Below, one piece after another: positions 1 through 64,000 of a stretch of 64,000 nucleotides of DNA. This DNA is from Aphrocallistes beatrix (lineage: Eukaryota > Porifera > Hexactinellida > Sceptrulophora > Aphrocallistidae), in assembly GCA_963281255.1 (NCBI GenBank), contig OY725494.1, forward strand, positions 3,609,934 through 3,673,933, read 5' to 3'. The position numbers were made by a program, and so were the translations under genes. The notes beneath the pieces were generated by a model. The model saw only the letters and a program-made list of their open reading frames with translations, did no database searches and was not told where the DNA came from. Each line of letters starts with the position of its first letter. Positions within the stretch are counted from its first letter, which is position 1.

Positions 1-60
1 CTATTATTACCCAAATTAAGATTAAGGCTTGAAATATGAGTTTACCAAAGTATTTGATAG

Positions 61-3000
61 CTCTCGACTCGCACAACATCTCTACAACTCTGTCTCGTAT
101 CGAATCCTATGTCAGATTCTCAAGTGTGGGGTTAGACTTGAAGTCCGTGAGGTGTACTGCTACTAACTCACTGGGAACTGATTCCGTGGAGGCTGAGGTA
201 CGAGTAGAGAGGCTAGGGAGACCTTGTGCACCCGTCCAGCTGAGAGAGATCGGATCTGAGTCTTTGAGCTTGTTGGAGTGGAGAGTGAACACGGACTGTG
301 CCGAGAAGTTTCAATTCGCATCTAGTTACATATTTGAGGTGACTGCTTCTAGCGGTGAGAGGACTGAGGTGGAGTACATTGTTGGAGAGGAGGAGATTGG
401 AGATAAGATGTTTAGTTTCTATCTTACTGGACTAACACCTAACACTGGTTACCAGGTAATGCAATTTTTAAAAAATACCTATTTTAAAAGCATTAAATTC
501 TATTAATATATAAGTATCACATGTCACAAAGCTCTTTTAAAAAAACAATCGTAATTAGATTCGTGTTTCAGGAAAGAACATTTTCGGAACTTCCAAGTAC
601 AGTGGTCGTATCACAGTGGTGACAGCACCAGTAGGAAAGAAAGTGATGTTCTACTACGGAGCTGAGAATGGAGACAGTGAGATGGAGCACAATTATTGGG
701 CTCAGTCTCCACCTCTCCATCTTGCTACTACTATCCCAGTGGGGGCTGCTAGATTGTTTTCAGTGTTTGTGACACCTTTTGGTACCCTTACTCTTGACAG
801 GAGGAGCTATTCTTGGTACCCTCAAGCATTTCCAGGCAGATACTATACAAGTTGTGAGTTAGTGCTTGCAATTTAATTAAATAAACGAAATGGAATGTTT
901 CTAGGTGTATAATGTTTTATCGAATAATTGAAAATTATATACGTATATACCACATGCGTACGTATAACAAAGTTGCATGCAGAATTATATGATAAGATTT
1001 ACTAATATATACCACATTTTGCATGGAAGTAGGTATTTAGAAAATTACATGCAATAAAACGAATCGTGCATTTAAGTATGTTTAGAGAGATTAGTTAAAG
1101 TGACTTGTTTATCAGCTCTCTTCATCTTGGCTCCTTTCTGGTCGGACGTTGACTACTCCGAAGAAGGTCACATCTCGTACAGAGTGTACCAGTCAGGGTC
1201 TGACGTGGTTGAGAACAGAGTGGTAGCAGAAGCCACAGAACTGTCTCAGGCGCAGGCTGGAGCCCCTCTCAACTTCACAGCACAGGCAGTGATAGTAGCC
1301 ACCTGGTCAGAAGTAGTCCCATGGGGATACCGGCGTGTGCATGTAGGCACAAATACATTTCAGGCAGCGCTTGTGACAGACTTTGAGCAGACATATGCTC
1401 TGTTCGGTTACAACTGTGGAGAGATGTCTTGGTCCTCTAGTGCTACCTACCCCACTAAACCTGTGATAGGATTCAATGCAGGAGGAGTGTTCTATTCTAA
1501 CCATTTCCTTTCAAAAAATGATTTTTCTCATCGGATTGGTTGTCAGACAGAAAATTGTGAGTTTTACTGTCAAATCCCTCGAAACATAAAGCAATTTTAT
1601 TTAATTCCCTTTGCCCAATGAGATGTCCTCATGTCAATGAAATTTGTATGCCCGTATTTGTATATAACATTTCCTCCTCTAGCTGATAGTACGATAGTGG
1701 GATATAAGGTGTCTTTAGACCTACCCTCAGATGACACACCAGAATCCGCCTGTATAAAATGGTTTCTACAAGACCATCTGATTAACCCAGACATCCTTTC
1801 ATCGCCCGCTTCTCCCTGTCCCTGTAACCTACGACAAGCGATATTTGATTCTCAGTTCCGATTCGATTTCGTCTCCTTTCTAACCAACACGTTTTCAACC
1901 GATGTCCTCTGTTTTGTATCAAGATTCCCTAATTCTGGAGTTTATCAAAGGTTGGGATTAAGCAAATAATGAGAGGTGTATCCTAGCATATTAGAATGAA
2001 TTGAAGCTTTCTAATAGCATCACTGACGATTAGAATATTTGTATCAACTATATGTATTTCATTCTCACAATTTTGAATCGAGTTAATACAAGTAATCGAC
2101 ACCTCATCAATAAGGAAATTATAGAAATATTCTCTAGATGTTGCTATGGATACTCTATTTTCACCTTCTTTTTCTTCTTTTCCAATACTCCTCTACTTAC
2201 TTCTGGGAATGAGAGGGGGTCTCTCCTCTCCACCACTCCACGCTTCTACCCTGACTCCTTGTACCAGAGGTACAGAGAACAGGATGAAGAGGGGTACACC
2301 CAGTGCTGTCTCCTCTCAGACAGCTGTCATCTCTACTTCAGGAGGAGACCTAGTGATGATTGCGCTGGCTACGTGTTTATCCCGTTTACGTGGGCATTTG
2401 GAGACCCACATGTCATTACCATAGATGGACTCAAGTACACTTTCAACGGAGTTGGTATGTACTACGCATTACAAAAGCTTCCAAAATATCGTACTTGTAG
2501 AAACATACTTGTATTGATCCTACATTCCATCCTAGGAGAATACTGGTACCTATTTCCAGTTGGGGATTGTGACTATCAAGTGCAAACGCGAACTGAACTT
2601 TTCAGAGACACAAATGCGACTGCATTCACTGCGGTAGCGGTTACAATCAACAACTGTTCTAACGTGTTCGTATCTCTCCTCGGAGAAGATGGACTCTCTC
2701 TCTTCGTTGACAATATCAACCGGACAGAGGAGGCGAGATCTCTTGGAGAACTGATTGTAGGCGATTGTCTGGAAATAGAGTATATGAATGCTAGCGCCAC
2801 ACAGGTAGTTATTTCAAGGTTTTAAACAATTGTGTAGAGGTCAAAATTGCAGAAAAAGTTTTCGGACGGAAATTAAGTTAAAATTTGTAGTTTTCCACTA
2901 AGAGCCTAACTTTTCAATTATCACCTCTGCGCCATAATTTACACTTAATGAAAGAAATATTTATGCAAATTCGTGAATTCACTGAACTTACTGTGCTGTT

Positions 3001-3327
3001 TCACAATGGGGATTGTAATATTATTTATATTTACGCATAGAAAACTCAAGTCAAAGCAGGGTATAAAAACGGCGCTTCTCTGAATGTACAATCGAACGGA
3101 GACTTGATCACCATGAACCTCACTGTCCCAGAAGCCTGCAAATTAAGCACTCAAGGGTTGTTAGGTCAGTGGGATGATAACACAAACAATGACTTTCTGA
3201 TGAGAAATGGCACTCTTCTGTCTCCTAACGTGACTGACAGGATAAAGGAGGAATTTGCAGAATCTTGGAGGATAACTCTCGAAGAGAGTCTAATGAATTA
3301 TATGACAAGGAATTATAACCAGTACAA
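61..3327 (+). other. Ectodomain part 1: FN3, NIDO, AMOP and VWD domains
   Basis: Exon 61-455 holds the end of an Ig-like domain (a YxCxAxN-like C-terminal strand) and the start of an FN3 domain, completed in exon 559-853 by a strand reading [17 protein letters not shown] across the junction. Exons 559-1556 encode a nidogen-like NIDO domain (LAPFWSDVD near 1130, an aromatic/Gly FNAGG motif near 1474). Exons 1683-2454 hold the AMOP region with CC pairs at about 2139 and 2303, then [17 protein letters not shown], which opens a von Willebrand type D domain. That domain continues through 2536-2804 and 3041-3327 ([14 protein letters not shown]). AMOP followed directly by VWD is characteristic of MUC4/SUSD2-type proteins. 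Several N-glycosylation motifs are present. Confidence 0.8.
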
Positions 3328-6300
3328 GTGAGTGTTCTTGATAATATAAAATTTAATGAAACCCAGATGTCCGTCTACACAATGACAAGTTTGTATTGTC
3401 TGAATTAGGTATTGATATCAATATCTTTTACAGTTTAGTGACCCAGGTTGGGGCAGGATAGCCCGTCCCAAACTGGGATTAGTAACAACTAGACGAAACA
3501 CCTTGAACTTATTCTATGATATTGTGGTCGTGTTAACTACGTACATTTTATTCCTTAGTCCGAATCACACAGCTACTATTTTCTTGGACGAAATAATTGG
3601 CAACGTTTCCATGGAAATAAAAGAGTTGTGTATGGACGAAGTGAGCTGTCTCTTCGACGCATTTGTAACCAACGACACATCCATAGCTACAGCATCTCTT
3701 TCCATAACAACGGAGTCTCAGGCCTCTGTCCAGATAGCCAGCAACATGCCTCCTCTCATCCTAGCTCCTCCCTTGCTCAATCTGACTCTGAACAACCTGG
3801 TCACTTACCAGTTCAATGTGACAGATGAAGACGACTTCTCTGTCTCTCACTTGCTCTTCCCTCTGCTCTCTTTCCAACAAGTCGCACTCTCCAACTCATC
3901 ACTCACACAATTCAGACTCCAAATGAGTCTGATGGACATTTCTGAGTCATTAAATGTGACAATAATCGCGAATGACTCTCTCGGCGTCAGTATTAGGAGT
4001 GTGACAGTGGTTGTCTGTCACTGTGAGAATGGAGGCTACTGCACCCCTGACGTACCAGCTGTAGGAGTGAGTGGCTTCAGTAGATCTTCTTGTCAGTGTC
4101 CTCTCTCGTATGAAGGTCTCTATTGCTCCTCTCCTGTCACTGACATGTGTCTGCAGTCTGTTTGTCTCACTGAAGCCTGTCCAGCTGGAACGATTGAGAA
4201 CACAAACACAGCCAAGTGTGAAGGTACTCTTAGTATAAACTAAACTAAACTAGGTCAAGTACTTGAATTTTCAATCACCCGGCCATTCATTATTAGCAAG
4301 TGCTGTACTCAAATTAATCGGTGATATGTGATATGCGTTCTTTAGACATTGACGAGTGCACCACTAATTGTAAGCAGCTGCATCAGGTGTGCAACAACAC
4401 CTACGGGAGCTACCTGTGCTCCTGTGAGGCCGGATACCAGATGGAGGATGGAGAGTGCGTAGACTCTGATGAGTGTTCTCATCCCATCTCTCCTTGCCAG
4501 CACCTGTGTACCAACACTCAGGGTAGGAATTGAATCCACACGATGAGTTGTTGACACACTTGTTTACTGTTGACTGTTAGGGTCCTTCACGTGTGAATGC
4601 AATCAGAACTATCAGCTACAACCAGACCAGTCCTCGTGCAGGGGAATAGATAGTGGTTCCTGTCCTAACGGAATGGAGCCTCCTTACCAATGTGAAAATA
4701 ACACGTGCACACTTCAAGGGACGGAATTAGTGTGTCAGTATTGTCCTAGAGGCACAGAGCTGAGCAGTAACGGGAGAAGATGCGAGGATGTAGATGAGTG
4801 TGTGTTACAATCTGATATCTGTCCTCCTGATAGCTCTCTCTGTAGGAATGTGTATGGGTCTTTCAACTGTCTCTGTTTCAAAGGATACGATGATATTCAG
4901 GTTGGAACATCAAATTATTCTCATATGAAACATATATGTATACTACACACTAATTACTGAAATGCCATATAAACCATGTGTCATCCAAAATCGGTTGAAA
5001 CAATTATAAATTTTCATTGTACAATGATCACTTTATTTCCTGAGCAGGACACGTGTGTGGATGTGGATGAGTGCTTCAGTATTACCCCCGTGTGTGGTGC
5101 TGGTGAGTCTTGCTTTAACACACCAGGAAGTTATGTGTGTGCTTCCTTCTGCTATCTCCCAAACAACTTCCTCACTCCCGATGGACAATGCAGAGGTAAC
5201 CTGCATTTCTTAGAGAGAGTGTTTAATTTTTAATCTCTATCTCTTCTTCGAAGTTGTGGAGAGTGACGTGTCAAGAGTTCCAGAGAACACAGAACGACTT
5301 ATCATTACATTCAGTCTGAGTTTCTCTGAATTATCAGAATCGCTGACAGTTCGATCTCTCTCTCTGTCCACCCTCTACTCAGCTCTCAACTCCACTCTCC
5401 GAACGCCGAGAGAAGACATCCTGTTCATAGAGCTGCAGACTTCTGAGGGTGCATTCCAGCTACTCGCGATATCTGACAGTTTCCAAGTAGACCCATCTCT
5501 TGTGACTGGACTCTTAAGGACGGATTTTGCACCTGAATGGGCTCCATATTATTCCTATGTCACCAGCACTTCTGTAGATAGTGAGTGATAGCGGTACTTC
5601 ATTTATCCCTTCTCCATATCGTGTTTTCACTTCACTTCTCTTTCCAGTTAGTTCAGTTCAACCAGACTTTGGAATTACCACAACAACCTTAATCATTGTT
5701 TCCATATGTGCTGCGGTATTCTTGTTAATGTTTCTATTCACAATCTCTTGTTTCTGGACTTTATCCGTCCCCAAACTGAAGCGCAAGAAAAAAGATGAAA
5801 ATGGATCTCTTTATGAAGGACTCCTATCAGAATTGTGAGTAAAATGCAAAGATATTATCGTGCATATTTACCGAAATCATCCCTCCATATTTACTCAGTT
5901 TGTTTTCAGTCATGTAAGTGAAGGCTTACAGCATCATAGCACTAGTTATATGAACATACGTAGCTAGTAATATCAACATTGCATGTACTCACCACGCCCT
6001 AAAATAGACTCAAATACCAGTGCTAAGTCCTCACAGAAATCCCATTTGTAGCTACACTTACAATACGTATTTGCTTCAACCTTGGTTTCACCCAATGAAG
6101 ACTTCACTTGGTTAGAACATCGTTAGTTGTGTAAATACTCCTCCTAAAGACCTAATTGTAATCATTTCTAATTATTGTCCGTAAATTTTAGAAACAAGTT
6201 AAAAGATAAAAGAGCTAAGCCTCGCCCAAGCGATTCAATGGACTACTCACCGAATTGGCCAAAGGGAACTGTTGAATCTAATCATCTTATTCCATCTACT

Positions 6301-8201
6301 CTCTCCTATCTCCTTGCTGAAAGCCCTCCCTTCGCAATATATGGAGAATTCAACAGCATTCCAATGCATCTAGCTACAGGTAGATAGGACAATAGCGATG
6401 TTTAGTGCAGCGAGATGTCATTATGGAATTTACAGTGTAATATGTCCATCGGAAGCGGCGGTATTTGTGAAGTCTAAAATCTTTTTTGCTACTTTGGTTG
6501 TAGAGCCTTCAAAGTGTAGTCACTGTGTACCTGTTTTATAAATTTACAATTTCGCACTTCTAAAATTGTAATTCGAATATTTCATGTGATTTGAACTCGT
6601 ATGCGTGATATATGAATGCATTTTAATTTAAGCCATCCATTTATCCACTCCTAGTTGAGGATATTCCTCCTGGCTGTGAACAGAAGAATCGTTTCAACAA
6701 TATCCTACCCCCTCCTCACTCCCGGGTACCTCTCTTCCTCAAGTACGGACTCCCCAACTCGGACTATATCAACGCTAACTTCGTTCGCGGTTACGATATG
6801 AAGCCGAGAGTGTACATTGCGACTCAGGCTCCTCTCTTCGAAACAGAGCAGGATTTCTGGAGGATGGTTTGGTTAGGAATACTAATAAGTAGACCCCATT
6901 TAACATACTACAAGCTCGCTTCGCGCACTTGGATTGCGCGACTAGCGAGCACTTCGTATTCGCAAAGTCCCTACGGGTGCCAAATATTGATTACTTTCAC
7001 AAATCCATTTCAAATTTGTTTACTTTATGAATGTATGGTATATTTTTTAAAATAACAATATAATATCGTAAATAGGATATTTTGAGATTTGTTTACTTTA
7101 TGTATCTATTGTGAGCAAAAGTAAACAAATAATTTATCATACAAATCTGAAAATACGATAATCGAAATCTACACCCCTGAAAACCCCATGTCAACCGTTG
7201 GAAGCTAGTGTCTAGCATATTTTTGAGATTTGTTTACTTTATGTATCTATTGTGAACAAAAGTAAACAAATAATTTATCACATAGCTTCGAAAATATGAT
7301 ATTCGAAATCTACACCCCTAAAAACCCCATGTCAATAAATTTATCGAGAATATATAATATTATATCAGGAACAGAATAATGTGATACTTTTTCATTAATT
7401 ATATTTACAGTTCTGAACTCCTGTACTAGTCGACCATTTCACTGTATCTTATACATACATACTTGTTCAACAAATGACATTAGCATTATTTAGATTGCTT
7501 CTACAGGGAACAGAATACACAAGTCATCATCATGCTAACGGAAATGGTAGAGAGAGGGAGGGAAAAGTGTATTCCTTACTGGCCTGATAAAGATATTTTA
7601 ACTTCAATTCGATCAGGAGGGATTGAAATTATTTCCAAGCAGAAAATCGTAAAAGAAGAATACCAGATTGACGAGTTTATATTGAAACACGTCAATGTAA
7701 GTATTAATAGTGTTGCTAAGTTGTCCATCCTATACAATAAGCGTTTCCTACAATTGTATATATTAGCAGATTCATGTGTTCAATTACAAAGTGCGGAAAT
7801 ACTCTACTTTGTTACTGTATTCATAGTTCAATGAAGTGCATGAGGTGTCTCACTACTGGTACAGGAAGTGGCCAGAGTACGGAGTGCCCTGTGATCCCAA
7901 CCCACTCGTGAGCATGCTGATAGAGAGCCGCGCGAAACCTCGCAACAGCAGCCATCCTGTGGTGGTGCACTGTGCCTCTGGCACCGGTAGGACGGGAGTG
8001 GTGCTGGGGGTGGACATAGGAATGCAAGAGCTGGATGAGACTCAGTCAGTGGACATTCTACGGAATGTGTGTCTGATGAGACAAGACAGAGGTGGTTTGG
8101 TCCAGACCCAGGACCAGTACCACTTCCTCCACAAGTGTGTCTGTGCATATGCGAGATACATAGACAGCCACCCGGCAGCGAGAGGGGCGGTACATAAATG
8201 A
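61..8201 (+). CDS. Chimeric receptor-type protein tyrosine phosphatase with a mucin-4-like ectodomain (5' partial)
   Basis: Predicted type I membrane receptor that would dephosphorylate phosphotyrosine in response to adhesion or matrix signals (role inferred). Exons by splice sites and phase: 61-455, 559-853, 1116-1556, 1683-1950, 2138-2454, 2536-2804, 3041-3327, 3559-4223, 4346-4522, 4581-4900, 5048-5195, 5254-5580, 5648-5834, 6192-6379, 6655-6871, 7507-7696, 7827-8201. All junctions are GT-AG, and every exon end phase matches the next start, giving about 1,687 codons without a stop. Domain order: (Ig end)-FN3-NIDO-AMOP-VWD-EGF-calcium-binding EGFs-membrane segment-PTP. The first exon boundary is the least certain, and upstream exons lie outside the window. 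Known families: NIDO-AMOP-VWD-EGF is the mucin-4 architecture, while classical receptor PTPs carry Ig/FN3 ectodomains. A single gene is supported by phase continuity, not by transcript data. Confidence 0.82.
3559..5834 (+). other. Ectodomain part 2: EGF and calcium-binding EGF repeats, juxtamembrane domain, transmembrane segment
   Basis: Exon 3559-4223 encodes an N-glycosylated beta-rich stretch as found after VWD in MUC4-like proteins, then a cysteine-rich EGF module (CHCENGGYC near 4018). Exons 4346-4522, 4581-4900 and 5048-5195 carry calcium-binding EGF modules starting DIDEC, DSDEC, DVDEC and DVDEC, a signature of extracellular matrix and receptor proteins. Exon 5254-5580 is a roughly 108-residue cysteine-free domain, possibly SEA-like, though I cannot assign it. 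Exon 5648-5834 holds one hydrophobic helix ([17 protein letters not shown]) followed by a basic stop-transfer stretch (KLKRKKK). This fixes the topology: everything upstream is outside the cell and everything downstream is cytoplasmic. Confidence 0.82.
6192..8201 (+). other. Cytoplasmic juxtamembrane region and single tyrosine phosphatase domain (C-terminal)
   Basis: Exons 6655-6871, 7507-7696 and 7827-8201 form one complete classical PTP domain. Visible motifs are KNRF (phosphotyrosine-loop region), [29 protein letters not shown] across the 6871/7507 junction, [21 protein letters not shown] (WPD loop), the P-loop [10 protein letters not shown] at 7968-7997 with the nucleophilic Cys at 7971-7973 and Arg in CX5R, and QTQDQY (Q loop). 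The catalytic Cys and Arg are intact, so activity is possible. Two departures stand out. The WPD-loop general acid is Glu (GAG, 7875-7877). The phosphotyrosine-stacking Tyr of KNRY is Phe (6693-6695). Only one PTP domain is present before the stop at 8199-8201. Confidence 0.9.
6885..7340. repeat. Dispersed repeat with 141-bp internal tandem units, in an intron of the receptor PTP gene
   Basis: The intron holds two tandem units starting at 7081 and 7222 (period 141 bp). Each begins TTTGAGATTTGTTTACTTTA and ends in a CTACACCCCTxAAAACCCCATGTCAA-type block, with a third partial start near 7008. A block at about 6905-6960 rich in CG (CGCTTCGCGCACTTG) sits at one end. The same units and the same CG-rich end recur in reverse orientation at about 62230-62505, so this is a mobile repeat family, not a local duplication alone. 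Confidence 0.7.
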
Positions 8202-8456
8202 ATTAGATCCGTTTTACGTTTTTATTTAGTTTTTCTAATTTCCTATTTTAGTTCTCTTAAAATAATAATATACGTATTATGGACGAAACTACGTACGTGT
8301 ATAGTATGTTCAATATTTCTTCCAACAATACACTATACATACCATAGTCTAATAACGTTATCTTACTGCAGAAAGATGAGCCACTTGCTATTCTCATACT
8401 TAATTTTGTTATACAATATTAGCCATCGTTATCAGTTACAAACCCAATATTGTCAA

Positions 8457-8807
8457 ATGGCTAATGCAACTGACACGAACATTACTAATTACCCTCAGCC
8501 TCTCATTCAAGTCAGAACTGACCAACATTCCACTCTACCTGTCACAAAAAATGCGGATATCAGTTTAATAGTGCACCCTCAATCTCAATCCATCCAACAA
8601 CTGACTCCTGCTGAAGCGCTGTACAAATCCTACGAATCGCTCCTGCAGGAGCTCAATGAGATTGGTCGAGACATCAAGCCTTGCTATCAGGGCAATAGAG
8701 CCTCTGTGGAGCGACTGAAACGCGGCATCACGCAGAGCAAGGCGAGAGTACGGGAGTGTCTCAACTGTGCAGACCGCCTGCAGAAGATGTACAATTCTGA
8801 ACTTTGA
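8457..8807 (+). CDS. Small coiled-coil protein of unknown function
   Basis: A 116-codon reading frame from the ATG at 8457, which begins MANATDTNITN. An in-frame upstream ATG at 8376 would add a hydrophobic stretch. A TTACTGCAG just before 8372 could also be a splice acceptor, so the start is uncertain. The N-terminal half is polar. The C-terminal half (from about 8605) is a charged helical region, LYKSYESLLQELNEIGRDIK followed by a conserved-looking basic stretch with RLKRGI and RVRECL. It begins only 255 bp after the receptor PTP stop, on the same strand, but cannot be its exon because that gene already ends at 8201. I do not recognise the family. Small helical subunits of nuclear complexes look like this, but that is only an impression. 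Confidence 0.5.
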   Translation: MANATDTNITNYPQPLIQVRTDQHSTLPVTKNADISLIVHPQSQSIQQLTPAEALYKSYESLLQELNEIGRDIKPCYQGNRASVERLKRGITQSKARVRECLNCADRLQKMYNSEL

Positions 8808-9088
8808 ATTTATTCATAATTTGGTATACCTATGTTAACTATTTGATTGGTGCTTTAATGTATTCTCACACAAATCCTACAGTTGCTTTTGTGTACATGA
8901 CATCCTGAGTTTTAATTTGCGAGATCAGAGATACCCGTTTGCATTAAGAAATTTCTAAGAAAAAGTATGCATCTATATGAATCTAATTTGAAGCCCATCT
9001 CAAATGGGTTGTCGGTCTTTATGATTTTTTATTCAAAATTTGACTCAACGAATAATATAGCTAAAGTTAGTTCAGGGCTGTCGAGTTG

Positions 9089-10483
9089 TTAAGATGATCT
9101 ATACACGTCTCCATACTTGACTCTCATCAGTGTCTGCCAAGGACCTGACCTTCTCTTCATATTCTGAGTGAAATTAACTTCCTGACCTTTGGAGATGCCG
9201 TAGGATTCGAGCACTTGACTAAAATTGAACTTAAGAATGCTAGAAGAAACACTGCTCACATCCATATCGAACAGATGTGGATTCTGGCTGTATAATTTTT
9301 CTCGTTTGTTTCTGATCCTCATTTGATAATCCTTCTGAGCTTCACTGATCTTTTTTCGTATAAGAGGAACGTCTTCGAAGGTTAGAATGCTAGGTGATTT
9401 GCGTTCTATGTCGGACAGTTTAACGCAAGCTAACCTTGCCAGAGGCTTGACGTCCAATTTTATAGGGAGATCATTTCTTGTCCCCGTCGTAAAATTCTGA
9501 GTTTGTTGGATACGCTTGTTTACTCGTTTTTCTTTCTCTTCTTCGGTTTTCTGTTCTTCAACATTGTCGTTATGGAATATAATCTTAAGTCTGATTTTCC
9601 CTTTCATTCTTTTCCGCATTGCTAGCCTGCTCTTCTCCTCTGGGAGACGGCATATAGGCTCAGAGTAAGGGCTGTCACTGTCTCCGGTTTTATACTTGAA
9701 GCGAAGGTTTGCAAGATGAATGGCAAGCTGTTTTTCATTGAGTCCGATCAGCCTCGCTCCAGCTGCGTAGTGCGCCACTACGTGAGGTGACTTCCTGTCC
9801 TTGTTGTGATAGTATCGCTCTATCTCTGTGAGGGAGGAGAGGGCGCTCTTACGCATAAACTTTGTGAGTGCCGAGAATAGTAGCGTCTGGCTGTTATTGC
9901 GGCTTTCATCGCGGCTAGCAAGGAACTTTTCAGTTGAGGTCATTAGATGTAGAAATTCTTCAAAGTCAATTTCTCCATTACCATCTTCATCTATCACGAC
10001 TAGAATATCCCTGATTTCCTCTTGAGTCAGTTTGATGTCCACTGAGTGAAACGCTTTTTCAAGCTCATCCGAATCAATGCTCCCTCCTCCGTTCATATCA
10101 AAGAGGTTAAAAACTTCACTGAACGCCTCCACCTGTTTCTTTGTGAGCCCGTACACATCCTCTTGTCTCCCTTTCAGGCTATCCATCCGGGGCCTAAGCT
10201 TTGCTGGGTTGGCAGATAGATCATCCATATCAGTCTGACACTCTGGAGCAATCGCGGATCTCCGGTTCAGTTCGGATACCTTGCACTTGTTACTCTGATT
10301 AGCTCCGTGTCCTTTAAGTACCTTGAATACATTATTATTTTCATTCCTTTCGTCTTTGCATTCTAGAGCTTTGGAAAAATCGAGAGCTATCTTCTCCTCA
10401 CTACGAGTTAGGTTTGATATTTTCAAATTGGATATCTTTCCATCATCTAATATCTTAACATAGGCTACATTTTCATTTAACAT
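9089..10483 (-). CDS. EF-hand calcium-binding protein with a conserved-looking C-terminal region (464 aa, single exon)
   Basis: One uninterrupted ORF from an ATG at 10483 to the stop at 9089. Residues about 115-185 form a calmodulin/centrin-type EF-hand pair. Loop 1 (DMNGGGSIDSDE, about 129-140) has Gly at position 5 and may bind calcium weakly. Loop 2 (DEDGNGEIDFEE, about 165-176) is canonical. Beyond residue 200 is a segment with RKSALSSLTEIERYYHNKDR and HVVAHYAAGARLIGL, then a basic, Lys/Arg-rich tail, which I cannot assign to a named domain. The N-terminal 100 residues are polar and probably disordered. Probable role: a calcium sensor or cytoskeleton/cilium-associated protein, by analogy to centrin-type EF-hands only. 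The complete lack of introns contrasts with the neighbouring 17-exon gene. Confidence 0.75.
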   Translation of the reverse strand: MLNENVAYVKILDDGKISNLKISNLTRSEEKIALDFSKALECKDERNENNNVFKVLKGHGANQSNKCKVSELNRRSAIAPECQTDMDDLSANPAKLRPRMDSLKGRQEDVYGLTKKQVEAFSEVFNLFDMNGGGSIDSDELEKAFHSVDIKLTQEEIRDILVVIDEDGNGEIDFEEFLHLMTSTEKFLASRDESRNNSQTLLFSALTKFMRKSALSSLTEIERYYHNKDRKSPHVVAHYAAGARLIGLNEKQLAIHLANLRFKYKTGDSDSPYSEPICRLPEEKSRLAMRKRMKGKIRLKIIFHNDNVEEQKTEEEKEKRVNKRIQQTQNFTTGTRNDLPIKLDVKPLARLACVKLSDIERKSPSILTFEDVPLIRKKISEAQKDYQMRIRNKREKLYSQNPHLFDMDVSSVSSSILKFNFSQVLESYGISKGQEVNFTQNMKRRSGPWQTLMRVKYGDVYRSS

Positions 10484-10783
10484 TGTTTTGATACAAAAAT
10501 AAATCTATAATTAATCACAGAAATCAAGCAGTTATATTCGTTTTACTTTATGCATAATTACCTAAAAAAAAGATCAAATTCTATTCGTTGAATATCAGTG
10601 TCGTTATTATTATTAGTCAAGCAGGATATATGGCATTAATTTAAGTACAAGATCTCGTATGTTTTATTCTGGCCTAGTACTGACTGAGATATTTTATACA
10701 CAGATATACGATACTTATTCATACAGAATACAATCATACATTAATCAAAAATGAAGCAAGAGGAAAATCAGAATTATTTCAGT

Positions 10784-11944
10784 CTAATTTCTGTAAGCCC
10801 GGTAGTTTTTTTCTAGTAGACTTTTTATTTTTTCTCGATCAATATAAACTCCTTTTCTGTACTGTAATACGCTTGCTATCTTCACTTTTAACCGATTTCC
10901 AGTCACTAGGAGGTAAGGCAATACGTGGAATAACATCCCCATCACGAAAGAAGACTCATAAAGTATATTTATTATATTCACCAGTATACCATATTTAGGG
11001 CCGTAATAGTTAAACGTGTAATGCAGATGCCCCGGTAGGAAAGGGTACTGCTTGTGAAGCCAATCCGGGTTCGTTATTACCATTTGAACTATTGGGAAAC
11101 ATATCGCCAAAATGAAAGCGAATATATGGAAGAATAAAGTTATCAAAACTACCCCTGATGCAATTTTGAACTCCATGTATAATCTCTTGTAATACCTGAC
11201 ATTATGCTCGCTCAAGTATTCGTGATGCTTGGCATCGAAATAGCGGGATTTGAGCCATTTCGCCAGTGTTCTGGTTGAAAGTACAGTTTGTAGATATTGG
11301 TAGCATGCTAAGGGTACGAATATGAAAGGAGCGATTAGAAATGTTTCTTTCATTAGCCCTATTACGAATACAAGTATGAACTGTAGACCGAGGAGGAAGA
11401 AATCCTTTCCCAGCGAAACCTCTCTTTTGTAGCGGGAGTAGCGATTAACCATATACTCAGTTAAGATGCGAACCTGTCCTAATAGGACAATGAACAAAGA
11501 CATAAATCCACTATAGCCGAATCTAAGATCGAATCTCTTTGATTCATCTGCCAGACGCACGATTGAATAGTCATTTTCATAAGAATAGGGAATATTGTCA
11601 TAATCGTCTACAAACAGTGCAGTCGCAGCCAGTAATACTGCGAATAATGTCCAGATAACTTCTGTAATACAAATGCCTAGCATTAGCAATCTCTTCGTTT
11701 GTAGCGTTACATAACTGAGTCTTTTATGTTTCCATTCCTCTTCACTGATTTCGTTGCGAATTTTCTTTAGCATTTTGGAACATTTATGTTCGTCAATCAA
11801 TGATTTGATTAGATATATAGACCATGATACGGATAGTATGAGTAACATTAATCCACCTAAGGGAAGAAGGAACAGCAGGAATATTCTGTAAAAAAACAAG
11901 TCCACGCTGTTTGTTTTTTCATAGATTAGTTTTACGTCGGTCAT
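10784..11944 (-). CDS. Uncharacterised multipass membrane protein (386 aa, single exon)
   Basis: ORF from an ATG at 11944 to 10784. Hydropathy by eye gives six or seven membrane segments: near residues 19-48, 88-112, 143-166, 185-222 (long, possibly two passes), 265-293 and 322-350. The loops are short and basic, and the C-terminus is charged. No cysteine-rich ectodomain, GPCR DRY or NPxxY motif, or transporter signature is visible. I first considered a DC-STAMP-like protein and found no supporting cysteine pattern. It lies 300 bp downstream of the EF-hand gene in the same orientation; the two probably have separate promoters, since AT-rich DNA separates them. Function unknown, possibly lineage-restricted. 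Confidence 0.65.
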   Translation of the reverse strand: MTDVKLIYEKTNSVDLFFYRIFLLFLLPLGGLMLLILSVSWSIYLIKSLIDEHKCSKMLKKIRNEISEEEWKHKRLSYVTLQTKRLLMLGICITEVIWTLFAVLLAATALFVDDYDNIPYSYENDYSIVRLADESKRFDLRFGYSGFMSLFIVLLGQVRILTEYMVNRYSRYKREVSLGKDFFLLGLQFILVFVIGLMKETFLIAPFIFVPLACYQYLQTVLSTRTLAKWLKSRYFDAKHHEYLSEHNVRYYKRLYMEFKIASGVVLITLFFHIFAFILAICFPIVQMVITNPDWLHKQYPFLPGHLHYTFNYYGPKYGILVNIINILYESSFVMGMLFHVLPYLLVTGNRLKVKIASVLQYRKGVYIDREKIKSLLEKNYRAYRN

Positions 11945-13515
11945 TGTAATTCGTTAGGCTCTGTTGGTACTTATCATTTACTGTTCCTTCGATCGTTCAA
12001 TTTTATTTTATATCATTCCTCACTCAAGTACTGTACGTAGATTGTGAATTTAACCGAGTATGCACAAAATTTAACCAGATGATCAGAATAATTATGAGAA
12101 AAATGGGAAATATCTTTTAAAAAATGCTAATTGTAAAGATTAAATAAATTTGGCTTTTTCACCATCTGAATAAAAAATCCAGAACACATAGTTAACGGAA
12201 TTAGCAACGCAGAACATCAAAATGTAATCGAAAGCAGAAAATATTATTAATGAATAATATATTAGTGCTCGTTGTACGCAGAAATGATCAAGATAAAATC
12301 ACCTGAGCTTAAAGACGTGTAAATATACTAGTATATTACCATGTTAGCAATCACTTATTCATTTTTTTGATGAGCAGAAAATCTATTTATATTACTAATT
12401 ACTCAATTTGAATAACTCTTGGTATGTCACTCGGTAATTAACTGATAAACCCAATAAAGTTCATGCATGTGCGGATAACCAAATTATCATTTCTCAAAAT
12501 CTAGGAATTCGACTGAATAATCAACTATTTTAGCATAAAATGACATAATAAGATTAGGTAATGGGATATATATGTACACATTTTGGTAAATTGATATCAA
12601 AATATTTAGCTGGTGTCTACACAATACATGGAATTCTCAACGGCCTTGTAACCTGCTCTTAGCATTTTAGTGTTCAGAAATAAGAGTGTCAGGTCAAGAG
12701 ATTGGAACTGAAGATGGTCTGCTACGACGAATACGTATAATATTGCAAATACGTATGATACTTGTACATCATGAAGGCACTCAATTGCTTGATAAACCTT
12801 GCATTTTGATTGAGAGAAATTGTCTTCAATTTTCTCGAACCTGAAATGCAAGATTAATTTTGTCTATGATCAGACTACGAGATATGAGTTTGTTTTGTAG
12901 TTTTTAATAGACATATATTTATTTATTAGAATTCTTGTGTCATTCGTTCATTGAGATTATTATGGAAGACAAGCGCGCTTTCCTCGTTGTACCCTTCAGT
13001 GTTGTGACGCTGTATTCTGGAATCTTGACCAACTTACTTGTGTGTTTGCAGTAAAATGAGTTCATTTAATTAAACAAAGTTTGTTGCATATTTCCATTAT
13101 TTTTCCCTGTGAAAAGGAAATTTAACTGAGAGGTTAGCTGGAAGGAAATACTGCCGGTAGCATCCCGGAAAGGTCCTAACCTCGCTTCAATCTCACATGT
13201 TGACATTATTGTAATCAATAAAAGCGATTTATTTAGTTTAGTTCCGTACGAATACGAATTAAGTATAAAATGATAAACAATAAACATGGTACATGAAATC
13301 CACCGCCAAATTAGCCAATGCGGCCATTTTGGCATTTTTTTAACAAAATGCACAAGAAATATTTCTACTAATTCAAATTTACAATTCCAACAACAACATA
13401 TTAATTAGAACATATTTACGAAAATAGAAGGCTTAACACAAAATACGGATAAAATAATATACTTATACACAGCAACACCTATAATCTAAGAATCAATACG
13501 GAGTGTCTCTTACAG
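11945..13515. other. AT-rich intergenic region with weak coding islands
   Basis: There is no clear complete gene. Two short islands look more coding-like than the surrounding DNA. The first is a minus-strand frame at 12606-12851 that contains TTTCAG|GTTCGAG, a possible acceptor at about 12841, followed by 78 codons to a stop. The second is a 30-codon + strand frame at 12962-13054 starting MEDKRAFLVVPFSVV, with one hydrophobic helix. Neither could be joined to other exons, so both are left as candidates. Confidence 0.35.
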
Positions 13516-14691
13516 TCAGAATACAGTACAGATCTCATCATCCCCACTACAGCTTACGATCACTTCCCCGTTCTTTCTGAGCGCGATTCCTCCTGGAATG
13601 GAGGGACAGGATAGTTCATGGAAGGGGGTTTCTTGGTCGTCGTAAATCTCGATACATTTCTCCTTCTGAAAGCATATCAACATGTTGCCCAACCTATCAA
13701 CAGTGAAGAACTGCGGAGAGGGAGATCTTCTTTTTTTAGTTAGCAGACTCTCGACTAGCTCTCCGTCTTTATTGAAAACTTTAACGAGCTTCTCTGCTGC
13801 ATCCAGCACATACACTCTATCCCCTACCACTTTCACGTCTTGAGGATTCTTCAGGCATTCGTGCTGTATCTCACCCACCTTGTTACGGTACCTATTTGAA
13901 CTCAATATATGAACTTTTCCCAGGCCAGAATCTGCGATGTAGACCCTTCCCTGCGTATCTACATCAACTCCCAGTGGTATCGATGTTTCATTCTCGTGAT
14001 TCTTACCTCTCTCACACAATGTTTTTGTAACTTTCGTTTTCCCTTCTGTGCTGAGAATTTTCAACTTTCCAGTATCCCTCTCAGTCACGAATACTAATCC
14101 CTTACTCACTTTTAATCCCCATGGTCCTGACACGCCTCTCAGTGGTTGAAGCAATTCACCCGTTTTAGTCACTACCTGGATTTGATCGTTTCCATAATCT
14201 GCAAAGTACATCGTACCCTCTGAGTCGTAATCGCACCCAGAGACGATACTGAGTCCAGATTTGTCTCCGCGTATTCTCCGTAGTGAGCCCTTCTTTTTCA
14301 TATAGTCAGGCTGTTTGACATATTCAACAGTGAAAAGATTGGGGAAATTGTTGATCAAGCCGTCAGTAAATTCGATTGTCATTCGAGGAGTTTGCTTCAG
14401 TTGCTCAAAGACTCTCATGTCAGATCTCGCTTTCTTCAGCAACTCCCGGCGGCAATGTTGTACACTGTAATCATTGTTTTTACAAGCATTGTCGATAGAA
14501 TGACAAATCTCTTCAAAAATTTTCAATTGTCGCTCATGTTCTCTTTCCTTTTCAGTATGCTGCCTCCGTAACTCCTCGATTTTGATTTTAAATTCCAATT
14601 TCCTCAAATCAATTTCTTTATATATTTTACAAATGAAAATTTCGAATTCTTTTACTTTTTTTGCGATGAATTCGTCAATATTGGAACTCAT
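13516..14691 (-). CDS. Coiled-coil NHL-repeat protein (391 aa, single exon)
   Basis: ORF from an ATG at 14691. Residues 1-110 are a charged coiled coil (KVKEFEIFICKIYKEIDLRK onward). From about residue 140 to the end there are NHL/six-bladed propeller repeats, recognisable as GCDYDSEGTMYFADYGNDQI, GVDVDTQGRVYIADSGLGKV and FFTVDRLGNMLICFQKEK. The arrangement matches the C-terminal half of TRIM2/TRIM71-type proteins, but the RING and B-box zinc fingers are absent, so ubiquitin-ligase activity is not predicted. A propeller of this kind usually binds RNA or protein. It is related in design to the gene at 21041-22486, and the two may belong to an expanded local family. Confidence 0.8.
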   Translation of the reverse strand: MSSNIDEFIAKKVKEFEIFICKIYKEIDLRKLEFKIKIEELRRQHTEKEREHERQLKIFEEICHSIDNACKNNDYSVQHCRRELLKKARSDMRVFEQLKQTPRMTIEFTDGLINNFPNLFTVEYVKQPDYMKKKGSLRRIRGDKSGLSIVSGCDYDSEGTMYFADYGNDQIQVVTKTGELLQPLRGVSGPWGLKVSKGLVFVTERDTGKLKILSTEGKTKVTKTLCERGKNHENETSIPLGVDVDTQGRVYIADSGLGKVHILSSNRYRNKVGEIQHECLKNPQDVKVVGDRVYVLDAAEKLVKVFNKDGELVESLLTKKRRSPSPQFFTVDRLGNMLICFQKEKCIEIYDDQETPFHELSCPSIPGGIALRKNGEVIVSCSGDDEICTVF

Positions 14692-16039
14692 TATGACTAC
14701 TTCCTCAGTATATTCTTCAAATGATATTTATAATAACTGTTCTTCCACGCCCTCGTGTTTTTAAATTCTCCTACTGATTATGAATGTATATCCAAATCTA
14801 TTTGCAAAATAACACTATGTATTGATTGGAAATCCTAATAATAGCATTATAACTGAAAATCAAGTAATTTTTCTAATTTATACTACCTGGATTACTTAAT
14901 GTCATTAATTGTTTATTCCTAAGCCCTAATGCAACCCCAAAAGTGTCACGATAGAGATATCAAAATAATAATATTCTTCAACCATGCTCGCTGCGGTAAT
15001 TTACATATGTGATCCTATGTGTTTACTGTGTATTTATTGCATTGCAAATATTTCATTTTTAGTTTGCCGACTAGCCGAGTATAGTGGCCAAAAAGCTAAA
15101 AAGTATTTTTCCTCTATAACTTGTTTTTCGGAAATACTATAAATGTGAGATTAATGAAAATTATCTTTATGATATTTTATATTATGGCGCAATTAATTTG
15201 CCAGTACCATTACCTCATAATTTCACCATTCTGGCGTCTAGTGCGAAATTAAACTTTTATCTCTAAGAGCATATGTATACATCCACTAACAGGTTCAACA
15301 AGTTTTTGCGTATTTGACCTGTTTTGTTGTTTTTCTCAAATTTGCTTCCTCTTCCTCTTTTCATGCTTTTTTGCTTAAATAATGATTTGTGTACCATGCT
15401 AGCCTTTAACCTTTCTATACTGCTTTGCCTAGATTTAAATGTGTGTTATTTAGTTTGCTTTAAATGTTCATATTGCACACGCACGGACATATTGATGTGC
15501 CGAAAACAAATTAATTGAATTAAAGTAATCCTTGTTTTTATCAATCTTGTCAGTTTACAAGCAGTCTACGATGTATCAGATATTTCTTCCTATCTTGGTT
15601 CGTATTAAGTTCATTTGTCAGCACTTAGGCATGCAATAGGCGGAGACATGACCTTTTGAACTCCCATCAGTGTTTGATAGTCTACTGTGTATTCCAACCC
15701 ATAACCCATAGGCGTGAGCATGGGCGTAGGACTTTTTATGAGCTGACTGCAATGGCCATGAGTGGTAGCTCAAATGAGAGTGAGTAATATTCGTCAGTGA
15801 AATTATAACTTAATATTTATGTTACAAAGTACTTTTAATGTCTCATTACCTGATTTCGAACTTTCAGCATAATTCTCAAAAACAACACTTCCCTATTTCC
15901 GTATAAAAAGTAATATTTATTATTCACTCTACAAATGTTACCTCACCCAACTTTGCAAAATGCACGCAACATATTTATCACTCAGCAATTCTTATGTCTC
16001 GTAGATCTCAGATGTCTCATGAAAGTACTTAATCTGGGA
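14692..16039. other. Intergenic DNA with no recognised feature
   Basis: About 1.3 kb of AT-rich sequence between the NHL gene and the minisatellite. A 64-codon frame at 15324-15518 has biased hydrophobic composition, no ATG context or splice support, and is probably chance. I saw no RNA gene. Confidence 0.5.
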
Positions 16040-16320
16040 GCCAGTCAACTCGTCCCTATTTTGGAGGTTTCAGTTGTAATACGTAGTTTGGGGGTACTTT
16101 AGGGTAGGGGTTGTTTGGGGGTAAGGGTATAGTTTAGGGGTAGGGGTTGTTTGGGGGTAAGGGTATAGATTAGGGTAGGGGTTGTTTGGGGGTAAGGGTA
16201 TAGATTAGGGTAGGGGTTGTTTGGGGGTTTCAGTTGTAAAAGTGGACTATTATAACCATCAATGGAATTAAAAACTGACACGAATTAACGACGAATTATT
16301 ATAGGTACGAGTTGACTGGC
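16040..16320. repeat. G-rich minisatellite enclosed by a perfect 14-bp inverted repeat
   Basis: Left arm GCCAGTCAACTCGT at 16040-16053 and its exact reverse complement at 16307-16320 enclose a G-rich tandem array at about 16083-16228. Array units are about 35 bp, each containing TTAGGGTAGGGGTTG and TTTGGGGGTAAGGG, nearly four copies. The array is itself bracketed by a direct repeat GGTTTCAGTTGTAA (16067 and 16226). Runs of three to five G separated by 1-6 bases give strong G-quadruplex potential on the + strand. The outer inverted repeat suggests a foldback or MITE-type element. No target-site duplication is evident. Confidence 0.75.
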
Positions 16321-16666
16321 ATTCCTTAATCTACACTCCCCTATCTAAAGTATTCATAGTTTCGTCCGCCCCAGCATTCTTAAAATAATTTGAAGTAGAG
16401 TATTATTGGGGATGTGAATGATAGCATTGGTAACTTTTTCATCCTTGTTTCATCCCTTTTTCGACCCCTTTTTAGGTAATTTACAAGCTATAAAATGCTG
16501 ATTTAATTGTTAATGAAAATAATTAAAAATACGTACATCCCCTCCCCCAAAATCAACAATAAATTTTCGTTTGCCCACGTCCATGCCTACAGGAATATTA
16601 ACCAGTCTACTGTAGCTATAATTATAATATAATAATTAGCCATCTACAAAAAGAATACAAAATAAC

Positions 16667-18061
16667 ATGACTGACAAGCCTACCAGTTCTATGTCCAGTG
16701 ATCCCACACTATCGAGTAGCCCAACTACTCCCAGTGACTCTTCTCCCTCCTACGTCATAGCGGCAAATGCGATCCACCATCTGAGACTGTTCCATGAGAG
16801 CATGAGGGAGCTGGGGACTCATTCGAAGCAGATGATTACTCTCAACAACAACCCTCTCGTCCCAACACGACACAACGACCAGAGTCCTAATAACGAAAAT
16901 GCAGGCAGCAGCAGCAGCAGTTCAGAACACAGCACTTTCTCAATACAAATATCTCCGAATGGCATCAGTCTCTCTGGACTCTCGATAGAGCCCAGCCTTG
17001 ACCAGCTGAAATCTCTCCGCTCCAGCCTCTTCAAAAACCCCTTTCTCTCAGACTGCATCCTCTCGGTCAAGGGCCTGTCTCCTCGCTACTACTGCCACCG
17101 CGCCATCTTGCGCGAGCAGAGCGAGTTCTTCGGCGCCATGTTCTCTCTCTCCTACGCCGAGAGAGACCAGGGAGAGGTGGAGATCTCCCTCCAGCACCCG
17201 GAGATGTTCGAAGAGGCGCTACGCTACATCTACAAGGGGAGCCTCTCTGACAAGCTGGCCCTAGTCGGGACCTGGTGTACCTCAGTGGACTCCTACTTCC
17301 AGCTGGTCTGGGTTGCCAACTACCTGCAGGTGCCGAAGCTACTGGAGTGTCTGACCGGTCTGTTTGAGGTCGGATTCTCCAGCTCGGCCCTGTTCAACTC
17401 CGAGTACATGACGTTCTCTCTCTTCCAGTCTGTGATCACAGCCTGTCGACAGAGACACAGCGCCCGCGGCTCCCCGCCGGTGGGGAGGGTCAGTAAGGAC
17501 CCTTACTGGCTGCGTAGCGGGAGCAGTGACAACAGAATCCGGTCGCCGTACAACCTGAGCAAGAGAATGCGCCGCATCAGTAGTCGTAGCAGCAGCAGTC
17601 GCAACATGGGCGGGAGCCCAGACTGGATGTCTCAGTCGAGTGAATGCTACTTCGAGAGTACCCCCTTGTTCGGTAGGAGCCGCAGCCGCAGCCGCTCTCT
17701 GAGCATAGAGTGGAATCGGCACCATCCGTACGAGCCCCCTTCCCTGGACAGGAGCATGCTCGGCAGCTCCGGGAGCGGGATCCTGGACGGGGGATCGAAT
17801 GGCTACTCTAACTCTAGGATCCTCCAGACCACATTCTCCTACGCGGAGAACAGCAGCAAGAACAGCGCTAGCCTGGGGACAGGCCCTGATGAGTGCAAGG
17901 AGGTGCTGGAGTGGGTGAGTGCTGAGAACCTGACCGAGGCTCTCTGCGACTCGGATGTGGTGGACGTTATCAAGAGCTTCCCGGGCACCGTGCAGAAAGC
18001 CGTGGACCCGTACGGGCTGCTGGTGAGGACCAAGAGCAAGTACAGATATGAACTTTTTTAA
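16667..18061 (+). CDS. BTB/POZ domain protein (464 aa, single exon, GC-rich)
   Basis: ORF from the ATG at 16667 to TAA at 18061. Residues 1-110 are Ser/Thr/Pro-rich with a poly-Ser stretch. The BTB fold lies at about 115-225: FLSDCILSV, YCHRAILREQSEFFGAMF and HPEMFEEALRYIYKGSL are the diagnostic strands and helices, followed by YLQVPKLLECLTGLFEV. Downstream, an Arg/Ser-rich segment contains SRSRSRSRSLS (about residue 340). The C-terminal region (EVLEWVSAENLTEALC) resembles a short BACK-like helix but lacks Kelch repeats. BTB domains dimerise and often recruit cullin-3 or transcriptional repressors; which applies here is open. The gene is far richer in GC than its flanks, which produces long spurious antisense frames. 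Confidence 0.85.
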   Translation: MTDKPTSSMSSDPTLSSSPTTPSDSSPSYVIAANAIHHLRLFHESMRELGTHSKQMITLNNNPLVPTRHNDQSPNNENAGSSSSSSEHSTFSIQISPNGISLSGLSIEPSLDQLKSLRSSLFKNPFLSDCILSVKGLSPRYYCHRAILREQSEFFGAMFSLSYAERDQGEVEISLQHPEMFEEALRYIYKGSLSDKLALVGTWCTSVDSYFQLVWVANYLQVPKLLECLTGLFEVGFSSSALFNSEYMTFSLFQSVITACRQRHSARGSPPVGRVSKDPYWLRSGSSDNRIRSPYNLSKRMRRISSRSSSSRNMGGSPDWMSQSSECYFESTPLFGRSRSRSRSLSIEWNRHHPYEPPSLDRSMLGSSGSGILDGGSNGYSNSRILQTTFSYAENSSKNSASLGTGPDECKEVLEWVSAENLTEALCDSDVVDVIKSFPGTVQKAVDPYGLLVRTKSKYRYELF

Positions 18062-18252
18062 TGTTTGTATAATGACGTGATTCAATTAATTCTATCCCTG
18101 ATTTATTTTATAATTAGCAATTGGTAATATTAATTAATGACATACTCCATCTATGTTGCTGGCTTAATTGTGTTATAACTTGGTTGTAATGACACTTATG
18201 CATCTATTTACTAGCTAATTTGCTTAGTTATAAGGACAAGAAACAGCTCATT

Positions 18253-19416
18253 ATGTTTAGTTTGAGGAGAGCAGCAAACCCTGAGCTATTGAATCCCACT
18301 CTCTTGATGAGAGCCAGTCTCCCCCGTTCTCTCAGGAAGAAGCACACCCTCCCGGACCTGCCCTACCCGTACGGTGCTCTGGAGCCTCACGTGAGTGAGG
18401 AAATTATGCGGATACACCACTCTAAGCACCACGCCACCTACGTCAACAACCTGAACATAGTGAAGGAGAAGTTGAAAGCAGCTGAACAAAGTTTGTTGTA
18501 TAGTCATACTTCCTACAGCTGATAAGTTGAATACCGGGTTAGCTATATGTTATCATTTAGTTGTTCATGCAGGTAGTATAGGAGATGTCTCAACCAGCAT
18601 TTCTCTGCAAGGAGCCCTGAAGTTCAACGGAGGAGGACATATCAACCACTCCATCTTCTGGACCAACCTGTCTCCGAACGGCGGAGGAGAGCCACAAGGT
18701 AGTTCTACACAGTTCAATGCAGTCATTTGATTATTTCTTTATTTGGCTTATATAATGATTTTGTTTAGGAGAACTTTCTGATACAATTAAGCGGGATTTC
18801 GGTTCTTTCGAGCAGTTCAAAGTTAAGCTCACAGCTGCCGCCACCGGAGTGCAGGGATCAGGATGGACTTGGCTAGTCAGTAGACTTCTTACCGTCCTTT
18901 AATCATTGCGTTCAGATCACATTCTTATCTGGTGGATGTGTGTAGTTGATAGCATGGAAGGATTCTGTTGGTAGTTGTTATACTGCCTCCAGCCAGAATC
19001 CATGCTAGATCTACTCACTGCGAACTAACACCTTCTCCTAATGAGACGGTGTTCTGATGCATTGGTACATACATAGTTCTTTTAATTAGTTAATGTAGTC
19101 ATTTTAAGGACTACGATTTATATTTAGGGGTACAACAGAGATTACAAGAGGCTTGAGGTTGCAACTTGTCCCAATCAAGATCCCCTCCAGGGAACAACAG
19201 GTACATACTGATATGGTGTTACAACATTATACTATAACACATGTACACCTCATAAGTGGATGCATTGTTGTAGGACTGGTCCCTCTGCTTGGGCTGGATG
19301 TGTGGGAGCACGCCTACTACTTGCAGTACAAGAATGTGCGACCTGACTACCTGAAAGCGATCTGGAATGTGATTAACTGGGATAACGTGAAAGAGAGACT
19401 AGAAAAAGCTAAATAA
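18253..19416 (+). CDS. SOD2: Manganese superoxide dismutase, mitochondrial
   Basis: Converts superoxide to hydrogen peroxide and oxygen in the mitochondrial matrix. Five exons: 18253-18490, 18573-18698, 18769-18875, 19128-19200, 19274-19416 (228 aa), all GT-AG and in phase. The N-terminus ([13 protein letters not shown], then basic/hydroxylated residues) is a plausible matrix-targeting peptide ahead of [17 protein letters not shown]. Metal ligands are visible: His in MRIHHSKHH, His in GHINHSIFW, and Asp and His in [19 protein letters not shown]. The GGGEPQG and [12 protein letters not shown] blocks are typical of Fe/Mn SODs, and the tetramer-type [18 protein letters not shown] end matches the mitochondrial Mn form. 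The start is the ATG at 18253. A longer frame from 18220 opens with TTG and is not used. Confidence 0.97.
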
Positions 19417-19849
19417 TCCCTTTCTCTCCTGTGAGATTATTTTATTATAATTTCGAAAATGAAATGACTACACATTACACTTATAGTGCGATTCTATTAG
19501 ATTTTTGTAGTCCGTGTAATTAATATTAAAATTAGATATTTAAATCACGAGATGAAGAATGTGTACAGAATTCTAGTTAAAAAGATATTATTTATAGCAT
19601 CTATCTACGTAAATATCAATCTAGGTTGCCATTTGACAGGGTTGATTTGAAAAAACTTGTCCTTAAGTGCATTGATTATAAAATTACTCGACTTAGAGTT
19701 ATTAGAAATAATATCTGGAAACAGCTTTAGCCACGTAATTAATTATCCCATAAAGGTATAAAGAAATATAAATTATGTAATTTATTCATAAAAAAATATA
19801 TATACAAACTAAGAAAAATAAATATGTATTGTTTGTCAAACTTTGTGCA

Positions 19850-20963
19850 CAGGGTTGGGTTCTGGACGGACAGTGGGAAAAACCGGGTTTTTACCGGTCA
19901 AAACTGGTCAATACTATATCCTTGGATAATAAGAAACTGAAAACGTATAAAACTTGTTAAGATATCTTATTTTGAGTTGGTAATATGCTATTGACACTGG
20001 TTTACAATGAAACAGTAAAGTGATAAAATGTGTGTTTTCAAACAATTAAATTCTAATAAAGTATACGTATATACGTATGTTCCTTCTATGGGAGTATAAT
20101 ATCGAAAGCATTTGTGTTATTATCCTTACTATTAAAACTCGATTAATGTATATTTATTTATATATTTATTTATATATATATATATATATCTGTAACGAAT
20201 TGATTGAAGAAACTGGCGGGCACAGAAAGCTAATTTTTGGCATGTGGGAGTCTTTTGGCTATGGCTCCAGTAAGTTCTGAGCTCAGACCAAAATGTCGAC
20301 TCATCATGGAATTATGACGTCATTGTCACATTTTTAAAAGTTAAGCAACACAGTTATTCGGGCATAACTCCGCTATTATAAGAGATAGAAGGCTGAAATT
20401 TTGATAGAATCTGTATACTAACACGTCTCACATATGATGCAACTATAATCAAAAAATGATGACTCATCACTTTGCTATGACGTCATCATTACTAATCAAA
20501 AATTTTTAAAAATTGACAAATTTGGTGTTTTTTCGAGTGATATCGATTTTAAAACTAAGATGGACATATTTAGAGATGATATCTCCCTTATATTTAACCA
20601 ATGTCACCTACAGGCGACCGAAGGGAGCCTCCGGCGGACACGAAGTGTCTGCCAGCCGCGCAGCGCAAGCAAGCGAAGCGCGCTTGTTTAAATTGAATAC
20701 CGTGCAGATTGTTTATCTTACTTGAATTGACCAATTTGAAATTTCACAAGGAGGAAGGCCCATTGATTCAGTGTGGAATTTTTTTTTTTCAACATATATT
20801 CTTCAACAATTATGTATTCAGCATATTTATGTACATCTTATTTAAATATACAAGTAAGAACTAAAATGCATTCGTACAATAATTAGGTTTTGACCTGTTT
20901 TGTCCAGTCAGGAGGTTTTGGACAGGACGGTTTTTACCACATGGACAAAACCTGCCAACCCTG
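19850..20963. mobile_element. Old non-autonomous hAT-like element with a nested repeat
   Basis: The ends are imperfect terminal inverted repeats: CAGGGTTGGGTTCTGGACGG at 19850 and the complement of CAGGGTTGGCAGGTTTTGTC ending at 20963. CAGGGTTG matches the terminus of the intact MITE at 52681-53022, so both may use related transposases. The flanking 8-mers TTTGTGCA and ATTAAGCA agree at five of eight positions, consistent with a decayed 8-bp duplication. Inside are a TA microsatellite (about 20150-20190) and the dispersed repeat at 20247-20695. No transposase frame was seen. Confidence 0.55.
20247..20695 (+). repeat. Dispersed repeat ending in the GCGAAGCGCGCTTGT motif (copy 1)
   Basis: Shares its full length with 62885-63296 in the same orientation. 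Both begin at GAGTCTTTTGGCTATGGCTC, both contain TGTCGACTCATCATGGAATTA and a TTTTTCGAGTGATATCGAT block, and both end at GCGAAGCGCGCTTGT, which contains the palindrome AAGCGCGCTT. The third occurrence of that end, at about 62490-62500, belongs to the 141-bp-unit repeat family, which suggests related elements with a common terminus. Confidence 0.75.
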
Positions 20964-21040
20964 ATTAAGCAATAGGTTTATTTTTCCTAGTTTGTATATA
21001 TTCTGGTCCTAAATCTTAATCCATTGAACCAATAAAGTTC

Positions 21041-22486
21041 TCATATTAGCCTCAACTCCTGTAGAACCAAGGCATCCCTGTCATCACACAGTATGAAGCA
21101 TGACTGAGTGCCACTGCTCACTATAACGATAGGCTTAATGGCGAGGTTCATAGAATTTTCTGTTTGGATTTGTTTGTAGAACCTACCAAGCTGTGAAATA
21201 ATCACAATATTATTACTAGGAGTGTCAGTTAGAATTAATCTTCCGTTGGTCTGTCCGTCCCAACACATGCTGGATAATGTACAGGACTGAGAGTAAAAAC
21301 CCATGATAACATTCAAAGTAATTTCCCTCAGCAATTTTCCTTGTAAATTGAAAGACTGAATGACGGATTCCATCAAAAAATGCACTTCATTTTCAAACGC
21401 TTGCATCCCAATAACTTGTATGTGAGATGGAGTACTATTCAGGCAATATTTGTCCGTGCTCACTTGAAAGGTGAGGGGAGTATTGATCGTTATCTGAAAG
21501 ATGTCGTTGTAGCACACAAGTGAGTGTGTCAACGCAGTTTCTTTAGGTTTCAGAGATACATGGGGTGAACCAAATTCGAATCTTTTGTCATACCCAACCC
21601 TGTATAAAATAAAATTGTTAGATGGATAACTAACAGATATTAGACCAAAGCTGGCGTCGATAAGAATAAACGAAATGACTTGAAAATCTGCCTTTGAAAA
21701 TTTGATCAGACATTGATTTGTAAATGTGCATAACCAATGCCTATACCCTGGTTGCTGAGTATCTTTGTTATGATTGCAAAATTCCCGCTTATAATTACAC
21801 GAATAAAGAAACGCGGGAGATAGGCATATACTATTGGGGGATACTAGCAAATGATGAGAAATGGCATGCAAGAATTCTCCATCCTTCTTGTACACCTGAA
21901 TGCAGTTATTTCCTTTATCAGCTATGTAGATGTGACCAGTCTCCTGGTCTACTTCCATGTCTCCAATCTGACCTGACAATTCACCTAATTCAGAACTTTG
22001 ACCTTTCTTCAGATTGCAAGTAATTTGAAGCTGAGGAATGGACTCTGTAGCTATGTTCGGTGTTAAATGTTGATTCTCTGTGACAGCTGTTTTGAGAGAA
22101 TCCTCAATCCTATCCAGATCCCAGTTCCCTTCGACTGAGGAGAGAGTAGAGAGCTTCTGCTCTATCTGCCCAATGGACTCCTCCAGCTGACTACAGGTTG
22201 GCCCTACCTGGAGAGGATGAGGCTGTTTACTCAACATCGATTTCATTGTAAGTGATTGAGAACGAATATCTCCAAGCGATTGGATCTGTTTCAAGTTTTC
22301 CTTGTAAATCTGATCTATGTTTTGCAATATAGTGATTTCTCTTTTGTTTAGTTCAGCATGAAATCTAACGAATCTGTTTTTGATCAGTTCTTTGGCTTTC
22401 CTTACGTTATCATTTAGGACAGAAATGTAGTCTGTTTCCGGAGTAGCAGTAGACATCTCGATATCTTGTCCAAACCCACTAGCCAT
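21041..22486 (-). CDS. Coiled-coil NHL-type propeller protein (481 aa, single exon)
   Basis: ORF from an ATG at 22486. Residues about 20-160 are helical and coiled-coil (VLNDNVRKAKELIKNRFVRF onward). A first clear NHL repeat sits at about 180-210 (GDMEVDQETGHIYIADKGNN). The later blades are divergent but keep the spacing of hydrophobic strands, with one late repeat reading MCWDGQTNGRLILTDTPSNN. As in the gene at 13516-14691, there is no RING or B-box. It probably acts as a scaffold or RNA/protein-binding propeller; any ligase role is not supported. The gene lies 0.5 kb upstream of the RhoGAP stop, on the same strand. Confidence 0.75.
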   Translation of the reverse strand: MASGFGQDIEMSTATPETDYISVLNDNVRKAKELIKNRFVRFHAELNKREITILQNIDQIYKENLKQIQSLGDIRSQSLTMKSMLSKQPHPLQVGPTCSQLEESIGQIEQKLSTLSSVEGNWDLDRIEDSLKTAVTENQHLTPNIATESIPQLQITCNLKKGQSSELGELSGQIGDMEVDQETGHIYIADKGNNCIQVYKKDGEFLHAISHHLLVSPNSICLSPAFLYSCNYKREFCNHNKDTQQPGYRHWLCTFTNQCLIKFSKADFQVISFILIDASFGLISVSYPSNNFILYRVGYDKRFEFGSPHVSLKPKETALTHSLVCYNDIFQITINTPLTFQVSTDKYCLNSTPSHIQVIGMQAFENEVHFLMESVIQSFNLQGKLLREITLNVIMGFYSQSCTLSSMCWDGQTNGRLILTDTPSNNIVIISQLGRFYKQIQTENSMNLAIKPIVIVSSGTQSCFILCDDRDALVLQELRLI

Positions 22487-23073
22487 TGTTGCTTACAGTT
22501 CAATCTAGTTCTAGTTCGTTTGTTTTTTAATATTTCAACACAATTCAATCTCATTAGATTATAAAACACTTTTGCGCGGCATACAGACATTATGATTTCC
22601 TGATTTTGGGGTGAACACGAAGTGTCACTTCTTATTCTAATAATTTTAATCATATTAATCAAGGCACGAGCCGCGCAGCTAAAGGTACAACCACTTGTGG
22701 GTAATTAAATAAATAACAGATGACGTTGATGTCATAATTCGGTGATGAAATTACATTTTGTGAATCCGTAAATATATGGGAATATAGTTCGATCCAATAA
22801 TGTTTCTATTTGAAATATTTGAATTATAATATATGAGTCGAGTAGAAATGAGTAAAACTTCTGATGAAAATGTGAAAATTACAACATATAACATTTTCGT
22901 CTGATCATCACAAAAAAAAACTATCATGTACAATAATAACCGAGTTCATTTGATGGTAAGAGGGATCCAACTCAGTAAAATGAGAAGTTAATTAAGAAGA
23001 AAATCTGTACATCCAGTATGCTAGACCAGGGATCAGGCGAGTATCTTAAAACTAAAAGCTTCAAATCAAACTC

Positions 23074-25311
23074 TCAGACCACGAATCTCCCTTTAATCTT
23101 AGATTGGAACTCTGCTTGTTGTGGGTTGGGTGCGGGCGGTCGAGTGAGGTTGGTGGCAGCGACGCCCCTTCCCGCGCTGGAAGACCGCGGGAGAGGGACA
23201 GGTGCCTGAGAGGAGTTAGTGGCGCTAGGCGATGAAGGGGCTGCAGGGTACACCTGCGCTTGTAGCGGAGAAGAGATGCGGTAGGCTTGGGGAGTGTTTG
23301 GGGGCTGACGCTCCGGCTTAGCTTTCAGTTTAGGCTTGGCTACTATGGGGGCCGGGGGATTGAGACTGCTGGGAGTGTCAGTGTACGGAGTGTCGTAGGT
23401 GGGCTGGTACTCCCCGTTGCTCTGAGTGGTAGGAACGGGGGCGGGGACTGGGGGAGACCTGGAGGGGGTCTTGACGAGAGGGGTCTTATTCACCTCTGCG
23501 TACAGATAACTGTTGTCAGGGGTGTCCGGACTGGTGACCGACCAGTTGGAGGTGCTGAAGTACTGCTGGTAGTTGTCGATGAAACTCTCCACAATCCGAG
23601 AGGCGAGACTGGTGTGCACGGGGTTGGCGCCGCTCTCGCTGCCAGGTGGCCACAGGATGTTAGGCGCCACTACGATAGCGATGTTAGCCGAGGACATCTT
23701 GTTCTCGTCCGAGTACTGCTTCAGCTCACTCAGGAACTCGATCAGGAAGCGGAAGTTGCTGAAGTTGGCGGGGGGCAGTTGGTCCAGGACGTTGAACAGG
23801 GCCTTCTGTCTCTCCGCGGGGTTCTCCACCTGCGCGGCCCGCATCCACTCGGCGAAGTACTCACAGGTGAGCAGCGGCTGCGGCAGCTCCCGGAGGTACG
23901 TCTTCATGAGAGAGGCGATGGTGTGAGGGTCCGCCTGGTGGAGGGAGAAGTAGTTGCTGTTGCCTACCCCCGCGTCCAGTGAGGCTTTCAAGTGCTTCGT
24001 CTTAGCAGTCCCGCCCGTCTTCCGGAGCAGCCCCTCCGTGTCCAGGTAGTTGTAGTCGCGGAGGTACTTCACGCACTCCTCCAGCACCAGGGAGATCTTC
24101 CTGTTGGTCACCCTCAGGTGCTCATCCAGCGGTGTCCCGAACACCGGCCGGAGAGGGAAGTTGTCGATGTTAGCAGCGAGGGAAGGCATCACGGTCTCCA
24201 GACTATCTAGACACTTGCGGTGGTACTCCAGCTGCCGCTCCATCATGGTCCGGTAGATGTTGGCGTGCTCCGTCTGCTTGCTGAGGAAGAGGAGGAGCGT
24301 GGTGGCGTAGTCGTCCTGAGTGTGTTCGAACTTGGTGTAAGTCTCGTCGCACTCGAATGTCGCCGCATCCAGCTTACCCAGATTAGCGGGGCTAGGGTTC
24401 TGCAGCTGCAGTTTCTCCATCGAGGTCATCTTGCTGCGAGCGGCGTCCATGTCTAGACGTGAGTTGCGGAGTTTCTTGCGTGATTTCTCCAGCAAGTGGA
24501 TGTCTTTATCCAGCAGCTCGTTGCAAGACCTCACTACCTGGAGAGTGCACACGAGTTAGTCAGGTGAAAACTTGCAAAATCAAAGTCTTAATTCTCTTTG
24601 ATTGAATTCAGCTAGGCTCAGATTCGTATCACAAGTCGACATAGCGAAGCCCAACGTTAATTGTTCGCTCTTCAGCATGAAAGTTAGTTAGAGAAGTTCT
24701 TCATTTCCAGATTCTGGATCAAAATTCTCTCAACTTGTATGGTACTGTTTTTAATAAGAAAGCTGACTAACTTCAACGCTAGATCGTCACAATATGTGTA
24801 ATGCAGTCTCAGCGCAAATGCGTAACATTTCTTTAGAACCAATGAAGTGGTCAATAATATACACTATTTATACCTCGGAATTAGCAGAGCAGATCCTTAC
24901 CTGATGTTCCAGTGCCAGTTCGAGGTCTGCCTGGTTGGTTGCGAGTGTGTGCTCGACGTTGGAGCACATTTCGAGAGTTCTGGCGAGAATCGATCCCTTG
25001 GTTTGAGGATAGAACCTCTCCAAGTCTTCAGACTCTGCGTAGATTTTAGCAGCGGATTCCTGCATGCCGTTTGCTAAGTTCACGAGAGGCAATTTGTTCC
25101 TTCGCTTCTCATGTGTGGAGCCACTGCCTTGGCACAAGGAGGGAACCTTACGCGACGTCATCTGGAATGCATTCTTTATTCCATCAACGCTATTCCCTAA
25201 CATCTCAATGTCAGCGTTTAACTCCTCTGTCTTGTTCCGCAATCCAAAATTCTCATTCGCCGCTTGATGGATACGCCGGAATTGCTTCTGAACAGAACTT
25301 ACTGAAGCCAT
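23074..25311 (-). CDS. ARHGAP17/44: BAR-RhoGAP protein of the RICH/nadrin (ARHGAP17/44, SH3BP1) family
   Basis: Two exons on the minus strand, 25311-24901 and 24537-23074, join in phase as HQ|VVRSCN and give 624 aa. Residues 1-250 are the helical BAR domain (MASVSSVQKQFRRIHQAANE, then LDMDAARSKM), which binds curved membrane. RhoGAP spans about 268-460: GTPLDEHL, the arginine finger in TEGLLRKTGG (Arg about 309), LPQPLLTCEYF, FLIEFLSEL and SSANIAIVVAPNILWP. It stimulates GTP hydrolysis by Rac/Cdc42-type GTPases. The tail is Pro/Ser-rich with PPVPAPVP-type stretches for SH3 partners, as in RICH proteins. This order and a length somewhat under that of the vertebrate homologues make the family call firm; orthology to one vertebrate member is not resolvable. 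Confidence 0.92.
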
Positions 25312-26118
25312 CGCTTGAATTTAAAAATCTGACTCTATTATTTGAAACAAGTTTGGTCTAAATGATGGTTTATTCTTAGAGTCCAGCAGTTACTTATACT
25401 AGCATCGCGCTCGAGTACGCATACGCGAGCACACGAATATTCCAGGTCTCTGCCCTGGATGCTAACTTCCAAGCCATAAATCGCTATACCAGTGTAGAGT
25501 GAGTGGCTTCTGAATTAACAAAGCCTAGAGTGAGGACTAAATTAGGCAAATTAAGACCTAGATGTCACATTATATCATGGATGGTCAAGCGTCAATCCCT
25601 GAGGAATTCGTGACACAATCTTAGTCTTTATTACTAATTAGATTGCAATATAAGATCGTATCTTGACTGTTATCAGGATTCTCTCATTGCCTATATTACC
25701 TACGGATAGTTAATTAAGGCATCAACATACGTCTACTTAACTGATGGACGGAATTAGTCAAATAATTTGAATATAAATGAAATCATTGTATTCTGGATGT
25801 CTGATTAGGAATTCTTACACTTTTTAAGTGGAATTTCTTTTTATAGTACTCAATAACAAGCAACCTTGTGACGACACATGCAATGAGCAAATGAGAAGCA
25901 CAATATTTGTATTGGAATCATTAAATAGTTCTAAATATAGTAAATTGTCTTAAAACTAACATAATCATGCTTTAGATTTTAAAATGATCCAACGTATACA
26001 TATATGGTAGCAAAGAAACTCGATATCATATTTGATTTATAGTAGTGTTAATCTTTATTGGAATATTGCAAAATATAATAAAGAAAATGATTCAATTAAT
26101 GTTTTGATTTGCTTAATG
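25312..26118. other. Intergenic, nothing recognised
   Basis: AT-rich spacer between the RhoGAP start and the TRMT13 stop. It presumably contains the RhoGAP promoter. I saw no repeat, RNA gene or coding frame with support. Confidence 0.5.
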
Positions 26119-27537
26119 CTAAATTTTAGGGGTTGCGACTATTACAATATTTTCCAGCGTCACATCCTGTGGTACATATTCCAATACTCGGGTTTTCATT
26201 CCGTTCTCACGTAGCCACCAAACGCGACCAAAATCAATCAGTCGCTTGCACTTGTACCCGATTCCTTTCATGAAAGTAGAGGACCATTCCTTTATTGGCA
26301 GAGACGAATCTTGAGGTTTATCTTCTGACGGTTTGAGTCCGCAAGTCCTCCAGCTGGTCATCAGAGTAACAGCGTGGAAATCGACGGGAGAGAAGTTAAG
26401 TTCTGTTTCAAAAAACTTCTTACCAACATACGCACGCCATGTGCATTGGTGGTGGCAGCATGGGGCCATTACGAGTGCAGAGGGTCGTGTGTGATCAGAT
26501 GGAGGGGCGTGAGGGGGCCCGAGGGTAGTCATCAGACAGCTCATTGCCAGATCAGTTGCTCCGCCACACAAATGCTTACAGTACCCAACTACTGAGCGGT
26601 CATTCTCCATTCTATCTACCTTGGATAGACAGAGGTGTTCTATGTCAATGAATAGCCTGCGAAACGTAGGACCATCAGAAGACCGATGATAAAGGTCGAC
26701 CTTATGTCGAAAGGATGCTCGGTCTACTAGTATAAACTCAGATTGAGATTGTGACGTAGAGAGCGACCTTTCTACCCAATGAGACAACTTTCCTCTTCCA
26801 GCTCCAAATTCCACAAATGTCAAGTTGTGACAATTAGGAATTAGTTGGTGGATATGGCTGATGAGAGAAGCTTGCTGGTGTAGGTGCTTACGAGCTGGTT
26901 CGCCGTTCTTATCACTTGCTATTTCATCCTTCATGCTCAAGTGTGTTAGATATCCGTTTTCGATACATACGGCATGTTTGTAGTAAACATCTTCGATACG
27001 AGCAATGAGGTTCTTGAGGTATTCTTCTGGAAATGCAGTTAGCTTATAAGTCTCTTCCAAACAAGGCGCATAACCTGCCAGTCCAGAGTTCACCCCTTCC
27101 TCAAAGTATATCGGAGGAGGCTTAGGCCTAGCGTTACACTTTGCAAGATGCTGATCTAACTTTCTGAGGTATACGGAATGGCTTGGGTCATATGGGCAGG
27201 GGATTCTCTTGTACTCATCTTTAGATTCTCCCTGAACTAGCGACAAGTGCAGACCGCAGTACTGAGTGCTGGAGATTGGTAACATCTTACAAAACCTCTT
27301 TTTACCTGCAAGGAAGTACTGACAACGTGCGATAGGTTGTACACTACTGACTTGCTTGTCAACGCACTTCTGAGCATCAGATGATGCTCCATTGTCTTGT
27401 AGCGTTGATGCTGTTTCGCTGTATTTCGTAGCCATCAGACGCAGGTAGATGTGGCTTGGTGGGTGGACCTTATTAAGCTTCTTTGATAAACAATTAACCG
27501 TTAACCCTCTTGAAATAGTTTTTAGAGTCGTGTGCAT
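26119..27537 (-). CDS. TRMT13: tRNA 2'-O-methyltransferase TRM13 homologue
   Basis: Methylates the 2'-OH at position 4 of certain tRNAs using SAM. Single-exon ORF of 472 aa from the ATG at 27537. Around residues 70-100 is a TRM13-type CCCH zinc finger (RCQYFLAGKKRFCKMLP, then YCGLHL). It is followed at about 112-135 by a U11-48K-like CHHC finger (CPYDPSHSVYLRKLDQHLAKC). The catalytic domain follows: FVEFGAGRGKLSHWV (SAM-binding loop), ILVDRASFRHKVD, YCKHLCGGATDLAMSC and the signature APCCHHQCTWRAYVGKKFF. Both fingers plus the full methyltransferase are intact and the length matches animal homologues. The absence of introns is notable because this gene is split in most animals. Confidence 0.95.
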   Translation of the reverse strand: MHTTLKTISRGLTVNCLSKKLNKVHPPSHIYLRLMATKYSETASTLQDNGASSDAQKCVDKQVSSVQPIARCQYFLAGKKRFCKMLPISSTQYCGLHLSLVQGESKDEYKRIPCPYDPSHSVYLRKLDQHLAKCNARPKPPPIYFEEGVNSGLAGYAPCLEETYKLTAFPEEYLKNLIARIEDVYYKHAVCIENGYLTHLSMKDEIASDKNGEPARKHLHQQASLISHIHQLIPNCHNLTFVEFGAGRGKLSHWVERSLSTSQSQSEFILVDRASFRHKVDLYHRSSDGPTFRRLFIDIEHLCLSKVDRMENDRSVVGYCKHLCGGATDLAMSCLMTTLGPPHAPPSDHTRPSALVMAPCCHHQCTWRAYVGKKFFETELNFSPVDFHAVTLMTSWRTCGLKPSEDKPQDSSLPIKEWSSTFMKGIGYKCKRLIDFGRVWWLRENGMKTRVLEYVPQDVTLENIVIVATPKI

Positions 27538-27879
27538 TATTACCCTTTGTTAAAAAGATTGGATCATTTAAGTAATGAATTGTGTAATAGGACAAGCAAA
27601 ATGAGAAATAAACACAACAGCATGAATAAAAGAAACATAGGAAATACAGAATTTATTTATAACTCAGTGGCAGTGTCGCTAGGGTATACTAGCATGGTAT
27701 ATTCTTAGGGTTTTAGAGCGTTTTTATTCACTGCAATTATGTAGTACCGACCACTAGAAACTCAAGTGGCAATGCCACTTAGCAACATATAAGCAACAAT
27801 CAAATTTACAGTTCAACTCAAAAGTGTTAAAATATAAGCAAGCAAGTAGTGGCATGAGCAATCAGTGTGTTTTAACGGA

Positions 27880-29850
27880 TCATCCTTCATCAGTGCCGTT
27901 AATTGCAAACGCGTCTAGGAAATATCTTCTGTTTTTAATATTTGCAATTTTCCAATGACGATAATGCGTAAACCAAGCAAAGAAGACAACAAGGAGAATA
28001 AATTCCACCATTAGGAAGGCCCAAGGAATCCAAGCAAATTGGAATCGCGAATTTGAACACTTACTAACGTAAGATAAACAGTAGTCACAGCCACCATCAA
28101 CTGTAGCACACATTACTGTCATGAAGTAGTAGACTAAGAGTGAAAGTGTGCTGCCGATGCCGATGTAGAAATAAAACAAACCGAAAAAGAGTCCCTTCAA
28201 ACTGTCTTTGTAAGTGTTTGCAGATTGGAAATAGACGAAATGGAGGCAGCCTATGAACGAGCATATCTCAAGAATACCAGAAGCTACATATTGAGGAACT
28301 TGAGAGAAAACAGTAAAGTTTGAAAAGATGTACAAACTAGGTTTTGAAGTTATGTTATTATGACAGGTAATGTTAAAATGTCCTGAGTTCAGCCGACCTA
28401 TTTCGACTGAAAAGGCTAAAATCATGCTAACGAGACCGAATATCGAACCCCAAAATATTCTTTTGAGCATGGGGTCATATGGAATCCAGTAGCGATCAAA
28501 GCACCTGAAACATTTCAAAATTCTTTTAAAAAACGATTTTCCCCCTTGCAATTTTAGATTTTCAGCAGAGTTGAAAAAGAAGACTATTTTATAGAAATAA
28601 CATTCGAGGATGGGAGTAAGTAAAACGATCGTAATCCAATTGACAAAAACGAGGCTTTTTATGGTGGGGGGAGAGTCCTTGGTCTTCGAATCAGTGCAGA
28701 ATTCATTCTCATCTTTGGAATATGGCCAATTCAAGAGTAAGCCTTGTTGAGGAAATAAGGTGGACATTATCTGAGTAGAAATGAACAATAATAGGAGAAG
28801 GAAAAGAAGAAAATTTATTTCGAAAAATGATGCAACCATCTGTACCTGGATCCTCGGGTATTTTCCAGAGTAAGCTTCTGATGCTAGTTGGATGAACCAA
28901 TGGCCACGAGGTGATTTTTCTCCGGATTGACGTTTTCTAAATGCGTGCATAAATATTTCACATCCTTTACGAAACGAAATTAAGTCAAATAATTCAGTAT
29001 CGAATGTAGGAAATATCCCAAATAACCGGAATATTATGAACAGCAACCAAGTTCCAATGACGACGAAGAATGCAGCAATACAACTTTCTTTCAAGTATCC
29101 ATCTGGAAGGTAGATGTAATCCATGTAATCAGTGAAAAAAGCGAGGTTATTTACTACATAAAACACTGGGAAATACAGATAGAGAACTTCCCATTTCGTT
29201 CCATTCAGCAGATCTAGACCGTAAGCCAAAGATATGGGAAGAAATATACTAACTCCGAGAATGTAGAATACGATTGATAAAATCACGAATGTTTGCGTAA
29301 CGGGAAAACCGATTGTTGGGAGGAAAGTTTCAGCAGATGGTGAAGCTATGAGATAGCCACAGATCATGAGGAGAAATGCTGACAGAGATGATAGAATACA
29401 ACTGTAGCCGATCAAGTAAACTCTCTGGTAACGCATGTAATCAGATATAAACCCGAAAAACACGGATAGCAACATCGGGAGGCTAGACACGAAAACTGGC
29501 ATTAAATACACCACGAATGGACCTGGACCACTCTCCTCGTTCATATTGAAAACCTCCTCAGCCATTCTAGTTAGAAGGGTACTGCCATTCTTCAGATAAT
29601 TCTGGTACATAAATATTACCAGAAAGAAGGAATACAGTTGTATCAAGCGGAAAAACTTTAATCTCGGACCAGCGATTAGAAACATTGGGAGCTTTCCGTC
29701 ATCTTTTCCTTTTACTGCTTGCATTGGGGATTCTATTATGGAATATGTCCAGGATGGTTCGATGCTCATAGAGTCTAGGTCCTCTATACTGTTGGTTCGT
29801 GCGGGGGTGATAAGCGGACGATTTTCATCGTTTTCAGCAAGAGTAGCCAT
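27880..29850 (-). CDS. Divergent POT/SLC15-type transporter, paralogue 1
   Basis: Start at the ATG at 29850 (MATLAENDEN); a longer frame opens with TTG. 656 aa, single exon, about twelve hydrophobic segments. The order of motifs follows proton-coupled oligopeptide transporters: a TM3 region FFGFISDYMRYQRVYLIGYS, a TM5 region ISLAYGLDLLNGTKWEVLYL ending FYVVNN, then a cytoplasmic stretch SPRGHWFIQLASEAYSGKYP that corresponds to the GGRYP block of SLC15A3/4. The ExxERFxYY motif of classical POTs in TM1 is not recognisable (YSFFLVIFMYQNY stands there). The substrate could be peptides, histidine or something else, and the call to the family is by motif order. The C-terminus has a conserved HYRHW motif shared by the neighbours. 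Confidence 0.72.
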   Translation of the reverse strand: MATLAENDENRPLITPARTNSIEDLDSMSIEPSWTYSIIESPMQAVKGKDDGKLPMFLIAGPRLKFFRLIQLYSFFLVIFMYQNYLKNGSTLLTRMAEEVFNMNEESGPGPFVVYLMPVFVSSLPMLLSVFFGFISDYMRYQRVYLIGYSCILSSLSAFLLMICGYLIASPSAETFLPTIGFPVTQTFVILSIVFYILGVSIFLPISLAYGLDLLNGTKWEVLYLYFPVFYVVNNLAFFTDYMDYIYLPDGYLKESCIAAFFVVIGTWLLFIIFRLFGIFPTFDTELFDLISFRKGCEIFMHAFRKRQSGEKSPRGHWFIQLASEAYSGKYPRIQVQMVASFFEINFLLFLLLLLFISTQIMSTLFPQQGLLLNWPYSKDENEFCTDSKTKDSPPTIKSLVFVNWITIVLLTPILECYFYKIVFFFNSAENLKLQGGKSFFKRILKCFRCFDRYWIPYDPMLKRIFWGSIFGLVSMILAFSVEIGRLNSGHFNITCHNNITSKPSLYIFSNFTVFSQVPQYVASGILEICSFIGCLHFVYFQSANTYKDSLKGLFFGLFYFYIGIGSTLSLLVYYFMTVMCATVDGGCDYCLSYVSKCSNSRFQFAWIPWAFLMVEFILLVVFFAWFTHYRHWKIANIKNRRYFLDAFAINGTDEG

Positions 29851-30387
29851 CCGAAATGCACAAGTATGTGGAAGTATTGTGCAGCAGTTCAACAGCCATG
29901 TTATTTAAAGACGATATATACAATCGGGTCTTATGTAATGGTCTATACGATATCTCTTAAAAGTTCTATTTTTCTCAAATTAAGAAGTAATTGCTGACAA
30001 CCTTTTTTATCTGAAATATAATTGATATTATGTAATGAGAAAATTATTTTCCTTAATAATTGATTCATCTATTAAATTTAGAAAGTAATTGCAAATAGAC
30101 GTTAATTTGAAATATTTCGGGTATTATGTAAGGGCAATATAGTCTTAATTAAAATTTATAGAAAATATCTTTAAAAATATTAAACAAATTGAGGCTAGGG
30201 AGTTGCTATTCACCAAATTAATTTAAGTTATCTCCAAAAGATACTATTTCAGTTGATACAAGGGTATAGGCAGATCTTCTAGCATATTACTCACTGAATA
30301 GCACTATAAACTTGAGGGATATATTACACGTCTACTCGAGAACATTTTACATCAGTGAATCAATAAGGTCGAGATAGTAATTAAATC

Positions 30388-32376
30388 ATGGCAGAAGCAG
30401 GTGTAGGGGAGAACGAACCATTGATAAATTCTCTTGTTGGTAGTCTAGGAGCTTCTGGCTATCTTGATATCAGCCTCAGTCCATCAAATCAACATATTGA
30501 AACGCCCGAAGATGGGAGAGTACCAATGTTTGGTTTGATTGGGCCCAACCTCAAACTGAAACGCGTTTTGAAGTTGTATTACTTCATCTTGATCTACGTG
30601 CTCTACCGATTCTACTACAACAATGCAGGGAAATTAGCTACGAGCATGCTCAGTCTAGCATTCTTCCCAAACAGCAGTAGTAATGGTTCTTCAAATTCAG
30701 GTGACCCATTCAGTCTTGATCATCCTTATTTTAAGTTCTTATTTCAGATGTTTGAGTACATAATACCTTCATTTCTATCAATAATTTTCGCGTTCGTTTC
30801 GGATTACGGCAAGTATCAGAGAGCTTATCTACTAAATTACAGTCTGGGGATTTCATCCTTCGCTGCTTTTGTGATTACCATATGTGGCTATGTCTTATCA
30901 GTTCGTCGTTTTGTTTCCACTCCGCTACCATTGGTTCTAGATGTCGTAGGCTTACCACTACATAAAATTCTAAGTGTACTTGGTCTTATTTCCTTCGAAA
31001 TCGGACTAGCATTGTTCATTCCTATTTCATTGGCCTATGGACTTGACCTGCTGGAAGGAACTAAGTGGAAAGTCGCATATTTCTATTTCCCACTGATGTA
31101 TGTAGCGAACAATGTCGGCAACGCTTTTAGTTACTTAGATTATCTAGACGCCACTCCTAGCCACTTAAATATCAATTCTTTGATCTGCCTTGTTGTGGTG
31201 ATAATCGCTTGGGTTTTATTCATTATTGGACGTGGATGTAGGATCCTACCAGATCACAGGTCAGATAAGGATGACTTTACAATCCATGAAGGAATAAAGA
31301 TGTTTTACTATGCACTGAAGAAGCGAATGACTGACAAGTCGCCAAGAGGCCACTGGTTTATTCAACTCGCATCTGTTGAGCACTTTGGAAAGTACTCTCA
31401 CGAGAAGGTGCAAAGGATATCCGCGTTCTTTCGAATACATTTTTGCTTGATACTGCTGTTATTGATATTCACTGCCTTTCAAGTGCTCGAAACCGTTTTT
31501 CCGCAACAAGGATACATGCTTTCAATCCCGTCACCAGTTAACCAGACCGTCATGTATTGTGGGAGTCAAAACACTCCATATATAGACAATCTACACTTCA
31601 TAAATAGTTTCGGCATTTTACTGTGCACCCCTCTCTTCGAATTATTGTTTTGGAATATAGCTTTCTGTTCGAAAGATGACACTCAACCTAAATTCTTTAA
31701 ATATATCAAGAATGGATTAATAAAAAACGGATTGCAAAAAATTATAAAATTAATTCGTGATTATTTCCATTCATTTGACCCGATACTGAAGAAAATATTT
31801 TGGGGATTGTTTTTCGGTCTTGCAAGTATAATATGCGCGTTACTTGTTGAAGTTATCAGGATAGTTACGATACCAGTCAATCAACAGCAGATCAATTGTA
31901 ACCCTTTTGGATTTCGTCATAAGTACAGGATTTCAGGTATTAGCATATTTAGTCAAGTTCCTCAGTACATGTTAGGCTCACTCCTTGAGGTGTTAACTCT
32001 GATTGGAATCCAACAGTTCATATACTTTCAGTGGTTTCATACGTTTAAAAGTTCGTACAAAAGCTCTTTCCTAGGATTATTCTACCTCTATTATGCTCTT
32101 GGGTCAATGCTAGCTAACGTCACATATTCTCTGATAGACAGTTCATGCCAGAAGAAATACAATTGTCAGCTTTGTTTCGTGTATAACGATGCTTGTTCTG
32201 ATAATGATTTTGAACTAACAACAGTCATCTGGGCAGTTCTGATTATGGTATACTTAGTCATAATCGTATTCTTCGGGATGTTCAGCCACTATCGCCATTT
32301 TCAGAACAAAAGAATGCACCTTCGAGGGGATGATTTCCACAATCAGTTTATTGATTGCAGTCAAACTGAAGGCTGA
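30388..32376 (+). CDS. Divergent POT/SLC15-type transporter, paralogue 2
   Basis: 662 aa from the ATG at 30388 (MAEAGVGENEPL), single exon, divergently oriented to paralogue 1 with about 540 bp between their starts. It has the same layout: acidic N-terminus with EDGRVPMFGLIGPNLKL, then FAFVSDYGKYQRAYLLNYSL, ISLAYGLDLLEGTKWKVAYF, DKSPRGHWFIQLASVEHFGK, VFPQQGYML and PILKKIFWGLFFGLASIICA, ending in SHYRHF. It is closest to paralogue 3 by eye, suggesting that those two arose by a later tandem duplication. The extracellular loop between the last helices carries paired cysteines (CQLCFVYNDAC) found in paralogues 1 and 4 too. Confidence 0.75.
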   Translation: MAEAGVGENEPLINSLVGSLGASGYLDISLSPSNQHIETPEDGRVPMFGLIGPNLKLKRVLKLYYFILIYVLYRFYYNNAGKLATSMLSLAFFPNSSSNGSSNSGDPFSLDHPYFKFLFQMFEYIIPSFLSIIFAFVSDYGKYQRAYLLNYSLGISSFAAFVITICGYVLSVRRFVSTPLPLVLDVVGLPLHKILSVLGLISFEIGLALFIPISLAYGLDLLEGTKWKVAYFYFPLMYVANNVGNAFSYLDYLDATPSHLNINSLICLVVVIIAWVLFIIGRGCRILPDHRSDKDDFTIHEGIKMFYYALKKRMTDKSPRGHWFIQLASVEHFGKYSHEKVQRISAFFRIHFCLILLLLIFTAFQVLETVFPQQGYMLSIPSPVNQTVMYCGSQNTPYIDNLHFINSFGILLCTPLFELLFWNIAFCSKDDTQPKFFKYIKNGLIKNGLQKIIKLIRDYFHSFDPILKKIFWGLFFGLASIICALLVEVIRIVTIPVNQQQINCNPFGFRHKYRISGISIFSQVPQYMLGSLLEVLTLIGIQQFIYFQWFHTFKSSYKSSFLGLFYLYYALGSMLANVTYSLIDSSCQKKYNCQLCFVYNDACSDNDFELTTVIWAVLIMVYLVIIVFFGMFSHYRHFQNKRMHLRGDDFHNQFIDCSQTEG

Positions 32377-32758
32377 ATTGAGAACAACGCATTCTAGAAG
32401 TAACATGAATTATAGTGTTTTCTAGCTATTGTATGTAGTATTTTGTACGTATTATTGCAAACTAGTTATAATATCTGTAGGTAGTGGACAATATCAGGAT
32501 TTTTGTTGTGGAGTGGTTCATTTGGGGGTTTGGGGTACTGTCCATTTTTTCAAGTTAATGCACTCGATTTGGAGGGGGGCGTGGCATATGAATCCCTACA
32601 AGCCACTAGTTTGAGAGAAATAGCATCTGATAATACGGGATAGAATTACAGAAGATAGGACTAGGTCAGGAAATTGATCTAGTTGATAACTCTTAAAAGG
32701 TGGGTTGTATCTGGAACTGAAAATAAGTATAATAGAAATGGCGTTTAATGAAATAAAA

Positions 32759-34640
32759 ATGGCAGAGAGTCAACCCCACTGCTGGCTAGCCTCACAAGCA
32801 GCTACGTCAAAGTGGAGATCAATCAAGTCAGAGAACCAGATGATGGCAAGGTACCCATGTTTCTGTTATTCGGTCCTAAACTAAAACTTAAACGAATCGT
32901 CTCGATATACTATCTAATGTTTATATTTCTTTTATTTCGGATTTCGTTTAAAAATGCAGGAGTTCTGATCCTTAAAAACCTCAAATTGTTCTACTCAAAT
33001 ACAAGTTCTTCCTTCGATGAAATTCACCCATTCTCAGACTATTGGCTGTCTTCTATTCCGTATGCAATTCCTGGATTAATATCTCTAATTTTCGCAATAC
33101 TATCCGACTATAGCAAATACCAAAGATCTTATTTACTTATTTATAGCTTTGGCCTAGCATCTTTCTCTGCGTTTCTCGTTACCATTTGTGAATTTATAAT
33201 GACAGAGGATATCTCCTCTAGCCAGGTGTTAGTTCAGAATGTTGGTCCCCTCAATCTAGCCATGCTTCAGGTGATAAGCGTGTTAGCGGTCATCTCGTAC
33301 GTCCTGGGCTTTGCCATTTTCATTCCAATGCCTCTGACCTTTGGTCTGGATCTCTTACAAGGTACGGAGTGGAAAGTATTATACCTCTATTTTCCATTCG
33401 TATATTTTTTGAACAATATAGGGACCTTCTTCAGTTATTTGGTATATATAGATTTCCCAAGCAGAATAAACAGCCTCGTGACTTTAGCAATAGCTGTAAT
33501 CGCATGGATATTGTTCATTATTGGTAGAAATTTGAATTTATTCCCACATTTTACTCCGAAAGTCAAACTCGATCTTACTATCAGTAAGGGTGCTAGGATA
33601 TTCTACTCTGCTTTCAAAAAACGTTTGAAAACAAAGTCTCCGAAGGGGCACTGGTTCATCCAACTTGCATCGGACATGTTCTATGGAGATTATCCACACC
33701 ACCAAGTTCAGATGGTTTCAGCATTTTTCAAAGTTAACTTCACTCTAATGATTTTATTCGCAGTATATGCTGCATACCCAGTAATAGATACTTTGTTCCC
33801 ACAGCAATTCAAATTCTTAAACTGGCCAACACAACTGCCTGTAAATTTGAACGAAACAAGCAGCTATGCTTATTTATCAAGGTTTACTTTCATAAATTCA
33901 TTCGGAGTAATTACTACCATACCTTTGTTTGAATTTTTTTTCTGCAACTTGATTTTTTACACAGATCCCAATGCCACGCCAAAGTGTTTCAGATACATAA
34001 CATCCACGTACATCAAATCAGTGTATGTAACTGTCCGTAAATCTATTCGAAATTATTTCCATCCAATCGACACAATCCCAAAGAAAATATTCTGGGGTCT
34101 TTTTTTTGGATTAGCAAGTGTTGTCTGTGGATTAGCAGTCGATGTAGCAAGAAACTTAGCAAATTTGGAAAATACAAATAAAACTAGATGTGATGACATG
34201 TTTAACGGAATCTGTGAGAACTATACTGTGTCAGTGTTCAGCCAGATTCCTCAATACTATTTCAGCGGAGCTTTTGAGGCACTAGTATTAGTGGGCTGTC
34301 AACAGTTTGTGTATTTTCAATGCTACACAGCTTTTCGAGACGTTTCCAAAGGACTTTTCTTGGGTCTTTTTTATTTCTATTTTTGTCTTGGAATAATTCT
34401 CTCAAACCTGACATTTTTTGCGCTGGATGAACTCGGCGCATACAAAAAAACATGCCTCATCTATACTCAAAGATGTGAAACCGGTGTAGAACAATTCACT
34501 TTTCACTTATTTTTACCATCGCCTATCTCATAATAATCGTATTATTCGGGATTTACAGTCACTACAATCACTACTTGATTGTCTTCAGAGGAGAAGAAAT
34601 TATAGAAAATATAATCGCAATTGAACGTGAAGATGGTTGA
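32759..34640 (+). pseudogene. Frame-disrupted POT/SLC15-type transporter, paralogue 3
   Basis: A 573-codon open frame at 32812-34533 aligns along nearly its whole length to paralogue 2, but it begins at GTG and has no in-frame ATG. The paralogous start ATG at 32759 is in another frame; an apparent two-base excess in GAGAG just after it (about 32764) breaks the N-terminus. At the other end the frame stops after residues FHLFLPSPIS, while the expected last helix (AYLIIIVLFGIYSHYNHY) and tail continue in a different frame to TGA at 34640, with roughly five residues missing at the switch. The central 1.7 kb has no stop. This is either a young pseudogene, a gene with small assembly indels, or one with an unrecognised exon structure. 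Confidence 0.65.
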
Positions 34641-35031
34641 TAAACCAACAGAAAATAAGCCTTGAGAAGTAATAGATTTTACCCCCAAATAGAAATGATA
34701 ATGATTTGCATGAAATTTATCTTTTGTAAATGGATTGATATGTGTATTTAGAACCTAGCGTGATTTTTTGCTATTTTCCCTTTTGTATGTATAAATAGAT
34801 TAATTTCGTTTTAAAATATCTAATTTATCCAGGGAGGATATCGTATGCAGATGCTTATTAAATAAGAAAATAAAATTTACTAATAAATGGCGTAACGCAG
34901 TAGAGAGTTTATCCCTTTTTAATTAAGCCTGTATTTTTCGAAGATAATCAACATACTGGAATTCTGCAATAATAATAAAGAACTTATATATTTAGAACTA
35001 AAAACTTGTCCATGTACTAGTATAAAACACT

Positions 35032-36933
35032 TCAAAGATTAACAATAATATGAATTGGGTGACCATCATACTCAACTTCATTGTCCAGCTTCCATTGACG
35101 AGAGTGTGCGAAGAAAAAGAATGGAACAAAATTAAAGATAAAGCAAATACAGAATGCAAATGCTAAAGGTATCCACGTTAACGTTAGTTCTCCAGCATTG
35201 CAGTGCTGTGTGTAAACAACACAATAATCGCATCCATAGTTGAAACAAATTTGTTCAAATGTAAGATAGAAGATATTTACGATAAGATTCCCTAACCCAA
35301 GATAGAAATAGTACAGTCCAAAGAAAAACCCCTTCATCGCACTGCCGAAGTGCTTGTTACACTGATAGAATACAAACTGTAAGGAGCCTATGAGGGTGAC
35401 TACTTCTAGAAAACCGATGAATGCATACTGCGGGATTTGAATGAATATGGACAGATTGGAAAATTGAATTGTATTGTTTGTTTTGTTGCAAATCAATTGT
35501 TCTGTGTCCGCTTTCACTCTAAAGATATCTATAATTAGTGCAACGAGGATGCCTACAAGCATGAGTATCAGACCATAGAACATTCTCTTCAGCAAATTCT
35601 CTACAAGCAGATACCTTCTTAGCATGTCTCGAGTGTAGTAAGTCAGTTTCCTTAGCTTTTCAATCCTGATACACTTTATGCACCAAGGTAAAGAGGAGGA
35701 GTTAGGCCGAAAACCGAAAGTTAGATCAAAGAAGAAATATTCGAATATTGGAGCGAATAAAATTACTGACAGAAAGTCAACGAAAGAAATATTATCAAAA
35801 TGAACGTAATTCTGTTTATAGCAATAGGTTTCTGATATATTTCGCAAGACAGGCCAAGACAAGAAATCGGACTGGGTTGGGAACAGATGGGTTATGGTTC
35901 CATAAACTCCAAATACTAACAAGAGCATCGAGAGGCTAGCATTGATTTTAACAAGGGAACTGGTACCCCTCACCATATTCAAACGATATGATCCCCCGTG
36001 GTCCCTCAGCGCATACTTCAGTATAGACCCTTGTTCTATAGTTTTTCCTTCAACCAGCCGTCTCTTAAGAGCTTGCCAAACAACTCCGAAACCACTTCTG
36101 AATGAATATTCGCAGTGTATTAAGGGCGAACGCGGAAGAATGTTGGAGCATCTTCCGATGGAAAGCATCAGCCAGGCAGAGAATATAACCGGTATCACGG
36201 CGATTGAATGGTAGAAAAGTTGGTTTGCAGGGAAGGAGAGGTATTTGAAGTATGCGAAGACTGAGCCTATGTTGTTGGCCACGTAGAACATAGAAAAGTA
36301 GAGGATGAGTGTTGGAATGCCGTTCTCGTTCAGAATATCTAACCCATAGGGACAGGAGAGAGGGAGGAAAAGCGCGAAACCCAATATGAATAATAGTAAA
36401 CTGATAATGGAAAGTATTTGAATGATAATCAGGGAAATTTGCGGTATGTTTTGGAAAAAATCGGCATCATCAAGTGAAGTAAAATTCATTATTGCGTAGC
36501 ACACGGCCAATAGCAAACTTGAAACAAAAGATAGGACAAGACTAACATTTAAAAGACAGTGGCGAGGAAATCTGGGCAAATCAGAGAGGTACCCAAGGAA
36601 GGGAGCGAGAAGAACCGGAAGAGATAGAAGCAAGATTGAGAGGATGTAGCCAGAGCTACGGAATATTTCAAACGTGTTGGTAAGCATTTGACTGAGCAGG
36701 AAGTAACTGTTGTAATAGTATATGCGCTGGAGAATTAGAATGGACAAGAAGTAATATAAACTGTTTCGTTCGAACAAGGGTATCTTAGGACCCCAGAAAT
36801 AAAGCAGAGGGCGAAAAGGATTTACTTCATTCTGTTCCGCCTGATCTTCAGAACGAGAGAGAAGGTTGGTGCTCTCATCAGGGAGGGCGGGACTCACTCG
36901 TAATGTCTGCGTATGCGACTGAGATAAAGACAT
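35032..36933 (-). CDS. Divergent POT/SLC15-type transporter, paralogue 4
   Basis: ATG at 36933 (MSLSQSHTQTLRV); 633 aa, single exon. It keeps the family landmarks in weaker form: NPFRPLLYFWGPKIPLFERN, LGYLSDLPRFPRHCLLNVSL, LSCPYGLDILNENGIPTLIL with YVANNIGS, LFPTQSDFLSWPV and FYGLILMLVGILVALIIDIF, ending FFFFAHSRQWKLDN. It lacks the strict SPRGHWF block (here VEGKTIEQGSILKYALRDHG), so it is the most diverged member of the cluster. It converges with paralogue 3, whose disrupted end lies about 390 bp away. Confidence 0.7.
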   Translation of the reverse strand: MSLSQSHTQTLRVSPALPDESTNLLSRSEDQAEQNEVNPFRPLLYFWGPKIPLFERNSLYYFLSILILQRIYYYNSYFLLSQMLTNTFEIFRSSGYILSILLLSLPVLLAPFLGYLSDLPRFPRHCLLNVSLVLSFVSSLLLAVCYAIMNFTSLDDADFFQNIPQISLIIIQILSIISLLLFILGFALFLPLSCPYGLDILNENGIPTLILYFSMFYVANNIGSVFAYFKYLSFPANQLFYHSIAVIPVIFSAWLMLSIGRCSNILPRSPLIHCEYSFRSGFGVVWQALKRRLVEGKTIEQGSILKYALRDHGGSYRLNMVRGTSSLVKINASLSMLLLVFGVYGTITHLFPTQSDFLSWPVLRNISETYCYKQNYVHFDNISFVDFLSVILFAPIFEYFFFDLTFGFRPNSSSLPWCIKCIRIEKLRKLTYYTRDMLRRYLLVENLLKRMFYGLILMLVGILVALIIDIFRVKADTEQLICNKTNNTIQFSNLSIFIQIPQYAFIGFLEVVTLIGSLQFVFYQCNKHFGSAMKGFFFGLYYFYLGLGNLIVNIFYLTFEQICFNYGCDYCVVYTQHCNAGELTLTWIPLAFAFCICFIFNFVPFFFFAHSRQWKLDNEVEYDGHPIHIIVNL

Positions 36934-37475
36934 AATTGTATTGCGAATAAAGTAACTCAATTTGATTTGCTAGACATTACTTACTCTGTCGAGCACTGAG
37001 CATAACCTCAATGAAACTTGAGATAAAGTTGACGTTGTGTACGATGCATTGCATTGATACGGACATATGATCTCGACTAGACTAACTCGTTACTGTAATT
37101 GAATTCATTGTATATAGTATTTAGCTCTCCTTGATGTATTAAAAAATGTATTAAAAATGAGTAGTTCGTAATTATATTATTATTTTTATTTGAAAATACC
37201 GTCTGTGATGGATCACCAATGCCAAGGAATTAGAAAGAAACAATGCCAGCTGGTAATGATAGAAGCGGGATACATTTCAGAGTGGATAATTATACCCGAT
37301 ATTGTTATTTCAGCACAATTTACCCTGATCCATGAACTATTTTCATAAGTGTGTATCGGATTATATGGCAAAGAAAGTTAAACAACAAAAGCATATACAA
37401 ATGAGTGAGAGATTTACAGGTAAATTTAAATAAAACGGGAGTGTAAGGAGTAATAGGGTTGCCTTGTGACACTTC

Positions 37476-38224
37476 TCAATGGTTAATTGGAGCATAGAAA
37501 TACTTGCGCTTATTCTCATTAATACCTAATTCTTCTTTCTGGGCTTGCAGGGCTTTGGCGTACCTCAATCTTCTGGCCTCTTTGTAAGCAAGTGACTTCT
37601 CCTCTCCCATCTCCTCACTCCACCGGTAGCTAATGTCATGCTCGCGGATTGTGACACTCCAGAACGAATCAACCTTTGGAATTCGGCGCTGAGGACTGAT
37701 AGGAGCGACGGTAGCGGGAGGAGGTATAGACTTGGGTTGAATGGGAGCTGAATCTCTATGAGGAAAATGTCAACCATAATAGATACCAACAAGAAAGTCC
37801 AGGACTTTTTGGTGCCCTGGCAATCACAAGGACATTGCAAATGTTTCCATAGCGAGAGCGTGAGTGGGTTAGGGGAGAGACGAAAATGAGTGGTGCTAGT
37901 TCTTATTCGTACTAAAGCTTATATTGTATTGGAGAAGCGGCACACATGGTGCGGCTGGTGCAGCAGCGCCGTACCACTTTTAGAGTGTACCATAAGTAGT
38001 TGTAAGAATATAGCCATAAGTGGTGGACACTTTGTGAACTATTGAGGTCGCTGAGTGTCCTAGATATTTCTGAAGGAGCTTACCAAGATAACTTGTTCTT
38101 ACGCTGATGTCCAAAAAAACGCCAAAAGAATTCGTATTGTTTTATAAAAGACATAGTCGGACCGAATTCGAATGTTCTCACAGTACCACTTCCAAGTGGG
38201 TGTGCCGTCCCTGCTGTATTGTAT
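37476..38224 (-). CDS. Unidentified small gene: two coding exons, 5' and middle parts unresolved
   Basis: Last exon 37755-37476: acceptor TTTCCTCATAG, then a frame running DSAPIQPKSIPPP through DSFWSVTIREHDISYRWSEE and a basic helix to TGA at 37476. An earlier exon at 38224-38084 (acceptor TACGTAG, donor GTAAGC) reads in one frame through AHPLGSGTVRTFEFGPTMSF and YEFFWRFFGHQRKNKLS. Both look coding and lie on one strand. A direct join is not possible, because it creates TGA at the junction, so a middle exon or a different splice site must exist. The short basic/aromatic composition recalls small axonemal proteins, but I cannot name it. The longest open frame here (37565-37840) is a different frame and is probably spurious. 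Confidence 0.5.
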
Positions 38225-38578
38225 CTACGTAACAATATGTCCAGCTCTATTACTTAAATGTGGGTCGCGGGCGAGGTCAGAACGACAAAACTAAGAGCAT
38301 TGCAATTTATATCTGAATCTTGTTTTCAATTTTTAAAAACTAAATTTACATTCTAGAGAATTACAAGCACATTAGTAATATAATATTAATGTTATGGGTC
38401 AGAATTGAACTCTACAAAGTCAATAATCTCAACAGCTATCATTCGTAAAACAAAAATGCAGCAATAGTAGACAACAGTTAAAAAACTAGTAGTCCGTGGT
38501 AAATAAAAGGTGTTATAGTTGATTAGCGGGCGAAAATCTATCGTGACATAGACCGTATGGATTGAACGGGAGGTAACA

Positions 38579-41137
38579 TTAAACTTCGTCATTGAAAAGT
38601 TCGGTCATCTTTTCGTTAGCATTTTCCGCGGCAGAGACAAGTTCTTGGTCATCTGAGGAGTGGCAGTCCTCGATGAAGTCCAGGAGATCTGAGGTCATGT
38701 ACTCACGTACAAAGACCCCAATGGACGCCATCTGTGTTATAAGTTCCATGGAAGCGATCAGAACGTCTTTATTAGGCAAACCTACGTAATCGTCGTTATT
38801 GAGCGCCTCCAGCATGGCCTTAACGATCAGCTTGACGTATGGAATCAGCTTGTCAGGCTGCGCAGTTAAACCGATGAATATCCCCGTGAAACCGTCAAAC
38901 AAACTCTCCAAGAAGTGGTCGTCGTAATCTTCAACCATCACCCCTCTAAACTGCACTCCAAGCTCCTTATAGTGAGAAAACGAGTCGAATAGGATGTGCA
39001 TTGCCTGCTCCAAGTAAGGTAAAAACGCATGTTTCATGACCTGAGCTAGCTCCCCCACCGTCTTACAAATCATCGGTCTAACCTCCCATCCATAGTGCGG
39101 GTATACCAAACAATCGCTGAGTGCGTTCCACACTTGATGCGAGTACTTCTCCAAGGTCCCGGAGGATGCTGCCAGTCGGTACAGCTGAACTGTCAGGGAG
39201 AGCGACACCTCCACCATGCTGAAGGGCATAAACTCCGGCCACTGGCCGTCATTCCTGAACCCCTCCTCGAGGATGAGGATGATTAGAGGGAACAGACTCT
39301 CAGCTCGCGCGATGAGGGGGTTCGTATCGATGAGGTACTCGACAGAAGCGATCTGTGAAAAGTTGAAGAGGAGCTCCTCGTACAGCGAAGGGAGAATATC
39401 GAAACTAACTTGCGCCTGGTTCAGATGGAACAGTATCTGCATTAGCATCACCACCACGTTGTTGCAGATGCCAGTGTTGAGTGAGAGTATTTGTGCCAGC
39501 TTCTGTATGCAGCTGCCAGAAATCGCGAGGTAGGCAGAGAGGAACTCGTCGTACTCCTGTGCCTTCTCGACCGTCATATCGAATAGCTTCTTAAGGTCTT
39601 CTGGAACAACGAGCGTCTTCATGCGTTGCAAACTCTCTACGTGCATTTTCTTCACAACGTCAACAAGAGTAGCGGGGCAAATGTCCACGAGAAGGCAGAT
39701 GGTCTCCGAGATGTGTTGTGAGAAATTTCGCATTTTGGGGTTATCAAGTGCACCTTTGAGTGAGGCGTAGATCTGAGGAATAAAGGTTATAATGGATTTA
39801 GTGATGGGAGGGAGGCTGTCGGGGTCAGTGGTGATCAGAGATAGTCCAGCCCGTTGCATCTCTATCTCGTGTATCTTCAGGAGATTCGTGAGTGCATCGA
39901 TTACATTTTTAGCTAATGACTCCGTGGTCTTCAATGTCTCTACTAGCACGGGTACAACATGTTCTATATGGTTGTATGGCTTAACCTTCTGCGACACAAC
40001 CTCATTCCCGGGTTCTAACACTATCTTAGGCATGAACTCGTACACACCTGCCAGTACCCAGCACACGGCGTCCTTGACTAGGATGATATCGTCCGTCTTC
40101 AGGTAGTTCACAAAAGTGGGAAGGGCTAGTTTGAGGTAGGGTAGGAGAAATTCTTCGTTGTTCTCAAGACAAGAACCGAATGAGACGAGTGCTGCCTCCC
40201 TGAATCTGAAATCCGAGTTTTCAATATGCTTTTCGACATATGGCAGTACAATCCTTACACATTCGTTTTTGTAAGTCTTGCAAAACAGACATAATGCTTC
40301 AACTGCGGTTCTTGTCACCTCAGTTGTTTCGGTGTTAGGATCCGCGATCAGCTCTGGAGATTGCTTCGTGAGCAGCGCTAAGAGGAGAGACACGACTCGT
40401 GGAAGGAACGGTTTAAGAATATCGTATTCCCGTGTATGGTCAATCCCCTCCTGTTGTTGAGAACGAACAACTGCAGCCACAAACGAAATCCAAAACCGAA
40501 CAGCTACATCCGCTATTTCGCTGCTCTCCACTACAGCGGCCTTGCTAATGTTGTCGAAGATTATCTCCAGCTGGTCTTGCAGCAGAGCGGCGTAGAGCTC
40601 AGCAGTTAGACAGAGGATCTCGAATGAAATCTGACGAGTACTGGAGTTGTCTGACTTGATCGAGCTGAGAAGGAGCTTGAAGAGGCCCTCTCGTTCATCT
40701 TTCTGCGTGAAGTAGCGGCTGGAGTGCGGAACGAGGGCCCACAAGCAGTAGAGAGAACAGAGAGAGGCGTTATCTTCTATGTAGGAGCTTGTCAGAGTGG
40801 ATTTGATCAGAGAGAACACCTGGGGCAGTTGATCTTGTGAGGGCACAGTATCTGACACTATGAGAGAAAGCTTGTACATCAATGTATACATTTTCTCCAT
40901 CTGCAACTCTGTCAGAGGTAGTTCCAACTCCTTCGCTCTAGAAGGATCGAGAGGGAGATCACTTGAGGAACGTCTGCGGGCATCTATCTGAGTGAACTCT
41001 TTGTTGAGAGAAGATATTATCTTCTCAAGATTGTCGTCCGTGTTGAGTCTTATAGTCTCAGTCAACCTCTCTTGCTCAGTCTTATCTTGTAGCCGGATCT
41101 GCTCTAGTCTGTTGAGAATATCAGGAGCTAGAGACAT
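38579..41137 (-). CDS. Importin-beta1-like nuclear transport receptor (852 aa, single exon)
   Basis: An all-helical HEAT-repeat protein expected to carry cargo through nuclear pores with Ran. The closest similarity by eye is KPNB1: residues around 250-370 read LTKQSPE, LPYVEKHIENSDFRFREAAL and SFGSCLE, then LKTDDIILVKDAVCWVLAGV, matching the conserved HIxNxDWRxRxAAxxAFG and VVRDTAAWTVG helices of importin-beta. The total length (852) is close to the usual 876. The N-terminal 100 residues (LEQIRLQDKTEQERLTETIR, then an Arg/Ser patch) do not look like the canonical importin-beta N-terminal Ran-binding repeats. It may therefore be a divergent paralogue, not the housekeeping KPNB1, and Ran binding is uncertain. 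A single exon of 2.56 kb is unusual for this family. Confidence 0.72.
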   Translation of the reverse strand: MSLAPDILNRLEQIRLQDKTEQERLTETIRLNTDDNLEKIISSLNKEFTQIDARRRSSSDLPLDPSRAKELELPLTELQMEKMYTLMYKLSLIVSDTVPSQDQLPQVFSLIKSTLTSSYIEDNASLCSLYCLWALVPHSSRYFTQKDEREGLFKLLLSSIKSDNSSTRQISFEILCLTAELYAALLQDQLEIIFDNISKAAVVESSEIADVAVRFWISFVAAVVRSQQQEGIDHTREYDILKPFLPRVVSLLLALLTKQSPELIADPNTETTEVTRTAVEALCLFCKTYKNECVRIVLPYVEKHIENSDFRFREAALVSFGSCLENNEEFLLPYLKLALPTFVNYLKTDDIILVKDAVCWVLAGVYEFMPKIVLEPGNEVVSQKVKPYNHIEHVVPVLVETLKTTESLAKNVIDALTNLLKIHEIEMQRAGLSLITTDPDSLPPITKSIITFIPQIYASLKGALDNPKMRNFSQHISETICLLVDICPATLVDVVKKMHVESLQRMKTLVVPEDLKKLFDMTVEKAQEYDEFLSAYLAISGSCIQKLAQILSLNTGICNNVVVMLMQILFHLNQAQVSFDILPSLYEELLFNFSQIASVEYLIDTNPLIARAESLFPLIILILEEGFRNDGQWPEFMPFSMVEVSLSLTVQLYRLAASSGTLEKYSHQVWNALSDCLVYPHYGWEVRPMICKTVGELAQVMKHAFLPYLEQAMHILFDSFSHYKELGVQFRGVMVEDYDDHFLESLFDGFTGIFIGLTAQPDKLIPYVKLIVKAMLEALNNDDYVGLPNKDVLIASMELITQMASIGVFVREYMTSDLLDFIEDCHSSDDQELVSAAENANEKMTELFNDEV

Positions 41138-44100
41138 CTTGAATTTTGACTATTTGCTTTTTTTTCTAATTATCTTCAAGTTAATCTATCACAGCTATAA
41201 ATACACTTTCCAGTATACGCTTGAAGTTGAACTAATGCATTAGAAATACTATACGTACACGCTTATTGTCCGAGAGTGTGCCTTGCTACTGCTAGTCATT
41301 GAACCCATAGAGAAACCGGTACAAGGCACTGTGAGACTACTACTAAGGAAATGTCTACCTAGTAATGTTTTAGCATACAATCCCACACCATCAATATACT
41401 AAATATTCATTAATAAACAAATACGTACATTCATTTTATGGTAGTTATAATTCTGAAACGCGATTGTAGCAGTATATACAAACCTAAACAAGCTGGAGTC
41501 GTTTGAATATTCACAATGATATATAATCACCAATACCATTATTAGAAATTGATTAGTGTATATTGCAAACAGGTGGATGTATTCGAATTTTAAAAATATA
41601 CGGTCAACAGCCCGTTATAACTAAGTCGGGTATAGTGAAATAGTCGCCGTTTATGAGAAATGCCTATTGGTCCAGCTGTGGCACATAGCTGTTATACAGC
41701 TAACTTGGTTAAGGCGAAACTCTACCTATAACGAACAAAACCTAGTCCCGGGGGCTTCAATTGTACGTGGTGATTCAGATATTTATACTGTAGAGTTTGG
41801 CTAAATGACAATTCAGTACGTAACCACAACAATAACATCAACATAGATCGTACATAGCATGTAAAGTATTGTAAATTAATTTCCATTACGACAGTGTACT
41901 CAATACTAAAATATCATATTATTATCTTAAAATTTCATTTGATATAATTCGTTACGTAACGCAACAATAAAACCCCCTCTGTCACTTTTGTCACCTATGT
42001 TTGTCATATTTCCCTTGAAGCGTTACGTACGTTTGAACAGCCCCTATAACCCACAGTAATAACATGATAAAAGTAGTTTGTATTGTCGATCTTAAAACTC
42101 TTCAGTAAAAAGTTAAGGAAAAGTCGGTTATTTAGTGATATGTGGAGATACAATATTAAATTAAGACAAAAAAGGTTAGTAAATAAAATAATATTTTAAG
42201 ACAACAATTTTGTGGATATATACTACATTCAAAATATCACACTGATCCCCTGAAATAAACTAAATTGCGCTTTCGCATAATGCAATGAATTAGAAGGCTT
42301 AATATGAGCTGCGAATATTAACTGGTCGTTTATATTCGCAGCTCATAATAAATGCCTTCTACATCTCAAATAAAAAGTGTTTGTTCAAGCATTCTGGATT
42401 TATCAAGTTAACCATTATTCACAGTGCAGCTACCAGGTGCTCCCCGAAAAAAATTAGGTGAATAAGGACTCAAGGACTGATTGAGGCAACAGTAAAGAGT
42501 GCAATCGCAACTAGTTGCGAATGGTCCCGAACACATCGCAATAAATGATGCAAAGGACGTGACTTTTGCAGAGACTGGCATACATATAGCTGTGGTGGAT
42601 GCTAGATTGTGATGATACGGAAATTTTAATTTATTCATTGTGTCTTCAAACCTAAGATGAAAAGGTGACTCAGTTCATGGTGCAATACTAATATTCCATG
42701 TGGTATCTAATTATGCAGGTTCACGTAAGCCCCATGTTAACCAAAAACAATAATCAAGTTTAAATAGATGCAGATAACAATCATTGCACCAAATTATTAC
42801 TGTACACATGAGCTACAAATTCAACAGAATAATACTGTAGTTAAAGGGTGATACTACGTGCTGTCAAGTTCATTTATACAATATTGGAAACCGTTTTATT
42901 CTTAATTAATGAGAGAGAAATATTATCCTGTTTCTGAATTAGAAACTCGATATACTCGTATTAGTCGTATAGTATTTGCCATTATTCCGGTCCCAGGATA
43001 GACATTCAGGAACGAAGGACAGATCGGCAAGTGGGTCTATTGCAATAGTTATTAATTAATGATAAATCATGGTATTTGTAGTCGTAAGAATATCTTTCAT
43101 CACTGAATTACACAGTATTAATTCGATTGATGGTGTCTAGGTTTTATGATATAATCATTATTCCCATACTTTCACGTTTCTAAGGTTTGGAATACGACTT
43201 TGCGCTCACTACCAATAACTTAAACCTCTTATTATCTTCTAATTATTAATTTCATAACCTAAACTATCATTTAATATTCTTTTCCTATAACTAAGTATAA
43301 AAATTCAGTGTTTCATCTTCACAAATTCTGCGTTTCTAGTTTGTCCACAATAGGGGTCATCAATAATTTAATAAGGCTTCTATATAGGAGACCGGAATAT
43401 AAATTTGGGTCTTATAAAATAGCTATACTAAGTATAGAGTAATTTGATATACGCACATCTTCAAGATGATGAAACACAGTTCCTTACTGTCAGTACATTT
43501 TTGAAGCCATTAGCAATACCATTAGCATAATGGTATAATATGTAATACAATCCTAAGGGTGTACCTACATCTACATATACTGAGTGCAATGACTTGATTT
43601 AGTACGGACTGGCCTAGTGGGGCGGAAAGCTGCGTGTAAGGAATAAAAAATGTCATAGGTAGACCTCGGAGAGCAAATGTGCAAAGGAGAGTTCTAATTG
43701 AGGCACATGAAGCTACGTAGCTAAGTATCGATTAAAATGAATTTCTGAATTAAATTTCAGTTTATAGAGTAATGGTATCACAAATAGAAATGAATCCAAA
43801 TAACTGAATCGTCTTTTGAGTTCGGGGCTAAATTAGATCTGTCAATAAATCAGGAATGGAATTCAAATAGTTATGTATATAAATTTTAATAATTTCGGTT
43901 AACTGGGGCTATTAAATTAATGACGTCATCAGTATGTAAATAATTATCGAGTGTATATTTTGGTGTGATATAGCATTAAATTAGCACAGTTAGTCCTACA
44001 TGTCTATTCATGATTATATACGTATGGGCGCTTTTTATCTTGAGCGGTACCTGCTCTGGCTAGCGTTAATGTATTGAAGCAATATTATAATTTATTCAAA

Positions 44101-44371
44101 ACATATACGTACATGCAAATGAAACTTTAGACATCTAACAACGTATTACAATAATTTAACTTTGAATAGACAACCAAAATTCGAATTCGTCAACTCTATT
44201 CATTGCATACGAGGACATTTTGATATAGTATCCAGATTCTAGTCATAAAATATAAGTAAAATGAATAGGTCAATGAACCGTGAAGCATTTTCAACGTTTA
44301 ATTAATAATCTATTGTGAATACCTAGATAGCGTAGCGATATATCACATTGCGCTAGACGACATGTACAGCC
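41138..44371. other. 3.2-kb intergenic region with one strong hairpin
   Basis: AT-rich DNA without supported coding frames; the 76-codon frame at 42408-42638 has no context. The clearest structured feature is the hairpin at 42291-42361. Around 41600-41780, ATAACGAAC- and GTCGGGTATAGTG-like fragments resemble decayed DNA-transposon ends but could not be bounded. Confidence 0.5.
42291..42361 (+). ncRNA. Candidate stem-loop, 71 nt (microRNA-precursor-like or tiny MITE)
   Basis: Perfect 16-bp arms TATGAGCTGCGAATAT (42303-42318) and ATATTCGCAGCTCATA (42332-42347) around a 13-nt loop, extended outward by a further 8-bp paired arm TAGAAGGC / GCCTTCTA after a small internal loop. The total is about 24 paired bases in a 71-nt hairpin, the size of an animal pre-miRNA. 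Structure is seen directly; transcription or processing is not known, and the strand is arbitrary. Confidence 0.35.
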
Positions 44372-46468
44372 TCATGATACACTGGAGATCTCTTCCTTGG
44401 TGGTCGCAGCACATTCAAACAAGGCCTGACACTCTTGAATAGAATCCAAACTAATCAACTCATTCAGTCTCTTCAACAACTCCTCAATGTCTAGGACTAA
44501 CTGTAGGCGAATCTTGTTGTCATCTGACATGCCGGAAGGGCCTGACAATGACTGCTGTGGGACGAGGCTTCCGATGCGCTGCTTAATTCTGAGAAGTGAA
44601 TCTTCAGTGCGCTTCACAGCTGTCAACACTTCGCTAATAATAACCAGGAATCTTGCACAAAACTGTTTCACAGCTCCATCAATTACAGTTTGCGTTCTCT
44701 CGGGCTGCAGAAGTGAGTTGTAGGTTTGGGTGAAATTGAGTATCGGCTGGATAGCGTTTGTAACGTAAGAAGAGGATTTTGAAGGTTGCTCCTTATTCGT
44801 CTTCCTGTAGAGCCGAGGTATGGAATGGGCTTGATCCAAAGGTAGAATACACTGCTGTGTAACTTGAGCTATAATATATTCAAGAAGGAGTGGCGCTACT
44901 TCAGAAAACTGTTGCTGTGACCACTTGATACCATCTTGCAACATGTCTATATCGAATCTAGGTAATAGGGAAAGCTTGGGTTTGATAACTGAATAACAAA
45001 AGGTTGGAAACTCTTTTATGATTAGATCAAAGTTGTGTAAAAGCAGAGCTAAGCTGTCTACACTAAGATCTGGGATCTGCCCGGGAGATCGTGACCAGGA
45101 GATTATCCTGGCTAGTAATTGGAGAGTCAACTTCCAATGGCGATGTGAAAGAGTGAGTAGGAGAGTATTGTCATCCCAGCATCGATGTAGACAACCCCAG
45201 AGAGTTGAGAACAAACGCAATTTGAACTTGTCAGATTGGGTTGATTCTTGAAGTTTAGAACCAGAAGGTTTGTCAAACACTTGTTCCAGACATCCAGCTA
45301 TCTCTTTGAAGCAGAGTTGGTAGTAGACAGTTAGATCCCACCTTTCCAGGAAATCAACAAAACTGTCATGACTTCGTAATTCCAAGGTCCTCCGTTTTGT
45401 CTCACAGAGTTCTTCAAAGCTTTCGATGAACTTTAGAGTTTGAGCGTAGTTGTAGTGGAAAGTGGTGATGTCTGTAACCAAGAATAAGTCCGCGAGATTC
45501 GTAGTAAATAAATCCGCGATCACAGGCCAGACTGACCTAGCTAGGAAGTTGTATCCGTGTATAAATGGAGAGTCAAATCCAACCCCCATCTTCAGCAGGT
45601 TAGGGTCGTACCCAGAGGATTTCTCACTGGTCAAGCGCAGCAAGAGGGTGGCGTGAGTAGGGACGAATTCAAGAATTGCCTTGTAGAGTTCTTCCAATCC
45701 CAACTCTTCTAGCTTTTCTTGCGTTACAATTTCGCACATGTAGTTGTACACTACTTGTTCGCGGAATATACCCTCGCACTGAGTTTGCATTCCTAGGCTG
45801 GTGTAGATTACGAGACATTTCCTAATCGAGTCTTTCTCATTCCCGGATAAACTCTCTAAAAATGTAGAATCCAGCTGTGAGGAGAGGAGGTCTCGGAGAT
45901 GAGAAACTTTCCACTCAAACTTACTCTTGACATTAGGATGGACAGTACGCAACAAGTGCTCAAGCGTTGAAATGTCTATCGAAGCCTTTTCAAGGCGAGA
46001 GAAGAGCCCTTCGCAAAATTTATCTCCCAGCTCGAAATTCTTGATGAGCTCTGTGATTTGAACTAGAGTCTGCAAGTTCTTTCTCTTCTCTAGCAGGTCA
46101 TGATGTCGCTCCAGCTTTTCATTTATATCCTCCAAATGGTGACTGATTTTACTTTTGATATTATTAACTTTTTCTTGCACCTGCTGCACACCACCTTTTA
46201 TTTGCACAATGTGCGAATCTAACCCGACCATACTCTGAGAAACCTGGATGTAGTCGGAGTAGTCCGTGTTGATCATATCGATCAGGGAGTTCTTCAGCAA
46301 GCGGAAGTAGATGTCAAGATCATCTCGGAGCTGTTCCAAGGAGGCTCCACGTGATTTGCATTGAGAAATGAAATTCTCAACTGTGAACTCCTCTCCGAGG
46401 AATTCATTACTGGAGAAACAGATGGTGTCTGATGGTTGAGGTAGGAGGAAGTCAGATGGTAAGTTCAT
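44372..46468 (-). CDS. COG2: Conserved oligomeric Golgi complex subunit 2
   Basis: Lobe A subunit of the COG tethering complex, acting in retrograde traffic within the Golgi and thus in glycosylation. Single-exon ORF of 698 aa from the ATG at 46468 (animal COG2 is about 740). The N-terminal COG2 domain is clear: DTICFSSNEFLGEEFTVENF, SLEQLRDDLDIYFRLLKNSL and MINTDYSDYIQVSQSMVGLD, followed by a long coiled coil through about residue 150 (EKVNNIKSKI, HHDLLEKRKNLQTL). The middle and C-terminal helical bundles include FEELCETKRRTLELRSHDSF and RWDLTVYYQLCFKEIAGCLE, as in the DUF3510-type COG2 C-terminal domain. It is complete at both ends. Introns are absent, although this gene is usually intron-rich in animals. 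Confidence 0.95.
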   Translation of the reverse strand: MNLPSDFLLPQPSDTICFSSNEFLGEEFTVENFISQCKSRGASLEQLRDDLDIYFRLLKNSLIDMINTDYSDYIQVSQSMVGLDSHIVQIKGGVQQVQEKVNNIKSKISHHLEDINEKLERHHDLLEKRKNLQTLVQITELIKNFELGDKFCEGLFSRLEKASIDISTLEHLLRTVHPNVKSKFEWKVSHLRDLLSSQLDSTFLESLSGNEKDSIRKCLVIYTSLGMQTQCEGIFREQVVYNYMCEIVTQEKLEELGLEELYKAILEFVPTHATLLLRLTSEKSSGYDPNLLKMGVGFDSPFIHGYNFLARSVWPVIADLFTTNLADLFLVTDITTFHYNYAQTLKFIESFEELCETKRRTLELRSHDSFVDFLERWDLTVYYQLCFKEIAGCLEQVFDKPSGSKLQESTQSDKFKLRLFSTLWGCLHRCWDDNTLLLTLSHRHWKLTLQLLARIISWSRSPGQIPDLSVDSLALLLHNFDLIIKEFPTFCYSVIKPKLSLLPRFDIDMLQDGIKWSQQQFSEVAPLLLEYIIAQVTQQCILPLDQAHSIPRLYRKTNKEQPSKSSSYVTNAIQPILNFTQTYNSLLQPERTQTVIDGAVKQFCARFLVIISEVLTAVKRTEDSLLRIKQRIGSLVPQQSLSGPSGMSDDNKIRLQLVLDIEELLKRLNELISLDSIQECQALFECAATTKEEISSVS

Positions 46469-47080
46469 TTGTTTCGATTGGATGGTTAGTTGTTATATTA
46501 AAATATTAATAATTTGGATTCAGTGAGTCAATGGAAAAGTAGTGGAATACCTTAGCAAATTCAAATGGAAACCCTAACTGCTTCTGGTTTCATTATATTA
46601 CTTCTATTCAGATAACTATATTATATTAGAATATTAATTCAGTCCGATCTGCTGAAAGAATTGTACCAAATATGGATTGACTTCTGGTCATAAATGTTGT
46701 CATTTGGACTCATGATCTAAACTGAACAATGACTTATAGAAACTATTATTTATTTGTATTTATTATCTTGTTGACAAATAACGAATGAAATTTTCTTTTG
46801 ATTGGAAGTACTACGTCGCGATTCCATGAAATGCAAACTGGAATTTTGCAACATATCGCAGACACAACTCAAAGACGAATTAATTATAGGAGAGACATTA
46901 TCCAACGTTTCGGATTGTTGTTAAGATAGTCGGTCTCTAATAGGTGATTTTGATCACAATGGAACATGGGAATGAATAAATTAGATAGAACAAGAAATAA
47001 CTTCAACTAATTGATATATTAATTCCGCACTCATTCATTCCTATAATGGTACCTAATTGACTTAAAATAATCGAGAAATG
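46469..47080. other. Intergenic upstream of COG2
   Basis: AT-rich spacer, presumably containing the COG2 promoter. No repeat or coding frame recognised. Confidence 0.5.
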
Positions 47081-47650
47081 TACAGGGTGTACATAAGTGT
47101 TGTCGGGTATTATAATTGAATTCAAAAACCCAGAAATGTATATCATGTAGTGTACATTTTTTTAATTTATGTAATCTCCTCTACTATCTATTACTGATTT
47201 AATACGATTAAGCATACTGGCGACTAGATTTTCCAAGATATTCGGATCAATGCTTGCCCAGGTCTTTTTACTTGAAAAATCAGGTGTTCGATTTTAGTAA
47301 CATTCTCCATTTGACTGACACTATCTTTCAGAAATGAACTATAGATTATTGATAAGATTGAAATTGGGTGAGTTGATTGCCACTCCCCTTTACGCTAAAA
47401 CCCTAAAGCATTCCAATGGCCTGCATACGGAGCTCTAAACCATGATCTCGGACATTCATTTTACAGGAAATAATAACAGGTTGACACCGTTAGTAAAAAT
47501 TCTGGAAGTTCAGTTTAGCTATAAATAGATTAAGTAATTTTCTGCCAGTTCAACCGAATACTAAGCAATACTGAACAACTAAATGAAGCAATAGTATGAT
47601 ACAATAGTATGACGACTCTACTACCCGACAACACTAAGATACACCCTGTA
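47081..47650 (-). mobile_element. Internally deleted Tc1/mariner-like transposon
   Basis: Terminal inverted repeats of about 27 bp (CAGGGTGTACATAAGTGTTG onward at 47083; mirrored ending at 47648) differ at only a few positions and are flanked by TA at 47081-47082 and 47649-47650, the target-site duplication of this superfamily. On the minus strand near the left end, about 47168-47260, a frame reads SIDPNILENLVASMLNRIKS followed by VIDSRGDYIN and a stop. This resembles the C-terminal end of Tc1/mariner transposases (SPDLNPIENLW, then a SMxxRxxxVI tail). At 566 bp the element is about a third of full length, and the catalytic DDE core was not found. It is non-autonomous now. Confidence 0.82.
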
Positions 47651-48286
47651 CTTACAATTAATCAATTCTGACATAATATACCTAACAGTGTTAGCAAAAA
47701 CTAACATAATTTCCATTTATTTTTAGTAAAAATATATTGAAATGAATTAGTTTAATCATTCAGGTCAGATTAACTTACCAGTTAAACCCTTAAGTTAACT
47801 GGCGCTGGGTGTGCCAGGCGATCAGTAGAGGAAAGGAAAAGTTAACTTGATTAGACTTTTTGAACAACCCATAAATTACTACGTGATAAGTATATTACAG
47901 GTAGCCGTTATACCAGCAGTAATTAGTAATCTCAAAAAAATATTGTAGGAGTGGGTTAGAGGTTGGAGTTTATTCTGGGGAGAATATCACCAAGTTCTCT
48001 GAACTGTATAAACACAACCTCAAAAGAAAATCAGAGTATCTGATACCTTTGTGGCACAAAACATTGCTACTTCAAATGCTACTGCGTTAATGAGTGAGTG
48101 TATAATCTACCTCATAAAGTTGTGAAAAGATTAGAATAATAATAAAGTCATTAAGAAGCAAAGGTCAGTCCATTATAGCAGATGATGTCGTGATGTGGTT
48201 ATTATATGTGCACTATTTCAGATGAATGACATGTTGATTGATATACCATTTTTGATGCATTTTTAATTAGTCGCTTTATGATAGTA

Positions 48287-48687
48287 TCATTCGCATTTCA
48301 AAATTTCAACATACCGAGAGTTATCCGAGACAGGTGCCACCTTTGAACTTCTTGACATGTTCGACTGAATATTTTCGATTTTCACACTTTTACTTTTCGC
48401 TTCCTTCCGTACGTGTTTCCCGCTGGAATCTGATCCGCTCTTCTCATCTTCGCGTGAAGGATTAGAAAGTTTATTCAGCTTAGAGATACCATTAATCAAC
48501 TGAGGTTTAGAAATGGACTGCTTTTTATCTGATGGCTGTGCCGTTGGCTGCGCTTTCTTCACACCAGATTGTGCTGCTGTTTTAGATTTAACAGCTGTGC
48601 TACTATCAGTGGGGTGTTTATGTCCTTTGTCGAGGGAGTTGCTTTTCTCTGAGAGCATCGTGATCACTAGTGCTGTACTGCAGAACG
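48287..48687 (-). CDS. Possible exon encoding a Lys/Ser-rich low-complexity protein
   Basis: An open frame of about 130 codons, rich in Lys, Ser and Gln (SEKSNSLDKGHKHPTDSS near the start). A possible acceptor CTGCAG lies just upstream (48688-48693) and a possible donor TCTCG|GTATGT near 48313, before the stop at 48287. If the splice sites are used, this is an internal exon of a larger minus-strand gene whose other exons I could not find. No domain is recognisable, and the composition suggests a disordered nuclear or cytoskeletal linker. It could be non-coding. Confidence 0.3.
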
Positions 48688-49133
48688 TAGGATAAGGCGT
48701 GTTACAGATGATTATAACTACTGTATATTAAAATTGAAATAGGTGATATGATACTCGATACTTACGTAGTATACTAAGATATCGTCAAATAGAAAATCGC
48801 AACAAGTGCCATTGATGTTAAAATATGTAAGAAGCATTTACCCCAATATTTCCCATTCAATACGTAGTTATATTTCTAATCTATTTATGAAGTCTCTAAC
48901 ATTTAGTCAGTAATTAATACTAATATTCTAATAAGTCAAATTCACAAAAGGAGAGAACCAATTCCGAGCGAAATTTCGCGATACTAGAACTATTTGAATG
49001 TAAAATATTGGGGTGTAGAAATACACAAATACTTTTGGTAGGGGAGCGTAATACTCCTTAAAAACCTGAATTCAAAAGGCTAAGACGGTCTAGGATCTTA
49101 TTTTTTAATTTAAAATCGGTCATATGACTAGCA

Positions 49134-50510
49134 ATGGCGACAATTACAGAAACAAAGAGCCAAGGTTCCGAAGATTCAGACGAAGAAACAGACATTCCTG
49201 AAACATCCGATTTCCCGAGAACTGAAGGTTACTTCACTAAGGTAGAACTGGTCAAGCTTGCACTCTGTATCGGTTTCAACGGCAACTTATTCACACTACA
49301 CTTCACATACTTAGATCCACAGGTGTTGGATGAACCAGGAGTGACAACTGAGCAAGTGCTGGACCTGTTCTACACCCGTAAGTTCAATCTCAGCATACAC
49401 AAGACCATGAATATGCACCCTCACGAGTACAATGAGCGTCTGATACGGCGAGTCGTGAAGCTGCTTCAAGGGGGAAAAGTGGGATTTTCAGAATTGAAAG
49501 AAATCTCTCGAATTTTTAATTTGTACGAATCGAAGGATGGAGACGGGATGACAGCGGATTGGGTAACGATAATGAGCGCCCTCAAGATGTGCGACCGAGT
49601 GATGAGTTCGTTACAGCTAAAGAACGAAATGACCAAGAGAGCAGACCTGCTGGAAATCCCCAAACGCCTGACGCTCTACGAACTGATTGATTTCTACCTC
49701 GTCTCACAATCGCTCTCCTACTGGCGAGAAGAGGTCCCTGTGCCTGAGCTACCCAAGGGGGTGGATATACTTCCGTTTTCTGAAAATGAAATCTTCATCC
49801 TGTCCCTCCCTAACGAGCTCGAGGGGCTCCAATATGATCGGATACTTACTCGACTAGATGACGAATATCGGATGCTGCTGTACCAGCCAGTCAAGACGCA
49901 ACCTCAGAAAATGAATATCGACAAATTAGTCAACTCAAAATTGCGCTTAGATTTGTACGAAAAGTCTCAGAAACAGCTGAAGGAGGAGAACAGGAAATAC
50001 ATGAGATCAGAACAGGCACTCTGGAAGGCTAGGGCTGGTAGACGCTACTCTTCCAGCTCTCCGGTAGTGGAGAAGAAGAGGAAGAAAGGAACGGTGGTAA
50101 AACCTGAAATCGACTTAGCACAGTTGGATCTGTGTGGGAGGAGGTTCCCTTTTTATAATCAACCCTCTCCAAAAGAAACGCCAGATCCGATATGTATAAT
50201 GACTGAGAAAGAGGAGCAAATAACAGATCTGAAATGGGAAATGATTCGAAGCAGAACTGGCTACGAGAAACTAATTCAGTCCTGGGAAGAAAAGGCAGTG
50301 AGAAGTGAACAAGGTTACGATCCGATACCAAACATTCTGGCCTCGCTAGAAGGGACCTTCAAGACGCTACAGGATGAAGTCAAGGTGCCAACCAAAACAG
50401 GAAAGGCTCGATTTTTGCCTCCGAAGAGGAAACAACAGATTCTAAAAAGGTTTGAATCTCTCGACTCGAGCTATATTGAGAAGATGATGGAAAATTGGAT
50501 GAAAATCTGA
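49134..50510 (+). CDS. Uncharacterised 458-aa protein (single exon)
   Basis: ORF from the ATG at 49134 to TGA at 50510. The N-terminus is acidic (ETKSQGSEDSDEETDIPETS). Residues 30-200 look globular and mostly helical (VELVKLALCIGF, then TRKFNLSIHKTMNM, with an EF-hand-like SKDGDGMTADWVTIMSALKM near residue 135 that lacks a full set of ligands). The second half is charged with helical stretches (LYEKSQKQLKEENRKYMRSE) and ends SSYIEKMMENWMKI. No known family recognised; the degenerate EF-like segment and long charged tail could fit a cytoskeletal or ciliary protein, but this is not established. It converges with SEPHS2, whose stop is 250 bp away, so their 3'UTRs probably overlap. Confidence 0.7.
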   Translation: MATITETKSQGSEDSDEETDIPETSDFPRTEGYFTKVELVKLALCIGFNGNLFTLHFTYLDPQVLDEPGVTTEQVLDLFYTRKFNLSIHKTMNMHPHEYNERLIRRVVKLLQGGKVGFSELKEISRIFNLYESKDGDGMTADWVTIMSALKMCDRVMSSLQLKNEMTKRADLLEIPKRLTLYELIDFYLVSQSLSYWREEVPVPELPKGVDILPFSENEIFILSLPNELEGLQYDRILTRLDDEYRMLLYQPVKTQPQKMNIDKLVNSKLRLDLYEKSQKQLKEENRKYMRSEQALWKARAGRRYSSSSPVVEKKRKKGTVVKPEIDLAQLDLCGRRFPFYNQPSPKETPDPICIMTEKEEQITDLKWEMIRSRTGYEKLIQSWEEKAVRSEQGYDPIPNILASLEGTFKTLQDEVKVPTKTGKARFLPPKRKQQILKRFESLDSSYIEKMMENWMKI

Positions 50511-50561
50511 ATTTACAATAATTTTTATACGAAACTTGTATTCACTTTTGTAACACAATTT

Positions 50562-50567
50562 TTTATT
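50562..50567 (-). terminator. Polyadenylation signal of SEPHS2
   Basis: AATAAA on the minus strand, about 30 nt beyond the SECIS hairpin and 195 nt after the stop codon. This leaves the SECIS inside the mature 3'UTR. A + strand AATAAA at 50728-50733 could serve the convergent gene and would make the two transcripts overlap over the SECIS. Confidence 0.55.
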
Positions 50568-50595
50568 TATTAAATATATGTTTATAAGCTCTCTC

Positions 50596-50657
50596 AGCGA
50601 TGTGTGAGATCGGCCGCAGCTCAAGGTTTGGAGCTACAGCTTCATAGTCACATCTCC
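50596..50657 (-). promoter_or_regulatory. SECIS element in the SEPHS2 3'UTR
   Basis: On the minus strand, reading 5' to 3': helix I arm GATGTG (50654-50649), internal loop with the AUGA of the non-Watson-Crick quartet (50645-50642), helix II arm GCTGTAGCTC (50640-50631), apical loop CAAACCTT with the unpaired A run (50630-50623), helix II return arm GAGCTGCGGC (50622-50613; ten continuous pairs including two G-U), then CGAT supplying the GA of the quartet (50612-50609), and helix I return arm CACATC (50604-50599). Every core feature of a eukaryotic SECIS is present with correct spacing. It lies about 105 nt after the SEPHS2 stop on the same strand, as required to recode UGA through SBP2 and EFSec. 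Confidence 0.93.
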
Positions 50658-50759
50658 GATCGAGCTTGTCGGCAGGATCAGGGAGCTCAGACCTGATCAC
50701 TGACAACAATCCTATCATACAATTTATAATAAAACGAAAAGTAAATTATTTCAGAAAGT

Positions 50760-52401
50760 TTATACTTCGAGTATTTTAACGTTCGGGATTATTTTTGCTT
50801 CTTTGTTGCCTTGTACAACTTTTCCAATCACCCAAGCTTCGCACTCATCAGCTTGAAGTATTTCCTCACAGAATTTGCTGGCATTTTCGCTACTCATACA
50901 AATTAACAGTCCCCCTGAAGTCTCCGCGCTGTACCCATCCACCAGCTTAAAGTCTAACCCCTTTTCCTTAGCTCTTTCTGCCACTCGGTTCATGTTAGCA
51001 AATATTGGGAGAGATTCCAAAATGAAATCAACTTGTTCTTTCTGATGGGAACATAAATTCTGTGCATGTCCGATCACGCCGAAACCAGTCACATCCGTAG
51101 CAGCATGTGCGGCTGAAATTAAACACTATGAACATAGAACAATCCATCAGGACAACAGTTGAATGACTGCTAACTCACCGTGCTTTCTCATCAAGCGAGC
51201 AGCAGTCCTATTGAGCCTAGCCATTGAGAACATAGCGGCTTTATACGCTACCTTAACTTCGTCCACACTGATTATGTCCTTGATCTTATCCCACCAGGCA
51301 GGCAGGTGCATCCACTGGTGTGCATTCACTGCGATCTGCGTGCCCAGCGCCTTGGTGAGTACAATGACGTCACCGGGCATGGCGCCATCAGGCATAATCA
51401 ACTCATCCCTGGTGACGACCGCACTAGCCACTCCGCCGATTATGTACCATGGATTAATCACCGTCTGACCCCCGTTGATGCTCGTATCTAGAAACTTAAA
51501 TTGATAATACAATTATTGTAATAAACTCAGTTGCGCAGAAAGCAAGAAACATCAATTGCATCTCCTATGAGCGGAGTTTGAATCTAACTTTCGTAAACCG
51601 ACAAATAATAATATATTCGGACCCAAAGATAAGGACAGAAAAGAACATCTTAATTAATAAATACTTGTTTCATTATCTAATTTCAAGTTTGTCAGAAGGA
51701 GAACCAGTAAGCTAAGTAAGGCATCTGACCTGCTAGCTTCGCTTGATCATTAAAGCCTTGTATCATGAGAGGGTTCACCACGGCGCCTTGCTGCTTGGTC
51801 AGCTCGTTACTCACCCCCAGCAGCATCAACATGTTGTCACACTCCGGCACTCCCATAGCGTAGAGATCGCTTAACACATTCGCACATCCGATCATGCCCT
51901 AGGCACAAACAATATTTAATAATACGTAATCTATGATGAGAATTTATTACCAAATATTCCACCTGCATGTAAGGATCCTCCACGAGTGGATAGAAGAAGT
52001 CTGTTGTTTGCACGATATAGAGGCCTTTATGCCTGGTAGGTAACACACAGCTGTCTAGTCCTACGCCGACCTGTTCCCCTGTCCTCTTCTCGATCCCCTC
52101 TAGCAAGTGGAGCAGCTCTTGCTGGGGGACCTGCGTAGATATTAGGTCTGTAAGCGCAGTATGTGTTTTATTACTAACCCACCCAGTGCAGTGTTCTCAA
52201 CCTTTTTCTGCTTACGGCACCCTCAACTAATATTTTTCAGCGGTACCCTAGCCTTACCTTACAGCCTCATCCTTTTAGTTTGGTAAAGCTAGTCAGCCTG
52301 AAGCTAGCGTCCAGTCCATGTTCAACAGGATCAAAGTCTTTGTAATTTTCTTTAAATTTCTTGTAACCGGTATCAGCGATATTGTTTGTCACAGACGCCA
52401 T
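50760..52401 (-). CDS. SEPHS2: Selenophosphate synthetase 2, a selenoprotein
   Basis: Makes selenophosphate from selenide and ATP, the selenium donor for Sec-tRNA. Five exons on the minus strand: 52401-52258, 52130-51963, 51898-51730, 51487-51179, 51112-50760; all GT-AG, in phase, 380 residues counting Sec. Exon 1 ([20 protein letters not shown] onward) ends in FTKLKG-U-GCK, with an in-frame TGA at 52267-52269 at residue 45, the catalytic position of this enzyme. The rest is typical: [62 protein letters not shown] and [18 protein letters not shown], with [11 protein letters not shown] near the end. A SECIS lies in the 3'UTR. The gene appears intact. By itself it implies that the organism keeps the full Sec machinery. 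Confidence 0.97.
52189..52256 (+). mobile_element. Fragment of a hAT (Charlie-like) terminus in SEPHS2 intron 1
   Basis: Begins CAGTGTTCTCAACCTTTTTC and continues GCTTACGGCACCCTC, the typical left end of hAT-Charlie elements (CAGTGxTTCTCAACC followed by a GGxACCCC-type stretch). It runs to the exon 1 splice donor (GT at 52257-52256). No matching right end or target duplication was found, so it is a truncated copy. Confidence 0.5.
52267..52269 (-). other. SEPHS2: Selenocysteine codon (TGA) of SEPHS2
   Basis: GGA-TGA-GGC-TGT-AAG reads Gly-Sec-Gly-Cys-Lys, nine bases before the exon 1 donor (AAG|GTAAGG). The residue aligns with the Sec or Cys of the GUGCK/GCGCK motif of selenophosphate synthetases. 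Readthrough as a plain stop would leave 44 residues. Confidence 0.95.
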
Positions 52402-52463
52402 GTGAGTAGTTATACTGGAATATTATAAAAGCTATACTGTAAAAACACGTGTTATTATTAGGG

Positions 52464-52640
52464 ATGTCCAGCCAAGCTTCAATCGCAATTCAATTACGTT
52501 TCAATCGCGCGCTTGAACAGTTCTTTGATGATGAACGAGATCGACTGGTTGACGAATTATTTACTCAAACCACCGCTCCACCAGATGTGAGGATATCACA
52601 ATATGACGTAATTAAGCAACACATTTCGTCGAGTAGGTGA
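52464..52640 (+). CDS. Possible small ORF or first exon, divergent from SEPHS2
   Basis: 58 codons from the ATG at 52464: MSSQASIAIQLRFNRALEQF, then an acidic/basic helical stretch and a TTAPPDVRISQYDV segment, ending TGA at 52640. The composition looks coding. The sequence AGTAG|GTGAAA at 52633 is a plausible splice donor, so it may be the first exon of a longer + strand gene whose intron contains the MITE at 52681-53022. It starts only 62 bp from the SEPHS2 start codon in the opposite direction, so the two would share a promoter. No family recognised. Confidence 0.35.
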   Translation: MSSQASIAIQLRFNRALEQFFDDERDRLVDELFTQTTAPPDVRISQYDVIKQHISSSR

Positions 52641-52680
52641 AATGGCACTAACACGTGTGTACACCACCATAGCTATACAC

Positions 52681-53022
52681 CAGGGTTGCCGTGGGAATGG
52701 GTTTTCCCATGGGAATGGGAATGGGAAATGATTTTTCCACGTGGGAATTCCCATGGGTTTTCCCATGTGGGAATTCCCATGGGTTTTCCCATATGGGACT
52801 TCCCATGGGTTTTTCCATGTGGGAATTCCCATGGGTTTCCCATACGGGAATTCCCACGTGGAAAAACCCATGGGAATTCCCACATGGGAAAACCCATGGG
52901 AATTCCCACGTGGGAAAACCCATGGGAATTCCCACGTGAGAAACCCATGGGAATTCCCACGGGAAATCTCGTGGGAATGGGATGGGAATGGGAATGGAAA
53001 TTTCTTTCCCACGGCAACCCTG
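52681..53022. mobile_element. hAT-type MITE made of a palindromic CCCATGGGAATTCCCA satellite
   Basis: 342-bp element with perfect 17-bp terminal inverted repeats (CAGGGTTGCCGTGGGAA) and exact 8-bp target duplications CTATACAC at 52673-52680 and 53023-53030, both hallmarks of the hAT superfamily. Nearly all of the interior is tandem copies of a 24-26 bp self-complementary unit (ACCCATGGGAATTCCCACGTG-like), arranged so that the left half is the inverse of the right. The whole element could fold into one hairpin. All six frames are open across it only because of this repeat, and the apparent proteins are meaningless. It sits between divergent SEPHS2 and PARL. The intact ends suggest a recent insertion. 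Confidence 0.93.
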
Positions 53023-53296
53023 CTATACACAGTGCAAATTTGTTGCATAGTGAAGGTGAACTTATATTTTTTACAAAGTGATTTTGAGTAACAGCCCCTA
53101 GTTACCCTACTCTAAAAGATCATGAATTAATCGGTTGTATGCTGCCAATCTTGCTTAAAGAATGCCCTCGCCTAAATAATTGAAGAGTCATTCGCACTTT
53201 TGCTGAGATATATAGAAATGGCCCATAAAATCAGAATTTAACGAAAAATTGACCTCACTCCACATAGCCTAATCAAATTCAACGATAAAACAAAGA

Positions 53297-54241
53297 ATGA
53301 AAAGCATCCTTAGTCGAAGAGTCAGGGACTTGTCACATAAGAGCATACGGTTCTATTCAAAACAACGGAATGTAGCGGGTACAGGTAAAATCCTTTTGGG
53401 GCACGGTCTGTTCGCGGTGGGGTTCAGTGGGGCTACGCTAATAGTCGCTGCCGTGGCAGAGTACGAGCTAGCGAGGAGAGAGCGAGTCGCGTTTTATAGA
53501 GGCAAAGACTGGAGCATCTTCAAAAAGAAGATGTGGATGGGACCACCCGGACAAGAAGAACAGTTCACAGAGAAGATGGGAAGCTGGATCAGATCCTTGT
53601 CCCCCCTCCAGAAAGGATTCATGTTCATTATTGCAGTAAATGCCGCAGTTCATTTAGTTTGGCTGCGGGCAGGCTCTAGCAAGCCACTCTCTCAGACGAT
53701 GTACCGGTTATTCACACTCAGGTCCAACTCTTCCCCTGTCACCCTCATAACCTCTTGCTTCAGCCACCAATCCACATTACACCTTCTCATGAACATGTAC
53801 TGCCTATGGACCTTTCTTCCACTGCTAGACAGAACGTACGGCCCTTCGTGCACCACAGCTCTGTTTCTAACAGGCTGCGTGTTCTCCTCCTACATCAACC
53901 TGGTGTACAAAGTATTCACAATGCGAGGAATCCCGACATTAGGCGCTTCGGGTGGTATAATCGCGGCAGTAGTTGCTATAACGGCTGCATACCCTCACAC
54001 GAAACTGAACATCATGTTCATTCCGGGCTTATCATTTGAAGCATCGACGTTAATGATTGGATTCACAGGGCTGAGTATAGTCGGAGTAGCATACAAACGC
54101 GTTCTTCCCTTCTTAGACCATGTGGCACACTTGGGCGGGATTGTGTACGGGTACTTGTATTACAGATGGATACACAGTTCCTATCAAGCGTTTGCACCGA
54201 GGGTGAAGAGGCAGTGGAGACGGTTTAGGGAAAGAAAATAG
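53297..54241 (+). CDS. PARL: Mitochondrial rhomboid protease PARL
   Basis: Intramembrane serine protease of the inner mitochondrial membrane; vertebrate PARL cleaves PINK1, PGAM5 and others. 314 aa, single exon, ATG at 53297. The first about 45 residues are basic and hydroxylated (ILSRRVRDLSHKSIRFYSKQ), fitting a matrix-targeting signal, followed by an extra N-terminal helix (the PARL-type 1+6 arrangement). Catalytic Ser218 lies in LGASGG and His278 in DHVAHLGG. Other rhomboid marks are FSHQSTLHLLMNMYCLWTF (L1/TM2 HxxxxHLxxNM-type motif) and the GxxYGY at the last helix. Length is somewhat below that of vertebrate PARL (379 aa), mainly from a shorter N-terminus. Confidence 0.93.
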   Translation: MKSILSRRVRDLSHKSIRFYSKQRNVAGTGKILLGHGLFAVGFSGATLIVAAVAEYELARRERVAFYRGKDWSIFKKKMWMGPPGQEEQFTEKMGSWIRSLSPLQKGFMFIIAVNAAVHLVWLRAGSSKPLSQTMYRLFTLRSNSSPVTLITSCFSHQSTLHLLMNMYCLWTFLPLLDRTYGPSCTTALFLTGCVFSSYINLVYKVFTMRGIPTLGASGGIIAAVVAITAAYPHTKLNIMFIPGLSFEASTLMIGFTGLSIVGVAYKRVLPFLDHVAHLGGIVYGYLYYRWIHSSYQAFAPRVKRQWRRFRERK

Positions 54242-54902
54242 TTTTTGTACGTGCAATTCAATTAGTGTTTATTATGGGTTAAATCAAAGATTAAATATAC
54301 AATTAACCTTACTGAACCGCAATTTGCAATTAGATTGGAACATGATACGTACTTGGAATTTCAATGTGAACCATATACGATGCAGCATTGATGGACGTAA
54401 ATGTTGAATGCAATTTTATACCAGTACATTTCGCATAATTATAAAATGCTGCATGGAAATAGAATCAGTGAAGAAGCAACTGAGAGTTTGAATTAGATCA
54501 AGTGCTGTCAATTATGATATTAACAGAACGCATTACTAGTGTAGAGTCATGTTGAATACAGTGGCAGGACCGGAATAGCTCTCACACATATAAGTTAATA
54601 CAAAATATTTTCGGTTAATAGGGTCCTCCGCTTAATCGGGCAAAATGTCTTCTGATCGATATGGCCCTATTAAAAGTGGAGTCGACTGTATTTACATTCG
54701 AGTCCAACACCTGTTGCCCTGGATTAGATTAATCAATTAATTAACTAATTACAAATTTAGGAAATAAGTAAATGTTGTTGTACTTCAATTAAAGTCTGAT
54801 GAAATAAATTTCCCATCGCAGCATTTGGTTCAGTGTCTTGGTTCTGTTGCTTTAGGAATTTATTCACATTCCTTAGGAAGAAGGTATTTAAAATAAGTAA
54901 AA
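54242..54902. other. Intergenic spacer between convergent PARL and the TRAIP-like gene
   Basis: AT-rich. At 54557-54690 there is a stretch bounded by TACAGT and ACTGTA containing AATAGGGTCCTCCGCTTAATCG-like sequence, reminiscent of pogo/Tigger ends, but the inverted repeats match over only about six bases. Nothing else recognised. Confidence 0.4.
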
Positions 54903-56033
54903 TCACAACCTGATTTTGTGTTTCATTTTTACTTGTAGCTTCTTGCTCGCAGTGTCTGAGTTTATGTGTTTGATGAGAGAGAACTTCTTGAAATTAGACC
55001 GTAAGTCTAGAGGTAGTGCAGTTCTTGAAATGACAATATTGGTACTGTCATCAGTCAAATCTTGCTCGGGAATAGATCCAGATCCTGGAGGGGAAGGGAA
55101 AGGGTTGCAATCATAACTAACTTTAATGCGCTTTGCTTTATATCTTTTAAATACAGTTTCATTCACTGAAGGAGAACATTCCATCAACTGTTTCTCTGTG
55201 TCTGAAGTATTTAAAGGATTTTGTTGGTAGTCTAACATTTCGCTGGAAAGAGTCGCTATTTTGTTTTGTGCTTTTGAGAGTTTGTGTACTTTTTCAGAAT
55301 AAAGCAATTCTAAATCTTTCTTCTCGTTTAAACACTTCTCTTTTTCAGCCCGAATGTTTCCATTGATTACTTTCAATTCATCATAGTTCTTTTTCAAGTG
55401 AAAGAAAGACTGTGCGATCGACCTGACTGCATCAGGCCCTTCTCCATAACTAGCCACTAAGAACTCTATGTCAGATTTCCCATTATCAAGTGCAGATTGG
55501 ATTAGTTTGTAAACTCGGGCAGAATTTTCCAGTTTTTGACATCGCGTAGCGTATTCAATATTCTCCTCTTTCGTCTTATCAAACTGAAGATAGACTGATT
55601 TCAATTCCTTACTCAGTTGAGACACAGCTCTGCGCTCCTCAGCATACTTCTTCTCTAACTTGCCGTGAGAGGCCTTGAGGGAGTGGAACGATTCCCGAGC
55701 CAAACTGAACTCCTCTTTCAGGAGAAAAAGATCCGATTCCTTCTCTGATAACTTCTGCTCAGTTTCGTAGAGACGTGAGCGTAGCCGATCGGGACTCTCA
55801 GCACCTGTCTCAGTGTTCATCAGATCATGTGAACAATTGCCCTCGTCACCTGGCGAGTTCAAGAACAATCTTATGACGTCACCTGGCTTAGAGCATTTGG
55901 CTCTACACTGAGGACAGGACTTGTTCAACTGAAGCCAGTGCTTGAGACAGTCGGAATGGAAGATATGCCCACACTTGGGAGCTGAGCAGTCGGTCTTTAT
56001 TTCATCAGTACATATTAAACACACAAGATGCAT
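54903..56033 (-). CDS. TRAIP: RING-type E3 ubiquitin ligase, TRAIP-like
   Basis: 376 aa, single exon, ATG at 56033. A RING-H2 finger opens the protein (CLICTDEIKTDCSAPKCGHI, with HSDCLKHWLQ and CPQCRAKC), giving the C3-H-H/C-C2 ligand spacing. It is followed without a gap by a long coiled coil (about residues 75-285; LYETEQKLSEKESDLFLLKE, LEKKYAEERRAVSQLSKELK). Order and size match TRAIP, which ubiquitylates the replicative helicase at crosslinks and in mitosis. The terminal PIP box of vertebrate TRAIP is not obvious; the tail ends in a basic KKLQVKMKHKIRL. Other RING-coiled-coil ligases remain possible. Confidence 0.7.
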   Translation of the reverse strand: MHLVCLICTDEIKTDCSAPKCGHIFHSDCLKHWLQLNKSCPQCRAKCSKPGDVIRLFLNSPGDEGNCSHDLMNTETGAESPDRLRSRLYETEQKLSEKESDLFLLKEEFSLARESFHSLKASHGKLEKKYAEERRAVSQLSKELKSVYLQFDKTKEENIEYATRCQKLENSARVYKLIQSALDNGKSDIEFLVASYGEGPDAVRSIAQSFFHLKKNYDELKVINGNIRAEKEKCLNEKKDLELLYSEKVHKLSKAQNKIATLSSEMLDYQQNPLNTSDTEKQLMECSPSVNETVFKRYKAKRIKVSYDCNPFPSPPGSGSIPEQDLTDDSTNIVISRTALPLDLRSNFKKFSLIKHINSDTASKKLQVKMKHKIRL

Positions 56034-56374
56034 TAAAAGCTAATTGAGACGCGACACAGATAGATTACATACATACGCACATCAATTGATATTACAAGAC
56101 ATGGAAATACTATTTATATACAAATAAAATACATCATAAAACAACATAGATATTAACCTGTACAAACATAAGAAGAAAAAACTCTGAGATTATCCAGTCT
56201 TGGAGATGATAGTGATAGAAAATAAATAAATAAATAACACACTTAACAGACATAATATCCCATTTGAATCTACAATTATTGAATAGAAATAAATACGTAA
56301 GTGAAAGAGATATTTGAGATAAATGAATGAAGAACTGGGATACGAGGAGTAAACTAAGTCAAGTGCTGCGATAT

Positions 56375-58071
56375 CTACTTCTTCCTTTGGACGTGATTGT
56401 TAAACGCGTTATCAAACACGTCTAACACGAATTCGGCGTCCTCTAGGGTGGTAGTGTAGGGAGGTTTCACTCTCAGTGCTCCGTAAAGACCGCCTTTAGC
56501 CACTAGCACTCCCATGTCGCGACAATCCTCGACTATCTTGGTGAGGTCAGCCGCGGGGAAAGTATTTCTTGATTCCTTATCGGTTACGAGCTCCATACTT
56601 CCCATGAATCCCTTTCCACGGACATCTCCCACAAATTCGTACCTAAAGCAGAGTACATTCTTATCTTATTCAGTTCTATCAGAGACGCACCATATTAGCC
56701 TGACAAAATTACTCCAATAAATAGTACGTACGTAGTTAAGTAACAAACTATATAAACGCTGATTAGTACAAGATATTTCAATACAGATGTATAAAAGTAT
56801 ATTTACTCACTTGTCTCGGAGTTTGACAAGACCCTTCAACAAGTAAGTCCCCACCTTATCCACGTTTTCCATCAATTTCTCATCATCAATCACATCAATG
56901 GTAGCAGACGCGACAGCACAAGAGAGGGAGTTACCTCCGAAAGTGTTGAAGTGCAGGGACCTAGCCAGACAGCTGCCAATCTCCTTGGTTGTGATGACTG
57001 CGGCGAGTGGGAACCCAGTACCCATCCCCTTAGCAGCGACTACGATATCTGGTACCACTCCCTGGTACTCGAAGCCCCAGTAGTGAGACCCTAACCGTCC
57101 GAACCCGGTCTGCACCTCGTCTGAGATGCACAGTCCACCCCTCTCCCGCGTCATCTCAAACGCTCTCTTCATGAATCCCCGAGGGATGTGGACACCGCCC
57201 CCTGCTCCCTGAATCGGTTCGATATTAATGCCTGCGATCTTCTTGGGAAGCGAGTGCTTAAACATATCGTCCAGCACCCCGACGTAGTTCTCACTAGCCA
57301 TGCATCGCCCTTCTTCACAGTTACAATCTCGGATTGTCTGTGCTGGCCCGTCACGGCAATTCTTGCCGCCCCAGATGCCTTTGAATACATCTGGGTTCAT
57401 CGTAGCATGAATCCCAAATCCACTAGGCATCTACGTAAACAGTATAGAAGTCCTACCCTGTGAAAACAGACTACAATCCAGCTTACCTGCTGCTTGTATG
57501 TACCCATGTTCAATAGTCCCAGATTCGAGTTCGTGATTCCGTGGTAAGCATTTCTCAAACAAACGATATCCCAGGCACCAGTATAGAGCCTAGCCAGGGA
57601 GAGAGCCATCTCGTTAGCTTCACTCCCGCTGTTAACCAAGTACACGGTATCCAAGTGCTTTGGGAGTTTACTGGTAAGCTTCTCTAGCACGGAGGTCATA
57701 TTCGGGTGCATGTGCATGTTGGTACAGTGCCATAGCGTGTCAACAGCTCGCTTCAAGTGCGAGGACACTGTAGGGTGGCAGTGACCAGCGCTGATGGTCA
57801 CAATGGAAGCAGAGAGATCGAGATACTGCTTGCCTGTGTGGTCCCACAGGTACTGTTTGTACCCCTGAGTGATGAGCAGGGGCTTGCTGAAGAAAGGGAA
57901 GATTCCTGGGTTCAGGTGGTCAGTTCGAACCTTCAAATGATGATCATAGTCAAAGTTAAACTTCTGTGGTGCACGCTCAGATTTGGGGATGGTGGGAGGA
58001 GCGGAGAATTGCATGTGAGATGTGCTGTAGCTACGGCGAGCCGCGTGCATAGAAAGAGTGCGTAGTAGCAT
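56375..58071 (-). CDS. AGXT2: Alanine-glyoxylate aminotransferase 2, mitochondrial
   Basis: PLP enzyme that transaminates glyoxylate with alanine and also handles beta-aminoisobutyrate and dimethylarginines. Three exons: 58071-57487, 57430-56811, 56642-56375 (490 aa; animal enzymes about 514), phases 0 and 2. The start is MLLRTLSMHAARRSYSTS, a good mitochondrial presequence; a longer frame opens with TTG. Class III aminotransferase landmarks: YLDLSASIVTISAGHCHP, NSGSEANEMALSLARLYTGA, IEPIQGAGG, CISDEVQTGFGRLGSHYWGF and the PLP lysine in VVAAKGMGTGFPLAAVIT, then HFNTFGGNSLSCAVASATID. The GTYKQQ|MPSGFG junction removes an intron that otherwise reads open for 21 codons. All catalytic blocks are present. 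Confidence 0.96.
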
Positions 58072-58769
58072 GGCTAACAGAACAGAATGAATGTACGAGA
58101 TATTATCAAAATTATTAAACTGCACAGGCAGCCTGACCAACCTTCAAAAGCTTTCGCGCGCCGCAGTGGTCAGTGTGGTCGTTGATCAAGCACGAGAAAT
58201 AAAATAAAGTGACGTGGTATGTTGACCTTAATTAAGTGTTGTGTTTGAATGAAATGCTAGCTCGATTTGCTATCTCCTCATTTATTCGTACAATCATTTC
58301 TAAACATGCCTATACGTAGAATGACTTCTGATATTTACTTAATATTATCGTGCAAAACAGCTTTGTCACAGACTCACAAGATGAAGTGATGAGAGAACAA
58401 TGTTTGTTATACTATGTATAATGGATTCAGTTCAGAAATATTAAAATAATGACACATCAAAGTTGACACCTGCTGTTTGTAAAGCCATTCATATAGCACA
58501 TGTGATGGGGAATACAAATGCTATTAAGAATATTTTGTTTCCTGCACTTGAGTATAGTGAACGAACGCTATTGTAAAATCATAGTAAATATGTACGATTA
58601 CAAGAATCTGATAAGTCTAGTCTGCAGAATAATCGCATGCAACAGTATGGTTAGATGATTGAGGAGGCATAAGCAGTGAATTGTAAATTGCCTAGATTGA
58701 TGTGATTAAAGTTTGCAGAACAGAAGAGGCCGTCTTCTGTAATACCTTACTATTCCATTCTCAACGCTG
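58072..58769. other. Intergenic, nothing recognised
   Basis: AT-rich spacer between the AGXT2 start and the stop of the coiled-coil gene, both minus strand. It presumably includes the AGXT2 promoter. No supported feature seen. Confidence 0.5.
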
Positions 58770-61700
58770 TTAATTCGTTTTGAGAATCCCCAGCATGCGC
58801 ATCTTCATCCTCACCGATCCGAGGTTCTTCACCACCTCGTCGAGTCTGGACTCGATGTCCTCTCTCTTCTGTCGGGACTGTCTGCTGGTGCGGCCGCTGG
58901 CGGGGATTCTGCTCAGAGCGGACTCGAGCATCTGTCTCTCGTGCTGCAGGCCATCGTACATATCTTCTATCTCGGAAATATCCCCCGCACTGGAGTAAGG
59001 CTTCTCTGCTTTATAATAGCCAGATTCAGAGCCAGGCCTCGAAGACTTGTAAATCTGAAAATATTGAAAATTGGTAATACCGATCTACAGGCTGAGTCGT
59101 AGTGTCTAGAAATGAATTGGTGTACCTGAGACTTGTGAGTCTGCTGATCAGTCGAGAGCAGCAGTCTGTACTTCTCCTCATCGGATTTGCTACTCCCTGA
59201 GTCTATCTCTGTCTCCTCCGTTATCCAGGCCATCCGCTTACGAGGATCAGACCTCGGCGCCATCCCTTTGACTCGCTCTAGAGTGGGAGAAGGCAGACTC
59301 TCCTTCGGGTAGGTCACGTCAAAAGAACAGTTCAGTTTGTCTTCTAGGACACAAGGGACAATATAGAACATACGCACCTAGTTGGACACTAATTACGATG
59401 GAGTGAAATAAACTAAAAATAGAAATGACTCACTGAGTACAGAGGAGTGGGGCCTGCTGATGTTCTCAAAGCTCCCTACGTAAGGAGGATTGTCCTGAGA
59501 GAGAGGATTAGGGTATTCGCCGTCCGAATCAGCAGGCCAGATCTGATTAGAAACAGAGGCGCGAGGTTTGGATAGAGTCAGGGTGTCAGGGTGTTTAGAA
59601 GTGTGAACGTCCGGGGAGGGGTCGGGCCAGTGTCGGGAGTAGAGAGAGCTGCTGTGTGCGCGAGAGTATGGGGAGGGAGAGTCGAGCTGGGAGGAACTAG
59701 CGTACTGGAACTTGGAGTCAGACTGGGGAGTCTGGAATGTGGTCTGGATGGAGCCGATATTATGGAGTCTGCAGGGATGTAAGACAGTGCAATTATTGGG
59801 GAGGAACACATATCTTGCATAATCAAGTCATTAGTTTCGATTAATAAATGCGGAGTGGATATCTTTAACTACTCTATAAAAGGCCTGAGGTATCAAATGT
59901 ACCATGGATAAAGTAGAGGACGAGGATTTAACCGTAGAATTCCCACTGGGGACAGTGTCCCCGATATCGCGGATGTCTCCCAGCCATTTTCTACGCAACT
60001 GAAGCCATAAAAGTGCGACGCCATATAAATGCTGGGCATTCTACAGTTAAATTCTCAGAAATCTATCAGCTTAGGATTGAAATATTTAATGCCATTATTC
60101 CTGTTATTATCTATACTTTCTATCATTTTGCCTGTCCTGTTTTTTAGTTCCAATTCTTTCGTAGGTGGGACGGTCTACTTTTTAATAATTTGGTCACTAT
60201 TTCATCTCAGTCCAAAAGGTTTAGGTTAATAGACCTTATATAGATGGCATAGGATATTCCGTTGCTACAATTAAGCCCACTGCATATACTGCAACAATAC
60301 CTGTTATTGGTGTGTTGTAGGTGACGAACATCCTCCTCCATCCGCATGATTGTGCGCTTGTAATTGTCTTCCATAGACTCGTACTTGCTGACGGTAGCCT
60401 TCAAGTTAGCTACATCGCTCTGTCTCTCTCGTCCCTCTTGTTCCAGCTCGGAAATGAACTTCTGTTTCCTGGCTAGCTCTGTCTGAGTCAGGCGGAACTC
60501 TTCCAGCAGTCTGTCAAACTTCATTTTCTGATTCTCGTACTCTTCTCGTAGCCGGTTGTACTCTTCCTTGAACTTCTCATTCTCCTGCAGTAATTGTATA
60601 ACATTCATTATCTACCAATCCTAAGTCTGTAAGGCAATAGTCTTATTAAGACGGAAAAATGTCACAGCTGCAATCTCGCGCTATATTTTGGCTAACTGAG
60701 CGTAATCTCAGGAGTAACCAATAACAGAAAACTTAGTTACACAAGGAATTTTTCTCTAAACAATAAACAGTACGTATTAAGAATATGACACAAAAAGAGA
60801 ATCTTGGGAGGCTGTTACTCCCTGACAACACAGTCTACACAACTACGTGCACACTGTACATACGTACAGGTCTAGGTTACCTGCAGCAGCTGGTTCCGTA
60901 TCCGCACTATCTCTTGCTCGCGTCTCTGCTTATCGGCCTGCAGCTCTGTCTGCACCCTCTGCAAGTCCTGGTTGTACCTCTCCTTCTCCCGACCCCTCTC
61001 CTTGCTCACGGCGCCCACCTCCTGCTGAGACTGCGCCAGGGCGGACTCAGCGGTGCGAGCCCGCGTGTCCAGACTGTTGATGAGGGCTTCCTGCTGGGAG
61101 AGCTGCAGACGGGCGGAGTCCAGTCGCTCCTGGTATTAGGCAGATGGAACTTAAAACTTTTCTTCTAGAAAATGAGGGACCCGTAGGGCGCCTCTTACGA
61201 ACCAGTGATGACCCAAAGTGCGAGCGCTGGTTTGAAATCTATCTGAGAGTGCGAGCGGGGACGCTCCCGCTTCCGTTCGCACCCTACACGGAACTATGGA
61301 ATTGTGGCCGGTTATGCTGACGGTGATCAGCCCATTGCAAATGCGTTTGTATCTAAACAGTAATAAAATGATTCCGAAAGTTAGGAAGAGGGATAGCGAA
61401 ATATGTTGACGTTCATAAATAAACAAATGTCCATACAAGTATGCACCTGGAAGACTGAGATCATCTTGTCTGTAGCCTCCAGCTTCTGGTACAGCTCAGT
61501 ATTCTGAAGGTTCGCCTCATCCTTGAGTCTGCACTGCTGGTTCAGTCCGTCTATCCGTCTCTCCAGCTGTGTAGCGTGCTGCCTGGAGCCCTCCACCTGC
61601 TGCTGCAGCAGCTGGTTGTACTGCTCTAGCTGGCTATTCTTCTGCTCCAGCTCTCCGCGGATGGACCGCACACCTTCCAGCTCATGCTCCGACCTCTAAG

Positions 61701-62808
61701 GATTCGAAAGTACCTCATTTATAATGTAAATGATATCATCAATCGCGCTTTTAATCCAAACCAACAATTCATACTAAGTTCGGTTGAAAAAAAGTTGGTT
61801 CTTGAATAAGTATGCTAAATCTAGCTATAAATCACCTCAATAAAATCATCACACCTTTATAGTGTAACTCCAAATTTGAATCATGATTCGCTGTGAAACT
61901 TTATAAATAATAATGAATTTTAGATATTAAAACGCAGGATTTGTTTGTTTGTTTGTTTGCCGAATTGATTGAGCAAGTCGTAGAGAGCTCTGAAAATGGC
62001 ATATGTAGGTGTCAAATGATGAGTGCAAAATTTTTACACCTCAGCAAAAAATGGGGAAAAAATTTCACATCTTTTCTATACATACTATATAGCTTCACTT
62101 TCACAATAGAATCATTGTAAGACACCACAATGGACTATCGTTGTTAATAACACTTCAAATCAATAACTTTGTTAATTTTCAATTGTGCATTGCAAAACAA
62201 ATGTGTGTGTATAGTATTTTCGATACTTTATCCGAATTTTTGAAAAATATGCTAGAGACTAGCTTTCAACGGTTGACCTGGGTTCTTAGGGGCATAGAAT
62301 CTGAATATCATATTTTTGAGATGATATGATAAATAATTTGTAAACAAATTCCAAAATAGGCTCGAGACTAGCTTTTAACGGTTGATATAGTGTCTTAATT
62401 AAGGAGCGTAGATTCGTATTTTCGAAACTATGTGGGGTCATTCTATAGATACGAAGTGTTCACTAGCCACGCTACGCAAGTGCGCGAAGCGCGCTTGTCC
62501 TTATTCAATCTCCCAGTGACATTACTTAACTTAACATAACTAACGTGCTGCCTGGTTTCCATGTTTTCCACCTTATCCATTAGACTAGCACACTTGTCTT
62601 CAAGCTGCATCTTAGCAGTCTGCAGCATCTGCTCTCTCTTCTTTAGCAGGTCCAGCTGTCCGAGTAGATCTCTGCTGGTAGGGTCTGGCTCGGTAGGTTG
62701 GAGGGCGTAGCTGGTGGAGGGTGTGTGAGGCGTGGCAGTGGAGGGGGGGAGCTGGTAGATGTACTGAGTCGGGTAGGTACTCGATGTGTAGGTGAAGAGA
62801 GGTTTATC
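58770..62808 (-). CDS. Long coiled-coil protein, C-terminal 627 residues (5' partial)
   Basis: Seven exons in consistent phase: 62808-62545, 61695-61447, 61129-60881, 60584-60301, 59768-59434, 59343-59126, 59054-58770; upstream exons lie beyond 62808 or outside the window. Two exons are each exactly 249 nt. The encoded chain starts with a Pro/Ser/Thr/Tyr-rich linker (STYPTQYIYQLPPSTATPH), runs through about 330 residues of coiled coil (QLEQYNQLLQQQVEGSRQHA; FLISELEQEG-like heptads), then a Ser/Pro-rich disordered stretch, and ends with a short conserved-looking helix LSRIPASGRTSRQSRQKRED and LGSVRMKMRMLGIL. This resembles the tail of centrosomal proteins such as MPHOSPH9, but that name is a guess. 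The 62545 donor (CAC|GTTAGT) is the weakest site. Confidence 0.7.
62230..62505. repeat. Second copy of the 141-bp-unit repeat family (inverted relative to the first)
   Basis: In an intron of the coiled-coil gene. Units contain GAGACTAGCTTTxAACGGTTGA twice (about 62262 and 62360) and ATGATAAATAATTTGT. It ends in a CG-rich block GTGCGCGAAGCGCGCTTGTC near 62500, preceded by ACGAAGTGTTCACTAGCCACG. The reverse complement of this arrangement is found at 6885-7340. Confidence 0.7.
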
Positions 62809-62884
62809 CTAGCATAAATAAATAAAGTATAAAACTGTAAAAGCGTCGGTTGACAGACCTTCTACTTCAAGGAAGAGCTCTATC

Positions 62885-63296
62885 CTGGAGTCTTTTGGCT
62901 ATGGCTCCACTAAGTTCTGACCTCAGACGAAAATGTCGACTCATCATGGAATTATTACGACATTGTCACCTTTATTATAATTAGAAATTTCAGTTTTTCG
63001 ACTATAACTCAGCCATTTTAGGTGATAGAAGGCTGAAATTTTAATAGAACGTGTATATGACTATTCTTCACATATGATACAAATACTTTAATCAAAAAAT
63101 GATGACTCATCACTAATCAAAAGTTGAAAAATTGACAATTTTAGTGATTTTTCGAGTGATATCGATTATAACGTGACAGACGTATTTAGAGATGTTATCT
63201 ACCTTATAATTCATCAATGTGAGCCTATACGCCTCTGGAGGACACAAAGTGCCCGACGGCTGCGCAGCGGAAGCAAGCGAAGCGCGCTTGTAGTAT
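62885..63296 (+). repeat. Dispersed repeat ending in GCGAAGCGCGCTTGT (copy 2)
   Basis: Same orientation as 20247-20695, with shared start GGAGTCTTTTGGCTATGGCT, central ATGATGACTCATCACT and TTTTTCGAGTGATATCGAT blocks, and the same end. Copy 2 lacks some internal segments of copy 1, so both have been drifting. Confidence 0.75.
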
Positions 63297-63385
63297 TGAA
63301 ATATGAATCCATGTGTTCAGGCATCTACTACATACATATACTGTGTGTTTGTTATAGTCAATTTTATGACGAGGATACTCATATG

Positions 63386-63788
63386 CATAGGCGTGTTTTT
63401 GATTTTTTTTTCTAAAAGTGTGGGGGGCCATTTCCCAAAAGCATGTTAATGCGTCAATATCTAATAACATTGACTGATATAGGTATTATATTGAACAAAC
63501 AACCAGATACCCTTACTAATTATTATTCTCAAGGCTCATGTAATTTCCGTATATATTCATATACTATTTTCGAAAATTGGAGTATTTGTGAAATTTAATA
63601 TGAAAAGTAAATCGGGATATTTTGAAATATATTTACTAAAGATAACTAATGCTGAGATGATATCAATAATATGCTGTGAAACAGTTTCAACTAAAAACTA
63701 ACTGTTATAAGTGTGGGGGGCCGCCCCCCACATTTTGAAGCGCTGTGGGGGGCCAGAACCCCACAACTAGGCTAAGTTTACGCCTATG
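63386..63788. mobile_element. hAT-type MITE with GGGGGGCC palindromes
   Basis: 403-bp element starting CATAGGCGTG and ending TTACGCCTATG, flanked by exact 8-bp duplications CTCATATG at 63378-63385 and 63789-63796. The inside holds three GTGGGGGGCC motifs; one forms a perfect palindrome TGTGGGGGGC-C-GCCCCCCACA near 63711-63731. No transposase. The exact target duplication argues for a fairly recent insertion. It is a different family from the element at 52681. Confidence 0.85.
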
Positions 63789-64000
63789 CTCATATGCAAA
63801 CGAACTAGAAATGAAACATATTGACACGTGAAAGAATTAGAAATTTGTTTGCACGCAAACGATATTCTATGTAACAATATTACTTTATAGTACAGGTAAT
63901 CCTCCAGATGAGATAGGTTTGAGAAATTTCAAGAAAATAATTGTAAAATAATTGTAAAAGTTATACGATCACATCGTGTATCGGTTTGTAGCTCTTAATG

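Follow-up and report, generated by a model that had tools for sequence, protein, structure and literature searches.

Whether a MUC4-type ectodomain and a cytoplasmic tyrosine phosphatase (PTP) can belong to one receptor was the question raised by a locus of the hexactinellid sponge Aphrocallistes beatrix. The locus lies at the start of the window, that is, the whole stretch of 64,000 nucleotides that was analyzed. Judged from gene structure and sequence comparison, the window gene, termed B, probably encodes a type I receptor in which an Ig/FN3 and MUC4-like ectodomain is linked through a membrane helix to a PTP on the cytoplasmic side; at least two further genes of this kind are probably present in the genome. 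It is most likely a form of receptor PTP.

Gene structure and domains of the window gene

By scripted joining, the coding chain of B was followed through 17 exons within 61-8201 (+), connected by GT-AG introns in a single frame to a terminal stop. The earlier note had described such an in-phase chain, and both junctions quoted in it (FWRMVW/EQNTQV and CR/VVESD) were found. Exon 1 was located ahead of the window, at -680..-86 (C8:3609253-3609847), and encoded a signal-peptide-like start, judged from hydropathy only, and Ig domains. The complete model comprised 18 exons and 1886 aa, in the order Ig, FN3, NIDO, AMOP, VWD with GDPH, C8-3_MUC4, EGF_CA, one TM helix and one PTP domain. In this model a single ORF contained everything that characterizes a receptor PTP: a signal-peptide-like start, an ectodomain, a TM helix and a PTP domain on the cytoplasmic side. 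The junctions were set manually and are common to the tandem copy A; automatic splice choice, with or without a length bonus, altered some exon lengths. An Rfam search of the window gave no matches. The features were as follows.

33-455 (likely acceptor 60/61), 559-853, 1116-1556, 1683-1950, 2138-2454, 2536-2804, + strand: exons 2-7
3041-3327, 3559-4223, 4346-4522, 4581-4900, 5048-5195, 5254-5580, + strand: exons 8-13
5648-5834, 6192-6379, 6655-6871, 7507-7696, 7827-8201, + strand: exons 14-18
61..455, + strand: exon 2, end of the last Ig domain and start of FN3 (gene model)
234..618, + strand: FN3, exons 2-3 (Pfam fn3, 25.7 bits on the piece, cut-off 25)
760..1702, + strand: NIDO, exons 3-5 (Pfam, E 1.3e-23)
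1745..2336, + strand: AMOP, exons 5-6 (Pfam, 24.0 bits on the piece, cut-off 25)
2394..3214, + strand: VWD, exons 6-8 (Pfam, E 3e-9)
2400..2411, + strand: GDPH motif in VWD, putative MUC4-type self-cleavage site (motif search)
3614..3733, + strand: C8-3_MUC4 (Pfam, E 4.7e-6, 26.3 bits, cut-off 25)
4346..5195, + strand: EGF_CA repeats, exons 10-12 (Pfam, E 2.2e-23, four stretches)
5254..5580, + strand: exon 13, membrane-proximal domain, tentatively SEA-like (predicted beta-alpha-beta-beta-alpha-beta order)
5689..5745, + strand: TM helix of 19 residues, then basic KLKRKKK (top hydropathy peak of B)
6192..6379, + strand: exon 15, juxtamembrane segment (gene model; dS 1.02, dN 0.28 against A)
6681..8141, + strand: cytoplasmic PTP, exons 16-18 (Pfam Y_phosphatase, E 5.3e-70, profile 3-232 of 234)
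7869..7877, + strand: WPE replacing WPD, also in A
7968..7997, + strand: ten-residue PTP loop, Cys and Arg of C-x5-R retained, also in A

When the joined protein was searched, Pfam recovered NIDO, VWD, C8-3_MUC4, EGF_CA and Y_phosphatase; fn3 fell slightly below the cut-off, as did AMOP on the piece alone. In the whole protein fn3 reached E 4.7e-5 and 23.9 bits (cut-off 25), and AMOP was not listed at E 0.001. The AMOP of B and that of the distant copy C (22.6 bits, cut-off 25) were both in the expected place, the interval between NIDO and VWD. For the membrane-proximal domain of B, Foldseek found nothing that reached E 0.001. Among solved structures the top match of B and of C was PTPRS, with LAR and PTPRA near behind. 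The label of a mucin, which had been given to this ectodomain, was borne out for the MUC4-type domain block. It did not extend to a long mucin repeat in B, where no Ser/Thr/Pro-rich tandem-repeat domain was present (25% S/T/P over 40 N-terminal residues), although such a repeat was found in the tandem neighbour A.

Paralogs with the same plan

The same plan was found in at least three genes of the genome, namely B, A and C, and PTP exons came after NIDO in three of the five NIDO matches listed for the genome. Gene A (18 exons, 3964 aa) and gene C (19 exons, 2003 aa) were both in phase with one stop. Ahead of its NIDO-AMOP-VWD block, A carried 40 Ser/Thr/Pro-rich repeats of 46 residues each, an array of ~1,850 residues, and its sequence suggests a membrane-spanning mucin that ends in a phosphatase domain. 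The domains of A were assigned from B, to which 14 of the 17 exons compared were 92-100% identical at the nucleotide level, and the repeat and Ig exon of A were identified from the translation. Gene C lay ~280 kb away and shared 18-68% identity with B per exon. It had a VWA domain where A and B have EGFs, a C8-3_MUC4 of 22.9 bits, below the Pfam cut-off of 25, and a stretch of 78 residues with 60% S/T/P; GDPH, present in A and B, was absent from it. The C model uses two acceptors for which higher-scoring alternatives existed, and one of its introns came to light only with a loosened search. The top hydropathy peak preceded the PTP domain in all three proteins, and a second peak of 1.95 was seen in A at residue 2038.

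Eight consecutive intron phases from Ig to VWD (1,0,1,1,2,1,0,2) and three at or in the PTP domain (1,2,0) were identical between B and C. Between A and B, dS and dN were 1.47 and 0.38 for the TM exon and 0.80 and 0.12 for exon 17. The introns beside the TM exon, the juxtamembrane exon and exon 17 aligned between A and B no better than unrelated introns. The A-B dN/dS was not uniformly low, being ~0.82 in exon 3, 0.65 in exon 4 and 0.85 in exon 9. For the TM and juxtamembrane exons, the A-B comparison shows purifying selection. With three genes, common intron phases and selection on the linking exons, the proposal of a MUC4-type ectodomain in frame with a cytoplasmic PTP stood as the best reading.

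Catalytic residues of the phosphatase domain

The general-acid WPD loop expected of an active classical PTP was retained in C, along with a PTP loop (HCSSGAGRTG) that keeps C-x5-R, whereas A and B had WPE. Because of this WPE, B was not filed as an active classical PTP. The Ala-to-Ser loop change occurred in C as well. From its residues, B may have weak phosphatase activity or be a pseudophosphatase. The earlier note had expected the receptor to couple an adhesion module directly to phosphotyrosine removal; such removal is not assured for B given WPE and the altered PTP loop, changes that published work connects with very low activity (PMC2638020, PMC7320164).

The chances seem evenly balanced that the B gene is real and joined while the PTP of A and B is a pseudophosphatase, which would bind phosphotyrosine proteins or compete with active enzymes; this would be compatible with the receptor reading preferred here. 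WPE and the altered loop in both proteins speak for it. According to PMC2638020 and PMC7320164, WPE lowers activity by ~3 orders of magnitude in PTP1B and ~115-fold in PTPRK, PTPRU (WPE) is inactive, and HDPTP, which combines WPE with an Ala/Ser loop change, is inactive too. Against it, the loop Cys and Arg, DYINA and QTxDQY were retained, and the dN/dS of 0.15 in exon 17 indicated constraint, though not necessarily on catalysis. KNRF was found in two of the eight other PTP loci examined and is therefore no special sign. PTPD1 with WPE shows approximately CD45-level activity on DiFMUP while being inactive on peptides (PMC2638020), and PTPRQ, another WPE protein, reportedly acts on phosphoinositides as a phosphatase (PMC2638020, PMC7320164). 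PTPRU and PTPRQ are receptor PTPs with WPE (PMC7320164). The wider WPE group in these two papers (PTPRU, PTPRQ, PTPD1, HDPTP and several RPTP D2 domains) resembles A and B in the Glu of the WPD loop and differs in having other ectodomains or being non-receptor, while paralog C keeps WPD.

One gene or two

Two adjacent genes, a MUC4-like membrane protein ending after the TM exon and a separate downstream PTP gene, would be an unlikely source of the observed chain. If reading continues past the TM-exon donor of B, a stop follows immediately, and intron retention would yield a short-tailed mucin; for this reason a short-tailed B isoform is possible. A relative at C12:1112990 had NIDO-AMOP-VWD-EGF (partly by eye) and a hydrophobic tail at its end, without a PTP. 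In addition, a Met near the 3' end of the juxtamembrane exon was common to all three genes (IPM in A and B, LPM in C); it may serve as an internal start and could begin a soluble PTP. However, the identical order with in-phase junctions was present in three genes, the juxtamembrane exon was conserved past the common Met (identity 60% A-B, 41% C-B), and the earlier juxtamembrane Met of B (in SDSMDY) was absent from A. The agreement of intron phases between B and C and the purifying selection on the linking exons between A and B likewise argue against two separate genes.

That collapsed or misjoined copies mimic the fusion is highly improbable: A and B, in tandem and near-identical in many exons, are an error-prone setting, but 12 of the 16 A-B introns compared were unrelated in sequence, so neither copy is an echo of the other, and the distant, diverged C has the same plan.

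Relation to known receptors and mucins

The ectodomain of B resembled MUC4, and also SUSD2/mesh-type NIDO-AMOP-VWD proteins, in NIDO, AMOP (sub-threshold), VWD with GDPH, C8-3_MUC4, EGF and TM, and paralog A resembled MUC4 further in the Ser/Thr/Pro tandem-repeat array ahead of the NIDO block. Here, in contrast, Ig and FN3 stand before NIDO and a PTP domain forms the tail, while the tail of MUC4 is short. The order of NIDO and VWD, C8-3_MUC4 and GDPH were all found in B, cleavage being putative, but B was not filed as a MUC4 member since it lacks the Ser/Thr/Pro tandem repeat. GDPH is carried by MUC4 itself (PMC8660890).

With the type IIa receptor PTPs (LAR/PTPRF, PTPRS), B shared signal peptide, Ig and FN3, TM and cytoplasmic PTP; it differed in the MUC4-type ectodomain block and in a single PTP domain instead of D1 and D2. 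CD45 (PTPRC) also has a mucin-like stretch before its folded domains, a TM and a PTP. It has two PTP domains and, to our knowledge, no NIDO, AMOP, VWD or EGF, and the long repeat is found here in paralog A only.

The combined receptor had been thought undescribed, and in agreement with this no description of a NIDO/AMOP-type ectodomain and a PTP in one protein was found among the listed open-licence literature matches; automatically annotated database entries of this architecture may exist. SUSD2 and PTPRZ1 appear as separate gene groups in PMC11788884, and a rat neuropathy paper (PMC5625610) was the other match for AMOP together with tyrosine phosphatase.

Proposed working

From the gene structure, domains, paralogs and linking-exon selection read in the sequence, a working may be inferred in which cleavage, O-glycosylation, ligand binding, catalytic state and signalling are all conditional. 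The ectodomains of A and B would cut themselves at the GDPH of VWD and the two parts would remain attached, as suggested for MUC4. The Ig/FN3/NIDO/AMOP part could bind matrix, mucus or adjacent cells, and the membrane-proximal domain and helix might inform the PTP of where the outer part is, whether it is clustered and whether it has been released. The array of A would form a tall rod holding the PTP off close contacts, and B would be a short version without this rod. Size-based exclusion of a PTP from close contacts has been proposed for CD45. C may dephosphorylate targets, whereas A and B, with WPE, would more likely be weak enzymes or binders of phosphotyrosine proteins.

A bolder reading, less likely than not, is a class of mucin receptor phosphatases in which a GDPH-cleaved transmembrane mucin would be covalently its own signalling enzyme, the height of the A array would set the distance of the PTP to the contact, and A and B would act as phosphotyrosine-binding decoys beside active C. 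Membrane mucins are thought to signal via partners, their tails being short. As B is one protein by gene structure, the state of the glycocalyx or adhesion could feed straight into phosphotyrosine signalling. A and B, similar in ectodomain and differing by the array, form a natural pair for studying size exclusion of phosphatases.

The genome itself was compact (100.5 Mb) with many PTPs, features which, along with numerous SRCR matches, would fit a sponge. For SRCR, 308 candidates were seen in it at first look; 150 were scored, with 151 matches.

Structure and classification of gene B

The window occupied C8:3609934-3673933 of a genome that comprised 100.5 Mb in 28 contigs. The 17 window exons of gene B (61..8201) were read through GT-AG introns as one frame to the stop codon at 8199-8201, in correct phase as the earlier note had claimed. 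An additional exon upstream of the window, at -680 to -86, was connected in phase with exon 2; it began with an ATG and encoded a signal-peptide-like segment ahead of Ig domains. The complete gene model contained 18 exons and 1886 residues. When the joined protein was searched against Pfam, NIDO, VWD, C8-3_MUC4, EGF_CA and PTP were above cut-off, and fn3 and AMOP were marginal: fn3 was slightly under cut-off in the whole protein and slightly over it on the isolated piece, and AMOP, at the expected position, was 1 bit under. The PTP domain, previously described as complete, gave a nearly full-length match.

Proteins of the MUC4 type are known, as are receptor PTPs; no protein joining the two was found among the matches listed in open-licence papers, in line with the earlier note, to which no described receptor with both was known. 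On its sequence, B was filed as a putative new receptor PTP variant having its ectodomain plan in common with MUC4, but B was set aside as a MUC4 member because the Ser/Thr/Pro tandem repeat array is absent from it. Its PTP was not counted as a proven active enzyme.

Related genes in the genome

Five NIDO matches were among the matches listed for the genome, with PTP exons downstream in three of the five.

Genes and NIDO loci besides B
C8:3591197-3608351, gene A, tandem neighbour of B, 18 exons, 3964 aa
C8:3900442-3910835, gene C, about 280 kb beyond B, 19 exons, 2003 aa
C12:1112990, NIDO-AMOP-VWD-EGF (partly by eye), ending without PTP
C12:342511, NIDO and VWD-like exons, no nearby PTP among the matches listed

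In gene C, Ig, fn3, NIDO, VWA and PTP were above Pfam cut-offs, AMOP and C8-3_MUC4 were slightly under, and VWA occupied the place of the EGFs of A and B. The first exon of A was an ORF of 2308 aa that opened with a signal-peptide-like segment, followed by a tandem array and then by Ig domains (read from the translation). The array (position 1535-7077 of L010, a stretch taken from the genome) consisted of a 138-bp unit in 40.2 copies with 95% matches within a single open frame, and its protein of 40 units of 46 aa had a consensus with 46% Ser/Thr/Pro. Gene A is thus mucin-like in sequence, and we infer that the array is O-glycosylated. A short Ser/Thr/Pro-rich stretch was present in gene C.

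DNA identity between A (C8:3598240-3608351) and B (window 61-8201) was 92-100% in 14 of the 17 exons compared, exons 14, 15 and 17 having escaped, and 12 of 16 introns were no closer to each other than unrelated introns. Identity ended at many exon borders (exon 2: 30/30 inside and 9/30 outside, on both sides). The pattern looks like repeated gene conversion confined to exons.

Elsewhere, the listed matches included dense PTP clusters with long uninterrupted frames at C15:65915-276551 and C2:51758-86825, several with two PTP domains, and many SRCR-domain matches at C4:4931291-5822799. A single 7538-residue open frame with five AMOP matches lay at C15:525531-538475.

Continuity of ectodomain and PTP

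The phases of eight consecutive Ig-to-VWD introns (1,0,1,1,2,1,0,2) and of three introns at or within the PTP (1,2,0) were identical in B and C; exon chaining demanded compatible phases, and the specific values were not imposed. The TM-exon intron differed (phase 2 in B, phase 1 in C), and the PTP loop of C held one extra intron. For the gene C model, two acceptors were preferred over higher-scoring alternatives and one intron was recovered under a loosened search.

Between A and B, dS and dN (Nei-Gojobori, own script) were 1.47 and 0.38 for the TM exon, 1.02 and 0.28 for the juxtamembrane exon, and 0.80 and 0.12 for exon 17, where dS above 1 is a rough estimate. It therefore appears that both copies have long retained these three exons as protein-coding sequence. 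Against this constraint argument counts the uneven dN/dS, which was not low in exons 3 (about 0.82), 4 (about 0.65) and 9 (about 0.85), where divergence is small. A Met close to the juxtamembrane-exon end was common to A, B and C, and translation may therefore start internally there.

Catalytic state of the PTP domains

A and B have WPE for the general-acid WPD, which C keeps, and an altered PTP loop. According to PMC2638020 and PMC7320164, PTP1B and PTPRK lose nearly all activity when this Asp is changed to Glu, inactive PTPRU and D2 domains have Glu in its place, and HDPTP has WPE plus an Ala/Ser change in the loop. Our expectation is that A and B catalyse poorly or not at all and that C is the likelier enzyme. 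Two other WPE proteins speak against low activity: PTPD1 had DiFMUP activity near that of CD45 (PMC2638020), and PTPRQ was reported as a phosphoinositide phosphatase (PMC2638020, PMC7320164). The Ser beside the loop Gly was present in all three proteins, and its occurrence in C weakens the case for full activity there. KNRF occurred also in two of eight other PTP loci looked at.

Directly downstream of B, on the opposite strand, window 9089-10504 (-) held a 471-aa intronless frame with EF-hand-like stretches by eye. A simple repeat at 9020-9438 of L023, another stretch of the genome, was read in several frames as long ITHV or CNYT runs.
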